From Polyangium mundeleinium (GTDB lineage: Bacteria > Myxococcota_A > Polyangia > Polyangiales > Polyangiaceae): a stretch of DNA of 64,000 bases. Where the stretch lies: the NCBI RefSeq assembly GCF_028369105.1, contig NZ_JAQNDO010000001.1, positions 8,030,501 through 8,094,500 of the forward strand, read 5' to 3'. Every line of letters begins with the position of its first letter. The first letter of the stretch is position 1. The notes beneath the pieces were generated by a model. That model was not told the DNA's origin and made no database searches. It was given only the letters and a program-made list of their open reading frames with translations. Both the position numbers and the translations under genes were made by a program. Of the stretch, positions 1 to 64,000 are shown one piece after another.

Positions 1-1521
1 GGCGAGGGCGCCACGCGTGTGCTCTCGGCCGGATCAATCTTCACGCTGGAGCACCCCAAGGCCCGGTACGAGGGCGAGTACCTCGTCACGCGCCTCCACG
101 CCGTCGGCCATCAGCAAGGCGTGCTCTCCGTCGACGCGGGCGGCGGCGCCGCCGAGCCGTTCCACATGGAGATCGAGTGCGCCTGCCGGGGCCGCGGGAG
201 CGACGTCCAGGAGAGCCGCTACCGCCCCGCGCGAAGGACACGCAAGCCGCGGATCCTCGGCGCGCAGACCGCGTTCGTGACGGCCGAGCCGAGCGCGCGT
301 GGCGCCGAGGTGAACCTCGGCGGATCGAGCTCGATCGGGTGCGTGCGCCTCCGCTTTCATTGGGACACCGAAGAACAACGGATCGCCAAGGAGCCTTCGA
401 GCAAGTGGGTCCGCGTGAGCGAACCCTTCGCGCGCGGCGGCCAGGGTGGCATCTGGCACCCGCGTGTCGGGAGCGAGGTCATCGTCGAGTTCGAGGACGG
501 TGATCCCGACAGGCCCTTCGTCACGGGCCGCGTCTACAACGGCAAGAACCGCCCCGCGCAGACGACGCCGACGCACAGCACGATGTGGTCGCTCTCCACG
601 CCCGGCGGCGGCGTGCGCAACGAGATCTCCTTCGAGGACACGGCCGGCAGCGAGCGCATCTACATGAACGCCGGCAAGGACATGCTCGCGAACGTGGGCA
701 ACCAGCGCGTCGAGAACGTCGGCGCGGACGCGCTCATGACCGTCGGGGCGAACAACACCGAGGAGATCGGCGGCAACCAGACGATCCAGATCGGCGCGAA
801 CGACACGCTCTCCGTCGGCGCGAACCAGACCGAGGACATCGGGGCGAACCAAATCCGCATCATCGGCGGCAGCCGGCTCATGATCATCGGCGGCAACGAG
901 GCGCGGCAGACCGGCGCGAGCCACGCGAACATCGTCGGCGGCGCCCTCAAGGAGAACGTCGCCGGCGACGTCGGCGAGACGTACGGCGCGACGCGGACCA
1001 CGGGCCTCGCGGCCGACTGGACCGAGAGCTACGGCGCGACACGTGATCAGACCGTCGGTGCGCTCACCCTCCAGGACTACGGCGGCAACCAGACGACGGA
1101 CATCGCCGGCGCGCGCACGATCCACGCGGGCGCCGTGCTCGGCGCGCTCGTCGGCGGCAACTTCGACACGGAGATCGGCGGCTCGGAGACCGTGGACGTC
1201 GGCGCGGCGACCATCCACGTCGCGGCGGGCCCGATTACGCACCAGGCGTCGAGCCTCGACATCAACATGTTCCTCAAGCTGCACCTCGTCGGGGTGAAGC
1301 TGAACATGTTCGTGTTCAAAGCAGCGGCGACGGGCAAATCATCGAGCTACGGCGCGCTCACGGCCTCCGCGAAGGGGACGGCCATCTCGTTCACGGGCCT
1401 GAACCTCCGCACGACGGGCCTCAAGTCCACGGCCGCGGGCGCGAAGCTCGACGAGGACGGCGTGAAGCTCGTGGCCATCGGCGTCCTCATCCACCCCTCG
1501 GGCGTGCATACGTTCACGTGA
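1..1521 (+). CDS. vgrG: T6SS spike protein VgrG (TssI), 5' end outside the window
   Basis: The reading frame is open from base 1, so the gp27-like N-terminal part of this gene lies upstream of the window; 506 codons are visible. At about nt 300-570 is the gp5-like OB-fold, with the family motif WHPRVGSEVIVEFEDGDPDR followed by VTGRVYNGKN. After it comes a long stretch of short repeats of the type (I/V)GxNQTxxIG at nt 660-1210, which in this family forms the triple-stranded beta-helix needle. The protein would trimerise at the tip of the Hcp tube and puncture target membranes. It heads an operon of tip and adaptor genes, and the next gene starts 7 bp after its stop. No extra C-terminal toxin domain is recognisable; the last 100 residues are Ala/Gly/Thr-rich and beta-like. 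Confidence 0.93.
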   Translation, partial: GEGATRVLSAGSIFTLEHPKARYEGEYLVTRLHAVGHQQGVLSVDAGGGAAEPFHMEIECACRGRGSDVQESRYRPARRTRKPRILGAQTAFVTAEPSARGAEVNLGGSSSIGCVRLRFHWDTEEQRIAKEPSSKWVRVSEPFARGGQGGIWHPRVGSEVIVEFEDGDPDRPFVTGRVYNGKNRPAQTTPTHSTMWSLSTPGGGVRNEISFEDTAGSERIYMNAGKDMLANVGNQRVENVGADALMTVGANNTEEIGGNQTIQIGANDTLSVGANQTEDIGANQIRIIGGSRLMIIGGNEARQTGASHANIVGGALKENVAGDVGETYGATRTTGLAADWTESYGATRDQTVGALTLQDYGGNQTTDIAGARTIHAGAVLGALVGGNFDTEIGGSETVDVGAATIHVAAGPITHQASSLDINMFLKLHLVGVKLNMFVFKAAATGKSSSYGALTASAKGTAISFTGLNLRTTGLKSTAAGAKLDEDGVKLVAIGVLIHPSGVHTFT

Positions 1522-1528
1522 CGACACC

Positions 1529-4252
1529 GTGAAGACGATCAAGCCCATGAAGCTCGGCGTCCTCACGCGGACGTTCGAGCTCGATCACAAGCACTACTTC
1601 GTCCCGACGGTCTTCGTCTTCTGCGACCTCGGGCCCGCGCGGAGCTTGCTCTCCGAGGTCGAGCTCTGGCGCCTCGCGGCCGCGGAGCTCGGCAAGGACG
1701 CGGTGCTCGACGAGTGCATGCCCAAGCAACGCGGCGAGCTGCTCGTCCACGGCCGCTGCTTCACGGCGAACCGCGTCCCGCGCCCCGCCGCGTCGGTGCG
1801 CGTGAAGCTCGGGCCGATCGACAAGACGCTCTACGTCATCGGCGATCGTGCCTTCCGCCGCGACGGCACGCCCAGCGACCCGGAGCTCTTCACGGAGATG
1901 CCGATCCACTACGCGCGCGCGTTCGGCGGCGAGGGCTTCCAGCAAAACCCGATCGGCGTGGGCTTCGCGCCGACGAAGGAAGACGGACGCGCCGTGCACC
2001 GGCTGCCGAACATCGAGCTGCCGGACAAGCTCATCAAGAGCACCTCCGATCGCCCTGCGCCCGCGGGCTTTGGCCCCTACGATCTGCTCTGGGCCCAGCG
2101 GTGGCCGAAGATCGGCACGTACGACACGAAGTGGATGCGCGAGGATCTGCCCGGCCTGGCGAAGGACATGGACCTCTCCATGTGGAACGCCGCGCCGAAC
2201 GATCAGAAGCTCCCGGCCGGCTTTTTCGAAGGCACCGAGGAGATCCTCCTCGAGAACATGCACCCGGAGAAACCGCGGATCGAGGGGCGCTTGCCGGGTG
2301 TCGTCGGCCGATGCTTCGTGACCCAACGGACGGCCGAAGGGGACGTGTTCCGCGAGATCCCGCTGCACCTCGACACCGTGCAGGTCTTCCCGCACCACGA
2401 GCGCGTCGCGCTCTCCTTCCGTGGCCTCTGGGCCATCGCCGAGGACGACGCCGACGACATCCTCCACCTGCTCGTCGCCGCCGACGATCGCACGGCGCCC
2501 CGGCCGATCGAGCACTACCGCGCCGTGCTCGAGCGCAGGCTCGATCCGAAACGCGAGGCCTCCGAGGTGTTCCGCGACGGCGACCTCCTGCCGCCCGACG
2601 CGGGCGGCAAGGCCAGCGGGGGCGGCGACATCGACGCGATGTTCGAGCTCACGCGCTCGGAGAACCTGCTCCAGAAGAACCTCGCGGAGCGCGCGCGCCG
2701 CGAAGCCGAAAAGACCCGCGCGGCCATCCTCGCGGCGGGCGGTGATCCGGACCGCGTCCCGGTCATCGAGGGGCCGAAGCCGATCGAGGGGCCTTCGTTC
2801 GGGGACTTGCCGGACTTCGTCGAGCGCTCGGAGCGGGATCTCGCCGAGGCCCAACGCAAGATGGACGCGGCGCACGAGAAGGCGCTTTCCGATGCGCGCA
2901 AGCGCTACGCCGCGGCGGGCCTCGACTACGACGCCGAGGTCCGCCGGATGAAGAAGGAGGCGTCCGGGCCGCCGAAGTTCTCCGCGGACAAGGAGATCGA
3001 GCGCCTGCGCGACATCCAGACGCTCTGCCACAACGCGAACGTGGCGACGCCGGATCTCGACGCGGCGCTCGCGGATCCGGCCACCGAGCAGAAGCTGCGG
3101 AAGGCCGAGGAGGAAGCCCGGAACGCCTATCGCGACGGCGCGCACCTCGCCGAGCACCGCCCCGCGCGCCTCGAAGAGCCCGCGCGGAGCGAGCTGCGCA
3201 GGCGCGTCGCCGCCGCGCACGCCGAGGGCCGGAGCCTCGCGCGGATCGACCTCTCGGGGGCCGATCTCTCCGAGATGGATCTCCCCGGCGTGGACTTCAC
3301 GGACGCGTTTCTCGAGAACGCCGATCTCTCGGGAGCCAACCTCGCGGGCGCGAAGCTCGCGCGCGTCGTGCTCGCGGGCGCTGCGTTCGTGGGGGCCGAC
3401 CTCACGGGCGCCGATCTCGCCGAGGCGAACCTCGGCGCCTCGAACGGCAAGAACGCAAACCTCGACGGCGTCACGCTGCGCGGCGCGATCCTCGCGAAGG
3501 CCGACCTCACGGGCGCGTCGCTCGGCGGCGTCGTCTTCGAGCTCGCCGATCTCTCCGACGTCCTGCTCGACGGCGCGGCGCTCACGAGGTCGCGCTTCGA
3601 TAAGTGCATCTTGAAGGGCAACCTGCTCCGCGGCTGTGATCTGCGGGAATCCACGTTCGTGCACGCGATGCTGGTCGAGGTCGACCTGCGGAACGCGAAC
3701 TTCGCGAACGCGACGCTCGAACACGCCTCGCTCGTCCGGTGCACGCTCGACGGCGCGTCGTTCCTGAAGGCGAACCTCTGCGGGATGCGGCTCGCCGAGC
3801 CCTGCACCTTCGTCGGCGCCGACTTCACGGGCGCGACGATCGCCGCGGCGACACTGCGCGAGGCCGACTTCAGCCATGCGGATTTCAGCGGCGCGACGCT
3901 CTCCTCGTCGGACCTCTCGAAGTGCGTCCTGCGCGAGGCGAAGCTCTACCGCGCCGTCGCCAAGAACGCCCTGTTCATGCGGGCGGATCTCACGGGCGCG
4001 AGCCTCGTGGCCGCGAACCTGGAGGGCGCGATCTTCCTCAAGGCGAAGCTCGGCCGCGCCGACTTCAAGGGCGCGAACCTCTTCCGCGCCGACCTCCTGC
4101 GCGCCGTCGGCGACGACAAGACGAGCTTTTACGACGCCCTCGTCACGCAGGTTCGTGTCTCGCCCAAGGGCAGCACGGGCGCCCCGACCACGGTGGATCC
4201 GAGCGCGCCGCGGACTGCGCCGAAGCCGGTCAACAAGGAAAGCCGTGGATAA
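1529..4252 (+). CDS. DUF2169 domain fused to a pentapeptide-repeat domain, T6SS accessory
   Basis: The protein has 907 residues. About residues 1-330 match the DUF2169 family, with the characteristic HYARAFGGEGFQQNPIGVGF block near residue 125. A charged, partly coiled-coil linker covers about 400-560. From about residue 570 to 880 it is an almost unbroken series of A(D/N)LxX pentapeptides, which fold as a right-handed quadrilateral beta-helix. DUF2169 proteins are encoded beside VgrG/PAAR genes and are thought to act in loading cargo onto the spike; the precise role is unknown. The start is GTG at 1529, 7 bp after the vgrG stop; ATG 1547 is an alternative. It overlaps the next gene by 8 bp, which implies translational coupling. 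Confidence 0.88.
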   Translation: MKTIKPMKLGVLTRTFELDHKHYFVPTVFVFCDLGPARSLLSEVELWRLAAAELGKDAVLDECMPKQRGELLVHGRCFTANRVPRPAASVRVKLGPIDKTLYVIGDRAFRRDGTPSDPELFTEMPIHYARAFGGEGFQQNPIGVGFAPTKEDGRAVHRLPNIELPDKLIKSTSDRPAPAGFGPYDLLWAQRWPKIGTYDTKWMREDLPGLAKDMDLSMWNAAPNDQKLPAGFFEGTEEILLENMHPEKPRIEGRLPGVVGRCFVTQRTAEGDVFREIPLHLDTVQVFPHHERVALSFRGLWAIAEDDADDILHLLVAADDRTAPRPIEHYRAVLERRLDPKREASEVFRDGDLLPPDAGGKASGGGDIDAMFELTRSENLLQKNLAERARREAEKTRAAILAAGGDPDRVPVIEGPKPIEGPSFGDLPDFVERSERDLAEAQRKMDAAHEKALSDARKRYAAAGLDYDAEVRRMKKEASGPPKFSADKEIERLRDIQTLCHNANVATPDLDAALADPATEQKLRKAEEEARNAYRDGAHLAEHRPARLEEPARSELRRRVAAAHAEGRSLARIDLSGADLSEMDLPGVDFTDAFLENADLSGANLAGAKLARVVLAGAAFVGADLTGADLAEANLGASNGKNANLDGVTLRGAILAKADLTGASLGGVVFELADLSDVLLDGAALTRSRFDKCILKGNLLRGCDLRESTFVHAMLVEVDLRNANFANATLEHASLVRCTLDGASFLKANLCGMRLAEPCTFVGADFTGATIAAATLREADFSHADFSGATLSSSDLSKCVLREAKLYRAVAKNALFMRADLTGASLVAANLEGAIFLKAKLGRADFKGANLFRADLLRAVGDDKTSFYDALVTQVRVSPKGSTGAPTTVDPSAPRTAPKPVNKESRG

Positions 4253-5294
4253 GACCGAGCTCGTGCAGATGGTGAAGGGCGGCGAGATCCTCGCCGGGGT
4301 CGACCTCTCGGGCCTCGATCTCGCCGGCGCCGATCTCTCGGGCGGCATCTTCGAGAACGTCTCGTTCCGCGGGGCGAACCTCAGCGGCTGCCTGTTCAAG
4401 GAGAGCGTGCTCAGCGAGTGCGACCTCGACGGCGCCCGCATGGACAAGGCGAACCTGCGCCACGCGGTCTTCAACCGCTCGACGTTGCGCGGCGCCGACC
4501 TCACGGGCGGGACCCTGCCCGTCGTGAAGTTCTACCAGTGCGACCTCACGGAGGCGCGGCTCGCGGGCTCCGATCTCGTCATCTCGGGCTTCGCGCAGAG
4601 CGACCTCACGCGCGCCGATCTCTCGGGCACGAACCTCGACCGCGCCGGCTTCGTCGAGTCGACGGTGACGGGCATGATCCTCGCCCGCGCGTGCCTCAAG
4701 CAAACGACGCTCTACAAGGCCGACCTCACGAAGACCGACTTCGCCGAGGCGCGCTTCGAGAACACGCTCTTCATCGCCGCCAAGCTCCGCGACGTGAGCT
4801 TCGCCTCGATGGATCTCACGCTCTCGCAGTTCCTCGACGCGGACCTCGAAAACGCCTCCTTCGAGCGGGCGATCGTACGCCAGTGCAACTTCATGCGCGC
4901 GAACCTCACGGGCGCGCGCTTCGACGGCGCCGAGGCGCAGCAGGCGATCTTCGTCGAGGCGAAGATGGCGCGCGCGACGCTCACGAAGGCGTCCCTCACG
5001 CGGGCGCTCTTCGCGGACGCCAAGATGCAGCTCGCCGACCTCTCGGGCGCGCGCGTGGACGAGGCCATCTTCCACCGCGCCGCGTGCGAGGGGACGCGGC
5101 TCGCCGGCTGCGACCTGACCTACGCCGACTTCACGCACGCCGACGTCTCGGCGGCCGACTTCACCGGCGCGAAGGTCTTCCGGACGCGTTTCCACCGCGT
5201 CAAAGACCAGGATACGATCTGGTGTAGCCGCGCCGCCGCCCTCGGCGACGAGCCCGAGGTGGCGACGTCCGAGGACTGGAACCCGCCGTATTGA
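4245..5294 (+). CDS. Pentapeptide-repeat protein, T6SS accessory
   Basis: This 349-residue protein is made of pentapeptide repeats (patterns such as ADLSG, ANLRH, CDLTE) from about residue 18 to 325, ending in a short tail with no repeats. I place the start at GTG 4245, preceded by AAGGAA and overlapping the end of the DUF2169 fusion by 8 bp; the open frame further upstream is only a shadow of that gene. Its repeats resemble those of the preceding fusion, so the two probably arose by duplication. Pentapeptide-repeat proteins in T6SS spike operons are suspected adaptors or effectors. No catalytic domain is visible, so a chaperone or structural role is as likely as toxicity. Confidence 0.85.
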   Translation: MDKTELVQMVKGGEILAGVDLSGLDLAGADLSGGIFENVSFRGANLSGCLFKESVLSECDLDGARMDKANLRHAVFNRSTLRGADLTGGTLPVVKFYQCDLTEARLAGSDLVISGFAQSDLTRADLSGTNLDRAGFVESTVTGMILARACLKQTTLYKADLTKTDFAEARFENTLFIAAKLRDVSFASMDLTLSQFLDADLENASFERAIVRQCNFMRANLTGARFDGAEAQQAIFVEAKMARATLTKASLTRALFADAKMQLADLSGARVDEAIFHRAACEGTRLAGCDLTYADFTHADVSAADFTGAKVFRTRFHRVKDQDTIWCSRAAALGDEPEVATSEDWNPPY

Positions 5295-5319
5295 CCTTTC
5301 GTGGATAGAGGAGTGACGC

Positions 5320-5979
5320 ATGCACGCTGCCGCAAGGAAGTTGAATCGCGAGGTCACGACGATCGACGAGGGGACGGTCGTCGACGTGAAGGACGGCGTC
5401 TTCACGGTCCGCGTCGGTGAATTCGATGTCGCGGCCCGGCGCGCGAAGAGCTGCCTCGTCGCGCCCGCGCCGGGCGACGTGGTGCTCTGCTCGTTTGGCC
5501 CCGGGGGCCGGAGCTTCGTGCTCGCGGTGCTCGAAGGCCCCGCGGGGGAAACGCAGCCGACGACGAAGCTCGACGTCGAGGGCGATCTCGAGGTCTCCGT
5601 CGGCTCCGGCAAGCTCGGCCTGCGCGCGGCCAAGGGCGTGAGCGTCACGTCGGGCGACGAGCTCAGCCTCGTCGGCCGGGCGCTCTCCGTGAGCGCGCTC
5701 GAAGGCACGCTCTTCGTGCAAAAGCTCGCCTACCTCGGCGACCGCCTGAAGGCCGAGGTCGAGGCGATCAAGACCGTCGGCAAGACACGCGAGTCGTTCT
5801 TCGAGCGTGTCTCCGAGCGCGTAAAACGATCGTTCCGCACGGTCGAGGACATCGACCAGCTCAAGGCGAACAAGGTCGACTACGCGGCCGAGACGACGCT
5901 CGCGATGCGCGCCGCGCACGCGGTCGTGCACGCCGAGGAGCTCATCAAGGTCGACGGCAAACAGATCCAGCTCGGCTAG
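5320..5979 (+). CDS. DUF3540 domain protein, T6SS spike operon
   Basis: The 219-residue protein resembles the DUF3540 family, which is found almost only in T6SS spike operons next to DUF2169 and PAAR-like genes. Residues 20-80 form a small beta-barrel-like segment rich in Val and Gly (GTVVDVKDGVFTVRVG, then PAPGDVVLCSF), reminiscent of the OB-like part of phage baseplate proteins. Residues 80-130 have short beta repeats and the C-terminal third is helical and charged. The start ATG 5320 has GAGGAG about 9 bp upstream. The next gene begins 13 bp after its stop. No enzymatic motif is seen; its molecular role is unknown. Confidence 0.8.
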   Translation: MHAAARKLNREVTTIDEGTVVDVKDGVFTVRVGEFDVAARRAKSCLVAPAPGDVVLCSFGPGGRSFVLAVLEGPAGETQPTTKLDVEGDLEVSVGSGKLGLRAAKGVSVTSGDELSLVGRALSVSALEGTLFVQKLAYLGDRLKAEVEAIKTVGKTRESFFERVSERVKRSFRTVEDIDQLKANKVDYAAETTLAMRAAHAVVHAEELIKVDGKQIQLG

Positions 5980-5992
5980 GAGGCGTGAGACC

Positions 5993-6394
5993 ATGTTCGC
6001 GAACTCGCAGATGGGCGGGCTGAACCTGGGCTTTCCGGACGTGTGCCTCACCCCGGTGCCGCCCGCGCCCGCGCCGATCCCGATCCCCTACCCGAACCTG
6101 TCCATCGGCCCGCTCGGGATCCCGTTTGTCCCCGTCGTGCTGTACGGCGGCACGCCCGCGCACAACCTCGCGACGATGATCCCCATCAGCATGGGAGACA
6201 ACCCGGGCATCGCGACGGGCATCGCGTCCGGGACCGTGATGGGCCCGACGCGCAGCCTCACGGCCGCGTTCTCCGTGCTCGTCGGGGGCCTACCGGGCAC
6301 ACGCCTGACGAGCGTGAACATCCACAACAGCACGAACGCGCCTGGGATGCGCATCGTCCCGAGCCAGGTGCGCGTGCTGCTCCTGGCGCCCTGA
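5993..6394 (+). CDS. DUF4150 family PAAR-like tip protein
   Basis: This 133-residue protein begins MFANSQMGGLNLGFPDVCLT and continues with a Pro-rich loop (PAPIPIPYPN), a signature of the DUF4150 PAAR-like family. These proteins cap the VgrG trimer with a sharp cone and can carry or recruit toxins. Here there is no C-terminal extension, so any cargo must be bound rather than fused, which fits the nearby adaptor-like genes. An AGGAGG-type ribosome-binding site lies about 9 bp before ATG 5993. It sits between the DUF3540 gene and a second DUF2169 gene in the same operon. Confidence 0.87.
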   Translation: MFANSQMGGLNLGFPDVCLTPVPPAPAPIPIPYPNLSIGPLGIPFVPVVLYGGTPAHNLATMIPISMGDNPGIATGIASGTVMGPTRSLTAAFSVLVGGLPGTRLTSVNIHNSTNAPGMRIVPSQVRVLLLAP

Positions 6395-6413
6395 CGCGGC
6401 GGCGTGGACGCGC

Positions 6414-8336
6414 ATGGCCTCGATGGAAGTCGTCTCGGCGTGCCCCCTTCGTGTCGGCTCGATCCTCTGGCAGCCGCGGGAGGGCACGTACGTGCTCACG
6501 GTCGTCTGCAAGGCGACCTTCACCCTCGCGCCGGACCTCTCCGTACTCGCCGAGGAGCAGGACGATCCGAACGAGCACGACGAGTACTGGGACGACGACG
6601 CGCGGCGCAGCCTGAGCGCGGCGAGTGACTTCGCCCCGTTCAAGCGTGGCGCCGACATCCTCCTCGTCGGCCACGCCTACGCGCCCCACGCCTCGCCGGG
6701 CGGGCCCTTTTTCGCGCGGCTCGTGGTCGGCGACATGCTCGACAAGACGATCGAGGTGCACGGCGAGCGCGCGTGGACCGCGGACGGGCGCCTGCTCGAA
6801 GAGCCTCCCGCGGGCCGCGTGGCGCTCCGGTGGGAGCGGGCCGCGGGCGGGCCGGGCACGACGAACCCGGTGGGCGTGTCGCCGAACGCGCCGCCGGATG
6901 CGCGGCACCTCCGGCGCGTGCCGAACTTCGGGCCCCCTGGCTTGCGCCTGACGCGGCCCTCGGAGGTGATCCCGCCGGTCGGCTTCGGGCCGATCGCGCC
7001 GACGTGGCCCGAGCGCCAGGCAAACCTCCCCCGGCATGCGGCGGGCTGGGATCACCAACGGCTCGGGGCGTGGCCGCTGCCCGCCGGGATCGACGCGTCG
7101 TTCTTCAACACGGCGCCGCCGGACCAGCGCGTCCCGGAGCTCGTGGGCGACGAGCGGATCTCGCTCACGAACCTGCACCCGCATCTCCCCGCGCTCTCGA
7201 CACGCCTGCGGCTCGTCAAACCACGCGCGCTCGTGCAGAAGAGCGGGGCGCCGGCCGATCTGCGCTTCCGGTGCGACACGCTCTTCCTCGACACGAACCG
7301 GGGCATCGGCACGCTCACCTGGCGGGGCAGCTTGCCGCTCGTATCGCCGCACGAGGACGGGTGCGTCGTGGTGACGACCGAGGAGAGTGATCGTCAGCTC
7401 TCGGGGAGCGGCGCGCCCGGCACGGTCCAGCTCGACTGGCGTTCGAGCCAGCAGGCGGCCGTCTCCCCTGCCCTGCCCTTCACGCCCAGCGATCCGGCGG
7501 ACGAGGAGACGAACAGCCTCTCCCTGGAGGACACGACGACGATCTCGCCCGACTCCCAGCGGCTCGATCCGGGGGCGGCGCTGCCCTTCGTAAAACCTCC
7601 GCTCGCCGTCCTGGGGGTGGCCTTGCCCGCGCCGCCGCCGCTCGCGCCGGCGCCTGTGCGGCCCCCGTCCTCCGTACCGCCGCCGCCGCTGCCCTTCGAG
7701 CCGCCGCCGCCCGCGTCGCGCCCCGCGCCGCCCGACAGGGTCGCGCCGGGCCTGCCCCAGGCTCCGCCGATGATCGGCCCCCTCGCGACGCTCCGTGATC
7801 CCGCGCCCTCCGAGATCGCCCCGCCGCCTGCGCCCGCGCCCGCGCCCGCGCCTCCTGCGCCCGCCCCGGCCACGCCGGCGCCGGAGCCTGCGCCCGAGCG
7901 TGATCCGGCGACTGTTTCGATCGAGCAGTTCGCCACGATCTCGGCCGAAATCGCGGAGCAACACGAGAGCCGCGCCGACATCCTCCGGCGAGCCGAGCTG
8001 ACGGAGAGGACCTTCGCCGAGGTCGAGCGCCGGTGTTCACGCGTGCTCGCCGAGGAAGCGGCCCGCGGGGAGCATGACGAGCGAACCAAGTACGACCGCT
8101 CGTACGTCGCCGCGGTGGAGGGGTTTCGGGGGCCGATCAAGCCCGACGAATACGCGCGGATCATGGCGTCCCTCGTGCGGGGACAGGCCCCTGCCGTGCT
8201 CGACGAGCTCGAGATTCAGCAGCCGGCGCTGATGCCGATCCTGCGTTCATGGGCGAAGAACGCCGCCGGAGCCACGGGCGCTGGTGGCGGGGCGCTCGAC
8301 GCGCTCGACGCCTTCCGCGGAACGAAGCGCACCTGA
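6414..8336 (+). CDS. DUF2169 domain protein with Pro-rich linker
   Basis: The 640-residue protein has a DUF2169 domain over about residues 1-330, including FKRGADILLVGHAYAP near residue 77 and a second half aligned with GAWPLPAGIDASFFNTAPPD. About residues 400-500 are a low-complexity stretch of Pro and Ala, likely a flexible tether. The last 130 residues are helical and end in a Gly/Ala-rich segment. It is the second DUF2169 protein of this operon and lacks pentapeptide repeats, so the two may serve different cargo. It is the last gene of the operon; its stop is followed by a 43-nt periodic array and then a convergent gene. Confidence 0.86.
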   Translation: MASMEVVSACPLRVGSILWQPREGTYVLTVVCKATFTLAPDLSVLAEEQDDPNEHDEYWDDDARRSLSAASDFAPFKRGADILLVGHAYAPHASPGGPFFARLVVGDMLDKTIEVHGERAWTADGRLLEEPPAGRVALRWERAAGGPGTTNPVGVSPNAPPDARHLRRVPNFGPPGLRLTRPSEVIPPVGFGPIAPTWPERQANLPRHAAGWDHQRLGAWPLPAGIDASFFNTAPPDQRVPELVGDERISLTNLHPHLPALSTRLRLVKPRALVQKSGAPADLRFRCDTLFLDTNRGIGTLTWRGSLPLVSPHEDGCVVVTTEESDRQLSGSGAPGTVQLDWRSSQQAAVSPALPFTPSDPADEETNSLSLEDTTTISPDSQRLDPGAALPFVKPPLAVLGVALPAPPPLAPAPVRPPSSVPPPPLPFEPPPPASRPAPPDRVAPGLPQAPPMIGPLATLRDPAPSEIAPPPAPAPAPAPPAPAPATPAPEPAPERDPATVSIEQFATISAEIAEQHESRADILRRAELTERTFAEVERRCSRVLAEEAARGEHDERTKYDRSYVAAVEGFRGPIKPDEYARIMASLVRGQAPAVLDELEIQQPALMPILRSWAKNAAGATGAGGGALDALDAFRGTKRT

Positions 8337-8370
8337 GCTCGAACGTCCGCGGGGACGCGCCTCCCGCGGG

Positions 8371-8757
8371 TGCAGCGACGCAAAAGGAACGCGACCACCT
8401 GCGCGGTCGTCCTTGCATCGACGCGAAGGCGCCCGGGACACGTGCACAGCGTGGGATGCATCGACGCAAGAGCGGCTGGGACGCCGTGATCCGCGTGCTT
8501 GCGTCGACGCAAGCGCCACCAGGCCCCCGTCACGACGAGGGTTGCATCGACGCAAGCGCGCCCGCGCCGCGGGCACGACGTCCCTCGCGCGCGTGCAAGG
8601 CGCGCTGTGCAGGTTGTTTGGAGCGCCTTGCACGTGCGCAACACCCACCGAGCAACCGCCCTCGAACGTGTTGCGCGCATGCAAGGCGCGTCTCGCTCTC
8701 CCGCTGGAAGCTGACGCGTCCGCGCAAGCTTCGGCGCCCCCACCCGCTACGGGTTCC
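8371..8757. repeat. Array A: 43-nt periodic palindromic units, nine copies
   Basis: Units start at 8371, 8414, 8457, 8500, 8543, 8586, 8629, 8672 and 8715, an exact 43-nt spacing with no indels. Each begins with a form of TGCRTCGACGCAAG, which with the preceding CT makes an imperfect to perfect palindrome (CTTGCGTCGACGCAAG at 8498-8513 is perfect). The remaining roughly 29 nt differ between units. A tenth, weak unit may begin with TGC at 8758. The array fills the gap between two convergent genes. The period is not a multiple of three, so it is not a protein repeat. Related arrays occur at 19821 and 29204. The function is unknown. Confidence 0.85.
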
Positions 8758-8799
8758 TGCGCCCCGGATCCGGTGGGAAGCGCGGGCGCCTCGACGCTG

Positions 8800-9282
8800 T
8801 CAGAGCACCCAGCCGCAGGCCTTCAACGCGTCGCAGTCGCCGGCGCACACCGCGTCGACGAGGCATTTCACGTCGGCTTCCTTGTAACACTTGATGGTGG
8901 TGCCCATCTCGCAGTTGATCTTGCACTGCCCTTCATCGGTCGAGGCCATACAGCTCACGCCGAGCTCGCAGGCGCCTCCGTCGGACGTGTAGCCGCAGAC
9001 CGCGCTCGCGCCCTGGTACGTGAGACACCCCATGTCGTTGTATTCGACGCCGGCCGGCAGGGCGCAGCCGCCGCCGCTGCCCCCGGCGGCCGACCCACCG
9101 CCGGTCGACGACCCGCCGCCCATCCCACCCGAGCCGCCGCCGCCCGAGCCGCCGCCGCCCGCGCCGCCGCCCCCAGGACCCGACGCACCGGGGCCAGCAC
9201 CACCGTCACCACCCTTCTCGTCGCCGCCGCAGGCGACCAACGAGACAACCGACACCAGGAAGAGAAGAAGGAATGCACGCAT
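8800..9282 (-). CDS. Small Cys-rich lipoprotein with Gly-rich linker
   Basis: The 160-residue product starts with a lipoprotein signal (hydrophobic residues 4-17, lipobox LVAC, acylated Cys18). A Gly/Ser linker of about 45 residues follows and then a C-terminal domain with about ten cysteines, which probably form disulfides outside the cytoplasm. The start ATG at 9282 is chosen because it directly precedes the signal peptide; the longer open frame upstream has no sensible N-terminus. This architecture is common among myxobacterial outer-surface lipoproteins of unknown function. It is convergent with the DUF2169 gene and separated from it by array A. Confidence 0.75.
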   Translation of the reverse strand: MRAFLLLFLVSVVSLVACGGDEKGGDGGAGPGASGPGGGGAGGGGSGGGGSGGMGGGSSTGGGSAAGGSGGGCALPAGVEYNDMGCLTYQGASAVCGYTSDGGACELGVSCMASTDEGQCKINCEMGTTIKCYKEADVKCLVDAVCAGDCDALKACGWVL

Positions 9283-9619
9283 TCCGTCCGCATCGCATGA
9301 CGCGCGGACGCTTACAAGGCCCAAGCAGGGTGCAAGCGCGCGCGTCGTCGGGGCGTCCTCGGCAAGTCCCTTCGATCGGGTGCACGGGGCGCAGCGAGGC
9401 CGAGCCTGGATGTGATCCCACCGGGGCCTCCCCGCGCCGTGCCGTTCATGGTGGATCTTTCCAATTGTCATGCGTGTGAGTCGGGTGGCCGCGTGTTTGC
9501 CGCTAGGAGGGCGCCAGACGCTTGACGTATACTTCCGTCTCGGGCGACATTTCCCCTTGGCATCGAGCTCCGCGCTCCATCCTGCTACTTGTCGCGAGAA
9601 GGAAGGCAGAGTCGTAAGC
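9283..9619. other. Divergent intergenic region without a gene
   Basis: These 337 bases separate the lipoprotein gene (-) from the PAS-STAS gene (+), so both promoters should lie here. A TTGACGTATACT stretch near 9522 resembles promoter hexamers but its spacing is wrong for a standard sigma-70 promoter. No other feature was seen. Confidence 0.4.
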
Positions 9620-10531
9620 ATGGACAGGCCCCTCACTCACCAGCCGGTTCCCGTCGAAGCGAACGTCGATTCGTTGCGCCAACGCCTCGCCGACCTGAGG
9701 AAACAAGTCGACGTGCAGGCCGAGGAGATCACGCGGGTCCGCGAGGAAGCGCTGCGATATCGCCGGTATTTCAACCTCGCGCAGGTGGGCATGGCCATCA
9801 CGTCCCCCGACACCGGTTGGATCGAGTTCAACGATCGGCTCTGCGAGCAGCTCGGCTATACACCGGACGAGCTGAAGACCACGACCTGGGTCTCCCTCAC
9901 GCATCCCGAGGACGTCTCGCTCGACCTGGACCTGTTCGCGAGCCTCGTCAAAGGCGAAATCCAGCGTTATAGCCTCGACAAACGTTTCGTGCGCAAAAAC
10001 GGGAGCATCATGTATGGGAACATTCTCCTGCAAGGTGTCTACCGCAACGACGGTTCCTTCGACCACCTCTTTGGGTTTCTGCACGACATCACCGAACGCT
10101 GGGAGGGCGAACGGGAGCGGTTGGCGCTGAAGCAGGAGATCATCGACGCGCAGAAAAAAGCGTTGCGCGAGCTTTCGACGCCGCTCATCCCCGTCGCAGA
10201 GCACGTCCTCGTGATGCCGCTCGTGGGCACGATCGACAGCGTCCGCGCCCAGGCCGTGCTGGAGGTGTTGCTCGACGGCGTCACGACGTACCAGGCACGA
10301 ATGACCATCCTCGACGTCACCGGCGTGGAGGTCGTGGATGCCGAGGTCATGAACGCGCTCGTTCAGGCCGCCCGAGCCGTCAACTTGCTGGGCGCGCAGG
10401 CCATCCTGACCGGGATTCAGCCGCGCATCGCCAAGACGCTCGTGGATCTCCAAACCGATCTGAGCACCATCATGACGCTGAGCACCGTCCGAGAGGGCAT
10501 TTCCTACGCTCTAGGGAGGCAGAAATCATGA
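9620..10531 (+). CDS. PAS-STAS regulator, RsbR-like
   Basis: The 303-residue protein has an N-terminal coiled coil (residues 10-45), a PAS domain with PAC-like end (about 50-165, including GWIEFNDRLCEQLGY and the closing FGFLHDITERW) and a C-terminal STAS domain (about 185-300) with the RsbR-type motif LDVTGVEVVDAEVMNALVQA and LLGAQAILTGIQP. RsbR proteins build stressosomes and control an anti-sigma pathway through phosphorylation of the STAS domain; PAS would sense a ligand or redox state. No partner RsbS/RsbT gene is nearby. ATG 9620 is chosen because the upstream extension is not PAS-like and GGAAGG lies ahead of it. It overlaps the next gene by 4 bp. Confidence 0.85.
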   Translation: MDRPLTHQPVPVEANVDSLRQRLADLRKQVDVQAEEITRVREEALRYRRYFNLAQVGMAITSPDTGWIEFNDRLCEQLGYTPDELKTTTWVSLTHPEDVSLDLDLFASLVKGEIQRYSLDKRFVRKNGSIMYGNILLQGVYRNDGSFDHLFGFLHDITERWEGERERLALKQEIIDAQKKALRELSTPLIPVAEHVLVMPLVGTIDSVRAQAVLEVLLDGVTTYQARMTILDVTGVEVVDAEVMNALVQAARAVNLLGAQAILTGIQPRIAKTLVDLQTDLSTIMTLSTVREGISYALGRQKS

Positions 10532-11718
10532 CGGCACTCTTCCAGGGGCTCGAGGAATGGTTCGACTACTCGACGGAGAGCTTCCAAGCAGCGGGCGCCA
10601 ACGCCGAGCTCGACCCGCGTCACATCCCCACGATCCCGACCGCCTACAACGGCGAGACCTATCGATGGCTCGCCACGCGGTATCGTGACGTCTACCTGGA
10701 TCTGTACCGGGCCGTCCAAGCCGACGGGACGCTGATCCAGAAGCAGCCCCCCCATTTCACGCAGGAGTGGGCCAAGCACTTCGAACCCATCACGATCTGG
10801 AAGCAGGTCTGCCCGCTCTTCGTCTTCGGTCAAGCGCTCGGTGGTCTCGACGCACGTCACCGCGACCTCGCCCGCGCCTACGCGCTCGGGTACGGCGTCC
10901 CGGTGATGGCGATCGATCGGATCCTGGACGCGCTGCCGGGAGCCGCCTCCACGAAGCACACGTGGCTCTTCGTATTGGCCTCCTACGCGCTGGGGCTCGA
11001 GCAGCTCCAGAAGGTCGACGCGCCGCCGGCCGCCGAGCGTTGTTTCCTGCGGCATACCCAGGAAATGTATCACTTCTTCTGGGGCGAAGAACGAGCGCGA
11101 TATCAACTGCCCGAGGCCATCTCGGCAGCCACGCTCACGAAGTATCTGGAGGGCGACAGCCGTCTCCTGTCGTCCATCTTCTTCCCCGTGACAATCGAGT
11201 GGGCCTTCCTGCTCGCCGAGGGAGCATTGCCCCCCGCATTCGCACCCGCACTCGTCGCCCTGCGAAGAATGCGTCAGCTCAACGACGAGGTGGTGGACGC
11301 CGACGAGGACATTCGTTTCGGCCTCGTCACATTCCCCTATCTACACGGCCTGGCGTCCCCCCAGGGCTCGCAGCTCGCCGAAAACGTCCTCGCAACCTGG
11401 AAGCTCGACCGCAACGAGCCCGGCTCGCCAAAGATGGCCGAGCTGACCGCACAACGCCGCCGTCTCCTGCACGAAGCCGGGAGCTTCGAGGCAGCCGCGC
11501 AATTCTCGATGGGCTGTCTACGGACGGTCATGCAGGCCGTCATGGGCCATCTCCCCGCCAAGACCGCATTCGACGTCACCCTGCTGGTCAACCAGCGGGT
11601 GTCGCACCTCTACCGGCTCGCCCAGCACGGCTGGAACGAAATCCCCAGCGTCTACCAACCAGAGCCGTTCTCCGCATCGAGCAAGTCCGCCGTCCCCTTG
11701 TCCGTTCCCTGGACGTGA
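10528..11718 (+). CDS. Isoprenoid-synthase-like protein coupled to a STAS regulator
   Basis: The 396-residue protein is helical throughout. Around residue 252 the segment QLNDEVVDADEDIRFGLVTF resembles the second aspartate-rich region of trans-prenyltransferases followed by the usual G(K/L)xTxP stretch. Around residues 131-136 IDRILD could be a degenerate first DDxxD motif in which the second Asp is Arg. This suggests the class I isoprenoid synthase fold, but catalysis is uncertain. ATG 10528 overlaps the stop of the PAS-STAS gene (ATGA), so the two are translationally coupled. A terpene or prenyl role under stress control, or a catalytically dead helical partner, are both possible. Confidence 0.55.
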   Translation: MTALFQGLEEWFDYSTESFQAAGANAELDPRHIPTIPTAYNGETYRWLATRYRDVYLDLYRAVQADGTLIQKQPPHFTQEWAKHFEPITIWKQVCPLFVFGQALGGLDARHRDLARAYALGYGVPVMAIDRILDALPGAASTKHTWLFVLASYALGLEQLQKVDAPPAAERCFLRHTQEMYHFFWGEERARYQLPEAISAATLTKYLEGDSRLLSSIFFPVTIEWAFLLAEGALPPAFAPALVALRRMRQLNDEVVDADEDIRFGLVTFPYLHGLASPQGSQLAENVLATWKLDRNEPGSPKMAELTAQRRRLLHEAGSFEAAAQFSMGCLRTVMQAVMGHLPAKTAFDVTLLVNQRVSHLYRLAQHGWNEIPSVYQPEPFSASSKSAVPLSVPWT

Positions 11719-11757
11719 ACGCTGTCTGAGCGTGGGTCTCTTCGGGGGGGCGTCGCG

Positions 11758-11819
11758 CCGGGGCGCTGCCCCGGACCCCGCGGGGGCTATCCGCCCCTCG
11801 ACCCGGACCAGGCACGGCC
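11758..11819. repeat. Four-hairpin repeat P-a, left part (split by an IS)
   Basis: Two hairpins are seen here: CCGGGGC-GCT-GCCCCGG at 11758-11774 and GGGGC-TATCC-GCCCC at 11783-11797. The third hairpin begins at 11808 and is cut by the IS inserted after the 9-bp target GGCACGGCC at 11811-11819. The rest of the element continues at 13324. It lies about 40 bp downstream of the isoprenoid-synthase-like gene. The intact relatives are at 13497-13601 and 18749-18852. Confidence 0.75.
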
Positions 11820-13323
11820 CTGAGCACTGGTCTCATCTCACGAGCCCATTCTCCCTGAGGACCCGCAGCATCTCTGCTGCGGGGGCCAGGCGCTCCAGGC
11901 CGCGGCTGATGGTGACGGAGCCGGGGGGACCTCCGGAAGACTTGCCTGTGTAGCCGCCGAGCTCGGCGATCCACTGCACGGCGAGCGCGATGGGCGGGAT
12001 CCCATCGGGGATCTGCTCGTTCTTCTTCTTCCGTTTCCGCTTGAGCAGCACCAAGGCCTCGACCTCGTATGTCGCGAGCTCTTCGGTCGCTGGCAGGTCC
12101 GGTTGGGTGCGCGCGAGGTGCTTGAGACGTTCGGTGCGTGTGGCGATGGCTGCGAGCATGCTGCCCCAGATTTTGACTTGTTGGGTCCCTTGAAGTTGCG
12201 TGGACTCGACGTTGCACTGGCCCGTCTTCCACGTCCGGAAAAAGTCCTCGATGCGCCAGCGCTGGCTGTAACCATGGGCGACCAGCAACGCATCCTCGAG
12301 CGTTTGCACGGGGTGGTTGGTGTACAGCAGCCAATCGATGCGAGGCTCGCCCGCGGGCACGCTGCTGGTCTCGAGGACGCGCACGGCATACAGCGGCAAC
12401 GCGCGCCAACGCTTGTTCCACCCGTCTCGAAGCGACAGCGTGACAGCCGCGACATGCGCGCTCATCCGCGCCATTCGCTCCGTGCGACCCGGTGCGGCCG
12501 AGATCCAAAGGGGAAAGGAGCCCTTTCGGGCGCTCGGGCGCGCCAACTCGTCGAACACGTATCGGCTCGCGCCCGTCTCCGACATGAGCCGGCGGTTTGC
12601 CTTGCCCCGCACGGTGAACCAGTGCCCGCTCGTCGAGAGGTGAAGCAAAAGCTGCCAGGCATCAGCCTCCCGGTCGAGCTGGTACCAGGCACAACAACCC
12701 GACGCCGCCATGGCGAGCCGCTCGGACGTCTCGGTGATCACGTTGGCCCAGTGGCCGAGCTCCTTTTCGTGCAGCTTGCGCTTGGCGCTGTCTTCTTTCT
12801 GCTTCTGCTCTCGCGCCCACCACTGCATCGACGTCAAGCCGCAGGGCACCCCCTGCGCGTCGACGGCGAGACCGCAAACGACCTTCAGCCCGCGGGTGCC
12901 TCGACCATGCGTGCCGACCGCGCCGAAGTCCTTGCTGCGGTTGTGATCCGTGAGCGTCAGGCTGGTGGCATCGATGGCGACGAAGACGAACATCTCCTTG
13001 GCGCAACGGCGCGCGGTGGCAAGACCGGTGGCCTCGAGGATGGCCCCTACGTCGATGTGTCGGCTCTCCAGGAAGTCGTACGCTCCCTGCCTGTGGGCAT
13101 CGACTTGGAAGACTTCACTCACCTTTCCCGACGGATACAGCACCGCCTGCGCGGCCATGCGCGTCAGCCGCCGGGTCCGGCGCGGGTCTCCAAGGTCCGC
13201 ATGCCCAAACTCCTCCGCCGCCCACGCTTCCGCCGACGAGGCTGTCTCTGCATCCAACATCTCCCCCTCTAAATGTCGTCAGAGGGGGCGAATGTACCGA
13301 TGGAAGATGGAACCAATGCTCAG
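11820..13323. mobile_element. Tn5-like insertion sequence (IS4 superfamily), complete
   Basis: The element is 1504 bp. The left end CTGAGCACTGGTCTCATCT matches the complement of the right end CTGAGCATTGGTTCCATCT at 16 of 19 positions. It is flanked by a perfect 9-bp duplication GGCACGGCC (11811-11819 and 13324-13332). Removing the element and one duplication restores the palindrome that is intact in the related repeat at 18788-18802, which proves the insertion point. A single transposase gene fills it. A 9-bp duplication and 19-bp ends are typical of the IS50/Tn5 group. The element looks intact and recent. Confidence 0.92.
11833..13260 (-). CDS. DDE transposase of the Tn5/IS50 type
   Basis: At 475 residues it matches the usual length of Tn5 transposase. 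The N-terminus has EEFGHADLGDPRRTRRL, typical of the Tn5 DNA-binding region. The catalytic triad is visible: Asp97 in VAIDATSL, Asp196 or Asp200 in the DREAD block, and Glu338 within YSQRWRIEDFFRTWKTG, which fits the Y-(2)-R-(3)-E-(6)-K signature of IS4 transposases exactly (Tyr331, Arg334, Glu338, Lys345). It catalyses cut-and-paste transposition of the surrounding element. The frame is intact, so the protein is probably active. Confidence 0.93.
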   Translation of the reverse strand: MLDAETASSAEAWAAEEFGHADLGDPRRTRRLTRMAAQAVLYPSGKVSEVFQVDAHRQGAYDFLESRHIDVGAILEATGLATARRCAKEMFVFVAIDATSLTLTDHNRSKDFGAVGTHGRGTRGLKVVCGLAVDAQGVPCGLTSMQWWAREQKQKEDSAKRKLHEKELGHWANVITETSERLAMAASGCCAWYQLDREADAWQLLLHLSTSGHWFTVRGKANRRLMSETGASRYVFDELARPSARKGSFPLWISAAPGRTERMARMSAHVAAVTLSLRDGWNKRWRALPLYAVRVLETSSVPAGEPRIDWLLYTNHPVQTLEDALLVAHGYSQRWRIEDFFRTWKTGQCNVESTQLQGTQQVKIWGSMLAAIATRTERLKHLARTQPDLPATEELATYEVEALVLLKRKRKKKNEQIPDGIPPIALAVQWIAELGGYTGKSSGGPPGSVTISRGLERLAPAAEMLRVLRENGLVR

Positions 13324-13373
13324 GGCACGGCCTGGACCGGGGGTGGAAGAACTGCGCTCCGCGCAGTTCTTCC
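13324..13373. repeat. Four-hairpin repeat P-a, right part
   Basis: This is the continuation of the repeat interrupted by the IS: the second copy of the 9-bp target, the closing TGG of the broken hairpin, then GGAAGAACTGCGC-TCC-GCGCAGTTCTTCC at 13345-13373, a perfect 13-bp stem with a 3-nt loop. The sequence after it (13374-13390) matches the complement of the flank of the copy at 18749. Confidence 0.75.
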
Positions 13374-13496
13374 AACGGGCCCGTGGCAAGACCAAGGACG
13401 TGCGTCTCAGGCTGGCGACGGGCACGTTGCCGGTTGAACCTGCGGCGCTGCCGTGTTGGTCGGCAGGGTCGTCGCCGGTCTTGACTTGCGGCTGTT

Positions 13497-13601
13497 CGAT
13501 GAACTGCGCATCGCGCAGTTCATCGACCCCGAGTCCAGCGCTTGCGCTGGTCCGGGTCCCGGGGCGGACAGCCCCGGGTGGGGCCTGGGGCAAAGCCCCA
13601 G
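13497..13601. repeat. Four-hairpin repeat P-c
   Basis: Four hairpins follow one another: CGATGAACTGCGC-ATC-GCGCAGTTCATCG (13497-13525), CCAGCGC-TT-GCGCTGG (13535-13550), CCCGGGGC-GGACA-GCCCCGGG (13558-13578) and CTGGGGC-AAA-GCCCCAG (13585-13601). Order, spacing and loop types match the copy at 18749, while stem bases differ in a compensatory way. The element ends 16 bp from the stop codon of the convergent RND gene, so it would be transcribed as its 3' untranslated region. A termination or mRNA-stability role is plausible but unproven; there is no T-tract. Confidence 0.8.
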
Positions 13602-13617
13602 CGCGGCGCCCCCACGC

Positions 13618-16600
13618 TCACTCGGCAGGCTGAATGGACGGCTCCGCATCCGGACGGCTGCCACTGGCTGCGGGCGAGAGCCGCTTCACCACGCTTCTTA
13701 CGACGACGTAGAAGGCGGGGACGAGGAGGAGCGCGAGCACGGTCGCGCTGATCATCCCGCCGAGGACGCCGGTGCCGAGTGCGCGCTGCGTTTCTGCGCT
13801 GGCGCCGCTTGCGATTGCGAGGGGGACGACGCCGAGCGTGAAGGCGAGGGACGTCATGAGGATGGGACGCAGGCGCAATCGTGCGGCTTCGATGGCTGCG
13901 CTTGCCGTCGAGCGCCCTTCCTCTTCGAGCTGCTTGGCGAACTCCACGATGAGAATGGCGTTCTTCGCGGAGAGCCCGATCAGCGTGATCAGACCGACCT
14001 TGAAGAACACGTCGTTCGGCATGCCGCGCAGCTTCACTGCCAGGAGCGCGCCGACCAGACCGAGGGGAACCACGAGCAGGACGGATACGGGGATGGACCA
14101 GCTCTCGTAGAGCGCGGCGAGCACGAGGAACACGACGAGCAGGGAGAGCGCGAGGAGCGCGGGCGCTTCGTTGCCCGAGAGACGCTCCTGATACGAGAGC
14201 CCCGTCCATTCCACGCCGTAGCCCGGGGGGAGCTGCGACACGAGACGCTCCATCTCGGCCATTGCTTCGCCGCTGCTGAAGCCGCTCGCTGCGGTGCCGG
14301 AGAGACGCACGGCGGGATACCCATTGTAGCGAACGAGCTGCAGCGGGCTCCGCTCCCACCGGGGTGTGGCCACGGCGGAGAGCGGCACCATGCGACCTTC
14401 TTGGTTGCGCACGGGCAGCGCGAACACGTCGTCGAGCTGCATCCGCACCTCGGGCTCTGCTTGCAGGATCACCTGCTGCAGACGCCCCGCGTTTGGAAAG
14501 TCATTGACGTACATCGAGCCGAGCGCCGCCGAGAGCGTCGCGTTGATCGACGCGAACGACACGCCGAACGCCTCTGCGCTCTGACGATCGATCTCCACGC
14601 GCACCGATGCGCCGTCGGGCAACCCCTCCGGATACACGCCCTCCACCACGCGGCTGTTTGCGGCAGCGGCGAGGAGCTGGTTCTGCGCGGCGAGCAGGCG
14701 CGTTTGCCCCTGGTTGCGTCGATCGACGAGGCGCATCGCGAACCCCGAGCTCGTCCCGAGGGAATCGATGGACGGCGGGAGCACGTTGAACATCCTTCCG
14801 TCGCGGATGCTCGCGAAACGCTCGTTCGCGGCTTGCACCTCTCCCTGGGCCGTTGCGCCTTCACGCTCGTCCCAGTCTTTGAGCGTCGTGAACATGAGCG
14901 CCGCGTTCGGGCCCGAGCCGGAGAAGCCGAAGCCTTGGATGGCCACCACCGCGCGCACGCCCCGTCGCTCGCGGGCGTAGGCTTCGTACGAGCGGATCAC
15001 CTGATCGGTCCGCTCGGCGGTCGCATCCGAAGGCAACGCGACGCTCGAGATCCAGTAGCCCTGATCCTCTTGGGGCAAAAACGAGCCCGGCAACGCGCGG
15101 AAGAGCCATGCCGCTCCGACGCCGATGGCGACGAGCGAGACGAGCGCGGTCCAGCTCCGCTTCACCACGCGCCCGACGCCCTGGCCGTATCGCTCGGTGA
15201 GCCACGCGAAGCCACGATTGAAAGGCCCGAACACGCCGCGGTTTGCATCATGGTGCGCGGACACCGGCTTCAAGAGGGTCGCGCAGAGGGCGGGCGTCAG
15301 CGAGAGCGCGAGGAACGCCGAGAGCAAGATCGACACTGCCATCGAGAGGCTGAACTGCCGGTAGATCGTCCCGACCGAGCCCGACGCGAACGCCATCGGA
15401 ATGAACACGGCCGACAGCACCAGCGTGATTCCGATGACCGCGCCGGTGATCTCCTTCATCGCCTTCTTCGTCGCTTCCTTCGGCGAGAGGCGCTCGGTCG
15501 CCATGATGCGCTCGACGTTCTCGACCACGACGATCGCGTCGTCGACGATGATGCCGATCGCGAGCACCATCCCGAACATCGTCAGCACGTTGATCGAATA
15601 CCCCGTCGCATACATCACGGCGAACGTGCCGAGCAGCGCGATCGGCGCGACGATGGCGGGCACAAGCGTGTAGCGGAGGTTCTGCAGGAACACGAACATC
15701 ACCACGAACACGAGCGCCATCGCCTCGAAAAAGGTCTTGAAGACCTTCTCGATCGAAATGCGAACGAAAGGCGCCGTGTCGTACGGAATGCCGACCTCGA
15801 TCCCGTCTGGAAACCCCTCGGCGAGCTCCGCGACGCGCGCGCGAATGAGCGCGGCCGTCTCCACCGCGTTCGCGCCGGGCGAGAGCATCACGCCCGCGCC
15901 GGCCGAGGGCGAGCCGTCCGTTCGTGTCGAGGTGCGGTAGCTCTGCGCGCCGAGCTCGATGCGGGCCACGTCCGACAAAAGGACACGCGAACCGTCGGCT
16001 CGTGCGCGCAGCACGATGGCGCCGAACTCCTCGGGCGTCTCGAGCTCGCCCTGCACCACGAGGGGAATCGTCACGCGTTGCCCCGGCACCGTCGGCGCGT
16101 CGCCCACCCGGCCCGGCGAAACCTGCGCGTTTTGCGCGCGGATGGCGTTCGCCACGTCCTCGATCGACACCTCGAGCGCCGTGAGCTGCGCGGGGTCGAG
16201 CCACACGCGCAAGGCGCGCGCGGCGGCGAAGACCTGCACGCTGCCCACGCCGCGGACGCGCTTCAGCTCTTCGACGAGACCCCGCGAAAGGAAGTCGCCG
16301 AGCGTCTGCTCGTCGTAGCGGCCATCGGGCGAGCGCAGATCGACGATGCAGAGAAAGTTCGAGGTCGAAGCTTCGACGGCGAGGCCGATCTGCCGGACCG
16401 TCTGTGGCAATCGAGGCTCCACGGTGCGCAGACGATTCTGGACCGCGACCTGGGCCAGCTCCGGATCGGTCCCCGGCTCGAACGTGACCGAGATCTGCGC
16501 GACGCCGGACGTGTCCGACGACGACTCGAAGTAGAGCAGATGCGGCACGCCCGATATCTCGCGCTCGATGGGCGCGAGCACGCTCTCGCTCATCGTGGAG

Positions 16601-16761
16601 GGGGTCGCGCCGGGATAGACGGCCGTCACGTTCACGCTGGGTGGCGCGACCGTCGGGTAGCGCTCGACCGGCAGGCGCCGGAGCGCGAGCACGCCGAGCA
16701 GGACGATGAAGAGGGAGACGACCCACGCGAAGACCGGGCGCTCGATGAAGAAACGCGGCAT
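13618..16761 (-). CDS. RND multidrug efflux permease (HAE1/AcrB type)
   Basis: The 1047-residue protein has the standard length and layout of inner-membrane RND pumps: N-terminal MPRFFIERPVFAWVVSLFIV with the first membrane helix, a large periplasmic loop, TM4 with the proton-relay pair in GIIVDDAIVVVEN near residue 407, and the second internal repeat with a further periplasmic loop and TM cluster ending near residue 1030. It uses the proton motive force to expel hydrophobic compounds as a trimer. It is encoded 15 bp downstream of its periplasmic adaptor. No outer-membrane TolC-like gene is present here, so it must use one from elsewhere. Substrate range cannot be told from sequence. Confidence 0.95.
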   Translation of the reverse strand: MPRFFIERPVFAWVVSLFIVLLGVLALRRLPVERYPTVAPPSVNVTAVYPGATPSTMSESVLAPIEREISGVPHLLYFESSSDTSGVAQISVTFEPGTDPELAQVAVQNRLRTVEPRLPQTVRQIGLAVEASTSNFLCIVDLRSPDGRYDEQTLGDFLSRGLVEELKRVRGVGSVQVFAAARALRVWLDPAQLTALEVSIEDVANAIRAQNAQVSPGRVGDAPTVPGQRVTIPLVVQGELETPEEFGAIVLRARADGSRVLLSDVARIELGAQSYRTSTRTDGSPSAGAGVMLSPGANAVETAALIRARVAELAEGFPDGIEVGIPYDTAPFVRISIEKVFKTFFEAMALVFVVMFVFLQNLRYTLVPAIVAPIALLGTFAVMYATGYSINVLTMFGMVLAIGIIVDDAIVVVENVERIMATERLSPKEATKKAMKEITGAVIGITLVLSAVFIPMAFASGSVGTIYRQFSLSMAVSILLSAFLALSLTPALCATLLKPVSAHHDANRGVFGPFNRGFAWLTERYGQGVGRVVKRSWTALVSLVAIGVGAAWLFRALPGSFLPQEDQGYWISSVALPSDATAERTDQVIRSYEAYARERRGVRAVVAIQGFGFSGSGPNAALMFTTLKDWDEREGATAQGEVQAANERFASIRDGRMFNVLPPSIDSLGTSSGFAMRLVDRRNQGQTRLLAAQNQLLAAAANSRVVEGVYPEGLPDGASVRVEIDRQSAEAFGVSFASINATLSAALGSMYVNDFPNAGRLQQVILQAEPEVRMQLDDVFALPVRNQEGRMVPLSAVATPRWERSPLQLVRYNGYPAVRLSGTAASGFSSGEAMAEMERLVSQLPPGYGVEWTGLSYQERLSGNEAPALLALSLLVVFLVLAALYESWSIPVSVLLVVPLGLVGALLAVKLRGMPNDVFFKVGLITLIGLSAKNAILIVEFAKQLEEEGRSTASAAIEAARLRLRPILMTSLAFTLGVVPLAIASGASAETQRALGTGVLGGMISATVLALLLVPAFYVVVRSVVKRLSPAASGSRPDAEPSIQPAE

Positions 16762-16776
16762 GATCTCGTTATTCGC

Positions 16777-17973
16777 TCAGGGTTGAGGGGCCGAGGCGCT
16801 CGGCGCGGCTGTCGCCGCAGGAGCTTCGGAGGGCGCGCTTGGCCGGTTCGGCGGCGGCTTCCAGGTTGAGGGACGCACCGACATGCCGGGCTTGAGCTGA
16901 TCCTGTCCTTCGACGACGACGCGGTCGCCCGACGCGAGCCCGTCGCGAACGATCTGCTGCCCCTCGACGATGCGCCCCGTCGTGACGGAACGCGCCACGA
17001 CGCGGTCGCTCGGGTCGACCACGAGCACGCTCTCGCCGAGCGCGGGATCGTGGAGCACGGCCTGCTGCGGCACCGTGATCGCCTGGGGCTCTCGGCCGAC
17101 GGGGATACGCGCGCGGACGAACATCCCCGGCAGAAGGTGGAGCTCCTTGTTCTCGACGAGCACGCGGAGCGTCAGCTCGCTCGTCGACGGGTCGACGTTC
17201 ACGTCGGTCGAGAGCAGCCGTCCTTGCTCTGCGTAGGGATCGCCGCGCATCGAGAGCAACGTGACCGGCAGGCCCTGGCTCGTTTCGAGCTCGCCTCGCG
17301 CGAGCCGCTTGCGCAGCTCCTCGTAGCGCATCACCGGCTGGCGGATGTCCACGTACACGTGGTCGAGCTGCTGGATCGTGACCATCGACACCGGATCGGC
17401 GGTCCCCACGAGCGCCCCTTCGGTGACGCGGGAGAGACCGATCCGCCCGCTGATGGGGGCCGTGACGGTGGCGTAACGCAGGCTGACCCGGCTCCGCGCG
17501 AGCGAGGCCTCGGCGATGGCGAGGTCGGCCCGTGCGATGTCCATCGTGCTGCGCGCGTTATCGGCCGCCTGGCCCGCGATGGCGCCGCCTGTTTCGAGGA
17601 TCTGCGCGCGCTCGGCCTCTCGCTTCGCGATCGCGAGGGCCGCGCGTTGCCGCTCCGTCGTCGCGGCGGCGCTCGCGACCTCGGCGCGGAAGACCGTGGG
17701 GTCGATACGATAGAGAGCCTGCCCTGCCTTGACGGTATCGCCCTCGTTGAAGAGCCGCTCGAGCACGATGCCGGACACGAGCGGCCGGACGTCCGCGACC
17801 CGCACCGGCGCGACGCGCCCGGGAAGAACGTCCTCGATCACCACGGCGTGCGGCGCCACGGACACGACCGAGACTTCGGGGGGCGGCGGCGGGGGTGGCG
17901 GCGTGCTCGTCTCGGCGGACGCGCAGGCCGCGAGGAGCGCCGCGCACAAAAAGGGGAGACGAAGGTGTCGCAT
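16777..17973 (-). CDS. RND efflux periplasmic adaptor (membrane fusion protein)
   Basis: The 398-residue lipoprotein has the lipobox LAAC (Cys17), a Pro-rich tether, a first lipoyl half (VRPLVSGIVLERLFNEGDTVKAGQ pattern in about residues 60-90), a helical hairpin (about 90-160), the second lipoyl half (ATVTAPISGRIGLSRVTEGA region) and beta-barrel and membrane-proximal domains, then an Ala/Pro-rich tail. It bridges the RND permease with an outer-membrane channel. It is the first gene of the pair and so carries the promoter. No TetR-type repressor gene is recognisable upstream; a TTCGCGAA palindrome near 17990 could be an operator but is not supported further. Confidence 0.93.
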   Translation of the reverse strand: MRHLRLPFLCAALLAACASAETSTPPPPPPPPEVSVVSVAPHAVVIEDVLPGRVAPVRVADVRPLVSGIVLERLFNEGDTVKAGQALYRIDPTVFRAEVASAAATTERQRAALAIAKREAERAQILETGGAIAGQAADNARSTMDIARADLAIAEASLARSRVSLRYATVTAPISGRIGLSRVTEGALVGTADPVSMVTIQQLDHVYVDIRQPVMRYEELRKRLARGELETSQGLPVTLLSMRGDPYAEQGRLLSTDVNVDPSTSELTLRVLVENKELHLLPGMFVRARIPVGREPQAITVPQQAVLHDPALGESVLVVDPSDRVVARSVTTGRIVEGQQIVRDGLASGDRVVVEGQDQLKPGMSVRPSTWKPPPNRPSAPSEAPAATAAPSASAPQP

Positions 17974-18748
17974 GTCGTTGTTCTATCAATACTTTCGCGA
18001 AGTTTGTCCGTAATGGCCGCCGGATGGATGCCCCGGACGAACGCGGCGGGCTCCTGCCGGGTCCGATCGCGGAACATCTCCGTGGCGTTCGCGCGCGTGA
18101 GGAGGCAATGGCGAGAGGCCCGTGAGCGCCCCGACGCCTCCCGCGTGCGTGGGTCACGTCAGGACGTGAATGCGCCCTTCTTCACGCCCAAGCGCAACGG
18201 GGGCGCAGCGATGCCATTCCTGTCATGCCGCCATGGTGAAGGGAGGGGAACCTCGGAGCCAGAACGAGAGACATGCATGGCTCCTGGGTCGTGGCGCCCC
18301 ACACGGCCTTCCTTGGTTTACGGATCCATCTCGTTCAAAACGGAACAGGTTTACCACGAACAATATGAGGTGCAAGGGTACAGGGCGAAGAGCAAGCTAT
18401 GGAGTCGATCTCCGCAAGCTCGGATTCGAATCCAAAGAGCCGTTTGAAAATCTTACCTTGACATATCACCTGGCACGTGGACCGCGCCGGTCAGGGCGAA
18501 AGAGGTTCGCCTGCCGGCCCTGTCGTGCACGCGTCCAAGCCGAGAGACGGCTCCCGTTTGAAGGGAACCCACCGAGGAAGCAACCGAGGAAGCACGTTTC
18601 CCACGGCAACGGCCCCGCGCAGCGAGGAGACGTCGATAGGAGAGAGAAGCCGAGATGCGCCGAGGAGCGTCCTCGCTTCAGGGGTTTGGCGCCAGCGACG
18701 CAGACCTTTCCCCTGGCAACGTTCTCCCTGGTCTTGCCACCGGCCCGT
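17974..18748. other. Long intergenic stretch without a convincing gene
   Basis: About 775 bases hold no credible gene. Part of it (about 18310-18480) is clearly less GC-rich than the surroundings and may be a remnant of foreign DNA or a regulatory region. The open frames seen here have poor codon usage and no recognisable domains. The end is next to the four-hairpin repeat. Confidence 0.4.
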
Positions 18749-18852
18749 TGGAAGAACTGCGCATTGCGCAGTTCTTCCACCCCCGGTCCAGGCCGTGCCT
18801 GGTCCGGGTCGAGGGGCGGATAGCCCCCGCGGGGTCCGGGGCAGCGCCCCGG
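18749..18852. repeat. Four-hairpin repeat P-b, intact
   Basis: The hairpins are TGGAAGAACTGCGC-ATT with its exact complement (18749-18779, 14-bp stem), CCAGGC-CGT-GCCTGG (18788-18802), GGGGC-GGATA-GCCCC (18813-18827) and CCGGGGC-AGC-GCCCCGG (18836-18852). This is the uninterrupted form of the copy that the IS at 11820 broke. It lies about 30 bp from the stop of the gene at 18883 on the minus strand, with the fourth hairpin nearest the gene, as in the other copies. Confidence 0.8.
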
Positions 18853-18882
18853 CGCAACGCCCCCAGCCCCCCCGGCCGTGCG

Positions 18883-19599
18883 TCAGGCGACCGGACTCTG
18901 GCTTTCGGCCGTCCCGCTGCCGACCACGTCACCCTCGTTCGTGTCCGCGGTTGCGAGGGCGGACCGCGTGCGGACCTCGTCGAAGAAGAGCGCCTGCGAG
19001 ACCCGGTCGCGCGGGAGCTCGGCCTCGACGCGGGCCATCACCTCGACGTACATCGTGAGGAACTTGTCCTTCGCCGCATTCCGAGCCACCCGGAGATCGC
19101 GCGCATGCTGGGCGGCGATCTGACGGTTCTCCAGGGCGGCCTGATAACGCAGCCGGAGCACGCCGAGCTCGACCTTCTCGGCCTCGGCCTCCGGCCATGA
19201 CGATTGGGCGGCGGCGAGTCGCCCTTCGAGATCGATCATGGCCTCGACCTGCGAGGCGCCGAAGAGCCGGATGATCGGGGCGGATCCCTCGGGAAAGACC
19301 AGGCTCGCGATTCGCCCTTTTCGTTTGCCGTCGGCGATCTCGGCCTTCTGCTGCGAGAGCCGGATGCGCCGATCGGAGACGTAATTCTCGTACTTGATGT
19401 CGACGCGCGTGGGGAGAATGGCCTTGACGGCCTTCTCGTACTCCGCTTGCGCCGCTGCGAGCTCGGCGGCGCCCGCGCGCATCTTGTCTTCGAGCGCAGC
19501 GAATGCGGCCTGGCACGAGAACTTGCTGAGCATACGCGTGGCGTAGCCGGCGAGATCGAGGCACTTCGAGACGGGGGTGCTCTGCGTGGGCGATTGCAT
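18883..19599 (-). CDS. Uncharacterised coiled-coil protein
   Basis: The 238-residue protein is predicted from ATG 19599, which is preceded by a strong ribosome-binding site AAGGAGGA (about 19605-19612); the open frame upstream runs through noncoding repeat DNA. It has no signal peptide. Residues 30-75 and 125-200 are Ala/Glu/Arg/Lys-rich helices that look like coiled coils, and the middle (about 85-120) contains IASLVFPEGSAPIIRLFG. No known family is recognised. Upstream is array B of 43-nt repeats. It is probably a monocistronic gene of unknown function. Confidence 0.65.
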   Translation of the reverse strand: MQSPTQSTPVSKCLDLAGYATRMLSKFSCQAAFAALEDKMRAGAAELAAAQAEYEKAVKAILPTRVDIKYENYVSDRRIRLSQQKAEIADGKRKGRIASLVFPEGSAPIIRLFGASQVEAMIDLEGRLAAAQSSWPEAEAEKVELGVLRLRYQAALENRQIAAQHARDLRVARNAAKDKFLTMYVEVMARVEAELPRDRVSQALFFDEVRTRSALATADTNEGDVVGSGTAESQSPVA

Positions 19600-19820
19600 C
19601 GAGGGATCCTCCTTGAAGGGGACACGCGCCGGGAGCGCGCGGGCGCTCGGGGCACGTGGGTTTCGTGGGTGCGCGTCGTCCTGACCGCGCGGGCCGTTCG
19701 ACGTCGCGACCCAGCGTTTTCTGTGCGACTGATTTGTGCTCTTGCGAGGTGGGGGTGGACCGGGAGAAGGCCCCTGCGGCACGCGCGCGACGGGGTGGCA
19801 CCACGCGCCTCCTTCGCGGC
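19600..19820. other. Upstream region of the coiled-coil gene
   Basis: This stretch carries the ribosome-binding site of the coiled-coil gene (about 19605-19612) and presumably its promoter, then a region similar to the leader of array C (shared CCCTGCGGC and CACCACGCGCCT words near 19772-19810). Confidence 0.4.
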
Positions 19821-20164
19821 TGCGTCGATGCAAATCGAGCGCGAGCACCTGCACGGTCGTCCTTGCATCGGCGCGAAGGCGGCCGGGACACGTGCTCGGC
19901 GTGGAATGCACCGGCGCAAGAGCGGCTGGGACGCCGTGATCCGCGCGCTTGCGTCGACGCAAACGCCGCCAGGACCACGTCACGGCGACGCTTGCACGCA
20001 CGCAAGCGCGCCCGCGTCACGGGCACGACGTCCCTCGCGTACGTGCAAGGCACGCCGCGCAGATCGTTTGGAGCGCCTTGCACGCATGCAACACCCACCG
20101 AGCGATCGGCATCGGGCCCTTTGCGCGCGTGCATGGCGCGTCGCGCACCTGCCGGAAGGGCTGT
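19821..20164. repeat. Array B: 43-nt periodic palindromic units, eight copies
   Basis: Units begin at 19821, 19864, 19907, 19950, 19993, 20036, 20079 and 20122, exactly 43 nt apart. The array aligns to array A without gaps (offset 11450) and shares long blocks of the so-called spacers, for example AGCGGCTGGGACGCCGTGAT at 19921. Divergence is by substitution only. Palindrome centres vary: GCGTCGACGC in unit 4, GCACGCACGC in unit 5. It lies between two divergently oriented genes rather than at gene ends, so it is not simply a terminator. Confidence 0.83.
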
Positions 20165-20659
20165 CGCGTCGATCGACGCTTCGTGGTGACCCCGTGCGCG
20201 GGCGCGTGGCGCGCGCGCACCACGCTCGCCGCCTCAGCGCGGAGCGCGCAGCGAAAGGTCACGCGCGCCATTCGCGCAAGAATAGGCCTAGGATCGACGC
20301 GCCGTCCAGCCCCCCTCCGGCGGGCATTGCAATGACGTCCGGGCCCACCGGTCCCGTCCCGGCGCGCCCCCTCCCCGGCGTGGGAGGCCACGGGCCCATT
20401 CCAGATCCTCTCGCCCTTCCGTCTGGAACGTGGACCTGGAAAAACCAGGGGCCATCAGGCTCGAATTTTTTGACACGGGTGCGGCGTCGCCGTCAGCAGG
20501 GCGACGTGTGGCCATGTTTTCGCCGTCCGGAGCATGCTGGAGGGCTTCAAGGCTCTGGATTCCGTCGCCGACCTGAGGGAGTCTGTCTTCCAGACATACC
20601 TACGGCCGGCCTTTTGGCGCCGGCCCTTCCGCCTCGCACGAGGCATGGAGACCGTGCTC
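20165..20659. other. Upstream region of the OmpA lipoprotein gene
   Basis: About 495 bases without a recognisable gene. The first bases are a degenerate continuation of array B (GCGTCGATCGACGC at 20166-20179). The rest presumably contains the promoter of the OmpA-type lipoprotein gene; no clear promoter hexamers were found. Confidence 0.35.
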
Positions 20660-21448
20660 ATGAATCGATGCCTTCTGGTGGTCCCCGTCCTTCTGGCCTC
20701 GCTCGTGGGTGGCTGTGGTCACTCCGAGGACGAGTGGAGAGCGCAGCTCGCCAAGTACAACGAGCTCCAGGACTCCAGCGAAGCAAAAAAGGCCGAGCTG
20801 GAGAAGCAGCTCGCCGAAGCCAAGCAGCACGTCGCCGACCTCGAGAAGCAGCTTCAGGATGCCGGCGCGGACGTGAAGAAGATGAGCTCGACGCTCGAGG
20901 ACCAGGAGAAGGCCCTCGCCGAGTACAAGGCCCGCGCCAAGCAGCTCGAGGCGATCAAGGCGCGCTTCGACCTCCTGCGCAAGAAGCTCGACGAGCTGAC
21001 CAAGCTCGGCCTCGCGGTCAGCATCCGCCGAAACCGCATGGTCATCTCGCTCCCGGGCGACGTGCTCTTCGATACGGGCAAGGTCGAGCTGAAGAAGGAA
21101 GGCGAGGACATCCTCAAGAAGGTCGCCGCGGTCGTCAAGGCCGACCGCTCCCTCGTCGATCGTGATTACCAGGTCGCCGGGCACACCGACAACCAGCCCC
21201 TCAATGGCGGCCCGTACCAGGACAACTGGGGTCTGTCGCTCATGCGCGCCCGCTCGGTGCTGCTCTTCCTCGTGGGCAAGGGCGGAGCGCTGCCGCGCGC
21301 GCACTGGAGCGCCGCGGGCTTCGCGGACACCGACCCGGTGGCCAACAACGGCACCAAGGACGGGCAGCAGAAGAATCGGCGCTGCGATCTCATCGTCGTG
21401 CCCGACGTCGACGAGATGATCGATCTCACGAAGCTCACCAAGGAGTGA
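20660..21448 (+). CDS. OmpA/MotB-domain lipoprotein with coiled-coil stalk
   Basis: The 262-residue protein has a lipoprotein signal (MNRCLLVVPVLLASLVGGC, acylated Cys19), a long heptad-repeat coiled coil over about residues 25-110, and a C-terminal OmpA-like peptidoglycan-binding domain (about 135-255) with FDTGKVELKKEG, the conserved VAGHTDNQPLNGG and the closing NRRCDLIV block. It would tether the outer membrane to the cell wall. ATG 20660 is chosen because it directly precedes the signal; ATG 20645 in frame is an alternative. It is apparently monocistronic. Confidence 0.9.
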   Translation: MNRCLLVVPVLLASLVGGCGHSEDEWRAQLAKYNELQDSSEAKKAELEKQLAEAKQHVADLEKQLQDAGADVKKMSSTLEDQEKALAEYKARAKQLEAIKARFDLLRKKLDELTKLGLAVSIRRNRMVISLPGDVLFDTGKVELKKEGEDILKKVAAVVKADRSLVDRDYQVAGHTDNQPLNGGPYQDNWGLSLMRARSVLLFLVGKGGALPRAHWSAAGFADTDPVANNGTKDGQQKNRRCDLIVVPDVDEMIDLTKLTKE

Positions 21449-21590
21449 GAGCGCCCGGAGCCGCGCTGCGGCTCCCTTGGCTCGACCCCTCGGATTCGGG
21501 GCGCCCGCAAAACGAGGCGCCCCGGGCCGACTGCAGATGTAGCTCCCGTGCGCGGGCGCGCTGGCCGGAGGGCCGCGCGCCCGCCGCGTT

Positions 21591-22229
21591 TCAGGAGCCG
21601 GTCAATGGCATCGTGCCATTGTACGCGCGGAACTTGTACAACGAGAGCGTGGCACCGTTCGTCCCGAGGCCGAGCGCCGTGTTGACGGCCGCGGAGTGGC
21701 CATTGCAGGCCCCGCTGCCCGAGCCGGTCATCGCGGGGATGGTGAAGGTGCTCGACGTCGTGTTTCCCCAGTCGCCGGAGACATAGATGGTGAACGTGCC
21801 TGTCTGGCAGTTGAGCGTCGAGATCCCCTGCCCGGCTTCCGAGACCTGCACCTTCGCGGTCATCGCCCAATTGACGTCGGGGTCGGCACCCGAAAGATCA
21901 GTGGTACCTGCGACATCGGAAAGAAAGAGCCGCACGTAGACAGGAACGCCATTGACGGTCGCGTCCGTGAGCTCGAGCTGCATCGTCGACCCGGCGAAGC
22001 TCATGTTGCCCAGGTTGTCGGTGTCCGCCGTGAAGGAGTTGTTCCCGGCGAGGCCGGTCGTGGACTTTCCGTTCGAGAAGTCCAGGAACGGCGTGCCGCC
22101 ATTTTTGTAAAACTCGAACTTGCAGCCGGCGCCAGCGTTGTCGATGGGGAGGGCGTGGGCGCTCCCGCTGAGCGTGACACACGCAATCGTCGCCATGCTG
22201 GCCATCCACCACGATGCACTTCGGATCAT
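21591..22229 (-). CDS. Secreted beta-rich protein of unknown function
   Basis: The 212-residue protein starts at ATG 22229 after AAGGAAGG. Residues 1-27 form a signal peptide ending in AHA. The mature part is rich in Thr, Ser, Gly and Asn with only two or three cysteines and looks all-beta. No family is recognised; composition is that of a surface or spore-coat type myxobacterial protein. It is divergent from the next lipoprotein gene, with 181 bp between them for both promoters. Confidence 0.65.
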   Translation of the reverse strand: MIRSASWWMASMATIACVTLSGSAHALPIDNAGAGCKFEFYKNGGTPFLDFSNGKSTTGLAGNNSFTADTDNLGNMSFAGSTMQLELTDATVNGVPVYVRLFLSDVAGTTDLSGADPDVNWAMTAKVQVSEAGQGISTLNCQTGTFTIYVSGDWGNTTSSTFTIPAMTGSGSGACNGHSAAVNTALGLGTNGATLSLYKFRAYNGTMPLTGS

Positions 22230-22410
22230 GAAACCTTCCTTTGTCCCCCTCCGCACGGCTACACCGCCTTGTCCGTCCACGTCAACGTGGAAAGCGTAGG
22301 GCGCACAAGTACGACGCCTCTCTGCCTGTGCCGGTGGAAAGACCCAACAACAACGTAAAATCAACCACTTGCAGTCATGGTGGATACAATGTACGCGTGT
22401 CGGCTCCGCA

Positions 22411-23445
22411 ATGACGCCTCCCACCGCTGCGATGTCGCATCCCCGCCGCATCCTCTCGTGGTCCCTCTCGGCCCTCGCCGCGGTCGTGCTCGTCGCGTGC
22501 GGCGGAAGCGTGCCTCCGGGAGGAGCCTCGACGCCCGCCGAGGCGAGCGCCGCCTCGCCGTTTGGCCTTCATTCGATGGCGCGCTTCCACCTCAGCGGGG
22601 CGTCGTCCGGACCGCTCGACGGGCTTTCGCTCGGCATGAGGCTCGAAGACGCCTGGGAGCGCGCGCCGGCGTTACGCAGCGCATTCCGCGTCGAGATGGA
22701 GGCGAGCGCTTACGAGGCATTGCTGCGTCGCGTGCCCGATCTCGGCGAGAACGGCGGAGGTGGCAATCGCTTCTGGACGACGCGCGGTCGGTCCGCGACG
22801 CGGACGGTCGTGGACGGCGTCGGCTACGAGCTCCGCTTCGATTACATGGCTCGTCTGTGGGCGGTCCATCTTCGTCTGCCCAATGTGAGCGCGCGGGACG
22901 CGGCGGTCGCGGGCTGGGGACCACCCGACATCGACGCGCGCTATCGCGTGTGGCTCGACGAAGCGACGGGGACGCAAGCAGCCGCCGTCGATTGCTACAA
23001 GGACGACGTGCCTGCGGGCTGCGTGATCGAGCTCTCGCCGTTCCAGTCCGTCGAGAAGACCCTCGCACAGGTGTTCCCCGACGAGGCAACACTCGTCGGG
23101 CGGGCCGAGGAGAGCCTGCCGTTCGGCGACGGGATCCACTGGGATTTCGTTCGTTATTACCTCACGCCGAACCCCGCGGACCTGTGGACGCCTCTCGAGG
23201 TGCAGTTCGACAAGGCGGCACCACGACGCGTCGTCGCGTACCGAACGATCTTCGCATACGTCTACGCGGTGTCCAGACGCGACGCGATCCTGGCCGAGCT
23301 CCAGGCCGTGGTGCCCGACCTCGCCCGGATCGAGGCCCCCACGATGGCTGGCACTTGCTGGGCCGGGAGCCGCAAGGGCGTCCGCGTCGAGGTCTGCGAG
23401 AACGACGCGAGTTTCCTCGTCACGGTGGGCCCCTGGACGTATTGA
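22411..23445 (+). CDS. Lipoprotein of unknown function
   Basis: The 344-residue protein has a lipoprotein signal ending in VLVAC. ATG 22411 is used; ATG 22432 (MSHPRRIL) gives a more compact signal and is equally possible. The mature domain is mixed alpha/beta, with segments such as RLEDAWERAPALR and DAAVAGWGPPDIDARYRVW that look like two copies of a small domain measuring divergence between lineage sequences of the family, but I do not recognise it. Four cysteines may form disulfides. It stands alone between a divergent and a convergent gene. Confidence 0.65.
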   Translation: MTPPTAAMSHPRRILSWSLSALAAVVLVACGGSVPPGGASTPAEASAASPFGLHSMARFHLSGASSGPLDGLSLGMRLEDAWERAPALRSAFRVEMEASAYEALLRRVPDLGENGGGGNRFWTTRGRSATRTVVDGVGYELRFDYMARLWAVHLRLPNVSARDAAVAGWGPPDIDARYRVWLDEATGTQAAAVDCYKDDVPAGCVIELSPFQSVEKTLAQVFPDEATLVGRAEESLPFGDGIHWDFVRYYLTPNPADLWTPLEVQFDKAAPRRVVAYRTIFAYVYAVSRRDAILAELQAVVPDLARIEAPTMAGTCWAGSRKGVRVEVCENDASFLVTVGPWTY

Positions 23446-23512
23446 TGCGGCCGGCTCGCCCGCGTCGCGGCAGCGGGGGGGCGAGCCGGGTTGGAACGAT
23501 CGGAGCGGAGGC

Positions 23513-24835
23513 TCAGGGAGGCGGGAGGCAGAAGAGCGTCGAGTGGTCTTTGTCGTTCTTGTAGGCGATGTATCCTGCCGTCTTCGGGGCGACGCATTGC
23601 GACGGCGCGGAGGCGAAGGGGATGCAGGTCGGTTCTAGCGGGCCGTCGGCGTCGTCGTCCCAGCACGTCCCCGGCTGCCCGGACCCGCCGCAATAGAGCG
23701 CGCTGATGGTGCAGGTCTCTCCGAGCTTCGCGTCATCGATACCGCTGTTCTGCAGGATCGCCTCGTCCAGGCACAGGTTGTAGCCGCCGCCGCAATGCGT
23801 TCCCATCGGGCAATCCGGCGCCGCCGAATGGATGTCACACACCTTCATGCAGATGGGGTCCGCGCCGTCGGCGATACACCGCAGCCCGAGCGCGCAGTCC
23901 GAGTCCCACTGCGTGGCGCCCACCTTCGTGCACGCCTCGCCGATCGCCTTGTCACCGCCGGTGACACACTCTCCGTCGGTCCCGATCGAATTGGTGGGCA
24001 TGCAGAACTGGTCGGCGGGGCAGGCGCCGCTCACGTAGGGCTTGCACCCCTTCGGCCGGCGGACGTCGTAGGCGGCCTCCTGGATCCAATAACATTTGCC
24101 CCCCTCGACCCAGTCATAGGTCTTGGTGGCTGCGTTCTTCACGATCTCGCGCAGCTCGAGGTAGCGGGCCGTTCCCACCGTCTGATGCGGCGTGAGGATC
24201 TCGCCGATCTCGAGCTCACCCGATTTGGCCGCGTAGGTCTTGAGGTACGCGCCATCCTGGAGGTCCTCCTGGAACACGGCGCAGGCTGCGCAGGTGGTGA
24301 CGAACGTGGTGGCGTAGTCCGGCAGCGCATGGTTCGGATCGCCGTCAATGGCATGGTTGCCGACGCCGAGGTCGCCATCGAAAAAGAGCCGGAGCCTGTC
24401 GAAGAGCATGGCGTCGCCCGAGATGTTCGGGAGCGAGCCCGCCGTCCGGATCACGGGCCCGGTGTCCGCTGAGTCGAAGGAGTTTTCCTGCAGGCTGACG
24501 AGCTCGATGCCCGCAAAGGAGATCTCTTCGCAGTCGGCAGGCTTCACGCCGGAGCCACCCATACCGCCGGAGCCACCCATACCGCCGGCGCCACCCATAC
24601 CGCCGGCGCCGCCCATACCACCGGCGCCGCCCATGCCGCCGGCGCCGCCCATACCACCGGCGCCGCCCATGCCGCCGGTCCCCGTGGTGCTGCTCGATGT
24701 CGTGGAGGAGCTCGACCCGCTGGTCGGGTTTTCGCCGTCGCCATCCGAGCAGCTAGCCGCCAGCGCCGTCACAGCGAGCGTGAGACCCACGAGCGTCGTG
24801 AAGCGAAGGCGTGCCTGAATCGTTCGTATTTTCAT
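23513..24835 (-). CDS. Cys-rich lipoprotein with GGMGGA repeat linker
   Basis: The 440-residue protein has a lipoprotein signal with lipobox LAASC (Cys29), a Ser/Thr stretch, then about eight GGMGGA hexapeptides as a flexible stalk (residues about 50-100). The C-terminal 330 residues contain some 24 cysteines in pairs with patterns such as CPADQFCMPT, CALGLRC and CPMGTHCGGGYNLC, similar to disulfide-rich modules found in many myxobacterial surface lipoproteins. Start ATG 24835 directly precedes the signal. Function unknown; likely displayed on the cell surface. Confidence 0.75.
   Translation of the reverse strand: MKIRTIQARLRFTTLVGLTLAVTALAASCSDGDGENPTSGSSSSTTSSSTTGTGGMGGAGGMGGAGGMGGAGGMGGAGGMGGAGGMGGSGGMGGSGVKPADCEEISFAGIELVSLQENSFDSADTGPVIRTAGSLPNISGDAMLFDRLRLFFDGDLGVGNHAIDGDPNHALPDYATTFVTTCAACAVFQEDLQDGAYLKTYAAKSGELEIGEILTPHQTVGTARYLELREIVKNAATKTYDWVEGGKCYWIQEAAYDVRRPKGCKPYVSGACPADQFCMPTNSIGTDGECVTGGDKAIGEACTKVGATQWDSDCALGLRCIADGADPICMKVCDIHSAAPDCPMGTHCGGGYNLCLDEAILQNSGIDDAKLGETCTISALYCGGSGQPGTCWDDDADGPLEPTCIPFASAPSQCVAPKTAGYIAYKNDKDHSTLFCLPPP
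24546..24689. repeat. 18-bp tandem repeat coding for the GGMGGA linker
   Basis: About eight units of a GCCACCCATACCGCCGGC-like sequence lie in the lipoprotein gene on the minus strand, encoding Gly-Gly-Met-Gly-Gly-Ala/Ser. Copy number is likely to vary between strains by slippage, changing stalk length without breaking the frame. Confidence 0.8.
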
Positions 24836-25383
24836 GGCCTTGCGCCTACCAGCCAGAACGGGCCACGTAAAGGGCTCTCCGGCGACGAAACCGTGCAGTC
24901 TGTGCAGCCAGGAGGCGCGCCGCTTCATGGTTGATGTATTTGTTCAAGATGGGTGGCCGCAGGCGAGGTGGAACGGGAGCGGCCGTCGGTAGGCGCGTGG
25001 CTCCCACGAGCTCTCGGGGACGGCGACACATCACGCGACCTGTCGATATTTCGACGCGGCGCGGGGCACGAGCCGGACGCGTAGCGCCTCCTCGGTTCAG
25101 GCGACGATCGGCCCGTCCCGCTTGCGATGGCGCCATCTCGACGCGTTTGTCGTCGGAGAGGCCCGCAACGGCGTCGCGAAGGCTCCTGCGCGCGTCTGGA
25201 AGCGCCTTTCGCGCGACCACCGCGTAAATCGTCTCCCCCTCGAACCGGATCGAGCGGCCTGCTGTCACGTTCCTCCCGGGCGCCTCGCGCGCCCTGCGTC
25301 GAAACCGCGGTTTCCCGCGGGTCGATCCCTGTGGACCAGTCCTTGCTTTGGCCCCTCGCTCCTTGACCGGACCCCAATCCAGG
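24836..25383. other. Divergent intergenic region, no gene seen
   Basis: About 550 bases between a gene on the minus strand and one on the plus strand. Open frames on both strands have no recognisable domain and mutually exclusive codon bias. It should contain both promoters; none is obvious. Confidence 0.4.
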
Positions 25384-26634
25384 ATGACCTTCATGCGGGA
25401 AAACCCCCACACCGTTTGGCTCGGCTTGGCTTCGTTCGTATTCGCGACGAGCACCGTTGCCTGTACCTCCACCGATGGATCCTCCGCCCCGACGCGCATC
25501 GACGTGGCCCCGGCGGCGCAGCTCAGCGCGGGACGTTCGCATACCTGCGCGACCCTTCGGAATGGCAATTTGGCCTGTTGGGGCAAAGCCGACCGGGGGG
25601 AGCTCGGCAAAGTCCTGGCGGACTTCGCCGAATCTTCCGCGGCGCCCCAACCGGTTCCCATCCTCGCCAAGGTGATCCACGTCGGGGCCGGGGCCGCGGG
25701 TTCGTGTGCGGTGCTCGAGGACCACACGGTCCGCTGCTGGGGCAGCAACACCGACGGTCAGCTCGGCGTGACGGCGGCCTGTAGCTCAGGCCAATCGTTC
25801 TGCGTGACGGAGCCAGCAAAGGTCCAAGGGCTCGAACCCACCACGGCCGTCGTCGCGGGAAGGTCCCTCGACGAGAGTGAGTTCCCCGCCAAACAGAGCC
25901 ATGTCGCCTGCGCGCTGGACGAGGGCGGCCTGGTGCGCTGCTGGGGAGGCGTCGACCAGCAAATGCTCGGGCGCGGGAACAATGTAGCGTTGAGCAAGAC
26001 CCCCGTGGTGGTGGTGGACGCCCAGGACTTCCCTTTGCGGGACGTCACGCAAATGGCAGCGGGAGCGAATCGGGTCTGCGCGCTCGACATCGAGGGCGCC
26101 GTATGGTGCTGGGGCGCCGATACCACGTATGATCAGCCCGGGGGTCTGTCCGCCGAGCGGGTCGAGCTGCCCATGCCCGCGAAGACCATCGCGGTGGGCG
26201 AGGCGCACGCCTGCGCGGTCCTCGACGACAGGAGCGTCTGGTGCTGGGGCCGCAATCAAAACGGCGAGTGTGGTGTCTCCGCGGGCGGCAACGAATGCTG
26301 TAGCGGAGAGGATATCTCTTGCCCGCGCGATTGTCGTCGCAAGCCGGTGACGGTCCCGGGTGTCATCGGCGCCGTGGGCGTCGCCGCAGGCGGCTATCAC
26401 ACCTGCGCGTGGCAGGCCAACGGAAGCGCCATCTGCTGGGGCAGCAACCAGTCTCTCCAGCTCGGCAACGACGTCCGGTCCCTGGAGAGGCCGCCGAGCC
26501 CTGTCACGCAGGTCCCCGGGCGTATCGTCGAAATGGTCTGCGGCAACGCGCACACCTGCGCGCGGAACCAGGACGACGAGATTTATTGCTGGGGAACCAA
26601 CAACCACGGGGAGTCGGGGGGGCTCGAGCCATGA
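25384..26634 (+). CDS. RCC1-repeat lipoprotein
   Basis: The 416-residue protein has a lipoprotein signal (STVAC, Cys27) and then a series of RCC1/BLIP-II type repeats, each with an SHTCA-like segment followed by a CWG motif (for example GRSHTCATLRNGNLACWG and GAAGSCAVLEDHTVRCWGSN). Such repeats form a seven-bladed propeller; here each blade carries a pair of cysteines suggesting disulfides in the envelope. The start may be ATG 25384 or ATG 25393, the latter having AGGA 8 bp upstream. It overlaps the next gene by 4 bp. Its binding partner is unknown. Confidence 0.85.
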   Translation: MTFMRENPHTVWLGLASFVFATSTVACTSTDGSSAPTRIDVAPAAQLSAGRSHTCATLRNGNLACWGKADRGELGKVLADFAESSAAPQPVPILAKVIHVGAGAAGSCAVLEDHTVRCWGSNTDGQLGVTAACSSGQSFCVTEPAKVQGLEPTTAVVAGRSLDESEFPAKQSHVACALDEGGLVRCWGGVDQQMLGRGNNVALSKTPVVVVDAQDFPLRDVTQMAAGANRVCALDIEGAVWCWGADTTYDQPGGLSAERVELPMPAKTIAVGEAHACAVLDDRSVWCWGRNQNGECGVSAGGNECCSGEDISCPRDCRRKPVTVPGVIGAVGVAAGGYHTCAWQANGSAICWGSNQSLQLGNDVRSLERPPSPVTQVPGRIVEMVCGNAHTCARNQDDEIYCWGTNNHGESGGLEP

Positions 26635-27287
26635 GCAGACACATGGGCCTCGCGCTCGCGCTCTTGCTGCTCTCAGCGCCGGCTGCGGCGCAAACCGCGC
26701 AGGAACTCCCTCCGCCCGAAGCGCCAACCAAGCTGGGCTTCCGCTATTGGCACGGCGACATCGCCTTTGGCGTGCGGAAAGGCGGCGGGACGTTCACGTT
26801 GGATGGGCAGCTTTATGCGGGTGTCTTTCTCGCGCGCACGATCAAGGTCCCGGGCTGGTCGCCCTTCCTGGGCGCCGGCATGCACCTGAGCGCCGGAGAG
26901 GTGACCGTCGACGATCGTCGCGGCAACGTTGGGAAGGTCGGGGTCTCACGTTTCGCCGTCGGCCCCGAGCTTCGCCTGGGCGTCGCGCGAGGCAAAAAGG
27001 TCGAGCTTTTCTCGCGCGCCTGGCCCCACGTTCAGTTTTACGTCAGCTCGGCCTTGACGATGGTCTTCGCAGATGGATTGAGCGATCGGTTGCCGGAGGC
27101 AGGACACGGCTGGGACTTCAAGTTCGGCGTTGGAACGTCCCTCCCCGCGGTCTGGTCGATCTTCGAAAGAGATCCGGTCTCGTGGCTTATGATCATGTTT
27201 CCCAACACGATCGCGTTCGACATGGAAGTACCGCTGGGCGAACCGTCCAGGGCCCGGTACGGGGCACGTCTGGGCTACGGTTTCTAG
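26631..27287 (+). CDS. Secreted outer-membrane-like protein of unknown function
   Basis: The 218-residue protein begins with a signal peptide (LALALLLLSAPAAAQ). The rest alternates hydrophobic and polar residues, with aromatic girdles (GFRYWHGDIAFGVRKGG) and a terminal aromatic residue in ARYGARLGYGF, as expected of an eight-stranded outer-membrane barrel. No family is recognised. The ATG overlaps the stop of the RCC1 lipoprotein (ATGA), so the two are coupled and may act together at the outer membrane. Confidence 0.65.
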   Translation: MSRHMGLALALLLLSAPAAAQTAQELPPPEAPTKLGFRYWHGDIAFGVRKGGGTFTLDGQLYAGVFLARTIKVPGWSPFLGAGMHLSAGEVTVDDRRGNVGKVGVSRFAVGPELRLGVARGKKVELFSRAWPHVQFYVSSALTMVFADGLSDRLPEAGHGWDFKFGVGTSLPAVWSIFERDPVSWLMIMFPNTIAFDMEVPLGEPSRARYGARLGYGF

Positions 27288-27305
27288 CGCCGACGAGGAA
27301 GGTGC

Positions 27306-29000
27306 TCAGCCGCGGCTTTCGCCGAAGTCCTCGGTGGTCCATTCCAGCGCGCCTCGCTCGTTTCGTGCGCGGCGCGCGGCTTCGAGCTTGCGCAGCTCGA
27401 CGCGGCGGATCTTGCCGGAAATGGTCTTGGGCAGCTCGGTGAATTCGAGCCGCCGCACGCGCTTGTAGGGGGCGAGCCGCTCGCGGGCGAACTGCAAGAT
27501 GGCCTGTGCGGTGTCGCGCGTGGGCGGGGTGCCGGGGGAAAGCACTACGAATGCCTTGGGTACGCTCGTGCGTACCGGGTCGGGGCTCGGCACCACGGCG
27601 GCTTCGGCCACGGCCGGGTGCTCGAGGAGCGCGCTTTCGAGCTCGAAGGGGCTGATCCGGTAGTCCGAACTCTTGAACACGTCGTCGCCGCGGCCGACGA
27701 AGGTGTAGAGCCCTGCCGCGTCACGCACGGCTTCGTCGCCCGTGCGGTAGTATCCGCCCGCGGTGACGTCTGCGGTGCGCGCCGCGTCGTCGAGGTAACC
27801 GGCCATGAGCCCCATCGGCCGCGGGTCGAGTGCGAGGGAGATCTCGCCCTCGGCGCTCGCACGCCCCTCGGCGTCGAGCAGGGCGACGGTGTAACCGGGC
27901 AGCGGCCGGCCCATCGTGCCGGGCACCACGGTCATTCCAGGCGTATTGCCGATCTGCGCGGTCGTCTCCGTCTGCCCGTAGCCGTCGCGCACCGTGAGGT
28001 TCCAGGCGCGGCGCACGGCATCGATGATCTCGGGGTTCAGCGGCTCGCCCGCGCTCACGGCCTCCCGCAGCGCCACGGGGTGCGCTGCGAGGTTTTCGAG
28101 GATGAGCATCCGCCACACGGTCGGCGGCGCGCAGAGCGTGTCCACCTTGCACCGCGCGAGCAGGTCGAGCGTGGCGGTGGGCACGAAACGCTTGTAGGCG
28201 TGGACGAGCACCGTGGCGCCGGCGTTCCACGGCGCGAACACGCTCGACCACGCGTGCTTGGCCCAGCCGGGCGAGCTGATGTTCAGGTGCGTGTCCCCCT
28301 CGCGCAGCCCCACCCAGTACATCGTGGACAGGTGCCCGACGGGATAACTCTGGTGGGTGTGCAGCACGAGCTTGGGCTTCGCCGTGGTGCCCGAGGTGAA
28401 GTAGAGCAGCAGCGGGTCGGCCGCGCGCGTGGGCGTGTCGCTCGTGGGCAAGGTGGCGGGCGCGGCGTAGGCGTCCTCGTAGCGCGTCCAGCCCTCGACG
28501 GCCTCGCCCACGGCGATGCGCACCACGTGCGGGCTGGCAGCGCCGAAACGGTCGGCGACGGCCGACTCGGCGATCACGCAGCGCACCTCGCCACGCGCGA
28601 GCCGGTCGGCCACGTCCTCCGCGGTGAGCTGCGTCGTGGCCGGGATGATCACCGCGCCGATCTTTGCGGCGCCGAGCAGCACCTCCCAGAGCGGCAGCAC
28701 GTTGGGGAGCATGACCAGGATGCGCGCGCCGCGTTCGACGCCGAGCCCGTGGAGGAACCGCGCGACGCGCGTGGAGCGCTCGGACAGCTCGGCGAACGTG
28801 GCGGTCGTTTCGGCGCCCGACTCGTCGACGATCCAGAGCGCGCGGCGTGTGTTGCCGCGGGCGTACACGTCGAACCAGTCGGTGGCCCAGTTGAAGTGCT
28901 CGAGCACGGGCCAGGAGAAGCCCGCGCATGCGCGGTCGTGGTCGTCGCGCGTCGCGAGCAGGTGGTCACGGGCGCGGAGGAAGAGGTCCGTGGCGGTCAT
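27306..29000 (-). CDS. AMP-binding acyl-CoA synthetase
   Basis: The 564-residue enzyme belongs to the ANL superfamily. It has the phosphate-binding loop YFTSGTTAKPKLVLHTH, the adenine-binding YGQTETT, the YRTGDE motif with the invariant Asp, and the C-terminal catalytic Lys in KTISGKIRRVEL. It activates a carboxylic acid with ATP to acyl-AMP and then acyl-CoA. Length and the N-terminal ATDWFDVYARGN segment resemble medium-chain (ACSM) and related synthetases, but the substrate cannot be set. ATG 29000 is the start because the upstream frame crosses array C. It is apparently monocistronic. Confidence 0.88.
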   Translation of the reverse strand: MTATDLFLRARDHLLATRDDHDRACAGFSWPVLEHFNWATDWFDVYARGNTRRALWIVDESGAETTATFAELSERSTRVARFLHGLGVERGARILVMLPNVLPLWEVLLGAAKIGAVIIPATTQLTAEDVADRLARGEVRCVIAESAVADRFGAASPHVVRIAVGEAVEGWTRYEDAYAAPATLPTSDTPTRAADPLLLYFTSGTTAKPKLVLHTHQSYPVGHLSTMYWVGLREGDTHLNISSPGWAKHAWSSVFAPWNAGATVLVHAYKRFVPTATLDLLARCKVDTLCAPPTVWRMLILENLAAHPVALREAVSAGEPLNPEIIDAVRRAWNLTVRDGYGQTETTAQIGNTPGMTVVPGTMGRPLPGYTVALLDAEGRASAEGEISLALDPRPMGLMAGYLDDAARTADVTAGGYYRTGDEAVRDAAGLYTFVGRGDDVFKSSDYRISPFELESALLEHPAVAEAAVVPSPDPVRTSVPKAFVVLSPGTPPTRDTAQAILQFARERLAPYKRVRRLEFTELPKTISGKIRRVELRKLEAARRARNERGALEWTTEDFGESRG

Positions 29001-29203
29001 GGCAGCGGCCTGTTGCCAGGAGTATACGACCCGCCCTCCGCGCGCCCAAGGAGGAAGGAGAACCGCGCGGCGGGGCAGACGGCCCCTTTCCCCGCCCCTG
29101 GGTGCCGTGGGGCCCCCATGTCCTCGGCAGCGATGCCCCACGCGACCCGAAGGTCCCTGCGGCGCGCGCGCAAAAAGGTCGCACCACGCGCCTCGCCCGC
29201 GGT

Positions 29204-29375
29204 CGCGGCCATGCAAAACGAGCGCGAGCGCCTGCACGGTCGTCCTTGCATCGACGCGAAGGCGCCCGGGACAGGGGCACAGCGTGGGATGCACCGGCGC
29301 AACGGCGGCCGGGATGCCGTGATCCGCGCGCTTGCGTCCATGCAAGAGCGACGCTCATCAGTGCGGGAGGGACAC
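29204..29375. repeat. Array C: shortened 43-nt periodic array
   Basis: Four units begin at 29204, 29247, 29290 and 29333, exactly 43 nt apart, and match units 1-4 of arrays A and B in order. A degenerate unit may precede at 29161, since CAAAAA at 29171 falls on the 43-nt phase. The array stops within the 3' end of the RCC1 gene that ends at 29358, so units 5-8 are absent and the last unit overlaps coding DNA. Confidence 0.78.
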
Positions 29376-30749
29376 GAACGGGAGATGGATCCCCATCGTG
29401 TCCGGCGTCCTGCCATAGGATCGATTCTTGTCCCCGGTACCAAGCTCCCCGAAGAGACCTGCGCCCCAGCATTTCACCCGCCCTGCATCGGCCCCGCCGA
29501 AGAGGGCGCAGGTATGCGAGGCCCCCACGGTGATCTCCTCGACGGGGCTGTTCGTACCGAGATCGACGAACGGGAGCGCATCGCCAAGGGATTCGCTCAT
29601 GCAACGATCGAGGTCGTCCCCTCCCCCGAGCGCCCCCCATTGATTGATCCCCCAGCACTTCACGCGCGGCGCGGGGCCGTCCCCCTCGACGATCGCGCAG
29701 AACCGGCTCCCGGAGGTCGCCATCGAGACGGCGCGCAGTCCTTTCCCCAGCGAGATCGGCGCGGATACGTCGGGGCAATGGCGATGGCCGAGCCCGCCTC
29801 CGTCGACGAAATCCCAGCAGCGGAGAGCGCCGTCCTCGCCACGCGCGCACGCGCCGCTGGCGCCGCCGACGAGGGCGATGGTGCGGCCTGGAAGCGGTAC
29901 GAGGAGCTCCGTGCCGACGTGGACATTCGGGGCGTTCAAGACCTCCTTTCCGACGACACCGAGGGAACGGACGTGCCCGTCTTCGAATGCGACGCTGAGC
30001 GAGAGGTTTCCCGCCGCCATCGCGAAGGGCCTCGCCTTCGTTCCGAAATCGACGGCTTGCACCGGGACGAAGCGCTCCTTGCCGCCCGGGATCTCCCCGA
30101 AACAACGCACCTCCCGCGTGGCCCCGTCCTCGAGGAGCGCGCACGTGTACTTGACCCCCGCCGCGACGGAGAGGATCGTCCCTTCGCCCATGTCGATTTT
30201 CGGCCAGGCATCTCCGAGCTCTCCCGGAGAATCGCCGCGATTGTCGGCGAGCCCGAGGGCGTGCGCATACCCCCAGCAGGCGAGCCGAGCGGTTCGTTCT
30301 CCGGGAAGAGGGGCCAGCGCCGCGCAGGCGTGCCGCGGTCCAGCGCCGAGGACCGTGGCTCGTTCCCGTGCGCCCTTGCGGCGGCCCAGATCGATGGGCA
30401 CCGCGCGGGAGAGAGCCCCGGGCACGTCCCCCAGATCGAGCTTGTTGCCTTGTCCTGGAACGCCATCCTCGCCGCGCCCCCAGCAGAACACCTCGCCGTC
30501 GCGGAGGAGGCAGGTGATGTGATCACCGGCGACGAGGCGGGATCGGGCGACGGCAAACCCAGGCCGCGGGGGGCTCGGCGCCGCAGAAGGCAAAACGCTC
30601 GGCGACGAAAGGGCCGTGGTTGCCTCGACGTGCGCGGGCGGAGTGGTCGGGACGGGCGTGCCACACGACGAGACCAGAAGAGACAGACACGACAAGACAA
30701 CATCCGGGCGGCAGGCCCGGAGGCCGGCGAATGAAACGTTCTGGCGCAC
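29358..30749 (-). CDS. RCC1-repeat lipoprotein, second copy
   Basis: The 463-residue protein from GTG 30749 has a lipoprotein-like signal ending in LLVSSC (Cys29), a Pro/Ser linker, and RCC1-type blades with CWG motifs (GDHITCLLRDGEVFCWGRG, RVKCWGINQWGALGGGDD, SHTCALFGGADAGRVKCWG). Blades are more degenerate than in the protein at 25384, one having CWDF in place of CWG. A longer frame reaching 30983 has no credible N-terminus. The gene is divergent from the GST gene. Its last 18 bp overlap array C. Confidence 0.78.
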   Translation of the reverse strand: MRQNVSFAGLRACRPDVVLSCLSLLVSSCGTPVPTTPPAHVEATTALSSPSVLPSAAPSPPRPGFAVARSRLVAGDHITCLLRDGEVFCWGRGEDGVPGQGNKLDLGDVPGALSRAVPIDLGRRKGARERATVLGAGPRHACAALAPLPGERTARLACWGYAHALGLADNRGDSPGELGDAWPKIDMGEGTILSVAAGVKYTCALLEDGATREVRCFGEIPGGKERFVPVQAVDFGTKARPFAMAAGNLSLSVAFEDGHVRSLGVVGKEVLNAPNVHVGTELLVPLPGRTIALVGGASGACARGEDGALRCWDFVDGGGLGHRHCPDVSAPISLGKGLRAVSMATSGSRFCAIVEGDGPAPRVKCWGINQWGALGGGDDLDRCMSESLGDALPFVDLGTNSPVEEITVGASHTCALFGGADAGRVKCWGAGLFGELGTGDKNRSYGRTPDTMGIHLPFVSLPH

Positions 30750-30981
30750 GCCCCTCGATACCTCAGCGCCAAACCGGTCGTCAACGTGGCGCTCGGTTCG
30801 TCCCACGGGCTCGGCAGGTCGATGCGCGCGCGTTGTGCGCGATCGTGATCTGCGCCATGCTCGCCGCGGCAGGGAGTCGAGCGCGCCCCGTCCCCTCGAA
30901 CTGTCGTCGAAGGATCGCCCGTCTGCATGCGTGTCGAATCCGGCCTTCCTCGTTCGTCGTGAAGGTGCAAGGAGACATCCC

Positions 30982-31641
30982 ATGACCCTCGATTTCTACT
31001 TCCATCCCTTCTCGTCCTACTGCCAGAAGGCGCTGATCGCGCTGTACGAGAACGACATCCCCTTCACGCCCCAGGTGCTGAACGGCCCCGACAGCCCGGC
31101 CGGGCAGGCGCTCGCGGCGATCTGGCCGCTCAAGCGTTTTCCGGTCCTCGTCGACGGCGACCGCACGATCTTCGAGGCCACCTGCATCATCGAATACCTC
31201 GGCCTCTACCACCCCGGCCCCGTGCGCCTGATCCCCGAAGACCCGAAGGCGGCGCTGGAGGTGCGGATGATGGACCGCTTCTTCGACAACTACATTTCCA
31301 CGCCGCAGCAGAAGGTCGTGGCCGATGCCTTGCGCCCCGCGGCCGACCGCGATCCCTATGGCGTGAAAGAAGCACGCGCGATGCTCGACGCCTCCTACGC
31401 ATGGCTGGACAAGACGATGGCGGAACGCGAATGGGCCGCGGGCGACCCCTTCAGCCTGGCCGACTGCGCCGCCGCGCCGTTCCTGTTTTATGCGGACTGG
31501 ACCCATCCGATCGGCGAACGTTTTCCTCGCGTGACCGCGTACCGGCAGCGGCTGCTCCAGCGGCCGTCGTTCGCGCGGGCCGTGGACGAAGCCCGGCCCT
31601 ATCGGAAGTTCTTTCCGCTGGGCGCGCCGGATCGGGATTAA
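30982..31641 (+). CDS. Glutathione S-transferase family protein
   Basis: The 219-residue protein has an N-terminal thioredoxin-like domain (residues 1-80: FYFHPFSSYCQKALIALYEN, then the cis-Pro loop KRFPVLVDGD and the EATCIIEYL glutathione-contact segment) and an all-helical C-terminal domain (about 90-205) with FSLADCAAAPFLFYAD, the N-capping box region. A conserved Ser is present near residues 11-12 as possible catalytic residue. It would conjugate or bind glutathione. AAGGAG lies 8 bp ahead of ATG 30982. Gram-negative bacterial relatives are common; its substrate is unknown. Confidence 0.9.
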   Translation: MTLDFYFHPFSSYCQKALIALYENDIPFTPQVLNGPDSPAGQALAAIWPLKRFPVLVDGDRTIFEATCIIEYLGLYHPGPVRLIPEDPKAALEVRMMDRFFDNYISTPQQKVVADALRPAADRDPYGVKEARAMLDASYAWLDKTMAEREWAAGDPFSLADCAAAPFLFYADWTHPIGERFPRVTAYRQRLLQRPSFARAVDEARPYRKFFPLGAPDRD

Positions 31642-31767
31642 AAGGCCGCCGTGCGCGGGGGGTTCTCCGGACGCGGGCGCGCGGCGGCCTGCGGAGCGCC
31701 CCGGAGGAAGCGGAAATCCTGGTTTCTTTTCCATGGATGCAGGGAGGGGACGATGTAGAAGGGCGCC

Positions 31768-32223
31768 ATGCACGCGACGTCCTCGTCCACCTTCCACGGC
31801 ATCGTCGTTTCGGCCTTGCTCCTCGCTGCGGCGGGGTGCGGCGCGTCGCGCTCGGGCGGTGCGATCGACGTGGAGCTCGCTGCTCCGACGCAGCCATCAA
31901 AACCGGCGGAGCCGCCGCCCGAGCCTGCTCCGCTGCCGCTGGAGAAGGGGCGCTGCCCAGCGCCGCACACGTGCTCCTTCGAGCTCGAAGGGCTGACCAG
32001 CCGGCTCCTCGGTCGCAAGGCCGACGACGTCGAGAGCGTCTCGCTGGCGGGCCAGGTGGCGAAGGTGGAGGACGCGATCCCGGTGCCGGCGGAGGCCCTC
32101 CTGCCGATGCTCGACGGTCACCTCGCGGAGGTCGCCGACGACCGATTCGGCATCGACGTGCCGCTCGAGATCCATTTCCGCGATGGCAGCCGCGCGCAGG
32201 GACGTTGCGGCTCGGGGGCATGA
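31768..32223 (+). CDS. Small lipoprotein of unknown function
   Basis: The 151-residue protein has a lipoprotein signal (lipobox AAGC, Cys24), a Pro-rich linker and a C-terminal domain with two cysteines (KGRCPAPHTCSFELEG). The stop TGA 32221-32223 overlaps the ATG of the next reading frame, which appears to be frameshifted. The two could once have been one unit of expression. No family recognised. Confidence 0.6.
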   Translation: MHATSSSTFHGIVVSALLLAAAGCGASRSGGAIDVELAAPTQPSKPAEPPPEPAPLPLEKGRCPAPHTCSFELEGLTSRLLGRKADDVESVSLAGQVAKVEDAIPVPAEALLPMLDGHLAEVADDRFGIDVPLEIHFRDGSRAQGRCGSGA

Positions 32224-32622
32224 CGTTGCGCATGCGCGTGGAGGAGGTCCTGCGCAACGTCGCCAAGGGCCCGGTCGCGCTGCCGGGGGACACGCCAGAG
32301 GCGCCGGCCAAGATGCCGCGATCTGTGGGTCGTTGGCGGCGACGCGTCTCCGCGCCTCCGCGGCGTCGCCGCGACGATCCAGGACGTCGACTGGGTGCTC
32401 GTGGCGGATGACGTCTCGCATCAGGCTCGTTGCCCCGATGGCAGCACCGCCTCCCTCTCCCAGCTACGCGCCCGGGTGTACGATCGCCGCACGGGAATCG
32501 TCCTCGCCGAGCGCGTCTTCGCGTCCCCCGATCCCGCTGCTGGATGCGAGGCCAGGATGGGCATGCGCAACGCCGAGCCCGGCGCCCGCTGGGCCTGGGA
32601 CGAGCTGCGCCTCCGTCGCTGA
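32220..32622 (+). pseudogene. Frameshifted gene of unknown function
   Basis: An ATG at 32220 overlaps the stop of the preceding lipoprotein gene (ATGA) and starts a plausible frame, MTLRMRVEEVLRNVAKGPVA. Near 32310-32325 this frame turns into Arg-rich low-quality sequence, while the next frame over becomes good: RDLWVVGGDASPRLRGVAAT continuing through DVDWVLVADDVS and CPDGSTASLSQLRARVYDRR to a stop at 32622. One extra base in that interval would join them into a protein of about 134 residues. It is either a genuine frameshift mutation or a sequencing error. The joined product has two or three Cys and resembles no family I know. Confidence 0.55.
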
Positions 32623-32674
32623 GCCGCGGCGTCTTGCGGCGCTTGTACACCCGGGCGCGATCGTCCGGGGACGC

Positions 32675-34930
32675 TCAGCGCGGGCCGCCCAGCTCCTTGA
32701 CGAAGAACCGGCGCACGTCGTCCTTGTAATACTGGAACGCCTGCCCCTCGGGGGAATGTGGTTGTCCCGGCATGACGAGCAGTTCGAAGTGTTTGCCTTC
32801 GCGAATCAGGGCCTCGGCCATGCGCATCGTCGTGGAGAACGACGCGTTCACGTCGCTCGTGCCATGCATCATCCTGAGTGCACCGCGCAGGTTTCGCGCG
32901 AGCGACACGTTGGACCCAGCCTCGTAGCCGACTTTATTTTCGCTCACGAGACCCAGATTCGGCTCCATGATGACCGCCTCCTCCTCCAGGGCCCCGGGCG
33001 CCCCGGCATAGCCTGCCTTGAACAGCTCCGGCGCGGTCAGCATGCCGCGAAGCGCGAAGTAGCCGCCCCAGGAGTGGCCGTAGATCCCGACGCGGCTCAT
33101 ATCCATGTAGGGCCGCGTGGCGGCCGCCTGCTGCAGCCCGGCGACGTGATCGGGGATCTCGGTCTGACCCACGCGCCCATAGTTCGCGTCTTGAAACGCC
33201 TTGCTTCGCCCCGGTGTGCCGCGCGCGTCGAGCACCATGACGACGAACCCCATCTGCGCCAGCGAATTCGCCCACCGCGCCTCCTCCGTTCCCACGAAGC
33301 TCCAGGGCACGACCGAAATCCACGGGCCGGCGTAGATCATGTCGAGGACCGGGTAACGCTTCTTCGGATCGAAGTCCCACGGCTTGTAGAGCACGCCATA
33401 CAGCCGGGTCGCGCCATCGGCCGCCAGGACCGTGAGGGGCTCCGGCGGCGAAGGAGGCAACTCCGCGAGCGCGCTCGTGTCCGCCTCGGCGTAGCGGAAC
33501 GGAGCCCCGCCGTCGGTCGAACCCACGTCCCATACCCGCGGCTCTACGCGCGTGGAATGACCATCGGTGTAGTAACGCCCCGACGGCGCGAGGGTGATCC
33601 GGTGGATGCCCATCTCGGGCGAGAGCCGCTTCAGGTCGCCTCCGGCGAGGCTCGCGCGATAGAGCAATCGGTCATAAGGAGCCGCGCTCTCGGCAGAGGC
33701 AAGCAGAAAGATCGCGTCTGCCTTGGGAGCGACGCCGACCACTTGATGTACGGGAAACGAGCCCTGGGTGACCTGGCGTTCGAGCTTTCCCGCGTAATCG
33801 TACAGATAGACGTGGCGAAAGCCGTCGCGCTCGGACATCCACAGGAAGCGCTTGTTGTCCTCGAGCGGAGTGACCTGCAGCGACCACCCGTTCTCCGCAA
33901 AGTCGAGCGCACCGACGAAGCTCTCCGGTCGGTCCTCACGCAGCACGAGGCGGGTCTTGCCGGCCTTTGCCTCCACCGCCGAGAGCTCCAGCCGCTTGCC
34001 ATCGCGGGACAGATGAAGCACCAACGCTTCGCTGCCATCGGGGCGCCAGCCCGAAAACCAATCGTAGGTCTCCCCGGGCGCGGGCGGAACCTGCGTCACG
34101 CGGCGGGCCGCAGGCTCGACCACGTAAAGCTCGGACCGCATCAAGGGCGTCCCGACCTTGGAGTACGGCACCATCTTCACGCGCTCGACGCCTGTCGAGT
34201 AATCGACGATCGGAATCTTGTGGACCCCGCGCCTGTCATTGCGCCAAACCACGAGGAACCGACCGTCGGGAGACCACGCCCGCGCGGGGATCTGCCATTC
34301 GTAATTCTCTTCCCCGCTCCGCTCCAGCAGCGTGCCCCCATCGCTGCCGACCACGGCGAACCCAGATCCGCGCTGGACCGCGCTGGTTCGGCCATCGGGA
34401 GACAGGTGATGGCTCGCGGACAGCATCCCCACGGCGCGATCGGTCGGGGCGAGGGCCACGACGCGGCGATCGGAGAGCCCGAGCGCGAACGGCCTCTCCT
34501 GAAACTGGAAGACGATCCTGTGCTGATCGGGAGCGCGCCCGGGGTCGAGCACGAATCCGAGGTTGTCCGGTAGCTCTACCTTCTGCCCGATCACCTGCGA
34601 GAGCTGGGCCTGCAATGCGTCGCTCGCGAGGACGGGTACCATCGTCCGCTGCTGCGCGTCGACCAGGACCCACGTCCCGCGATGCGGACCGACCGCGGAC
34701 CAGTACACGAACTGGTCGCGATCGGGGAGCCATCGCGGCGCGACGAGGTTGTCTCGAATGCGCTCGATGAAGCGGTAATACTTCTCGGAGACATCGAGCC
34801 GCGCTTGCAAGGGATCGCCTTGGGCAGGCGCCGTCGCCTTAGGCTGCGTCGCCGTCGCCTTAGGCTGCGTCGCCGTCGCCTTAGGCTGGCAGCCGAGCAC
34901 CAAGAACACGAACACGACGAGTTGTCTCAT
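32675..34930 (-). CDS. S9 family peptidase (prolyl oligopeptidase / DPP4-like), lipoprotein
   Basis: The 751-residue protein has a lipoprotein signal (LVLGC, Cys14), three QPKATAT repeats as a tether, an N-terminal beta-propeller (about 60-490, with DPP4-N-like segments such as WSPDGRFLVVW) and a C-terminal alpha/beta-hydrolase domain. The catalytic triad is visible: Ser620 in YGHSWGGYFALRG, Asp693 in HGTSDVNASFS and His725 in GQPHSPEG. It should cleave short peptides in the envelope. The start ATG 34930 overlaps the stop of the upstream regulator gene by 4 bp, so both are on one transcript. Confidence 0.92.
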   Translation of the reverse strand: MRQLVVFVFLVLGCQPKATATQPKATATQPKATAPAQGDPLQARLDVSEKYYRFIERIRDNLVAPRWLPDRDQFVYWSAVGPHRGTWVLVDAQQRTMVPVLASDALQAQLSQVIGQKVELPDNLGFVLDPGRAPDQHRIVFQFQERPFALGLSDRRVVALAPTDRAVGMLSASHHLSPDGRTSAVQRGSGFAVVGSDGGTLLERSGEENYEWQIPARAWSPDGRFLVVWRNDRRGVHKIPIVDYSTGVERVKMVPYSKVGTPLMRSELYVVEPAARRVTQVPPAPGETYDWFSGWRPDGSEALVLHLSRDGKRLELSAVEAKAGKTRLVLREDRPESFVGALDFAENGWSLQVTPLEDNKRFLWMSERDGFRHVYLYDYAGKLERQVTQGSFPVHQVVGVAPKADAIFLLASAESAAPYDRLLYRASLAGGDLKRLSPEMGIHRITLAPSGRYYTDGHSTRVEPRVWDVGSTDGGAPFRYAEADTSALAELPPSPPEPLTVLAADGATRLYGVLYKPWDFDPKKRYPVLDMIYAGPWISVVPWSFVGTEEARWANSLAQMGFVVMVLDARGTPGRSKAFQDANYGRVGQTEIPDHVAGLQQAAATRPYMDMSRVGIYGHSWGGYFALRGMLTAPELFKAGYAGAPGALEEEAVIMEPNLGLVSENKVGYEAGSNVSLARNLRGALRMMHGTSDVNASFSTTMRMAEALIREGKHFELLVMPGQPHSPEGQAFQYYKDDVRRFFVKELGGPR

Positions 34931-36321
34931 GGCACGACACTCCAGGGGGACGTGGGCGATTCGTCGAGCAGCTTCACCAGGATGGCGAGGCCCCGCTCGA
35001 GCTCGCTGCATGATTTCGCCGCGGCGAGCGACACCCGAATGGCATTGGGCGCGCTGCCTGCGCGGGCCGCGAACAGGTGCGCCGGCCCGATGAGCACGTT
35101 CCGCGCGGCAGCCTGCTCGATCAACTCCATCGCCCGCCGGTGATCCGGGATCCTCATCCAGAGGAAATACGCGGTGGGATGAGCGAGATACGGATGTCCC
35201 TTCAACATCGACGCTGCGATCGTTTGACGGGCGGCGGCCTCCCTGCGCCGCGCGTCTCGGATGGCTGCTGCCGTGCCGTCCTCGATCCATTGCGTCGCGA
35301 TCTCGGCCAGCAAGGGCGAACCTGACCACGCTGTCGCTGCGGCGGCGCTCTCGAGGAGGGGTCGAGCCTCGGTCGGTGAACGAATGAAGCCGACACGGAG
35401 AGCAGGCATCGTCGCCTTCGACAGGCTCCCGATGTAGTACGTCGTCTCCGGGGCGAGCGCGGCGAGCGGCGGCGGCGCGTCGGAGACGAGCGGAGCGAGC
35501 GCGCCGTTTTCGAGGATCGTGACCCCGTACTCGCGGCAGATCGTCACGATCGCCCGACGCCGATCGAGCGGCATGATCGACGTGGTCGGATTGTGGTTTG
35601 TCGGCGTGCAATAAAGCACTTTGGCCCTGCTCGATCGGCATGCCTGCACGAGCGCATCGGGGACGAGCCCAGCCTCGTCGACCTCGACCGGATGCGTCGG
35701 CAGCCGGAGCCACTGCGCGGCGCTGAGCGCTCCGGGATAGGTGAGCTCCTCGACCAGCACGCCGGTCGTCGTCGCGAGCGCCGACAACAAGATCGCGGTG
35801 GCGTGCTGCGCACCGCTGCAGACCGTGATCTCCTCGGGGGACGCGACGACGCCGGTCGACCCGAGCCAGCGCGCGCCTGCGGCCCGTTGCGCCGCGGTGC
35901 CGCCATGCGACTGGTAGCCGCTGAGCACGCCGAGGTCCGCGCGCGAGCTCAGGTTCGCGAGCGCGGCAGCGAGCGCGCAGTGTCCGAAATCGCCGGACAT
36001 GATCGGCGCGGCGGTCGGGCCGAGATCGATTCGATCCCGGTCGAGCATGGGCGAGTACGCATCAGGAGCCGTGAGACCGTTCACGAACGTGCCGCTTCCG
36101 ACCTGGCTCCGAACGAGCCCGCGGCGCTCCGCTTCCGCGTACGCGCGGGTGATGGTTCCCAGCGACGCCCCGACCGCGTTCGCGAGGTCGCGGTGCGTGG
36201 GAAGTCGGTCTCCAGCGCGCAGCTTGCCGGCGCTGATGTCGGCCGCGAGCGCGTCGACGATCGCCGCGTACAGCGGCGCGCTGGAGCGCTTCAGGCGTGG
36301 TTTCCAGGCATGACTGCGCAT
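34927..36321 (-). CDS. MocR-type regulator (GntR HTH + aminotransferase domain)
   Basis: The 464-residue protein has an N-terminal GntR winged helix (about residues 12-82, with LRAGDRLPTHRDLANAVGAS and RAYAEAERRGLV) and a fold-type I aminotransferase domain (about 110-455) with the PLP-binding Lys302 in YIGSLSKATMPALRVGF and the substrate-pocket YCTPTNHNPTT. MocR proteins bind PLP and control vitamin B6 or amino-acid metabolism rather than acting as enzymes. It is the first gene of a two-gene transcript with the S9 peptidase. An inverted repeat at 36328-36361 just upstream suggests autoregulation. Confidence 0.93.
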   Translation of the reverse strand: MRSHAWKPRLKRSSAPLYAAIVDALAADISAGKLRAGDRLPTHRDLANAVGASLGTITRAYAEAERRGLVRSQVGSGTFVNGLTAPDAYSPMLDRDRIDLGPTAAPIMSGDFGHCALAAALANLSSRADLGVLSGYQSHGGTAAQRAAGARWLGSTGVVASPEEITVCSGAQHATAILLSALATTTGVLVEELTYPGALSAAQWLRLPTHPVEVDEAGLVPDALVQACRSSRAKVLYCTPTNHNPTTSIMPLDRRRAIVTICREYGVTILENGALAPLVSDAPPPLAALAPETTYYIGSLSKATMPALRVGFIRSPTEARPLLESAAAATAWSGSPLLAEIATQWIEDGTAAAIRDARRREAAARQTIAASMLKGHPYLAHPTAYFLWMRIPDHRRAMELIEQAAARNVLIGPAHLFAARAGSAPNAIRVSLAAAKSCSELERGLAILVKLLDESPTSPWSVVP

Positions 36322-36327
36322 CGGATG

Positions 36328-36361
36328 TGTACTAGTCTACGCCAAGAAGTGTCATAGTACA
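36328..36361. promoter_or_regulatory. Inverted repeat upstream of the MocR gene, likely operator
   Basis: TGTACTA (36328-36334) and its exact complement TAGTACA (36355-36361) are separated by 20 bp, about two and a half helical turns centre to centre. They lie 7-40 bp upstream of the regulator start codon in a locally AT-richer region. MocR and GntR regulators typically bind such sites to control their own gene. Confidence 0.55.
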
Positions 36362-36539
36362 ATCCTCTTCGTCCCGTACCGAGGGCCAGCGATGGTTCCG
36401 CACGCCGACGACACCACAGCCGCCGCGCGGGCGGCGCATCCTTTGCCCGCGGGTATCTTGACGCTCCCGCCAAAAACTAGCGCCCTTTCCGCGCCCCCGG
36501 CTACGCTCACCTCGCCCCTTCCTGGGCACGGGTGACCCC

Positions 36540-36929
36540 ATGGCCGTTCAAATCGCTTCCGGCGCCACCGCGATGTGCAGCTTCGGCATGGCGCCCTCCT
36601 CGATCATGGTCCTGCCTGCGAACATGGTGAATGCCACCATGTCCGCCGCGAACATCGCCGACATGGTGGCCGTGACCAACGTCCTGCCTTTCGGCGCTTG
36701 CACGTCGATGGCAAATCCCACGGTCGCCTCGGCCACGGCCGCCGCCTTGGGCGTCCTCACCCCCATGCCCTGCGTCCCCGTCCCCGCCGGCACCTGGATC
36801 CCCGGCAGCACCAAGGTCATGCTGAAGAGCCTGCCCACGCTCCACAACGCCTGCCAGCTCATGTGCTCGTATGGCGGCGTGATCCAGATCCTGAGCCCGG
36901 GCCAATTCAAGGTCATGGCCGGCGGATGA
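36540..36929 (+). CDS. DUF4280 family PAAR-like protein
   Basis: The 129-residue protein has alternating short beta elements and loops with the family pattern GATAMCSFGMAPSS, then CTSMANPTVASATAAALG, CVPVPAGTWIPGS and a closing QLMCSYGGVIQILSPGQ. DUF4280 proteins are PAAR-like cones that cap secretion spikes of T6SS and related contractile systems. It has no toxin extension. The next gene, a CHAT-STAND protein, begins 7 bp after its stop, so the two are very probably one operon. Confidence 0.85.
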   Translation: MAVQIASGATAMCSFGMAPSSIMVLPANMVNATMSAANIADMVAVTNVLPFGACTSMANPTVASATAAALGVLTPMPCVPVPAGTWIPGSTKVMLKSLPTLHNACQLMCSYGGVIQILSPGQFKVMAGG

Positions 36930-36936
36930 GCACCCC

Positions 36937-39900
36937 GTGACCGCGCCGCCGCCCGGGAACCTGCTCCTCGAATTCACCCGCACCGCGCAGGCCGACGAAT
37001 CGTTTGTCTTGCCAGAAGGCGAGGTCACGTACGTCCTGCACACCGAAGGCGGCGGCGCCGAGACCGTCACCATCGACTGGACCCCCGCGCTCTTCGCCGA
37101 CCTCGACGCCGTCCGCCGCCCCGGCTGCGATCCTGCCATCGTCCAGCGCCTCGGCCGCGCTCTCCGGCGATTCCTCGCGCCCGCGGGCTGGGCCCGAAAC
37201 GAGGAGGACATCCTCGACGCGTCCTCGCGCGGCGATCCGGTGCGGATCACGCTCCGCTCGAACGCCGCGGAGCTTTATGCCTTGCCCTGGGAACTCTTGG
37301 CGCTCAAATCGAGCGGCCAGCACCTCGGCGAGCTGCCCAATGTCCTCGTTCGTTATGCCTGGCCCGAGAGCACCACGCGCCCCGAGGATCCCTCGCCCTT
37401 GCCCGAAGGCGGGCGAATCCTCTTCGGCTGGTCCGCCGCGGCCGGCGCCGTGCCCCTCGGCGAGCAATCGAATGCCCTCCGCGCCGCCGCCGAGCGAGGA
37501 CATCACCCCTTCGATCCCGCCCGCGACGTGATCGATCACCTCTCGCTCGGCCGCCTCTCCAGCGCCCTCGAAAAGGCCGCCGCGTCGGGAGACATCATCA
37601 ACATCCTCCACCTCCTCTGCCACGGCACCCAGGTCGGACAGACCCACGGCCTCGCCTGGGACGCGGACGACGGCAGCGGCGAGCGCGTCTTGCTCGACGC
37701 GGGCAAGCTCCGGCAGCTCCTCGCGCCCCACGCGGGCCGCATTCGTCTCGTCGTGCTCTCGGCCTGCGACAGCGGCAATCCCGGACAGATCGGCAATCAC
37801 CTCGGCAGCGTCGCCCAGAACCTCCACCAGGCCGGCATCCAGGCCGTCGTCGCCTCCCGCTTCCCCCTCTCCGTCGCCGGCTCGATCACCTTCACCGAAG
37901 TCTTTTACGACAAACTGCTCGTCGAGCCCACGTCCGTCGAAGACGCGCTCCTCGCGGCCCGGCAGCGCCTCCTCCGCGAAGGCGCAGGAAGGCTCGACTG
38001 GGCGAGCCTCACCCTGCACGCCCGCCTCGAGGATGGCGATGATACACGCCCGATCGCGTTTCGCCCTTATCGAGGCCTCCTCGCCTTCCACGCCGCGCAT
38101 CGCCGGTTCTTCTTCGGCCGCGAAGCCGAGATCGAGGAGGCGCTCGCCGACCTCGCGGCCCTCGCGGCCTCGGGAAAACCCCGTTTTCTCGTGGTCGCGG
38201 GCGCCTCGGGCACCGGCAAATCCTCCATGGTCCTCGCCGGCGTCGTCCCGCGCCTGCTCGATCGCGGCGCCACGCGCGCCGATGCGGCGGACACCGACGA
38301 CGTCAAGCGCGCGATCGAGCGACTCGCGCATCTCCTCGGGCGCAGGAGCCCGGGCGCCGCCGCGCAGCAGGCGCTCTCCGTGCTCCACCGCGAAATCACG
38401 GCGCTCGCCACGGCCGCGGGCGGCGCGTGGGAAGCCGTCGTCATGCGCCCCGGCGCGTCTCCGCTCACCGCCCTCGCATCGGCGCTCGCGGCGCGCCGCG
38501 ACAAGGACCTTCCTTTCCTCCTCGTCGTCGATCAATTCGAGGAGGTCTTCACCCACGTGCAGGATCCGGCCGAGCGGCAGGCGTTCGCCGCCGAGCTCTG
38601 GAAGCGCTGCTCCGGCGAGGGCAACATCCATTGCATCACCAGCATGCGCGTCGATTTCGTGGGCGAATGCGGGCAGCTCGTGCTCGACACGGGCACGGGC
38701 CTCAGGCTCGATCGCGTCGCCTACGACGAGGCGCACCGCGTCTTCGTCGCGCAGATGGGCCCGGCGCAGCTCCGCACCGTGATCGAGGAGCCCGCGCGCA
38801 AGGTCGGCCTCTCCCTCTCGCAAGGGCTCGCGAGCCGCATCATCGCCGAGGTCGGCGCCGAGCCCACAGCCTTGCCGCTCGTCGAATACGTCCTCGACCT
38901 CCTCTGGCAAAAGCGGCAAGGAAAAACCCTCGACGCCGCCCGGTACGAGGAGCTCGGCGGCGTGTTCGGCGCGCTCGAACGAATGGCGGATGCCGTGGTC
39001 GACGAGCTCGACGAGCCCTCCCAAAAGGTCGCCCGCCAGCTCTTCTCGCGCCTCACCCATTTCGGCGAAGGCGGCGCCTCGAACACGCGCCGTCGTGTCC
39101 CGCTCGCGCGCATCCTCCCCGCGGATCCGGAGCGGCGCGCGCGCTTCGAGACCTTGCTCGAACGGTTCGTCGCCGCGCGCCTCGTCTCGCGGCAGGACGA
39201 AGGCGGCCGCATCGTGGTCGAGGTCGCGCACGAGGCCCTGCTCCGGCGGTGGAACCGCCTCACGACCTGGCTCGCCGAGGATCGGGCGCGCGTCGTCGAA
39301 ATCGCCAAACTCGAGCGCTGGGCCGCCGATTACAAGGCACACGGCGCCCTCCTCCGCGGCGCCCAGCTCGGGTATGCCAAGCAGATCCGGGCGCACGCCG
39401 AGGAGGAGCTCGACGACGACACGCGCGCGATGATCGAGGCGAGCGAGCACGCGGAGCAAGCCGAAGCCGAAGTGGCGCGCGACAAGCAGCGCGGCGAGCG
39501 GCGCAAGCTCGTCGTCGGTGCCGCGGGCGCGGTGATCGTGGCCGTCGCCATGACGCTCCTGGCGCTCCGCACGACCCGGGCGAAGGCCGAGGCCGACGCC
39601 TCGTGGAGACGGGCGGAGCAGGATCGCATCAAGGCCGAAGAAGCGCACAAGCAGGCCGACGCGGAGCGCGACATCGCTGAAAAGCAACTGCGCATCGGCG
39701 GCGCCTTGAACCTCGTCGCGCGCCAGCAGCACGCCGCCGCCGCGTCCATCTTGTCCGAACGAAGCGGCCCGTTCCCCGACCTCCTCACGGATTACAGACA
39801 CCTCTCGCTGGCGCAAAGGCTCCTCGCTTTGCCCATTCCGAAGGTCACGCTCTCCGGGCATCACGAGAAGTTGTGGCACGCCGCCTGGTCGCCGGACGGC

Positions 39901-41934
39901 CGCCGCTTCGTCACGGCCTCGGAGGACCAAGTGGCCTACCTTTGGGACGGCAATGGCCGGGGCAAACCCATCGCCTTGCGGCACGACGGACCCCTCTCCT
40001 CGGCCGTCTTCGACGCCCAGGGGCGCCGCGTGCTCACCTCCTCCCTGAATGGCGTCGCGAAGATCTGGGACGTCTCCGGCCCGGCGCCCCGCGTCCTCTC
40101 CGAGCTCCGCGGAAAAGCGCACGGCTTGTGGGCGGCCGCCTTCTCCCCCGACGGGACACGCGTGGCCACGGCGACGGTCGACGGCACGATCGAGATGTGG
40201 GACCTCTCCCCGGTCACCGGCCCCGTCCTCGAAACCAGTTTGACTGGACACACGCACGTCGTCTCGTGGCTCGAATTCGATCCCTCGGGCGAGAAGCTCG
40301 CGAGCTCCTCCTGGGACCGAACGGCGTGCATCTGGGATACCCGGCGAGAGACACACGCCTGCCTCGCAGGACATACGGGCCCCGTCACGTCGGCCGCGTT
40401 CTCCCCCGACGGCAAGGCCGTCGTCACCGCTTCGGCCGACGGCACCGCGCGCATCTGGGACGCCGCGACCCGCAAGGAGGTCGCTATCCTGCGGGGCCAC
40501 ATGGGCCCGCTCAACCAGGCGATCTTTCATCCGAAGAGCAGCCGCGTCGTCGTCACGGCGAGCGACGACAACACGGTCCGATTCTGGACGAAAGAGGACG
40601 GGGAGCCCGGCGCGCGCCCCGCCGAGGTCGCCTCCTACACGGAGTTCGCCGCCCTCGATGGCCACGAGGCCGACGTCACCACCGTCGCCTACGCGCCGAA
40701 CGGAGAGCGGCTCCTGACAGCCTCTTGGGACGAGACGGCGCGCATCTGGGACCTCACACGCCTTCCGCGGCGCGTCCTGCCGCGGATCCGCGGGCATTAC
40801 GTGACGGGCGCGAGCGAGAGCCCGACCCAGGACCACCTGCTCCAGATCACGCCCGAGGGCGAACTCGTCCTGTACTTCCTGCCTCCGAATCCCGAGATCT
40901 ACGAGGGCGTCCACCGGCTCGGTCTCATCTCCCATGGAAAGAGGCGAATCCTCTCGGGTGCGTGGAGCCGCGACGGGAGGCGCCTCGTCACCGGCGACGA
41001 AATGGGCGGCGTGGCCCTCACGCCCATCGAGCCTCGCCCCGCCCCGACGCTCCCTGCCCTGCACACGCGGATGCTCCCCACGCATCAAAAGACGCCCATC
41101 CGCGCGCTCGCCTGGAACGCGGATGGGGATCGATTCGTCAGCGTCGCCGACAAAGGTGCGCCGCTCGTCTGGGACGCGGACCACCCCGAACGCCCTCCGA
41201 TCCCCATCGCGACCTCGGCCGAGTCATGCGAGAATCCGGGCGCCTCCGCGGCGCACGCACTCGTCGCTGCGGATTCGGGCGGCTTCACGTCCGTCGCTTG
41301 GAGCGGCAAACCGGGCGCGCGCCCTATCATCCTCGGACGCGAGGATGGCTGCGCCTGGTGGGTGGATCTCGACGGCCAGGAACAACCCAAGGTGCTCCGG
41401 CGCCACGGTGCCACCATCACCGCGGTCGCCTTTTCCCCCGACGGCGAACGTGTCGCCACGGCCTCGCAGGACAGGACCGTGCGCATCTGGAAGCGCGACG
41501 GAACGTACGTCGAGCTCGCGCATCCGTCGCCCCTCCTCTCCGTCGCTTTCGACAAGCGCGGCGAACGCGTCATCACGCGGGCGCGGGACAACACCGTCAA
41601 TGTGTGGAAAGTCGACGGCTCTGGCCAGATATTCGCCCTCTCGAACACCGCGTCCACGTTCCCCATTGCGGCATTCGACGTGGGGGGCAATGGCATCCTC
41701 ACCGTGGACGCGCGGGGCTTCCTCCAGCGATGGGAAGCCGAGCCCGCGGCCATCGTCGCGAGCCTCGAACGCGCCAACGACGACTGCGCCACCGTTGCGC
41801 TCCGCCAGCGCTATCTGGCCGAGGACGCGGCGGAGGCGGAAAGAGGCTGCCGTGCATGTGCCGAGAAGCAAGGCCTCGACCCCGACAATTGCACGCGCGA
41901 CCAGAAGACCGGCTCGCTGAGCTCCAAGAAATGA
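36937..41934 (+). CDS. CHAT protease - STAND ATPase - TM - WD40 repeat protein
   Basis: The 1665-residue protein has four parts. About residues 110-345 form a caspase-like CHAT domain with His229 in HLLCHGTQ and Cys277 in VVLSACDSGN. About 365-800 form a STAND NTPase of the novel-STAND type, entered by PYRGLLAFHAAHRRFFFGRE, with P-loop GASGTGKSS (Lys428) and Walker B LLVVDQFEEVF. A single membrane helix (LVVGAAGAVIVAVAMTLLAL) lies near 858-878. From about 970 to 1600 are some 13 WD40 repeats (HxxxVxxxxxSPDG...WD), likely the sensor propeller. In relatives, ligand binding to the repeats triggers ATP-dependent oligomerisation and protease activation. The start after DUF4280 is GTG 36937; spacing suggests one operon. 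Confidence 0.9.
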   Translation: MTAPPPGNLLLEFTRTAQADESFVLPEGEVTYVLHTEGGGAETVTIDWTPALFADLDAVRRPGCDPAIVQRLGRALRRFLAPAGWARNEEDILDASSRGDPVRITLRSNAAELYALPWELLALKSSGQHLGELPNVLVRYAWPESTTRPEDPSPLPEGGRILFGWSAAAGAVPLGEQSNALRAAAERGHHPFDPARDVIDHLSLGRLSSALEKAAASGDIINILHLLCHGTQVGQTHGLAWDADDGSGERVLLDAGKLRQLLAPHAGRIRLVVLSACDSGNPGQIGNHLGSVAQNLHQAGIQAVVASRFPLSVAGSITFTEVFYDKLLVEPTSVEDALLAARQRLLREGAGRLDWASLTLHARLEDGDDTRPIAFRPYRGLLAFHAAHRRFFFGREAEIEEALADLAALAASGKPRFLVVAGASGTGKSSMVLAGVVPRLLDRGATRADAADTDDVKRAIERLAHLLGRRSPGAAAQQALSVLHREITALATAAGGAWEAVVMRPGASPLTALASALAARRDKDLPFLLVVDQFEEVFTHVQDPAERQAFAAELWKRCSGEGNIHCITSMRVDFVGECGQLVLDTGTGLRLDRVAYDEAHRVFVAQMGPAQLRTVIEEPARKVGLSLSQGLASRIIAEVGAEPTALPLVEYVLDLLWQKRQGKTLDAARYEELGGVFGALERMADAVVDELDEPSQKVARQLFSRLTHFGEGGASNTRRRVPLARILPADPERRARFETLLERFVAARLVSRQDEGGRIVVEVAHEALLRRWNRLTTWLAEDRARVVEIAKLERWAADYKAHGALLRGAQLGYAKQIRAHAEEELDDDTRAMIEASEHAEQAEAEVARDKQRGERRKLVVGAAGAVIVAVAMTLLALRTTRAKAEADASWRRAEQDRIKAEEAHKQADAERDIAEKQLRIGGALNLVARQQHAAAASILSERSGPFPDLLTDYRHLSLAQRLLALPIPKVTLSGHHEKLWHAAWSPDGRRFVTASEDQVAYLWDGNGRGKPIALRHDGPLSSAVFDAQGRRVLTSSLNGVAKIWDVSGPAPRVLSELRGKAHGLWAAAFSPDGTRVATATVDGTIEMWDLSPVTGPVLETSLTGHTHVVSWLEFDPSGEKLASSSWDRTACIWDTRRETHACLAGHTGPVTSAAFSPDGKAVVTASADGTARIWDAATRKEVAILRGHMGPLNQAIFHPKSSRVVVTASDDNTVRFWTKEDGEPGARPAEVASYTEFAALDGHEADVTTVAYAPNGERLLTASWDETARIWDLTRLPRRVLPRIRGHYVTGASESPTQDHLLQITPEGELVLYFLPPNPEIYEGVHRLGLISHGKRRILSGAWSRDGRRLVTGDEMGGVALTPIEPRPAPTLPALHTRMLPTHQKTPIRALAWNADGDRFVSVADKGAPLVWDADHPERPPIPIATSAESCENPGASAAHALVAADSGGFTSVAWSGKPGARPIILGREDGCAWWVDLDGQEQPKVLRRHGATITAVAFSPDGERVATASQDRTVRIWKRDGTYVELAHPSPLLSVAFDKRGERVITRARDNTVNVWKVDGSGQIFALSNTASTFPIAAFDVGGNGILTVDARGFLQRWEAEPAAIVASLERANDDCATVALRQRYLAEDAAEAERGCRACAEKQGLDPDNCTRDQKTGSLSSKK

Positions 41935-41960
41935 CATCATCGGTGTGAATCGAGGACGCC

Positions 41961-43694
41961 ATGCCTGCGAATGCCCTCCACCTCCTCCTCAGCCACGACG
42001 ACGACGGCAGCGCCTTCCTCGAAGGCGGCTTGCCGACGGACGCGGCCGCGGAGCACGAAGAGCGCCCCGAGGCGCGCCCCGGCCCGACGCACCTCTGGGA
42101 CGAGGGCGACGACCCGGATGACCTCGTGGCCCAGCGCTGGGGCGTGATCGTACCGGAAGGAACAACGGGCGATCGATTGCTCGAGCTCGTGCGTCCCCTC
42201 CTCGAAGCGCGCCGCGCGGCCCAGGGGGGCCACGAGGTCAAGGTGTTCCGCGCGCCCTCGCGCCTCGACATGGCGGGCGCCGCGCGCTGGCGCAAGGAGG
42301 TCTTCGATCGGGGCGCCGACCTCGCCATTGATTTGCCGCGTTATCAGCTCATCCTCGGCGATCTCGATCAGGTCCCCTTCGCGCTCCAGCAGGTCCAGCA
42401 ATCGGACGGGTTCGTCGGACGGCTCGCTTTTCCGGACGAACGCGGCTACGAGGCCTACGTCCACAAGATCCTCGCCGCCGAGCACGCGGCCGCGTGCGCT
42501 TCGCCCCCGCATGCCACGTTTTACACGGTGCACGACGGCACGGCGGCGACGGCGGCCACGTACCGCGCGCTCGTGCGTCCGGGCCTCGATCTCGTGCGCC
42601 AGCGCCTCGATGCCGGGCAATTCCCCGCGAGCACCCTCGAAGAGCGCGGGCGCATGGATGCGCCTTCCCTCGACGAGCTCGTCGAGGTCGCCTCCCGCCC
42701 CGATCCGGGCGTGCTCTTCAGCGTCAGCCACGGCGCGGGCGCCCCGCGCGAGGGCTGGAAGAGCTTCGCCGAACAGCGCGCGCGCCAGGGGGCCATGCGA
42801 TTCGGCCGCGAGGGCACGTTCGCCGCGAGCGACCTCGGCGAGCGCCCCTTCGTGCCGGGCGGCATCTGGTTCATGGTCGCCTGTTATGGCGGCGGCACGC
42901 CGGATCGGAGCGCCTATCGCCACTGGCTCGAACGATTGCAGAAGCTCGGCCATTACGGCGGCGAGGCCGAAGAGGTGCTCAAGGCCCTCCCTCGCCATGC
43001 GCCGCCCTTCATCGCCTCGCTCCCCCGCGCCGCGCTGGCGAACCCGAAGGGCCCCCTCGCCTTCCTCGGGCACGTCGATCTCGCCTGGACCTACAGCTTC
43101 GAGGAGCGCGACGCGGGCACGCCGATCGCCCGCCCGGCCCGCTTCATGTCGGTCGTGCGTTCCCTCGTGCGCGGCGACCGCGTCGGCCTCGCGTTCCGCG
43201 AGCTCGTGCGATTCTTCGAGCAGGCGAACACCGAGCTCACGAGCCTTTACGATCACGAGGCCAGCGGGGGAAGGCGCGACGAGGTGCGGCTCGGGCATCT
43301 CTGGATGCTCCGGCAGGACCTCTCCGGCTACATCCTCCTCGGCGATCCCGCGGTGCGGCTGCATGTAAAGCGGCCGTCGAAGGCTGCCCTGGCCGAGACG
43401 CCCGTCCCCACGGCGGCGAACGTCCTCGGGTTTGGCCAGGCACAAGCGCCCGCCCCCGCGCCTGTCCCCGCCCCCGCACCAACGCCCGCGCCTGCGCCTC
43501 TGCCGATTGCGCAGGTCGAGCCCGTGGCGCTCCCCATGGAGCTCGAGCGGCTCGAAGAGGCGTTCGGCCACATGCTCGTGGGCGAGCGCGGGCACAAGGA
43601 GATCGCCAAGGAATACGGCATCGAGCTCGGCGAGCTGCGCAAGCTCTTCGACCGGTACAAGAAGGGCGGACGCGGCTCGCTCGGGCATGGGTGA
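41961..43694 (+). CDS. Putative clan CD cysteine protease (caspase/gingipain-like)
   Basis: The 577-residue protein has a probable catalytic dyad His257 in VLFSVSHGAG and Cys308 in WFMVACYGGGTP, with a beta-strand before each as in caspases, CHAT proteins and C25 gingipains. The N-terminal 200 residues are mixed alpha/beta. About 470-510 are a Pro/Ala linker, followed by a helical C-terminal domain (about 525-575: GHMLVGERGHKEIAKEYGIE) that resembles a small helix-turn-helix. It begins 26 bp after the CHAT-STAND gene and could be its substrate or partner. No signal peptide is seen, so it is expected in the cytoplasm. I do not know a named family for the full protein. Confidence 0.6.
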   Translation: MPANALHLLLSHDDDGSAFLEGGLPTDAAAEHEERPEARPGPTHLWDEGDDPDDLVAQRWGVIVPEGTTGDRLLELVRPLLEARRAAQGGHEVKVFRAPSRLDMAGAARWRKEVFDRGADLAIDLPRYQLILGDLDQVPFALQQVQQSDGFVGRLAFPDERGYEAYVHKILAAEHAAACASPPHATFYTVHDGTAATAATYRALVRPGLDLVRQRLDAGQFPASTLEERGRMDAPSLDELVEVASRPDPGVLFSVSHGAGAPREGWKSFAEQRARQGAMRFGREGTFAASDLGERPFVPGGIWFMVACYGGGTPDRSAYRHWLERLQKLGHYGGEAEEVLKALPRHAPPFIASLPRAALANPKGPLAFLGHVDLAWTYSFEERDAGTPIARPARFMSVVRSLVRGDRVGLAFRELVRFFEQANTELTSLYDHEASGGRRDEVRLGHLWMLRQDLSGYILLGDPAVRLHVKRPSKAALAETPVPTAANVLGFGQAQAPAPAPVPAPAPTPAPAPLPIAQVEPVALPMELERLEEAFGHMLVGERGHKEIAKEYGIELGELRKLFDRYKKGGRGSLGHG

Positions 43695-43808
43695 CGCCGC
43701 CTCGACGGAAGCTCCCCCATAACTGTCGCTCCCAGGAACCGGCCTTCGCCCCTGGAAAAGTCCCGATCCGCACGGCCCTCGGGTAGACTGCCCTCGCTCC
43801 CCAGGCTC

Positions 43809-45491
43809 ATGCGTTCGCCCCTGCGAATCCTCCCGCTCTCGCTCGCCGCGCTTCTCGCGCTCGCCGCCCCCGCGCGTGCAGACGACATCGCCTTGCCTCG
43901 GTTCCAGCCCGCGTTCGCCGGCGATCGCATGCTCGGCGTGCAATCCCCATACGCGGCCGGCGATTTCACCTTCCACGGCATGCTGCTCGTGGATTATGCC
44001 AAAAGCCCCTACGTCCTCGAGACGGCCGACGGCGCCACGGCGTCGGAGATCGTGGGCCAGCAGCTCTTCCTCCACGCGAACGCCACGTATTCGATGTGGA
44101 ATCGCCTCTCGGTGAACCTCGACGTGCCCGTCGCGCTCCTGCAGACGGGCGACGCCGACACGTCCCCGACCACGGCCGATTTCGGCGACATCCGCCTCGG
44201 CGCCCGGGTTCGCCTTTACGGCGGGTACGAGGATCCGCTCCAGGTAGGGATCGGCGGTTATTTCTGGATCCCCACCGGCACGGGCGCCTTCGTCACCGAT
44301 AGCTACGTGCGTGGCCTGCCGCAGCTCCTCCTCGGTGGACAGCTCGGCGACCGCTGGGTCTGGTCCTTCGCCGTGGGCCCCGAGATCCGCGACAAACGCG
44401 CGACGGACGACGGCGTCGTGATAGGCACGGCCATCACCGGCGGCGCGGGCATCGCGATCCTCCTCGGGGAGGACCGCGCGCTGCAGATCGGCACGGAGCT
44501 CGACATCTCGCAGGTGCTCCTCGACGCGAGCAGCCTGAATCGGAACATCGAGCTCTCGCTCCAGGGCCGATACCGGTTCCTCGACGACTTCGAGGCGGGC
44601 CTGGGCATCGGCGCCGGCCTGAGCGAGGGCGTCGGCACGCCCCAGTTCCGCGTGGTCGCGATGGTCGCCTACTCGCCTTTCCTCTCCACGCGCCTGCGGG
44701 ACAGCGACGGCGACGGGATCTTGAACGATCAGGACGCCTGCCCCGAGGTCCGCGGAGATCGCAGCGTGTACGCCGTGGAGAATGGGTGCCCGTCCGTGTA
44801 CCGCAAGCGCGCGAACGACGCCGACGGCGACGACGTCATCGATGATCAGGACGCCTGCCCGCGTGTCTACGGCATCCCCCAAAGCGACGAGACACGAAAT
44901 GGTTGCCCGCTCGACGACGCCGAGGAGGCGGCGCTGCTCGAACAATACCGCGACAATCGCCCGGATTCGAAGGGCGACGCCGACGGCGACGGCCTCGCCG
45001 ACGATGTCGACGCCTGCCCCGAGGAGAAAGGCGCGCCGAGCGAGGTGGCCGCGAAGAACGGCTGCCCCGAGCTCGTGCGGGTCACGGACGGCGAGATCGT
45101 CCTCTTGCGTGAGCTCCTCTTCGACACGGGCCGGACCACCCTGCGCGCCTCGTCCCGGCAGATGCTCGAAGAAGTCGCCGAGGTGCTGTTCCAGCACCCC
45201 GAGATCACGAAGATCGAGGTGCAGGGCCACACCGACAATCGAGGCACGTTACCTCGCAACGACGCGCTCGCCCTGCAGCGGGCCCAGGCCGTGCGGGACC
45301 TGCTCGTGCGCCGCAGCATCGACCCGAAGCGCATCGTCATCAAAGCGATGGGCCCGAACGCCCCGGTCGCGACGAACACGACGCCGGAGGGGAGGCAACG
45401 CAACCGGCGCGCGACGTTCGTCATTCTGGAGAGAACGCCTCCGCCCGCGCCTCCTTCTCCTTCCCCTTCAGGCGTCACGCCGGTGCCGTAG
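43809..45491 (+). CDS. OmpA family outer-membrane protein with TSP3 calcium repeats
   Basis: The 560-residue protein has a signal peptide (residues 1-24, ending ARA), a beta-barrel of about 270 residues similar to transporter-like porins, then three calcium-binding thrombospondin type 3 repeats (DSDGDGILNDQDACP, DADGDDVIDDQDACP, GDADGDGLADDVDACP) over about 298-405, and an OmpA domain (about 430-540) with LLFDTGRTTLRASS and VQGHTDNRGTLPRND for peptidoglycan binding. A Pro-rich tail ends it. It anchors the outer membrane and is a common myxobacterial architecture. It is followed by the palindromic region at 45508. Confidence 0.9.
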   Translation: MRSPLRILPLSLAALLALAAPARADDIALPRFQPAFAGDRMLGVQSPYAAGDFTFHGMLLVDYAKSPYVLETADGATASEIVGQQLFLHANATYSMWNRLSVNLDVPVALLQTGDADTSPTTADFGDIRLGARVRLYGGYEDPLQVGIGGYFWIPTGTGAFVTDSYVRGLPQLLLGGQLGDRWVWSFAVGPEIRDKRATDDGVVIGTAITGGAGIAILLGEDRALQIGTELDISQVLLDASSLNRNIELSLQGRYRFLDDFEAGLGIGAGLSEGVGTPQFRVVAMVAYSPFLSTRLRDSDGDGILNDQDACPEVRGDRSVYAVENGCPSVYRKRANDADGDDVIDDQDACPRVYGIPQSDETRNGCPLDDAEEAALLEQYRDNRPDSKGDADGDGLADDVDACPEEKGAPSEVAAKNGCPELVRVTDGEIVLLRELLFDTGRTTLRASSRQMLEEVAEVLFQHPEITKIEVQGHTDNRGTLPRNDALALQRAQAVRDLLVRRSIDPKRIVIKAMGPNAPVATNTTPEGRQRNRRATFVILERTPPPAPPSPSPSGVTPVP

Positions 45492-45507
45492 GTACGCCCA
45501 CGCACGA

Positions 45508-45569
45508 GGACCGGACAAGTTCGCGAGATGTCCGGACAATTTCGGACAAGTTCGCGAGATGTCCGGTCC
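45508..45569. repeat. Nested inverted and direct repeats after the OmpA gene
   Basis: GGACCGGACA (45508-45517) pairs with TGTCCGGTCC (45560-45569). Inside, the 24-bp sequence at 45512-45535 (CGGACAAGTTCGCGAGATG then TCCGG) is repeated exactly at 45543-45566, each copy being a hairpin with CGGACA and TGTCCG arms. It begins 17 bp after the OmpA stop, so it could end or stabilise that transcript, but it could also be a protein-binding site. There is no T-tract. Confidence 0.7.
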
Positions 45570-45667
45570 TGCCACCGCCTTGCACGTGAGCCTTCACACT
45601 GCCTGAGCACGACCCAAAGGTCGCGTGCGCGCGTCTCCAGGTCGCGTCTCCAGGTCGCGTGCACGCG

Positions 45668-45980
45668 TCTCCAAGTCTCGTGCGCGCGTCTCCAAGTCTC
45701 GTGCGCGCGTCTCCAAGTCTCGTGCACGCGTCTCCAAGTCTCGTACGCGCGTCTCCAAGTCTCGTGCACGCGTCTCCAAGTCTCGTGCGCGCATCTCCAA
45801 GTCTCGTGCGCGCGTCTCCAAGTCTCGTGCGCGCGTCTCCAAGTCTCGTACGCGCGTCTCCAAGTCTCGTGCACGCATCTCCAAGTCTCGTGCGCGCGTC
45901 TCCAAGTCTCGTACGCGCGTCTCCAAGTCTCGTGCACGCGTCTCCAAGTCTCGTACGCGCGTCTCCAAGTCTCGTGCGCG
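45668..45980. repeat. 21-bp tandem array, 15 copies, interrupted by a mobile element
   Basis: TCTCCAAG recurs every 21 bp from 45668 to 45962; two shortened TCTCCAGGTCGCG units precede at 45634 and 45647. The core TCTCCAAGTCTCGT hardly varies, while the last seven bases vary only by transitions (GCGCGCG, GCACGCG, ACGCGCG, GCGCGCA), always keeping alternating purine and pyrimidine. Because 21 is a multiple of three, all six frames are open and give heptapeptide repeats; I see no start, ribosome site or conservation that favours any of them. The array continues at 49361 beyond the mobile element. Confidence 0.85.
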
Positions 45981-46135
45981 GGTAGTGTCCTAATGGGGGC
46001 GAAAGTGTCCTAACGGCGATCGGCGGGTTGATTTCGCGGCTAGGGTTGTCGCGCCTGAACAAGGCGCAGGCCCGAAGGTGTTGGACGCACCTCCGGGCCC
46101 GCTTGACGCAACCCCGCGCATACGAGGTCACGCCC

Positions 46136-46495
46136 ATGCACGATCTAGACTGGCCCGGCTCTTACGGCCAAGAGAACGATCCGCCCTGCCCGCCCGATCC
46201 CTCCGAGACGCCACGCCCCCGTCGCAAGTCGGGCGCGCTCATGCTCTCCGAGGACGAGGCGCGCCACGTCCGCGTCGCCGTCCGGAAGCTCCGCCGCGCG
46301 TTCGGGAGCTTCAACGCGCTCGCCGCGCGGCTCGACATGCCCGCGAACACCGTCCGCCGCATCGCGAACCCCAAGGGCACGCCGCCCACCGGCACGTTCG
46401 CCATCCGCCTCGCCGCCGTTGCAGGCGTCGCGGTCGAGGTGCTCCTCGGCGGCAAGCTCGTCGTGACGACGCCGATCATCGGGAGGGCAGCATGA
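46136..46495 (+). CDS. Small putative helix-turn-helix protein of the mobile element
   Basis: The 119-residue protein has an acidic, Pro-rich N-terminus and a helical domain (about 48-95: HVRVAVRKLRRAFGSFNALAARL then MPANTVRRIANPK) that reads as a helix-turn-helix with recognition helix NTVRRIAN. It could regulate the element. ATG 46136 is chosen over the upstream in-frame start, which would read into the element end. Its stop overlaps the ATG of the next gene. Confidence 0.6.
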   Translation: MHDLDWPGSYGQENDPPCPPDPSETPRPRRKSGALMLSEDEARHVRVAVRKLRRAFGSFNALAARLDMPANTVRRIANPKGTPPTGTFAIRLAAVAGVAVEVLLGGKLVVTTPIIGRAA

Positions 46496-46737
46496 CCCGC
46501 TCCCGCGTGAGGGAACGCGAGCGCGTCCGCGCCGCCGTTCAGACCACCGACCCGGCCGCGCTGGCGGCCTACGCGGGGGCGCTCCGCCCCGTCGTCGCGA
46601 GCCTGCGGACGCTCGCCGAGGACGCGACCGCAGAGCCCAGCAAGCGCGTCCACGCCCGCGCCTTCCTGCGCCGGGAGATCCTGAAGGGCATCCGCGAGCT
46701 GGAGGCCAGGATCGACGCCGCTACGCCCGCGGCGTAG
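46492..46737 (+). CDS. 81-residue protein of the mobile element
   Basis: A short, strongly basic and Ala-rich helical protein from ATG 46492, overlapping the stop of the previous gene by 4 bp (ATGA). No family is recognised. It is likely co-translated with the helix-turn-helix protein. A long perfect hairpin at 46758-46789 follows its stop. Confidence 0.55.
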   Translation: MTRSRVRERERVRAAVQTTDPAALAAYAGALRPVVASLRTLAEDATAEPSKRVHARAFLRREILKGIRELEARIDAATPAA

Positions 46738-46757
46738 CTTCCCCCTCGCCCCCCGTC

Positions 46758-46789
46758 CGATCGGGAACGACGCACGTCGTTCCCGATCG
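46758..46789 (+). terminator. Perfect 15-bp hairpin after the two small genes
   Basis: CGATCGGGAACGACG and its exact complement are separated by only CA. It begins 20 bp after the stop of the 81-residue protein gene. It resembles an intrinsic terminator stem, but there is no run of T after it, so Rho-dependent ending or RNA protection is also possible. Confidence 0.6.
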
Positions 46790-46869
46790 CCGTAAGGCGC
46801 CTACCAAAACTTCGCCCTCGCGGCCTTCGCGCTTGCGCTCGCATGTCCGCCGTGTAAGCATGGGGTCCG

Positions 46870-46892
46870 ATGCGAGCAAGTGGTGCTCGCAT
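46870..46892. promoter_or_regulatory. Palindrome overlapping the 5' region of the P63C gene
   Basis: ATGCGAGCA-AGTGG-TGCTCGCAT is a perfect 9-bp inverted repeat ending 10 bp before the chosen start codon (ATG 46903). It could be an operator or an RNA hairpin hiding the ribosome-binding site GAGGAG (46893-46898), which follows it directly. Confidence 0.55.
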
Positions 46893-46902
46893 GAGGAGCA
46901 AA

Positions 46903-47937
46903 ATGTCCGACGAAAAGAAGAAAAGAGCAGGGGAAGCCCGTTGGAAGGGTGTTCCTGATGAGGCGAAGAAGGTGCTCGTATCACAAGCCGCTCACGCACG
47001 CTGGAAGAAGAACGCCGACGACGTACGTGTGGCCGACTACCCTGGCACGATCGAGCTTGCCGGCTTCACTCTGAAATGCGCCGTGCTCGATGACGCGACG
47101 CGTGTGCTTTCTGAACGAAGCGTGTCCGCCGCGTTGGATCACCAGAGGCACCCAGCGGATTACGAGCGGAAGCAGGTGGCGGCAGGGAGCGGGCAAGAGA
47201 TCCTGCCGGCGTTCATGCCATCGGTTGTGGCAAACTTTCTCCCGCCTGCCGTCAGAGCACAACTCGCCAACCCGATTCGCTATCAGTGGCAGAAAGGCTT
47301 CGGCATCCCGGCGATCGGCGTAAAGGCCGACCTGCTCGCGGACGTCTGCGAAGCGTTCCTCGCAGCCCGCGAGGCTGGCTTGCTTCCAGCCGAAGAGCTA
47401 GGGACGGCACGCGCTGCGGATCGGCTCATTAGAGCGCTCGCGCGCGTTGCCATCATTGCTTTGATTGATGAGGCGACAGGCTATCAGGTCGTTCGCGACA
47501 GAGACGAACTGCAAAAGCTGCTTTCGAAATATGTGTCCGAGGAACACCGAACGTGGATGCAGACGTTTCCAAATGAGTTCTACGTCGAGCTATTCCGCTT
47601 GCGCAACGTGAAGACGGACGACATTCGCAAGAAGCCGCAATATTTCGGCAAGCTGACGAACGACTTGGTATACAGCAGACTTCTGCCCGGCATGCTGCCG
47701 AAGCTCGACAGCGTGAACCCGGTCAACGCGCAGGGGCGACGCGCGCGCAAGCACCATCAACATCTGCTGGACCAGGGCGAGGAACACCTGAAACGCCATC
47801 TTGCTGGTCTTGTCTATTTGATGCGGTCTAGCGCCAACTGGACCGAATTCATGAAAGCCGTGAATCGTGCTGCGCCGGTCCAGTCCGAAGCCGAGCCCGT
47901 GGGGGTGGTCGACAACACGGACGAAGAAACCGACTAA
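46903..47937 (+). CDS. P63C domain-containing protein
   Basis: The 344-residue protein has the P63C domain in its C-terminal half, recognised by PNEFYVELFRLRN, then PQYFGKLTNDLVYSRLLPGM, LPKLDSVNP and the basic RRARKHHQHLLDQGEEHL stretch. P63C proteins are found in phages and mobile elements; the biochemical role is not known, though a nucleic-acid function is suspected. The N-terminus (KKKRAGEARWKGVPDEAKK) is basic. ATG 46903 is preceded by GAGGAG; ATG 46870 or 46891 in frame are alternatives. The gene converges on the transposase with stops overlapping by a few bases. Confidence 0.82.
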   Translation: MSDEKKKRAGEARWKGVPDEAKKVLVSQAAHARWKKNADDVRVADYPGTIELAGFTLKCAVLDDATRVLSERSVSAALDHQRHPADYERKQVAAGSGQEILPAFMPSVVANFLPPAVRAQLANPIRYQWQKGFGIPAIGVKADLLADVCEAFLAAREAGLLPAEELGTARAADRLIRALARVAIIALIDEATGYQVVRDRDELQKLLSKYVSEEHRTWMQTFPNEFYVELFRLRNVKTDDIRKKPQYFGKLTNDLVYSRLLPGMLPKLDSVNPVNAQGRRARKHHQHLLDQGEEHLKRHLAGLVYLMRSSANWTEFMKAVNRAAPVQSEAEPVGVVDNTDEETD

Positions 47938-49106
47938 TCGAATAGACCGAGTTGAATCGACGGGAGATGGCGCGGCTTCCACGCGAACAGGTCAAGCTGC
48001 CCGTTCTCGTCGGAGACGGGGACCGCGGAAGCCGCTACGGGCGCAGCAACGGGCACGGACGGGGGAGCCGCGGGCGTAGGCTCTGACGGCGCGCTCTTGC
48101 CCCCGCTCACGACGCGGAGGAAGCCGCGCCCGTTGGGAAGCTCGCGCGCCGTCGTCTCGGGGACGCGCGGCGCAAGGGGTTGGTTCGCGGGCGTCTCGCA
48201 CGGCCCGGACGTCATCAGCACGGCGTCAAGCTCTGCCAAGCTCCACACCGAATCAGCGATCCCGAGCTGCATCGCGGGCGTCACGCGGAGCGTCTTCACG
48301 ACGTGGCAGAAGTTGTAGTGCACGTACCCCAGGGCGACGGCGGCACGGTGACTCGGAAGGCGCTTGCTGAACGCCTGGCAGAGCCGACGCATGCGCCCGA
48401 CGTGATGCCGCATCGTCCCGTTCTGCCGCTCGATGTAGGCCGTGCTCGCCGCCTCTAGGTTCGGCGCGCCGAAGATCGTCTTCTTCGTGATGAACGGGTC
48501 GCGCGGCGGCTCGTAGCGGTGGTCGTCGTCGCGCCGCCCGCGCTTGTTGCCGTAGTTCTTCACCGTCATGGCGTAATCGATGCCAGGGCCAAACGCAGAT
48601 CCGATCGCGTTCACGTAGGGCGCGAAGCCGTCCGAGGTCATGGCGGGCATCACGACCAGCCGCGCGCGGACATCGTTCATGAAGGCCCGTGCGCTCTCCT
48701 CGTTCCGCTTCCCCACGTACCAGCCGATGACGAACCGGCTCGACGCGTCCAAGGCCGTGAACGTGTACGCCTCGCCGACGTCGGGCCCGTCCTCCTCGGT
48801 CACGCGCGCCTGCTTCTTCTGAACGAAGCTCCACACCTCATCCACCTGGATCAGGGAGCACGAGAGGCCACGGGCGACGCGGTTGTGGAGGTTCTGCGCG
48901 CCCTCGCCCCAGGCGAGGCCAAGCCGCATGATCGTGTCGCGGTGGACGCCCGTCATCCGCTCGGTCGCGCGGATGCTGTTACCGTCGCAAAGGGCCGCGA
49001 GAACGGCAAGCCGCTTCTCGGGCGCAAGAGGCGCTCCCATGGTCCCCTCATCCCGCCCCGGCGTCGCGTCGCTGCGACCCATCGGGGCATCAAGTGATGA
49101 GACCAA
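47934..49106 (-). CDS. DDE transposase (IS1-like)
   Basis: The 390-residue protein has an N-terminal helix-turn-helix (about 41-62: DGNSIRATERMTGVHRDTIM) and a DDE integrase core with Asp89 in IQVDEVWSFVQKK, Asp159 in MTSDGFAPYVNAIG and Glu226 in TAYIERQNGTMRHH, plus the basic FSKRLPSHRAAVALGYVHYN block. This pattern is typical of proteins annotated as IS1-family transposases in myxobacteria and relatives. The start may be ATG 49106 or an inner ATG. It would move the element and may repress its own promoter through the inverted repeat at 49150-49168. Confidence 0.88.
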   Translation of the reverse strand: MVSSLDAPMGRSDATPGRDEGTMGAPLAPEKRLAVLAALCDGNSIRATERMTGVHRDTIMRLGLAWGEGAQNLHNRVARGLSCSLIQVDEVWSFVQKKQARVTEEDGPDVGEAYTFTALDASSRFVIGWYVGKRNEESARAFMNDVRARLVVMPAMTSDGFAPYVNAIGSAFGPGIDYAMTVKNYGNKRGRRDDDHRYEPPRDPFITKKTIFGAPNLEAASTAYIERQNGTMRHHVGRMRRLCQAFSKRLPSHRAAVALGYVHYNFCHVVKTLRVTPAMQLGIADSVWSLAELDAVLMTSGPCETPANQPLAPRVPETTARELPNGRGFLRVVSGGKSAPSEPTPAAPPSVPVAAPVAASAVPVSDENGQLDLFAWKPRHLPSIQLGLFD

Positions 49107-49149
49107 ACTACCACGAAACGCCGCGGTTTCCCGGGTTTTCTCGCGGAGC

Positions 49150-49168
49150 TAGGACACGCATTGTCCTA
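49150..49168. promoter_or_regulatory. Inverted repeat upstream of the transposase gene
   Basis: TAGGACA-CGCAT-TGTCCTA is a perfect 7-bp inverted repeat with a 5-bp spacer, 44 bp upstream of the transposase start. The arms equal the TGTCCTA motif found near both ends of the element, so the transposase or the small helix-turn-helix protein may bind both. Confidence 0.6.
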
Positions 49169-49360
49169 TCGTGCGAGGTTCGTCCGGGTACACGATGACG
49201 CAGAATCAGGCTGAAACGAAGGTCAAGCGTGACGTGCGGGGATCGGACAATCGCCGTCCGTTGCGCGCGTTCAGGTGGGAGCCGATGCGATAGCGCTGGC
49301 GGGATCCGAGTGTCCTAGCATCGGGCACGAGTGTCCTTGCTGGGACACTACCCCTGCGCG

Positions 49361-49412
49361 CGTCTCCAAGTCTCGTACGCGCGTCTCCAAGTCTCGTGCG
49401 CGCGTCTCCGGG
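49361..49412. repeat. Continuation of the 21-bp array beyond the mobile element
   Basis: TCTCCAAG recurs at 49363 and 49384, and a diverged unit TCTCCGGG at 49405, in the same orientation and 21-bp spacing as at 45668-45980. Confidence 0.8.
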
Positions 49413-49447
49413 TGGATCCGGCCGAGGCCGGCGGGCGTAACCTCGGC

Positions 49448-50308
49448 ATGCGCACGCCTCTTTTCAGCCGGTTTCGCTTCACCCACCTCCTCTTGCTCGC
49501 GGCCTCCTGCGCGGGCGCGACCGCGTGCCTCTCCGCTGGGGACGACGACGCCGTGCGTATGGGCGATGCCCCTGAGAGCGACCTCCAGGGCATCACCATC
49601 GTGCCCACGAATCCCACGTCGCCGCCCCCTCCGCCTCCGCCTCCGCCGCCCCCGTGCGTCACGAACGTGAATTCGAATCCTGCCTTCGGCTGCCTCACTG
49701 CGGCCTGGATCTACGGCCCAGGTGTGGGGCTCGAGTCTATGCTGAGTTCGGCCGTGGGGTGTGGCTGCGAGGCCGAGATCGTCACGACCGGCGTGGTGCC
49801 CGCCGCGTGCAACGTGCAACGCGTCGCCGTGAGCTGCAGCAGCGGCACGCCTCCGTTCAACGCCGTCTCGCCCATTCCTTCGGGCGAGTATCCATGTGAA
49901 GGCCTCACGAACGACGACGGCAGCCCCATGGTCGTCGTCATGGATGCCACCCAGGAGCCGCCTTTCATGGGCATTCACATCGATCCGGACAACAACGGCC
50001 AGCTCTGCGACGTCACCCTCGACCCCTTCGTGGGGCCCATCGATCGCGAGATCAGGGAAAAATGCTCGAGTTGCCACTCGGACAACGAGCCGAACTGGTG
50101 GCCCGAGGAGACTGACACGGAAGAAGAAAGCTGCCCCTACTGCCACGCGAACGACGCGCCCCCATGGCGGCCCGAGGTGCCCGGGTCCCTCGCAGCAGGC
50201 ACCCGCTCCGCGTCAGGGCGATTCCGGCACGCAAACCTCGCCCGATTTCGAGACGCGGCAAAGCCTGCTCCGCTCGATCCGCACCTCGAGCTTCTCCGGC
50301 GGCGGTGA
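49448..50308 (+). CDS. Lipoprotein with two CxxCH motifs
   Basis: The 286-residue protein has a lipoprotein signal (Cys21 in LAASC or Cys27), a Pro stretch of about eleven residues and a Cys-rich body. CSSCH (residues 206-210) and CPYCH (229-233) fit covalent c-type heme attachment sites, though with two in an otherwise non-cytochrome protein they could also bind zinc. The last 50 residues change to an Arg-rich composition and run 96 bp into the convergent tssJ gene, so the true end may have been lost by a frameshift. ATG 49448 directly precedes the signal. Confidence 0.65.
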   Translation: MRTPLFSRFRFTHLLLLAASCAGATACLSAGDDDAVRMGDAPESDLQGITIVPTNPTSPPPPPPPPPPPCVTNVNSNPAFGCLTAAWIYGPGVGLESMLSSAVGCGCEAEIVTTGVVPAACNVQRVAVSCSSGTPPFNAVSPIPSGEYPCEGLTNDDGSPMVVVMDATQEPPFMGIHIDPDNNGQLCDVTLDPFVGPIDREIREKCSSCHSDNEPNWWPEETDTEEESCPYCHANDAPPWRPEVPGSLAAGTRSASGRFRHANLARFRDAAKPAPLDPHLELLRRR

Positions 50309-50704
50309 CGACAGAAGCACCCGCCACGCATCGCGGTCCGGCCTTTCGAGGAGCGCGTAAATCGCGAGCGTCCCCTTCTCCGGCACGGGCACCTGGATCA
50401 CCTTCGCCTGCCCGGGCAGCACCACCACCGAGGTCTGCACCGACGCGTCGGGCGTGGTCACCCGTGCCGCGACAGACTCGTACGACTCCGCGCCGAACGT
50501 CTTCTCGTCGATGGCGCGGGCGAGCACGTACACGGAGCGCGCGCCATTCGCGTCGGCCGCCGGGCGGAGCACGAGCTCCACCTGGGAACCCTTCGACGAC
50601 GCGCAGCCGACCCCGAGCGCCGCGGCGAGAAGCGCGGTCAGGCCGCAGAGGAAGGCGTGGCCTTGCACGAGCGGAGTATCAACGAGGCGTCGAGGCTTGT
50701 CCAC
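50213..50704 (-). CDS. tssJ: T6SS outer-membrane lipoprotein TssJ
   Basis: The 163-residue lipoprotein (lipobox LGVGC, Cys34) has the small transthyretin-like beta fold expected for TssJ (SciN), with the pattern VELVLRPAADANG, SVYVLARAIDEKTF and the closing LEVRIER. TssJ binds the periplasmic part of TssM and starts assembly of the membrane complex. It overlaps the end of tssM by 26 bp on the same strand. It is the last gene of the T6SS operon in this direction and converges on a lipoprotein gene with a 96-bp overlap. Confidence 0.85.
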   Translation of the reverse strand: MDKPRRLVDTPLVQGHAFLCGLTALLAAALGVGCASSKGSQVELVLRPAADANGARSVYVLARAIDEKTFGAESYESVAARVTTPDASVQTSVVVLPGQAKVIQVPVPEKGTLAIYALLERPDRDAWRVLLSSPPPEKLEVRIERSRLCRVSKSGEVCVPESP

Positions 50705-53700
50705 TTAGCGTCGTGGAGGGCGGCGGCCGCGACGGGCAACGAGAGCCGCGGTTCGGCGGCGGGAGCAGCACGTCCCACGGATCCGAGCCGAGATCGAAGG
50801 CCACGCGCGCGCCGAGCATCCACGACACCGCCGAGCCCCGCCACGCCGGCGCCTCGCAGACGAGCCGCAACGTCTGCCACGCGTCGCCCGTCCCCTCTTG
50901 CGACCGCGACGTCTTGCCGCCACTCGAAAGGTCCGTGAGCTCCGCGCTCACGATCGCCGGCGTCGACGTCGACCAGGGCACGGGCAGCGATTTCCACGCC
51001 GGCGCCTGATTGAACCCTGCGACCGTCGTCTCCCCCGCGCTGAGCGAGGACATCGTCACGGCCACGCGATCCTCCCGCTCCACCTTCGGCAGCGCATGCG
51101 GCCGCACCAAAAGCGCGATCGCCTTGGGTTTGCCCGCCTCGTCCCAGAGCAGGCCCGAAAGACCGTCGAACCAGCCGCCGACCTCGAGCGCCTCTTTCGG
51201 GAGCACGACGGCGCGATAGTCGAGCGGCCGCTTCGCCACCCACGCCCCGCCGTCGCTCCGGCGCGCGGCCGGCGCGACGCCGTCGTTGAAGGCGAGGCGC
51301 ATCGTCCCCTTGATGCCGAACACCGAATCGACCTCGCTCGGCGACGCCTCGACCTTCGCCGTCGGCAGGAACGGAAACCGCGCCCAGAGCGGCTCGCCGA
51401 GCGGACGAATCTCGCTCTTGTAGATCTTCTCGACGGCCTTCTCGACGTTCGTCAGGGCATACTCGTAGACCTGGTTCACCGGCAAAAGGAACGGCCTCCG
51501 CATGTCCCCGCCGGGAATCCGCGCCGCGTCGAGCCATGCTTTGACCTGCGGCATCGGGTGCTTCGGGTCGGGGTCGAGCAGGGACAAGCCGAGCTTTCCC
51601 ACGAGCGGCAAACGATCCCCGAGCGGCGCGCCCGCTGCCTGGAGCGGCCCGTCTTCCAGCGAGGCGATGAGCGGTGTCAGGATCGCGTAATACTTGTCGA
51701 GGTTGACGGGTTTGCCCTTCTCGGGCTGGAGCGCCACGATCGAATCGAACGAGCGGAGCGCATTGCGCAAGATGGCGAGATTCGGATCGCTCCCCGCGTC
51801 GACCGCTGCATTCTCCGCCACCGTCGTCCAGAACTGGCCGAACCACGAGCTCGGCGTGGCCATGTCCTGCAGATCGGTCCGCAGCGAGGCGAGCGAGCCC
51901 GCCGAGAACCCGAAGCCCTGCACATAGGAAAACAGCGCGTTCTGGTAGGCCGTCGCGTACGTGTCCATCCCGTCGCGCACGAGCCGCGCGAGCTCGTCGC
52001 GCTCCGTCTGCTGCACGCACGCCCCCGTGAGCGCAGCATCCATCTTCGTGAACGCGGGCACGAGCTCGTCATTCACGGCCCGCGCCGTGTAGAGCCCTGG
52101 GAGGGGCCGGCTCGGGCCGCGCCCTGGCATGTCGCTCGCGCCCACCGCGGGGAACGTCTGGTTCGGCCCGAAGAACGGCGAACGCTGCTTCACCCGGACA
52201 TCCTCGACGAACGCCTTCACGTACGCCGACGACTTGCTCGACGCGACGAGCCGGTCCCAGTCCTCCGCGCGATAGACGCGGTTCTTGTCGATCGAAAACG
52301 TCTCCTTCGAGGCCGTGTCCCCCGTGGGGCACTTCATCCCCTCGAGATCCCCCACGATCTGCCGCAGCGTCCGGTTCTCCGCGCTCGGCACCTCGACCTT
52401 CGAGCCGTCGACCTCGCCGAGCAGCCCTTCGAGCTCCTTGCTCTTTTGCTGCGCCCAGTCCGGGATCTGGTGGCTGCCTCCGGGGCCGAGAAGTTTGTCC
52501 GCGTCCTCCGGGCTCTCCGTGCGGAGCAGCGATTCGAGCTCCTTCTGCGAGGGCGCGTCCTCCACACCACGCAGCGCATCCGAGAGCCTGCGCGCGCTCT
52601 CCGCGAGGGCCCCGATCTCGCCCGGTGGGACCGCGCCCTTCTTCAAGGATTCGTCGATCGAGCCCAGAAACCCTTCCCAATCGCCCCGCGGAATGCCCTG
52701 ATCGAGCCCTTCGATCGCTCCCCGCCACGGCGAATACGAGAACGTCACGTAATCGCCGACCACGCTCTCCGGTACCTCGAGCACCCGCGCGAACGTCTCC
52801 TCGTCGCGCAGCGCGAGCTCGCCGAGATCGTTGTCCTCCGAGGCCCTGAGAAGCGCCACCGCATAAAGCCGCACCGGCAGCGAGGACGCCCTCGCCGCCG
52901 GCAGGAGATACACATCGCGGATCTTCCCCAGGAACTGCTCGCGTTCGCCGCCTCCGTCGCGTTCGGTCCGCGGCCGGTCGATCTCCTCTTTTGCGTTCGG
53001 ATAGGCGTACCGCAAAGGCCACCAGCGTGGCCGGAGCGCCGCTCGCAGCGCCTTCGCGGCTTTCCCTTCGGCCCGATCGATCTCCACGTTGCGCGGCGGC
53101 CGCAGCGTGGTGAACCCCGCGACCTGCGCGGGCACGGCCTTCACGTCCTGCCAGTGCCACAGATAAAGCCCGCCGATGAGCCCCGCGATCGAGGCCCCGA
53201 CGATCAGCGCTCCCAGCGTCCGACGTTGCTCGTGCGCGTGGAAATCGGATTGCACCGCCTGCGCGTCGAGGCCGAGCGGTTCGCCCACCATCCCCGCGTC
53301 CGCGCCCTCCGGCAAACCCGAAACCACGATCCCGTCGAGCGCGGGCGTGGCGACCTGCGTCGCATTCCCCACGAACGCATCGAGGAACGGTTCGAGCGCC
53401 GCGAACACGCTGCCCCCGCCGCCCGCGAGCAGCTTCGTCACCGCCGCCGTCTGCGCGGCCGGCAGCGTTTTGATCGCGGAAGACAAACAAGGATCGAGCG
53501 GCGCGAGCAGCCCTTCGAGGTCCGCTGCGCGCCGGCCCGCGGGTTTCAAGGTCTGCGTCGCGTGTCCCTCGTCCTCGGCCACGCGCGCGAGCGGGACGAA
53601 CCCTTCGAGTCGCTCGTCGAGGTGCGAAAGAACGACCCGCACCCGCGGCGCGCGCCCGCGCCGGAGCGACGTGAGACGATCGACCACGTCCCGCCCGAGC

Positions 53701-54227
53701 GCGCCGAGGCGCCGGAGGCCCGCGGGCGTGAACGAAGGCGCGCGCGCGTCGATCACGAAAAGCACGACCGGCACCCGGAGCGCGATGGGCCTCCAGAGAT
53801 CGGCGAGCGAAGAGCGCGCCTCGGGCCGCGTGTCTTCGAGCAATTCCCCGCTGATCTCCTGCACGAGCGCCTGCTGGCCCGCGAACATCGACAGCCGCGC
53901 GTCCGACGTATCGCTCGGCGCGACCTGCGAGGCCGAACCCGAACGCGCGAGCCCCGTCTGGATCACGCTCGTCTTGCCGGCCCGACGCTCGCCGAGCACC
54001 ACGACGATCGGCGCGCCTTGCACGCTCTCCGGGAGGCGCCGCACGAAGTCGTCCCACGTCCGGTCGAGCGAGCGCGGCGGAGGCAACGTGGGCGCCTCCT
54101 CGCCGGCTTTCTTCCGAGACCGCACGAACAAATAAATGCCGAGGCCGAGCAGCAAGATCCCCACGAGGGCGATCGCGGCGATCACCCAGGGGTTCAAGGA
54201 CGCTCCTAGCGCTGCGGCCTGCTGCAT
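50679..54227 (-). CDS. tssM: T6SS membrane-complex ATPase-like protein TssM (IcmF)
   Basis: The 1182-residue protein has an N-terminal membrane helix (about 14-35), a cytoplasmic NTPase-like domain with P-loop GERRAGKTS (Lys85), a second membrane helix (about 335-356) and a large periplasmic part up to about residue 1150 that ends in beta-rich TssJ-contacting segments. TssM spans both membranes' space and with TssL and TssJ forms the docking channel. Typical TssM has three helices; here the first pair appears reduced to one. It overlaps tssJ and follows an unknown small gene by 21 bp. Confidence 0.93.
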   Translation of the reverse strand: MQQAAALGASLNPWVIAAIALVGILLLGLGIYLFVRSRKKAGEEAPTLPPPRSLDRTWDDFVRRLPESVQGAPIVVVLGERRAGKTSVIQTGLARSGSASQVAPSDTSDARLSMFAGQQALVQEISGELLEDTRPEARSSLADLWRPIALRVPVVLFVIDARAPSFTPAGLRRLGALGRDVVDRLTSLRRGRAPRVRVVLSHLDERLEGFVPLARVAEDEGHATQTLKPAGRRAADLEGLLAPLDPCLSSAIKTLPAAQTAAVTKLLAGGGGSVFAALEPFLDAFVGNATQVATPALDGIVVSGLPEGADAGMVGEPLGLDAQAVQSDFHAHEQRRTLGALIVGASIAGLIGGLYLWHWQDVKAVPAQVAGFTTLRPPRNVEIDRAEGKAAKALRAALRPRWWPLRYAYPNAKEEIDRPRTERDGGGEREQFLGKIRDVYLLPAARASSLPVRLYAVALLRASEDNDLGELALRDEETFARVLEVPESVVGDYVTFSYSPWRGAIEGLDQGIPRGDWEGFLGSIDESLKKGAVPPGEIGALAESARRLSDALRGVEDAPSQKELESLLRTESPEDADKLLGPGGSHQIPDWAQQKSKELEGLLGEVDGSKVEVPSAENRTLRQIVGDLEGMKCPTGDTASKETFSIDKNRVYRAEDWDRLVASSKSSAYVKAFVEDVRVKQRSPFFGPNQTFPAVGASDMPGRGPSRPLPGLYTARAVNDELVPAFTKMDAALTGACVQQTERDELARLVRDGMDTYATAYQNALFSYVQGFGFSAGSLASLRTDLQDMATPSSWFGQFWTTVAENAAVDAGSDPNLAILRNALRSFDSIVALQPEKGKPVNLDKYYAILTPLIASLEDGPLQAAGAPLGDRLPLVGKLGLSLLDPDPKHPMPQVKAWLDAARIPGGDMRRPFLLPVNQVYEYALTNVEKAVEKIYKSEIRPLGEPLWARFPFLPTAKVEASPSEVDSVFGIKGTMRLAFNDGVAPAARRSDGGAWVAKRPLDYRAVVLPKEALEVGGWFDGLSGLLWDEAGKPKAIALLVRPHALPKVEREDRVAVTMSSLSAGETTVAGFNQAPAWKSLPVPWSTSTPAIVSAELTDLSSGGKTSRSQEGTGDAWQTLRLVCEAPAWRGSAVSWMLGARVAFDLGSDPWDVLLPPPNRGSRCPSRPPPSTTLSGQASTPR

Positions 54228-54248
54228 CGCGCGCGCCTCCTCGCCGCC

Positions 54249-54602
54249 CTAACCCCCCGCCGCGGGCATACGTTGCCCGGCGAAGAAAAAGGCCTCGAGG
54301 AGCTCCTCCACCCGATCGAAGGCGAGCGCGAGCGCCTTCGGATCCCGCGCCTCGGGCGGCAGGGCGAGGGCCTCGCGGATGGGTTTTACGAACGGCGCGA
54401 GCACGTGCGGAGGCACGACGCCCGCGGCGCCCGCCTCGATGGCCGCGAGCAGGGTCGCCGCGTCTGGCGGAGGCGGCGAACGGGGCGCGGCCTCGACCTC
54501 GATCCGGGGCGGCGGTGGGGGCGCGGACGGACGGCGCCCGCTCGCTCGCCATCGTGCGAGCAGCGAGGACCGCGGATCACTCTCCTTGCCTCCGGCCGCC
54601 AT
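54249..54602 (-). CDS. 117-residue protein between tssM and tssL, unknown
   Basis: A short protein with Arg/Pro-rich N-terminal half (residues 15-45) and a helical C-terminal half (about 50-110: AATLLAAIEAGAAGVVPPHV then DPKALALAFDRVEELLEAFFFA). No known T6SS component is recognised. Its position and orientation make it part of the operon, with 12 bp to tssL upstream and 21 bp to tssM downstream. It may be a TssL/TssM-associated accessory. Confidence 0.6.
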   Translation of the reverse strand: MAAGGKESDPRSSLLARWRASGRRPSAPPPPPRIEVEAAPRSPPPPDAATLLAAIEAGAAGVVPPHVLAPFVKPIREALALPPEARDPKALALAFDRVEELLEAFFFAGQRMPAAGG

Positions 54603-54614
54603 TCCCTCGGCACT

Positions 54615-55241
54615 TCACCACAGAAGGCTGGCGAGGGCAAAAACCGCGTGAAAACCTGCCGCGACGCCCAGGGCAAGGAGGGCGTACCGCAGCGCGGGCC
54701 GGGCCCGGACCGTCGAGGCCGCGGCCGTCTTGGCCGGCGCCTCGCTCCGCGGCAGGCACCGCGCGAGCTTCTCCTTCCAGGCGCGGATCTCCTGGGGCTC
54801 GTCGAAATGACGGCCCACGAAACCACACTCCAGGCAATGCAGGTACGTCGCGACCACGAGCGGCTCGGGCTTGCTCTCGGGCGTGAGGAGCGCCGCATGT
54901 TCGAAAAACTCGTCGCCGCCGTTGGTTTCGCCGAGCAGGTCCCATTGAAGGAGCGGCCACGGCGGGCTCTCGGGATCCCCTTCGCGCGCGAGCCGCGTCT
55001 GCACGCGTTCGTCGAGAAAAACGACGAGCGGGACCAGGACGCCCTCCATGGTGGCCGGCGATACGATCTTGTCGAGCTTCGCGTCGAGGTCGTCGAGCCT
55101 TTTCCGGAGCTTGGCCCGGAGCGTCTCGACGTCACGTGTCTTGTTGTTTCGCACGGCCGCGTCGAGGATCCGCCCGGTGTCCTCGATGCAGGCGACGATC
55201 TCCGCGAACGCGCGGGTATCGAGCGTGCCCGTCGCGCTCAT
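54615..55241 (-). CDS. tssL: T6SS membrane protein TssL (DotU/IcmH)
   Basis: The 208-residue protein has the DotU cytoplasmic helical domain (about 1-160), with FLDERVQTRLAREGDPESPP, WPLLQWDLLGETNGGDEFFEH and the conserved YLHCLECGFVGRH. A C-terminal tail anchor (about 184-207) ends it; there is no peptidoglycan-binding extension. It forms the membrane complex with TssM and TssJ. ATG 55241 overlaps the stop of tssF (ATGA), so translation is coupled; a longer frame upstream overlaps tssF and is rejected. Confidence 0.92.
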   Translation of the reverse strand: MSATGTLDTRAFAEIVACIEDTGRILDAAVRNNKTRDVETLRAKLRKRLDDLDAKLDKIVSPATMEGVLVPLVVFLDERVQTRLAREGDPESPPWPLLQWDLLGETNGGDEFFEHAALLTPESKPEPLVVATYLHCLECGFVGRHFDEPQEIRAWKEKLARCLPRSEAPAKTAAASTVRARPALRYALLALGVAAGFHAVFALASLLW

Positions 55242-56857
55242 GCCTTCGTCCCTCCTGCGAGCGCGCGCTGGCCCGCCATCGGGCGCGTCGTGATCTCCAC
55301 GTCCACGGGTTCCTCCGTCCACGCGTCGAGGAGCGCGGCGATCTGCGCCGAAAGTCGCCGCACGAGCGGCGCCTCCTCAGGGCTCCTTTGCCGCACCGCG
55401 AGCCGATACACGCGCCGAATGCCTCCCGCGCGCCGGGCCGGATCCGGCGCCTCGCGCGAATCGAGCTCGTCGACGAGCGTGGCAAACCCTCGATACGCCC
55501 CGTCCCCGCTCGCGCCGAGGATCTCCAGCATCCCCACGAGATCCCGCCGCCCGAGCGCCGGCCGCATGCGGAGCGAGAGCACGTCGAGGCACCGCGCCGG
55601 ATCGTGCGCGAGCGGGCTCTCCGCGGGCGCGCGCATGCTGCCCACGAGCCGGAACGAGACGCCCGGCAAATGCCGCGTTTGCAAGCCGAGCGCGACCTTG
55701 CCCGGCGACGCCGACCAGAGCACCGGTTGCGAAAAACGCGCTTCCGCGAGCACCTTGCAGGGCTGCTCGAAGGCGCCGTCGATCGAGAGCTTGAGCTCCG
55801 TCACCCCGTCGCCTTCTTCGATCTCGTACGTATCGCCGTCCTGCGCGAGCGCCGCGGGCAGAATCGGCACGAGCCCACGATCCGACGCCTTGTAGACCCC
55901 GCGCACCCCCGCGGGCTCGACGCCTTCGAGCAGCGGCGAGGGCGAACGTACGGGCGCCGTCGTCCGCGTGCCGTCCCAGAGGATCGGCTCGGCGAAATCG
56001 ACCCACGCGTTCTCCACGGGCACGACGTGCATGCGGAACGTATCGTTCGAGATCGACAAACTCGTGGGGAACTCCTCGTCGAGCTCCAGGAAGAGGTCGA
56101 GCGTGTCCCACGGGGCGCGGGTCTGCGGGAGCTCGACCTGCACGAAAAGCTCCTGCTCGGGCAGGTGGAAAAACGAGCGAATGCGGGCGAGCGGGCCGCG
56201 ATCGTCGCCGTCTTCGAGGGCGGTCGCGCGCGGGGCGCCGAACGACACACGACAGGTGATCTCGGGCCCGTCCGCGCCGGCGACGGCAAAGGCACGCGTG
56301 AGGTGGCGGGAGAGCGCGTCGTGCAGCGCGAGGGACGCGCGGTAATCGTCGAGGCGCCGCACGTAAAACGAGAGTGTGGCCGCGTTTTTCCAGGAGCGCC
56401 GCGCGCGGAGGCGAATCCGCACGAAGAGCCGCCGGTTCTGCTCGACGAGCCGCGCGCCCGTGACGTCGATCGGCAGGATCGCGAGCGGTCGCATCATCGA
56501 AAAGAGCCCGACCTTGCCCTCGGCCGACATCGCGCGGAGCAACGTGCCTCGCGGCAGGACCGCGGGCTCGACGCGCTCCTCGCCGACCACGCATTCGACC
56601 ATCATCGACGCGGGCGCCGGCACGAGCAGCTCGTCGAGCGTACCCGCGGCGATGCGACGGACGGCTGCGGCCGTCGCGCGCTGGGCCGCGGCGCGTGTCC
56701 TCGCCGAAAAGAAGGCCTGCGCTTCGAGGATCCGGCGCACGTCGGGATCTTCGGCCCCGAGCGAGAGCGCGCCCTCGGCCTCGCGGCGCGCGGCGAACGC
56801 GTCGAGCGCGGACAGTTCCTCCAGGAAGAGCGAATTCAAGGTCTCGGCCTCTGCCAT
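55238..56857 (-). CDS. tssF: T6SS baseplate protein TssF (ImpG/VasA)
   Basis: The 539-residue protein shows the TssF N-terminal signature: LFLEELSALDAFAARREAEG, then DPDVRRILEAQAFFSARTRA, PAPASMMVECVV and the VLPRGTLLRA block, followed by the beta-rich region typical of the baseplate wedge. It is somewhat shorter than the usual 580-620 residues. TssF with TssG and TssK builds the wedge that surrounds the spike. No tssG gene is in the window. It is coupled to tssL by overlap and lies 9 bp downstream of the needle-like gene. Confidence 0.87.
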   Translation of the reverse strand: MAEAETLNSLFLEELSALDAFAARREAEGALSLGAEDPDVRRILEAQAFFSARTRAAAQRATAAAVRRIAAGTLDELLVPAPASMMVECVVGEERVEPAVLPRGTLLRAMSAEGKVGLFSMMRPLAILPIDVTGARLVEQNRRLFVRIRLRARRSWKNAATLSFYVRRLDDYRASLALHDALSRHLTRAFAVAGADGPEITCRVSFGAPRATALEDGDDRGPLARIRSFFHLPEQELFVQVELPQTRAPWDTLDLFLELDEEFPTSLSISNDTFRMHVVPVENAWVDFAEPILWDGTRTTAPVRSPSPLLEGVEPAGVRGVYKASDRGLVPILPAALAQDGDTYEIEEGDGVTELKLSIDGAFEQPCKVLAEARFSQPVLWSASPGKVALGLQTRHLPGVSFRLVGSMRAPAESPLAHDPARCLDVLSLRMRPALGRRDLVGMLEILGASGDGAYRGFATLVDELDSREAPDPARRAGGIRRVYRLAVRQRSPEEAPLVRRLSAQIAALLDAWTEEPVDVEITTRPMAGQRALAGGTKA

Positions 56858-56866
56858 CGTCCCCTC

Positions 56867-57448
56867 CTACCCGAGATTCACCAGGCTCCCCTGCACGTTC
56901 GTCATGCTGCCCTTGAGCGTCGCGATGCCCGACGATTCGAGGTTCATCATCCCATCGGCCTTGGCCTCGATCATCGCGCCCTTGGCCGAGATTTGGCTCG
57001 TCCCTTCGAGCGTGAGCGTCGCCGCCGTGGAGAGCGTCGCGCCCGCGCTTTCGAGCGTCAACGTATTCGTGCTCGCGCCCGTCAAGCCCACCTTCGACGT
57101 CCCCTCGACGGTCACGTTTTGTGCCCCCGAGATCGACACGTTCGCGTCCGACGAGATCGTCGCGTCCTTCGTGCTTTGCACGGAGAACGTGTCCTGACTC
57201 GTCCAGCTCGACGCCTTCGTGGAGGTCATGGTGATCGTCTCGTCGGCCGTGACTTCGAATTGCTTGCAGGCGATCGCGATCTTCTCCGATGTCTGCGTGA
57301 TCGTGCTCGTCGCCGAATCGCCGGCGACCTTGATCTCGATCTTCGTCCCGTCCATCACGATGGTCTGCGTGATGCTGGCGTCGGCATTGACCACGGTCAC
57401 GGTGATCCCCGCGGTCTTGTCCATCTCGATGGTGCAGACCAGCGGCAT
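56867..57448 (-). CDS. Stand-alone beta-helix needle, VgrG C-terminus-like
   Basis: The 193-residue protein is made of short repeats rich in Thr, Ser, Val and Ile of the type (x)(I/V)x(x)(A/S)(x)(x)x (for example TITQTSEKIAIACKQFEVTA, NTLTLESAGATLSTAATLTL). This is the composition of VgrG and phage gp5 C-terminal triple beta-helices. No gp27 or OB part is present. It lies 6 bp downstream of a gene with a gp27/OB-like protein that lacks such a helix, so the two together probably replace one VgrG. Confidence 0.7.
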   Translation of the reverse strand: MPLVCTIEMDKTAGITVTVVNADASITQTIVMDGTKIEIKVAGDSATSTITQTSEKIAIACKQFEVTADETITMTSTKASSWTSQDTFSVQSTKDATISSDANVSISGAQNVTVEGTSKVGLTGASTNTLTLESAGATLSTAATLTLEGTSQISAKGAMIEAKADGMMNLESSGIATLKGSMTNVQGSLVNLG

Positions 57449-57454
57449 GACCGA

Positions 57455-59089
57455 TTACCCCCCCGTCTCCTCGACCTTGAGGGTCATCTTGCCCTCCTCC
57501 AGCCGGAGGAGCACGGTGTCCTTGTCGTTCGTGCGCAGCACACGCAGGACGGGTTTTTCGTCCTGATAATCGTGGAGCACGGACGTGTTGTTCGTCGAGG
57601 TCTTCCCGAGGAAGAGGTGCTGTCCCTGTCCGTCCTTGGCCACGCGCGCCTCACCGCGCCAATCGATCATCCGGATGACCGTGGCTTTGCTGAAATCGAG
57701 GGCCACGAGCACGCGCTGATTCTTGTACAGCGGCAGATACAGGTTCCCTGCCCCGCTCTCCGGCTCGTACGGCGCGGTGATCTCCTTGTTCTCGAAGAGC
57801 GGGATCTTGACCGTGTACTGATCGATCGAGGTGTTCTCGTCCGTCACGAAATCGTACGTGATGTCCGTGTCTTCCCCGACGGCGCTCACCACCTTGCCTT
57901 CGAGGTGACCGGGGAAGCGCGGCTCGACGATGGACGGCAGGCGAGCACGCGCCTCGCTCTTCGCTTCGAGGCGGGCCGTGCATTCGACGGAGAAGCTCGC
58001 CGTGGTGTCGCCGTAGGTCGGCTCGGCCCCGTCATCGAGGGCGCGCGCTTCGAGCGAAAGGAAAAACACCCGAAAGGGTTCGGTCTCCGCGATCAGGGCC
58101 GAGCTGTGCCCGCCCGTCGTGGAGATGTCGAGCAAGCTGCCCGGCGAGACGGCTACGGTGGGAAAACGTCGAAAGGAGAGCTCCACTTCGCGCTTGGGCA
58201 GGAGGGGCCGCGCCGTCTCGAGCGTGACGCGATCGTCGACGTCTTGCGCGATGGGCGTGCGGAGGAGCGTGTCGCGATAGATGCCCGTGGCCGCGTTGGT
58301 GTTGTCGACGAGCTCGGTCGCCGTGCTCTCCGTGTACGAGTTCAGGACGCGCGGCTTGTGGCGCGGGACCTCGGGGAAAAGCGAGGTCATGGTGGAGAGA
58401 TCGTCGAGCAAAAGCTCCGAAGCCTCCCCGCTCGTATCCTTGACGCCCTTGATCGAATACGTGCCCTCGGCGTGGTCGTACGTGAAGACACCGTTCCGGT
58501 AGCGCACGTACCAGAGCACGAGATCATAAAAGCTCGATCGCACGGCTGGATCGAGGTGGAAGAAAATCTGCGAGACCGTCGTGGTGATGACGTCCCAATC
58601 GTAGGTCAGGCTGATCTTGTCGCCCTTGTGGGCCTCGATCACGTCCTTGAACGTCGTCTCGGTGGAAAGCGCACAGGGGAAATGCTGCCGCCAGAGGGCC
58701 TGCGCCGGGTCCACGAACGTCACGCGGTAGCGCCGAACGAGCACCGCCGGCTCGGCCATCGTCCGCTGCATCGTCTCCTCGCGCACCGACTTTTCGAGCA
58801 CGAGGCCGCTCGTCTTGATCTCCGCGTCGTCCGCCTCGGTATCGGTCTCGAGGTGCCCCGGTTTGATCGATAAGGAGACCTCGCCGAGGTCGGCCTTCAC
58901 GAAATCCGCGAGCAGGTCGTCGGTGTATTTCCCGCCCCACGACGCGTCGTCCTGCATGACGAACTCGACGGAGCCCGAGACGCCCCACGCTTCCATGCGC
59001 AAGGAAAAACCCCGCACGTTGCCGCCCGGGATCACGTGCTCCGTCCCCCCGACCGTCAGCGCCAGCGTGATGTCGAGTTTTTCCTTCAA
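57455..59089 (-). CDS. VgrG-like spike base (gp27 + OB fold) without beta-helix
   Basis: The 544-residue protein has gp27-like segments (about 1-380) with the YRVTFVDPAQALWRQHFP and VIEAHKGDKISLTYDWD patterns seen in phage GPD/VgrG proteins, then an OB-fold-like part (about 385-470, EGKVVSAVGEDTDITYDFV and NQRVLVALDFSKATV). After residue 480 only 65 residues remain, too few for a needle. It belongs to the structural operon, unlike the full-length VgrG at nt 1. It most likely forms the baseplate hub. Confidence 0.7.
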   Translation of the reverse strand: MKEKLDITLALTVGGTEHVIPGGNVRGFSLRMEAWGVSGSVEFVMQDDASWGGKYTDDLLADFVKADLGEVSLSIKPGHLETDTEADDAEIKTSGLVLEKSVREETMQRTMAEPAVLVRRYRVTFVDPAQALWRQHFPCALSTETTFKDVIEAHKGDKISLTYDWDVITTTVSQIFFHLDPAVRSSFYDLVLWYVRYRNGVFTYDHAEGTYSIKGVKDTSGEASELLLDDLSTMTSLFPEVPRHKPRVLNSYTESTATELVDNTNAATGIYRDTLLRTPIAQDVDDRVTLETARPLLPKREVELSFRRFPTVAVSPGSLLDISTTGGHSSALIAETEPFRVFFLSLEARALDDGAEPTYGDTTASFSVECTARLEAKSEARARLPSIVEPRFPGHLEGKVVSAVGEDTDITYDFVTDENTSIDQYTVKIPLFENKEITAPYEPESGAGNLYLPLYKNQRVLVALDFSKATVIRMIDWRGEARVAKDGQGQHLFLGKTSTNNTSVLHDYQDEKPVLRVLRTNDKDTVLLRLEEGKMTLKVEETGG

Positions 59090-59111
59090 GGCCCGCCCCC
59101 GCAGGCCGAGC

Positions 59112-59471
59112 CTACCCGCGACGCACGGAGACGTTCCGGAAGACGCTGTGCAAGAACACGTGATACGTCACCGGCTGTCCGCCCACGAGCCCCGCAAGCG
59201 TGAACCGCACCCAGAGGCCCTTGTCGCGGCCGACGAGGGTGAGCTTCGGTTCGCGCAGCCGCGGCTCGTAGGCCCGCACGACCCCGAGCATCTCGGCGCA
59301 GAGCTCGTCGAGCAAAGGCTTCGTCGCGAAATGGCCATCGTACCGGCCGAGCCCGTACACCTCGACCGCCGAGGCATACCCGCCCTTCGCGTTGAGCGAC
59401 ACCTCGAGATTGCGCGCGATGCTCTCCAGACGGGGCTCGTGATCGCCCCTGAGCTTGCCGAAGAACGACAA
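59112..59471 (-). CDS. tssE: T6SS baseplate protein TssE (gp25-like)
   Basis: The 119-residue protein has the gp25-like pattern: an N-terminal SIxRNLExLLN-like segment (ESIARNLEVSLNAKGGYAS), then GLGRYDGHFATKPLLDEL, EPRLREPKLTLVGR and a beta-strand tail. TssE links baseplate and sheath and starts sheath assembly. It lies between tssK and the spike-base gene. Confidence 0.87.
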   Translation of the reverse strand: MSFFGKLRGDHEPRLESIARNLEVSLNAKGGYASAVEVYGLGRYDGHFATKPLLDELCAEMLGVVRAYEPRLREPKLTLVGRDKGLWVRFTLAGLVGGQPVTYHVFLHSVFRNVSVRRG

Positions 59472-59498
59472 CGACGGCCTCCTCCGCGGTCCCTTCTA

Positions 59499-60773
59499 TC
59501 ACGACCGCCTCCAGGAGAGCAGCACCTGCAAGCCCTCGAGCTCCTTGGGCATCAAAAAACAGATCGCCCGCTCCCGGAGCACGGCCCCCCACTCGCGCGC
59601 GTCGTCGCCCGCCGACGAGCCCGCCCCCACGATCCGATAAAAATCCACCGGCCCGCCGAACCGATGCCGGAACGGCGGGTTCGGCGAATACACGAGGCGC
59701 ATGCCGCGGAGCGCGTGCTCGCGCACGAGGCGGAGCCGCCCCGGGCTCGAAAGCACCGTGCCTTCGAGCGGCAGCTTGTCCGCAGTCCGATTCTTGAGGA
59801 CCACCACGTAAAGCTCGGTCGCGCCGAGGGACTCCGGCGGGAGATCCCCCGCGACGAGGCGCCCATTCTCGGAGACGAACGAGATCGCCGGCTCCTCGGG
59901 CGTGGGCACACGGGCGCGCGCCGAGATCTCGTCGCATACGACGCCGAAGATGCGAGCGAGATCGTGATGGTCGTAAGGAGGAGCCGAGAACGGCGCGGCC
60001 CGCTCGTCGAGCAGGCCGAGCTCGAGCGCGAAATTGCGCAATGCCGAATAGACCGGATACGGGTGCAGGTGGACGCCGCGGTCCATGTCGTCGAGCAACC
60101 CGCCGAGCTTGCGGGCCTCGACACGCACGCGAAAGAGCGGCGCCGCCGAATCCCCGCGCGCCACGGCCTCGAGCGCGAGATCGTCGAGCGCGCCTTCGAT
60201 CTCGGCGAGCTCGCCGCGCAGGCGCGTGAGGCGCGGCGCGAGGTAAGGCGTGGAGCCGAGCCGCACGAGCGGCGGGATGAATTCGGCCGAGAGGCGGAAT
60301 TGCCCCCCGGTCGTGACCTCGAAATGACCGAGCTCCGCCCGGCCGATGCTGCCTTCGATGCTCGCCTCGGCCGAGAGCACGACGCGGAGGAAGACGCGCG
60401 GAATTTCCTTGGGCGAGGGCGGTTCGAGCGCCCCCTCCGCGTTCCCCTCGTCGTCCGGAGGCAAGACGTGGGCGAACACCTCGACGCGGCGCCGCCCGAC
60501 GGCCTTGAGATCGAGCGGCGCGCTGAGGCGGGCATTGCCGGGCACGTCCACGAGCGCCCCGTCCGGCAGGACGGCAGAGAGGCCCGACACCCAGAGCACG
60601 CCATTCTTGGGATCGTCGCCGTTCCATTCGAGCCGCGCGATCCCGGTGAGGGGCAAACCGATGAGGCTCGCCCGCAGCGCGGCTTCGGCCGAGAGCGCGT
60701 CCTCGAGACCGAGGAAATGCTCGGGGAGCAGGACCTGCCCGATCCGCCATTTCGGCCTTGCCAGCGCCGCCAC
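59499..60773 (-). CDS. tssK: T6SS baseplate protein TssK
   Basis: The 424-residue protein starts with the TssK signature RPKWRIGQVLLPEHFLGLED, has WVSGLSAVLPDGALVDVPGN, PLVRLGSTPYLAPRL and the C-terminal domain ending in the YSPNPPFRHRFGG and VLLSWRRS stretches. TssK trimers connect the baseplate wedges to the membrane complex. Length is in the normal range of 430-450. It precedes tssE by 27 bp on the transcript. Confidence 0.9.
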   Translation of the reverse strand: MAALARPKWRIGQVLLPEHFLGLEDALSAEAALRASLIGLPLTGIARLEWNGDDPKNGVLWVSGLSAVLPDGALVDVPGNARLSAPLDLKAVGRRRVEVFAHVLPPDDEGNAEGALEPPSPKEIPRVFLRVVLSAEASIEGSIGRAELGHFEVTTGGQFRLSAEFIPPLVRLGSTPYLAPRLTRLRGELAEIEGALDDLALEAVARGDSAAPLFRVRVEARKLGGLLDDMDRGVHLHPYPVYSALRNFALELGLLDERAAPFSAPPYDHHDLARIFGVVCDEISARARVPTPEEPAISFVSENGRLVAGDLPPESLGATELYVVVLKNRTADKLPLEGTVLSSPGRLRLVREHALRGMRLVYSPNPPFRHRFGGPVDFYRIVGAGSSAGDDAREWGAVLRERAICFLMPKELEGLQVLLSWRRS

Positions 60774-60785
60774 GATTCGTCCCGG

Positions 60786-61355
60786 CTAGCCCTGCGCCAA
60801 GCCCCAGAGCTTGGCGAAGTTCTTCCCCTTGCCAACGGCGACCTGCAGCGATTGCGCCGAGGGCTGGGGCTTGATGCCGGTGTTGAACGTGTAGTTGATG
60901 GGCGACTGCACGTCGGTCGACGCGTCGTCCGCCACCGAGAGGTTCAGCTCATCGCCTTGCTTCTCCAGGATTCCATTCATATCGGTCGAGTTCGAGTGGA
61001 AGCAGAGGTAATACTCCTTCTCCACCGGGTCGTAGTCGTAGACCGAGAACTGGAACGTGACCAGCACGTTGGTCATGGAGGTGTAAATCAGGAGGGCGAT
61101 GTTTTGCTTGATCGTCGCGGAGACCTGCCCGCTCAGATAGACCGCGTCGGTGACGCCCGTATCCCAGAGGATGTCGCGCAGGACCGAGACGACCTTCAGA
61201 TCCTCGGTCGGGTTCATGGGGTTCTTGCACGTGAGATCGGCGGTCAGCGTCGTGTCCCCGACCTTCAGCGACGTGATGAAACCCACCGCGGTCTGCTTGT
61301 CCTTCTTGTAGTTGAAGCCCTGATAAACGTCGAGGACTTTACGAAATTGCGGCAT
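60786..61355 (-). CDS. Putative Hcp-like (TssD) tube protein
   Basis: The 189-residue protein directly follows tssC with 35 bp between them, the usual place of hcp. Its sequence is mainly beta (QTAVGFITSLKVGDTTLTAD and TNVLVTFQFSVYDYDPVEKE), as expected for a tube protein, but I do not see the standard Hcp signature and it is longer than a canonical Hcp of about 160-170. Its identification therefore rests on position, size and beta content. It could instead be an uncharacterised sheath or tube partner of this T6SS branch. Confidence 0.5.
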   Translation of the reverse strand: MPQFRKVLDVYQGFNYKKDKQTAVGFITSLKVGDTTLTADLTCKNPMNPTEDLKVVSVLRDILWDTGVTDAVYLSGQVSATIKQNIALLIYTSMTNVLVTFQFSVYDYDPVEKEYYLCFHSNSTDMNGILEKQGDELNLSVADDASTDVQSPINYTFNTGIKPQPSAQSLQVAVGKGKNFAKLWGLAQG

Positions 61356-61390
61356 GGCCGTTCATCCTTTCCTGCGTGCTCGATTCCGTA

Positions 61391-63049
61391 TCAGGGGCCG
61401 CCCAGGGCCGCTTCGAGCCGGAGCTCGACGTCCATTCCTTCGAATTGCGCGTGGGGCAGGACCGAGATGATCGACTTGTACCAGCCGAACGCCCCCGGCT
61501 TGTCCTCCACGGTCACGCTCACGGCCTTGAACGGATAGAACCGCAAGGTGAGATCGTCGGGATTGACGACCGTCGTGACGTACCCGCCGAGCCAGTTCGC
61601 CAGCACCTGCTGGATGTACGGGCCGTCGGCCGTGCTGCCGATGTACTCGCGCATCATGCGCTTGACGAAATGCGCGATGCGCGTGATCGAGAACGAGTAC
61701 GCGAGGTTCGTCACGAGGTGCGCGTTCTTCGTGTTGAGATCCTCGACGAACGTGCGCGGCTTCTTGAGCGACTGCGCGCTGAAGAACGTGGCCACGGCCT
61801 CGTTCTTCTTGTGCACGAGCGGAATGAAGCCGTTCGAAGCGAACTGCAGCTCGCGGTAATCGGGGATCGCGATCTCCACGGGCGGCTGCTGTTGTTCGTA
61901 GCCGTTCTTCTCGTACGTGTAGACCGTGAGCCCCTCGACGATGCCGCCGCCGCGCGGCCCGCGGATGTGCTGGGCCCAGCCCGATCCCTCGAAGGAGCGG
62001 ACCATGTTCTTCGCGAAGAGAATGGCCGCATTGCCCCAGAGGAAATGGCTGGCGTCGTCCGTGCGGCCCGGCTGGACCGTCTCCTGGTAGCCGACGAGGT
62101 TGCCCGCTTCGAGCTTGGATGCATGGCCGAACGGACGGCGCAGGAGGTACCGCGGCAGGACGAGCCCGATGTACGCGGCGTAATCGGTGTCGCGCAGCTC
62201 GTTGTACCTGCCGAAATGCGGGTGCGCGAGCACCGCGTCGAGGTCGCCGATCTCCGCGACCTCCTGCATCGACTTGCAGGGCGAGAAGAACGTGGGCGCG
62301 ACCGAGGCGACGAACGGGCAATGCGAGGCGTTCGCGACGCGGCCCATGGCGCGCAGCCAGTCGATGTCCTCGTCCGACGAGTCGAACTCGTAGAGGCCGA
62401 TCATCGTGGCGAAGGGCTTGCCGCCGTACCGATCGTACTCCTGGATGTAGATCTTGTTGAAGAGGCTGCCACCGAAGATGTCGGTGTCGTGATCGATGAC
62501 GTCGGCGCCGATCTCGGCCTTGCTGCCGTCGAGGAAATCGATGATGACGTCCTCGCTCTCGACGCCCGACGCGAGGTGGTGGAGCCCGCGCCAGACCGCT
62601 TCGATGGCCTGGAAATCGTCGTCGTGGAAGACGTCGTCGAGGTGCTTGCCGAGCTTCTCGTCGACCTTCTGCGCGACGAGCGCGATCGCCTCCACGACGT
62701 TCGAATAACTCGCGAAGGCGTGCAGCGGTCCGAGATCGTCGCCGCGCGAGAGCGTGAGGTCGTCGCTGCAATTGACGAGCAGCGCCGCGAGGTCGTTCAT
62801 GAACCGCGCGCCGTCGTTGATGTTGACGTTGCGGTCGTCGAACTTGAGCGGGGCCATCGCGCCGGAGTCGTCGGCGAGGGAGAGCGCGCCGCCCGTTCCG
62901 TCGCTCGGCTGCGCCGGCGGCTTGACTTCGCTGATGAGGAGCTTGAGCGCGTCACCTTCTTTGAGGTCGCCCGCGGTCTCGCCGAACGCCCCGAGAAGAT
63001 CCGCTTTGAGTTCGTCGGCGGTTTTGGGAGTTGTATTGGTGGCAGGCAT
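61391..63049 (-). CDS. tssC: T6SS contractile sheath large subunit TssC (VipB)
   Basis: The 552-residue protein is a clear TssC. It has AIEAVWRGLHHLA, the FNKIYIQEYDRYGGKPFATM block, FVASVAPTFFS, LPRYLLRRPFG and the C-terminal region EYIGSTADGPYIQQVLANWL with YKSIISVLPHAQFEGMDVEL. TssC and TssB form the contractile sheath. A GAGGAG ribosome-binding site lies before ATG 63049. It starts 15 bp after the tssB stop. Confidence 0.96.
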   Translation of the reverse strand: MPATNTTPKTADELKADLLGAFGETAGDLKEGDALKLLISEVKPPAQPSDGTGGALSLADDSGAMAPLKFDDRNVNINDGARFMNDLAALLVNCSDDLTLSRGDDLGPLHAFASYSNVVEAIALVAQKVDEKLGKHLDDVFHDDDFQAIEAVWRGLHHLASGVESEDVIIDFLDGSKAEIGADVIDHDTDIFGGSLFNKIYIQEYDRYGGKPFATMIGLYEFDSSDEDIDWLRAMGRVANASHCPFVASVAPTFFSPCKSMQEVAEIGDLDAVLAHPHFGRYNELRDTDYAAYIGLVLPRYLLRRPFGHASKLEAGNLVGYQETVQPGRTDDASHFLWGNAAILFAKNMVRSFEGSGWAQHIRGPRGGGIVEGLTVYTYEKNGYEQQQPPVEIAIPDYRELQFASNGFIPLVHKKNEAVATFFSAQSLKKPRTFVEDLNTKNAHLVTNLAYSFSITRIAHFVKRMMREYIGSTADGPYIQQVLANWLGGYVTTVVNPDDLTLRFYPFKAVSVTVEDKPGAFGWYKSIISVLPHAQFEGMDVELRLEAALGGP

Positions 63050-63064
63050 GATCGCTCCTCGACC

Positions 63065-64000
63065 TCAGATCTCGAGCACCTTGTAATTGTCTTTCGCCCA
63101 CTTCTGGAGCTCCTTGAGCCCGTCGGGCGAGGCGAGCGCGCGCTTCATCTGGGCGCGAAGCTCGGGGCGGTTGCGCAGCATGGACTGGAGCTCGAGCATC
63201 ATCAGCTTGATGACGCGGAGCCGCTGGAGCTCGGGGATGCTGCTGGCCACGGCGTCCGGCGTGAAATCCTTCATCGACGCGAAGGGCACCGTGCGCTCCG
63301 CGCTGACCTTGAGCGGCGTGGTGAGAGGCAGGACGTACACCCTGCCCTTCGACACGTCGTCGTCGTCGCTGTCCTGGGCCTCGGCCTTCGGCGCGCTCGC
63401 CGCGTCCAGCGCGACCACGCGATTGCGCAAAAGGCCCGTCACGAGGCCGACCTTCTTGCGGGTCGACGGATCGATCGTATCGCCGGCGACCTCGCCGGAG
63501 AACGTGATCGTCGCGCCCTGGACCTCGAGGTTTCCTGCGTCGTCGATCGATTTCACGTCGAGCGTGCCGCTCACGATGATCTCGCCGTCGACGCGGCTCA
63601 GACCGTTCTGCTCCGGCGTGCTCTCGAAATGCGCCTTGCCGGTGATCGGATACTTGCCGGCTTCCTTGCGGGCGATGGCGCCGCTCGGGACCGTGCAGAC
63701 GATCCGGTCGAGGGTCACGGTGCCGGGCAGGCTCGATTTGAGGTGCGAGAGCGCCTTCGGCAAATGCCAGGTGGGGACGATCTCGGTGAGGTGATCGTCC
63801 ACCGTGGTCCCGCGCTTGATCGAGCGAACGTTCCGCTCGGAGAGGGCGGGCAAGAGCCCCGCGGCGCGCTTGGAGCCGCCCTCGAACTCACCCAGGACCA
63901 GAACCCGGTAGGGCAGCTTCTCTTGCTGCGGCGTGCCGGTGATGTTGGTCCGGTAAGTGATGGTGAGCCTGGACTTGAAAATCTGGTCCTGGATATACTT
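63065..64000 (-). CDS. tssB: T6SS contractile sheath small subunit TssB (VipA), N-terminus outside the window
   Basis: The frame is open to the end of the window and shows 311 residues. The N-terminal part has TYRTNITGTPQQEKLPYRVL and LVLGEFEGG, and the C-terminal part has FASMKDFTPDAVASSIPELQ followed by helices ending in a WAKDNYKVLEI tail, both as in TssB. Between them is an unexpected insertion of about 130 residues (visible residues about 85-215) that is beta-rich and has an acidic DSDDDD stretch. Usual TssB is about 160-170 residues. It is the first T6SS gene visible on the transcript and lies 15 bp ahead of tssC. Confidence 0.85.
   Translation of the reverse strand, partial: KYIQDQIFKSRLTITYRTNITGTPQQEKLPYRVLVLGEFEGGSKRAAGLLPALSERNVRSIKRGTTVDDHLTEIVPTWHLPKALSHLKSSLPGTVTLDRIVCTVPSGAIARKEAGKYPITGKAHFESTPEQNGLSRVDGEIIVSGTLDVKSIDDAGNLEVQGATITFSGEVAGDTIDPSTRKKVGLVTGLLRNRVVALDAASAPKAEAQDSDDDDVSKGRVYVLPLTTPLKVSAERTVPFASMKDFTPDAVASSIPELQRLRVIKLMMLELQSMLRNRPELRAQMKRALASPDGLKELQKWAKDNYKVLEI

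Follow-up and report, generated by a model that had tools for sequence, protein, structure and literature searches.

MITEs of IS4/Tn5-type insertion sequences are short, non-autonomous elements whose terminal inverted repeats resemble the ends of a resident insertion sequence. ERIC (IRU) repeats are extragenic palindromes of ~130 bp that have kept their structure and were once mobile. REP sequences are described in PMC3733652 as imperfect palindromes of 20 to 40 nt with a GTAG- or CGTC-type tag. In the accounts of PMC2817692 and PMC3116915, the REP/BIME and REPIN modules are extragenic and palindromic, form inverted pairs with short spacers, occur in hundreds of copies per genome, and are bound to a species or genus; they are thought to be non-autonomous mobile DNA and are targeted by insertion sequences. 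ISPpu9, ISPa11, and ISRm22 are given as insertion sequences that target REP (PMC1525189).

The window analyzed here is the whole 64,000-nt stretch of the Polyangium mundeleinium contig; window coordinates are contig positions minus 8030500. It contains one composite (11748-13614) and one lone module. Profiles built from the window copies define a module of ~150 nt that consists of an inner block of ~25 nt, four hairpins (H1 to H4), and a tail of 12 to 14 nt. H1 has a stem of 13 to 15 bp and a 3-nt loop. There are two forms of the module, A with a GAAGAAC stem and B with a GATGAAC stem, which are 74 to 83% identical in long cross-matches. The initial annotation described three copies with four hairpins in a fixed order. 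All three modules are real, and their hairpins are present in the letters and folds of the window, but copies 1 and 2 turn out to be the two arms of one composite. The borders lie ~25 nt upstream of H1 and ~12 to 14 nt past H4 and are thus wider than the limits first assigned. The features are as follows.

11726-11743, plus strand: 18-bp end resembling a terminal repeat, CTGAGCGTGGGTCTCTTC, with 2 mismatches against CTGAGCATGGGTCTCATC
11748-11823, minus strand: outer part of the A module (H4, H3, and part of H2), first arm of the composite (profile match A, q73-148)
11811-11819, no strand: left copy of the 9-bp target duplication GGCACGGCC
11820-13323, minus strand: 1504-bp insertion sequence of the IS4/Tn5 family within H2 of the A arm, assigned from ends and length
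11833-13260, minus strand: gene for a 475-aa IS4-family transposase (NF033590, 252.9 bits; PF14706, PF01609, and PF02281 over cut-off)
13324-13332, no strand: right copy of the target duplication GGCACGGCC
13324-13403, minus strand: inner part of the A module (the rest of H2, H1, and the inner block; profile match A, q6-85)
13404-13455, no strand: spacer separating the inner ends of arms A' and B, from profile-match borders
13456-13614, plus strand: B module, second arm of the composite (copy 2; profile match B, q3-159)
13496-13526, plus strand: H1 of B, 3-nt loop ATC (sequence and fold)
13535-13550, plus strand: H2 of B (fold and sequence)
13558-13578, plus strand: H3 of B, loop GGACA (fold and sequence)
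13585-13601, plus strand: H4 of B, the hairpin closest to the stop codon of the gene ending at 13618
18720-18862, plus strand: lone A module (copy 3), with no partner within the window (profile match A, q6-148)
18749-18779, 18788-18802, 18813-18827, and 18836-18852, plus strand: H1, H2, H3, and H4 of the lone A module

With its insertion, the A arm spans positions 11748 to 13403. When folded as RNA, copies 2 and 3 give z-scores of -5.8 to -7.4 on both strands, and none of 200 shuffles is equally stable. In module orientation, the H1 loop is ATC, GGA, or ACC in 151 of the 185 A modules and 180 of the 215 B modules. An inversion of the loop within H1 was considered and rejected, as GAT, TCC, or GGT loops are found in only 1 of 185 A and 12 of 215 B modules.

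The usual unit is a directed composite of ~350 bp, A'-spacer-B, with the modules placed head to head and their inner ends facing. In 2.1 Mb from this genome and its relatives, there are 127 head-to-head pairs, 120 of them A/B, 7 B/B, and none A/A, and 14 more neighboring modules point in the same direction. The gap between paired profile matches is ~20 or ~49 nt in this genome and mostly 20 to 35 or 45 to 55 nt when relatives are included. A profile search of 844.5 kb of the genome shows 105 modules in 56 clusters, a density that is not the genome average, as most of the stretches were picked where copies were already known. Lone modules and tandem composites also occur. A third repeat of ~290 to 370 bp, which links B arms or composites in tandem, has 8 matches in 904.5 kb of the genome (e.g., contig positions 6316414-6316780, 6301749-6302114, and 5826027-5826394).

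With up to 2 mismatches allowed, the 13.25-Mb genome contains 247 H1 palindromes, versus 4 matches for a reversed-pattern control; at 1 mismatch, it contains 203, versus none. Scattered copies are >90% identical along ~120 to 140 nt. Among the 183 genomes of the order that were searched, all 6 Polyangium genomes carry 41 to 490 H1 palindromes each, whereas a single palindrome is present in only 4 of the 177 others. Since the control itself matches one place in 6 genomes, such single matches outside the genus are at chance level. This range rests on the H1 pattern, and diverged relatives may have been missed. Among the 80 loci listed in the search of public genomes, 76 come from four Polyangium genomes and 4 from unrelated taxa. 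At the 68 to 70% G+C of this segment, strong G+C-rich hairpins after genes are expected, so ordinary terminators or chance palindromes might look alike; that explanation, extremely improbable here, is refuted by the long stretches of identity, the excess over the control, the limitation to one genus, and the A/B pairing.

The B arm has no match among 72,556 plasmid records, and spread by plasmids was accordingly rejected. A known RNA family was likewise rejected, as an Rfam scan of the whole window gave no match at the gathering score. A search of the open-access literature revealed nothing on such an element. The C-domain of dnaA is encoded at contig position 11651372. None of the 15 stretches of 20 kb sampled at up to 1.4 Mb from dnaA contains a module, and the 20 stretches sampled between 9.6 and 13.22 Mb contain 6 in total; the interval from 5.30 to 5.70 Mb, a stretch chosen for its known copies, contains 37. 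This distribution suggests that the copies avoid the origin side of the chromosome.

Copy 1, initially described as split between 11758 and 13373, is indeed an A arm cut by the insertion sequence at 11820 to 13323, which is flanked on either side by GGCACGGCC; in relative G148, the corresponding composite is intact and free of the insertion sequence. The transposase matches the 'IS4 family transposase' model (NF033590) and has Tn5-type DNA-binding and dimerization domains over cut-off. The ends of the insertion sequence are CTGAGCACTGGTCTCATC and CTGAGCATTGGTTCCATC. H2 of the A and B arms is a preferred target of this IS4/Tn5-family insertion sequence, with 18 of the 24 distinct ends abutting a module. 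Such insertion ends are found in the window (11811-13332) and at loci L164, L166, L217, L268, L269, L272, L273, L277, L279, and L280; the right end at L269, one of the six ends that do not abut a module match, is placed in a module by its duplication AACCAGGGC. Among the other five nonabutting ends, two belong to a single copy outside modules (contig 5332741-5334244), one (L276) also lies outside, and those at L042 and L184 have other inner sequence. The end at L184:528 is of the type CTGAGCA-YTGGT, but its inner sequence resembles neither the insertion sequence nor the modules, and it possibly represents another family sharing such ends.

Another insertion in H2 of an A arm is a 2090-bp element at contig positions 6314037 to 6316126 (L085:14037-16126), with ends like those of the insertion sequence and GGCACGGCC on both sides. 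Its longest frame (616 aa) matches nothing in Pfam or NCBIfam, and no transposase was seen in it; the element is perhaps a cargo-bearing, non-autonomous relative of the insertion sequence. The occurrence of the same ends and of the GGCACGGCC duplication in such an element suggests that the IS4-family transposase acts on the ends in trans and, if this is extended, on the composites too.

In the alignment columns, the tail consensus fades 12 to 14 nt past H4. The motif GATGAGACCCATGCTCAG, which in the inward reading is CTGAGCATGGGTCTCATC and nearly matches the ends of the insertion sequence, is found at up to 4 mismatches in 34 of 403 tails (mean for 50 shuffled motifs, 0.0) and at up to 5 mismatches in 42 (shuffled motifs, 0.7 at exactly 5). 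In 31 of these 42 tails, this terminal repeat starts exactly 14 nt after H4. A close terminal repeat is absent from 369 of the 403 tails, and only 5 of 175 composites have two recognizable repeats, one at each end, when up to 7 mismatches are allowed. Target duplications at the composites were looked for and rejected; none of these 5 is flanked by a 9-bp duplication. Relative G149, with 190 H1 palindromes, has no match to the IS4-family transposase.

Comparison of orthologous sites indicates mobility. Of the 15 aligned gaps in which one genome or both carry a module, 7 are filled in both, 6 only here, and 2 only in the relative. The clean sites are 6313948-6316958 (3010 bp here versus 4 bp in G151), 6301352-6302278 (926 versus 52 bp in G151), 5383496-5383857 (361 versus 116 bp in G148), and 6331485-6331498, where a gap of 13 bp here corresponds to a gap with a 357-bp composite in G150. 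The G150 region 7460-8421 was rejected as a clean empty site, and the gaps at 5391959, 5368422, and 6295679 of this genome are too rearranged to judge. Since the species differ in which corresponding sites carry a composite, the composites have moved, although a relative without one might in principle have lost it.

The REP-like mobile hairpin, one of several options offered in the initial annotation, fits best among them, given the presence/absence sites and the terminal repeats on a minority of tails, but the unit is a heteropair and Y1_Tnp matches are absent from this genome. A genuine REP/BIME family, mobilized by a RAYT (Y1 tyrosine) transposase that this genome has since lost, would account for the paired inverted palindromic modules, their extragenic location, and the tandem doublets seen in places, and 3 of the 6 Polyangium genomes do have Y1_Tnp matches. 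However, there are none in this genome, with its 247 H1 palindromes, nor in G149 (190) or G150 (448; both counted at 1 mismatch), and two of the four matches lie in frames of 152 aa, the size of ordinary IS200 transposases. The module length of ~150 nt and the DDE-type terminal repeat on part of the copies also argue against a RAYT origin, which we consider improbable.

The preferred reading, to which we assign a probability of about 0.55, is that of a non-autonomous, genus-limited mobile composite with a MITE-like build and a BIME/REPIN-like arrangement, possibly spread by an IS4/Tn5-family transposase, with the terminal repeats then mostly lost. The ancestral form would have been a composite of ~350 bp made of two inverted four-hairpin modules, with an 18-bp terminal inverted repeat at each end. 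It may have been spread in trans by an IS4/Tn5-family transposase from an insertion sequence with ends close to this repeat. Copies would persist after stop codons, where they are least harmful; most would then lose their terminal repeats, and the hairpins would stay, possibly as transcript-end structures.

The position of the copies bears on this last step. As noted from the sequence at the outset, H4 is the hairpin nearest to a stop codon in each window copy, the genes ending at 11718 (plus strand), 13618 (minus strand), and 18883 (minus strand, our own gene call). With genes called by our own codon-score script, the element occupies 22 of the 123 gene gaps that are convergent, 26 of the 389 that run in the same direction, and 3 of the 123 that are divergent (convergent versus divergent, p = 7e-5; convergent versus same-direction, p = 6e-4), so copies are not equally common away from gene ends. 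Stop-side distances are 30 nt or less in 60 of 70 cases (median, 9), versus 2 of 32 on the start side (median, 122). Where a convergent gap is occupied, the sequence flanking the element has a median length of 17.5 bp, about that of an entire convergent gap lacking the element (median, 15 bp). Of the 25 ends with a recognizable terminal repeat, 5 have the stop as a TGA inside the repeat, 8 have it 3 to 69 nt before the repeat, and 12 have no coding frame ending nearby. The repeat TGA is the called stop of the neighboring gene at L148, L189, L219, L017, and G150:C94 near 155474.

These positions could also reflect a functional 3'-end RNA element, the arms of which end, shield, or stabilize the neighboring transcript and are kept for it, movement being secondary or ancient. 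The location would likewise suit the 3' UTR element or terminator listed in the initial annotation. Besides the preference for stop sides and for convergent over divergent gaps, the paired stem changes speak for such an element, as does one copy located where the relative G148 has, in an element-free gap, a terminator-like hairpin with a 14-bp stem (identified by eye). However, in the window copies no U-tract is visible by eye downstream of either H1 or H4, and position alone is expected if insertions elsewhere were purged. We regard this alternative as possible but doubtful.

The compensatory stem changes first noticed in the window are seen in its copies, and double changes exceed shuffles across the aligned modules. 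Among 116 A and 141 B modules (of 159 and 168; shorter ones were dropped), unpaired changes are rare, with nonstandard pairs in 31 of 3933 pair cells in A and 26 of 5448 in B. Cells changed on both sides number 145 in A and 140 in B, compared with averages of 29.7 and 21.6 over the shuffles (at most 39 and 33), and slid pairing partners lose most of the double changes; the structures were predicted from the same alignments, and the shuffles ignore relatedness. Counted as events on trees, A (160 of 226 modules) shows 60 Watson-Crick-to-Watson-Crick changes, 25 G-T, and 5 A-C, and B (195 of 233 modules) shows 47, 52, and 4, respectively, shorter modules again being dropped. After exclusion of three loose outer pairs, a choice made once the data had been seen, the pooled wobble test counts 30 G-T versus 9 A-C events (p = 0.004). 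In B, the excess of G-T over A-C (20 versus 4, p = 0.001) favors a gene-end RNA, but it lies on the strand opposite to the transcript of the neighboring gene, and A has no excess over the unpaired control (10 versus 5, p = 0.62). This is at most a hint of a preference for RNA of the outward-running strand, in B only.

In three composites orthologous between this genome and G148, 31 of 582 arm sites differ, compared with 63 of 318 spacer sites (p = 4e-11), one arm being incomplete owing to the insertion sequence. One orthologous copy has two double changes, from GATGAAC/GTTCATC to GAGGAAC/GTTCCTC in H1 and from CCAGCC/GGCTGG to CCAGCG/CGCTGG in H2. Some of this conservation of arms and stems could instead be an effect of gene conversion among the copies. 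The initial proposal of a selected structured element is supported, as regards paired structure at gene 3' ends, by covariation, position, and arm conservation; the hairpins at gene 3' ends are kept by selection or by exchange between copies, and the element may have a role at gene ends. A further step, by which a transposable element became a genus-wide gene-end part, landing after the stop, replacing the native terminator, and losing its repeats while selection on RNA kept the hairpins of both arms, seems unlikely.

As neither of the defining features is present, a Y1 transposase here for REP/BIME or a target duplication for MITEs, the element is not filed as a proven member of either class; it is a new relative of the known small bacterial jumping repeats. 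If the preferred reading of a mobile composite is right, an element with DDE-type (IS4/Tn5-like) ends took the layout and niche of a BIME in genomes that lack a Y1/RAYT gene, and the hundreds of copies with clean empty sites in related species make the choice between selfish DNA and a gene-end part directly testable.

Like an intrinsic terminator, the element places a stable stem after the stop codon (z-scores of -5.8 to -7.4; 60 of 70 stop sides within 30 nt). It resembles ERIC/IRU, compared by description, in being a palindromic, once mobile extragenic repeat with a retained structure, and differs in its unrelated host bacteria, its two-arm composites, and its candidate transposase. It shares with IS4/Tn5-type MITEs the short, non-autonomous build and presence or absence at orthologous sites, and a minority of its tails (34 of 403) carry a terminal inverted repeat near those of the resident insertion sequence; unlike in MITEs, no 9-bp target duplication was found at the 5 composites with both ends recognizable, most copies are without the repeat, and the interior hairpins are conserved. 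As with ISPpu9, ISPa11, and ISRm22 in the account cited above, an insertion sequence lands preferentially in a repeated extragenic palindrome (18 of 24 ends), although here its transposase is of the IS4/Tn5 family and its ends resemble the target's own terminal repeat. In contrast to REP/BIME as described in the cited accounts, Y1_Tnp matches are absent from this genome and a minority of tails carry a DDE-type terminal repeat; the module has ~150 nt, four hairpins, and two distinct paired forms, compared with 20 to 40 nt in REP. Nevertheless, with its many extragenic palindromic copies in inverted pairs (247 H1; 127 head-to-head pairs), the element is arranged like REP/BIME and REPIN as portrayed in those same sources.
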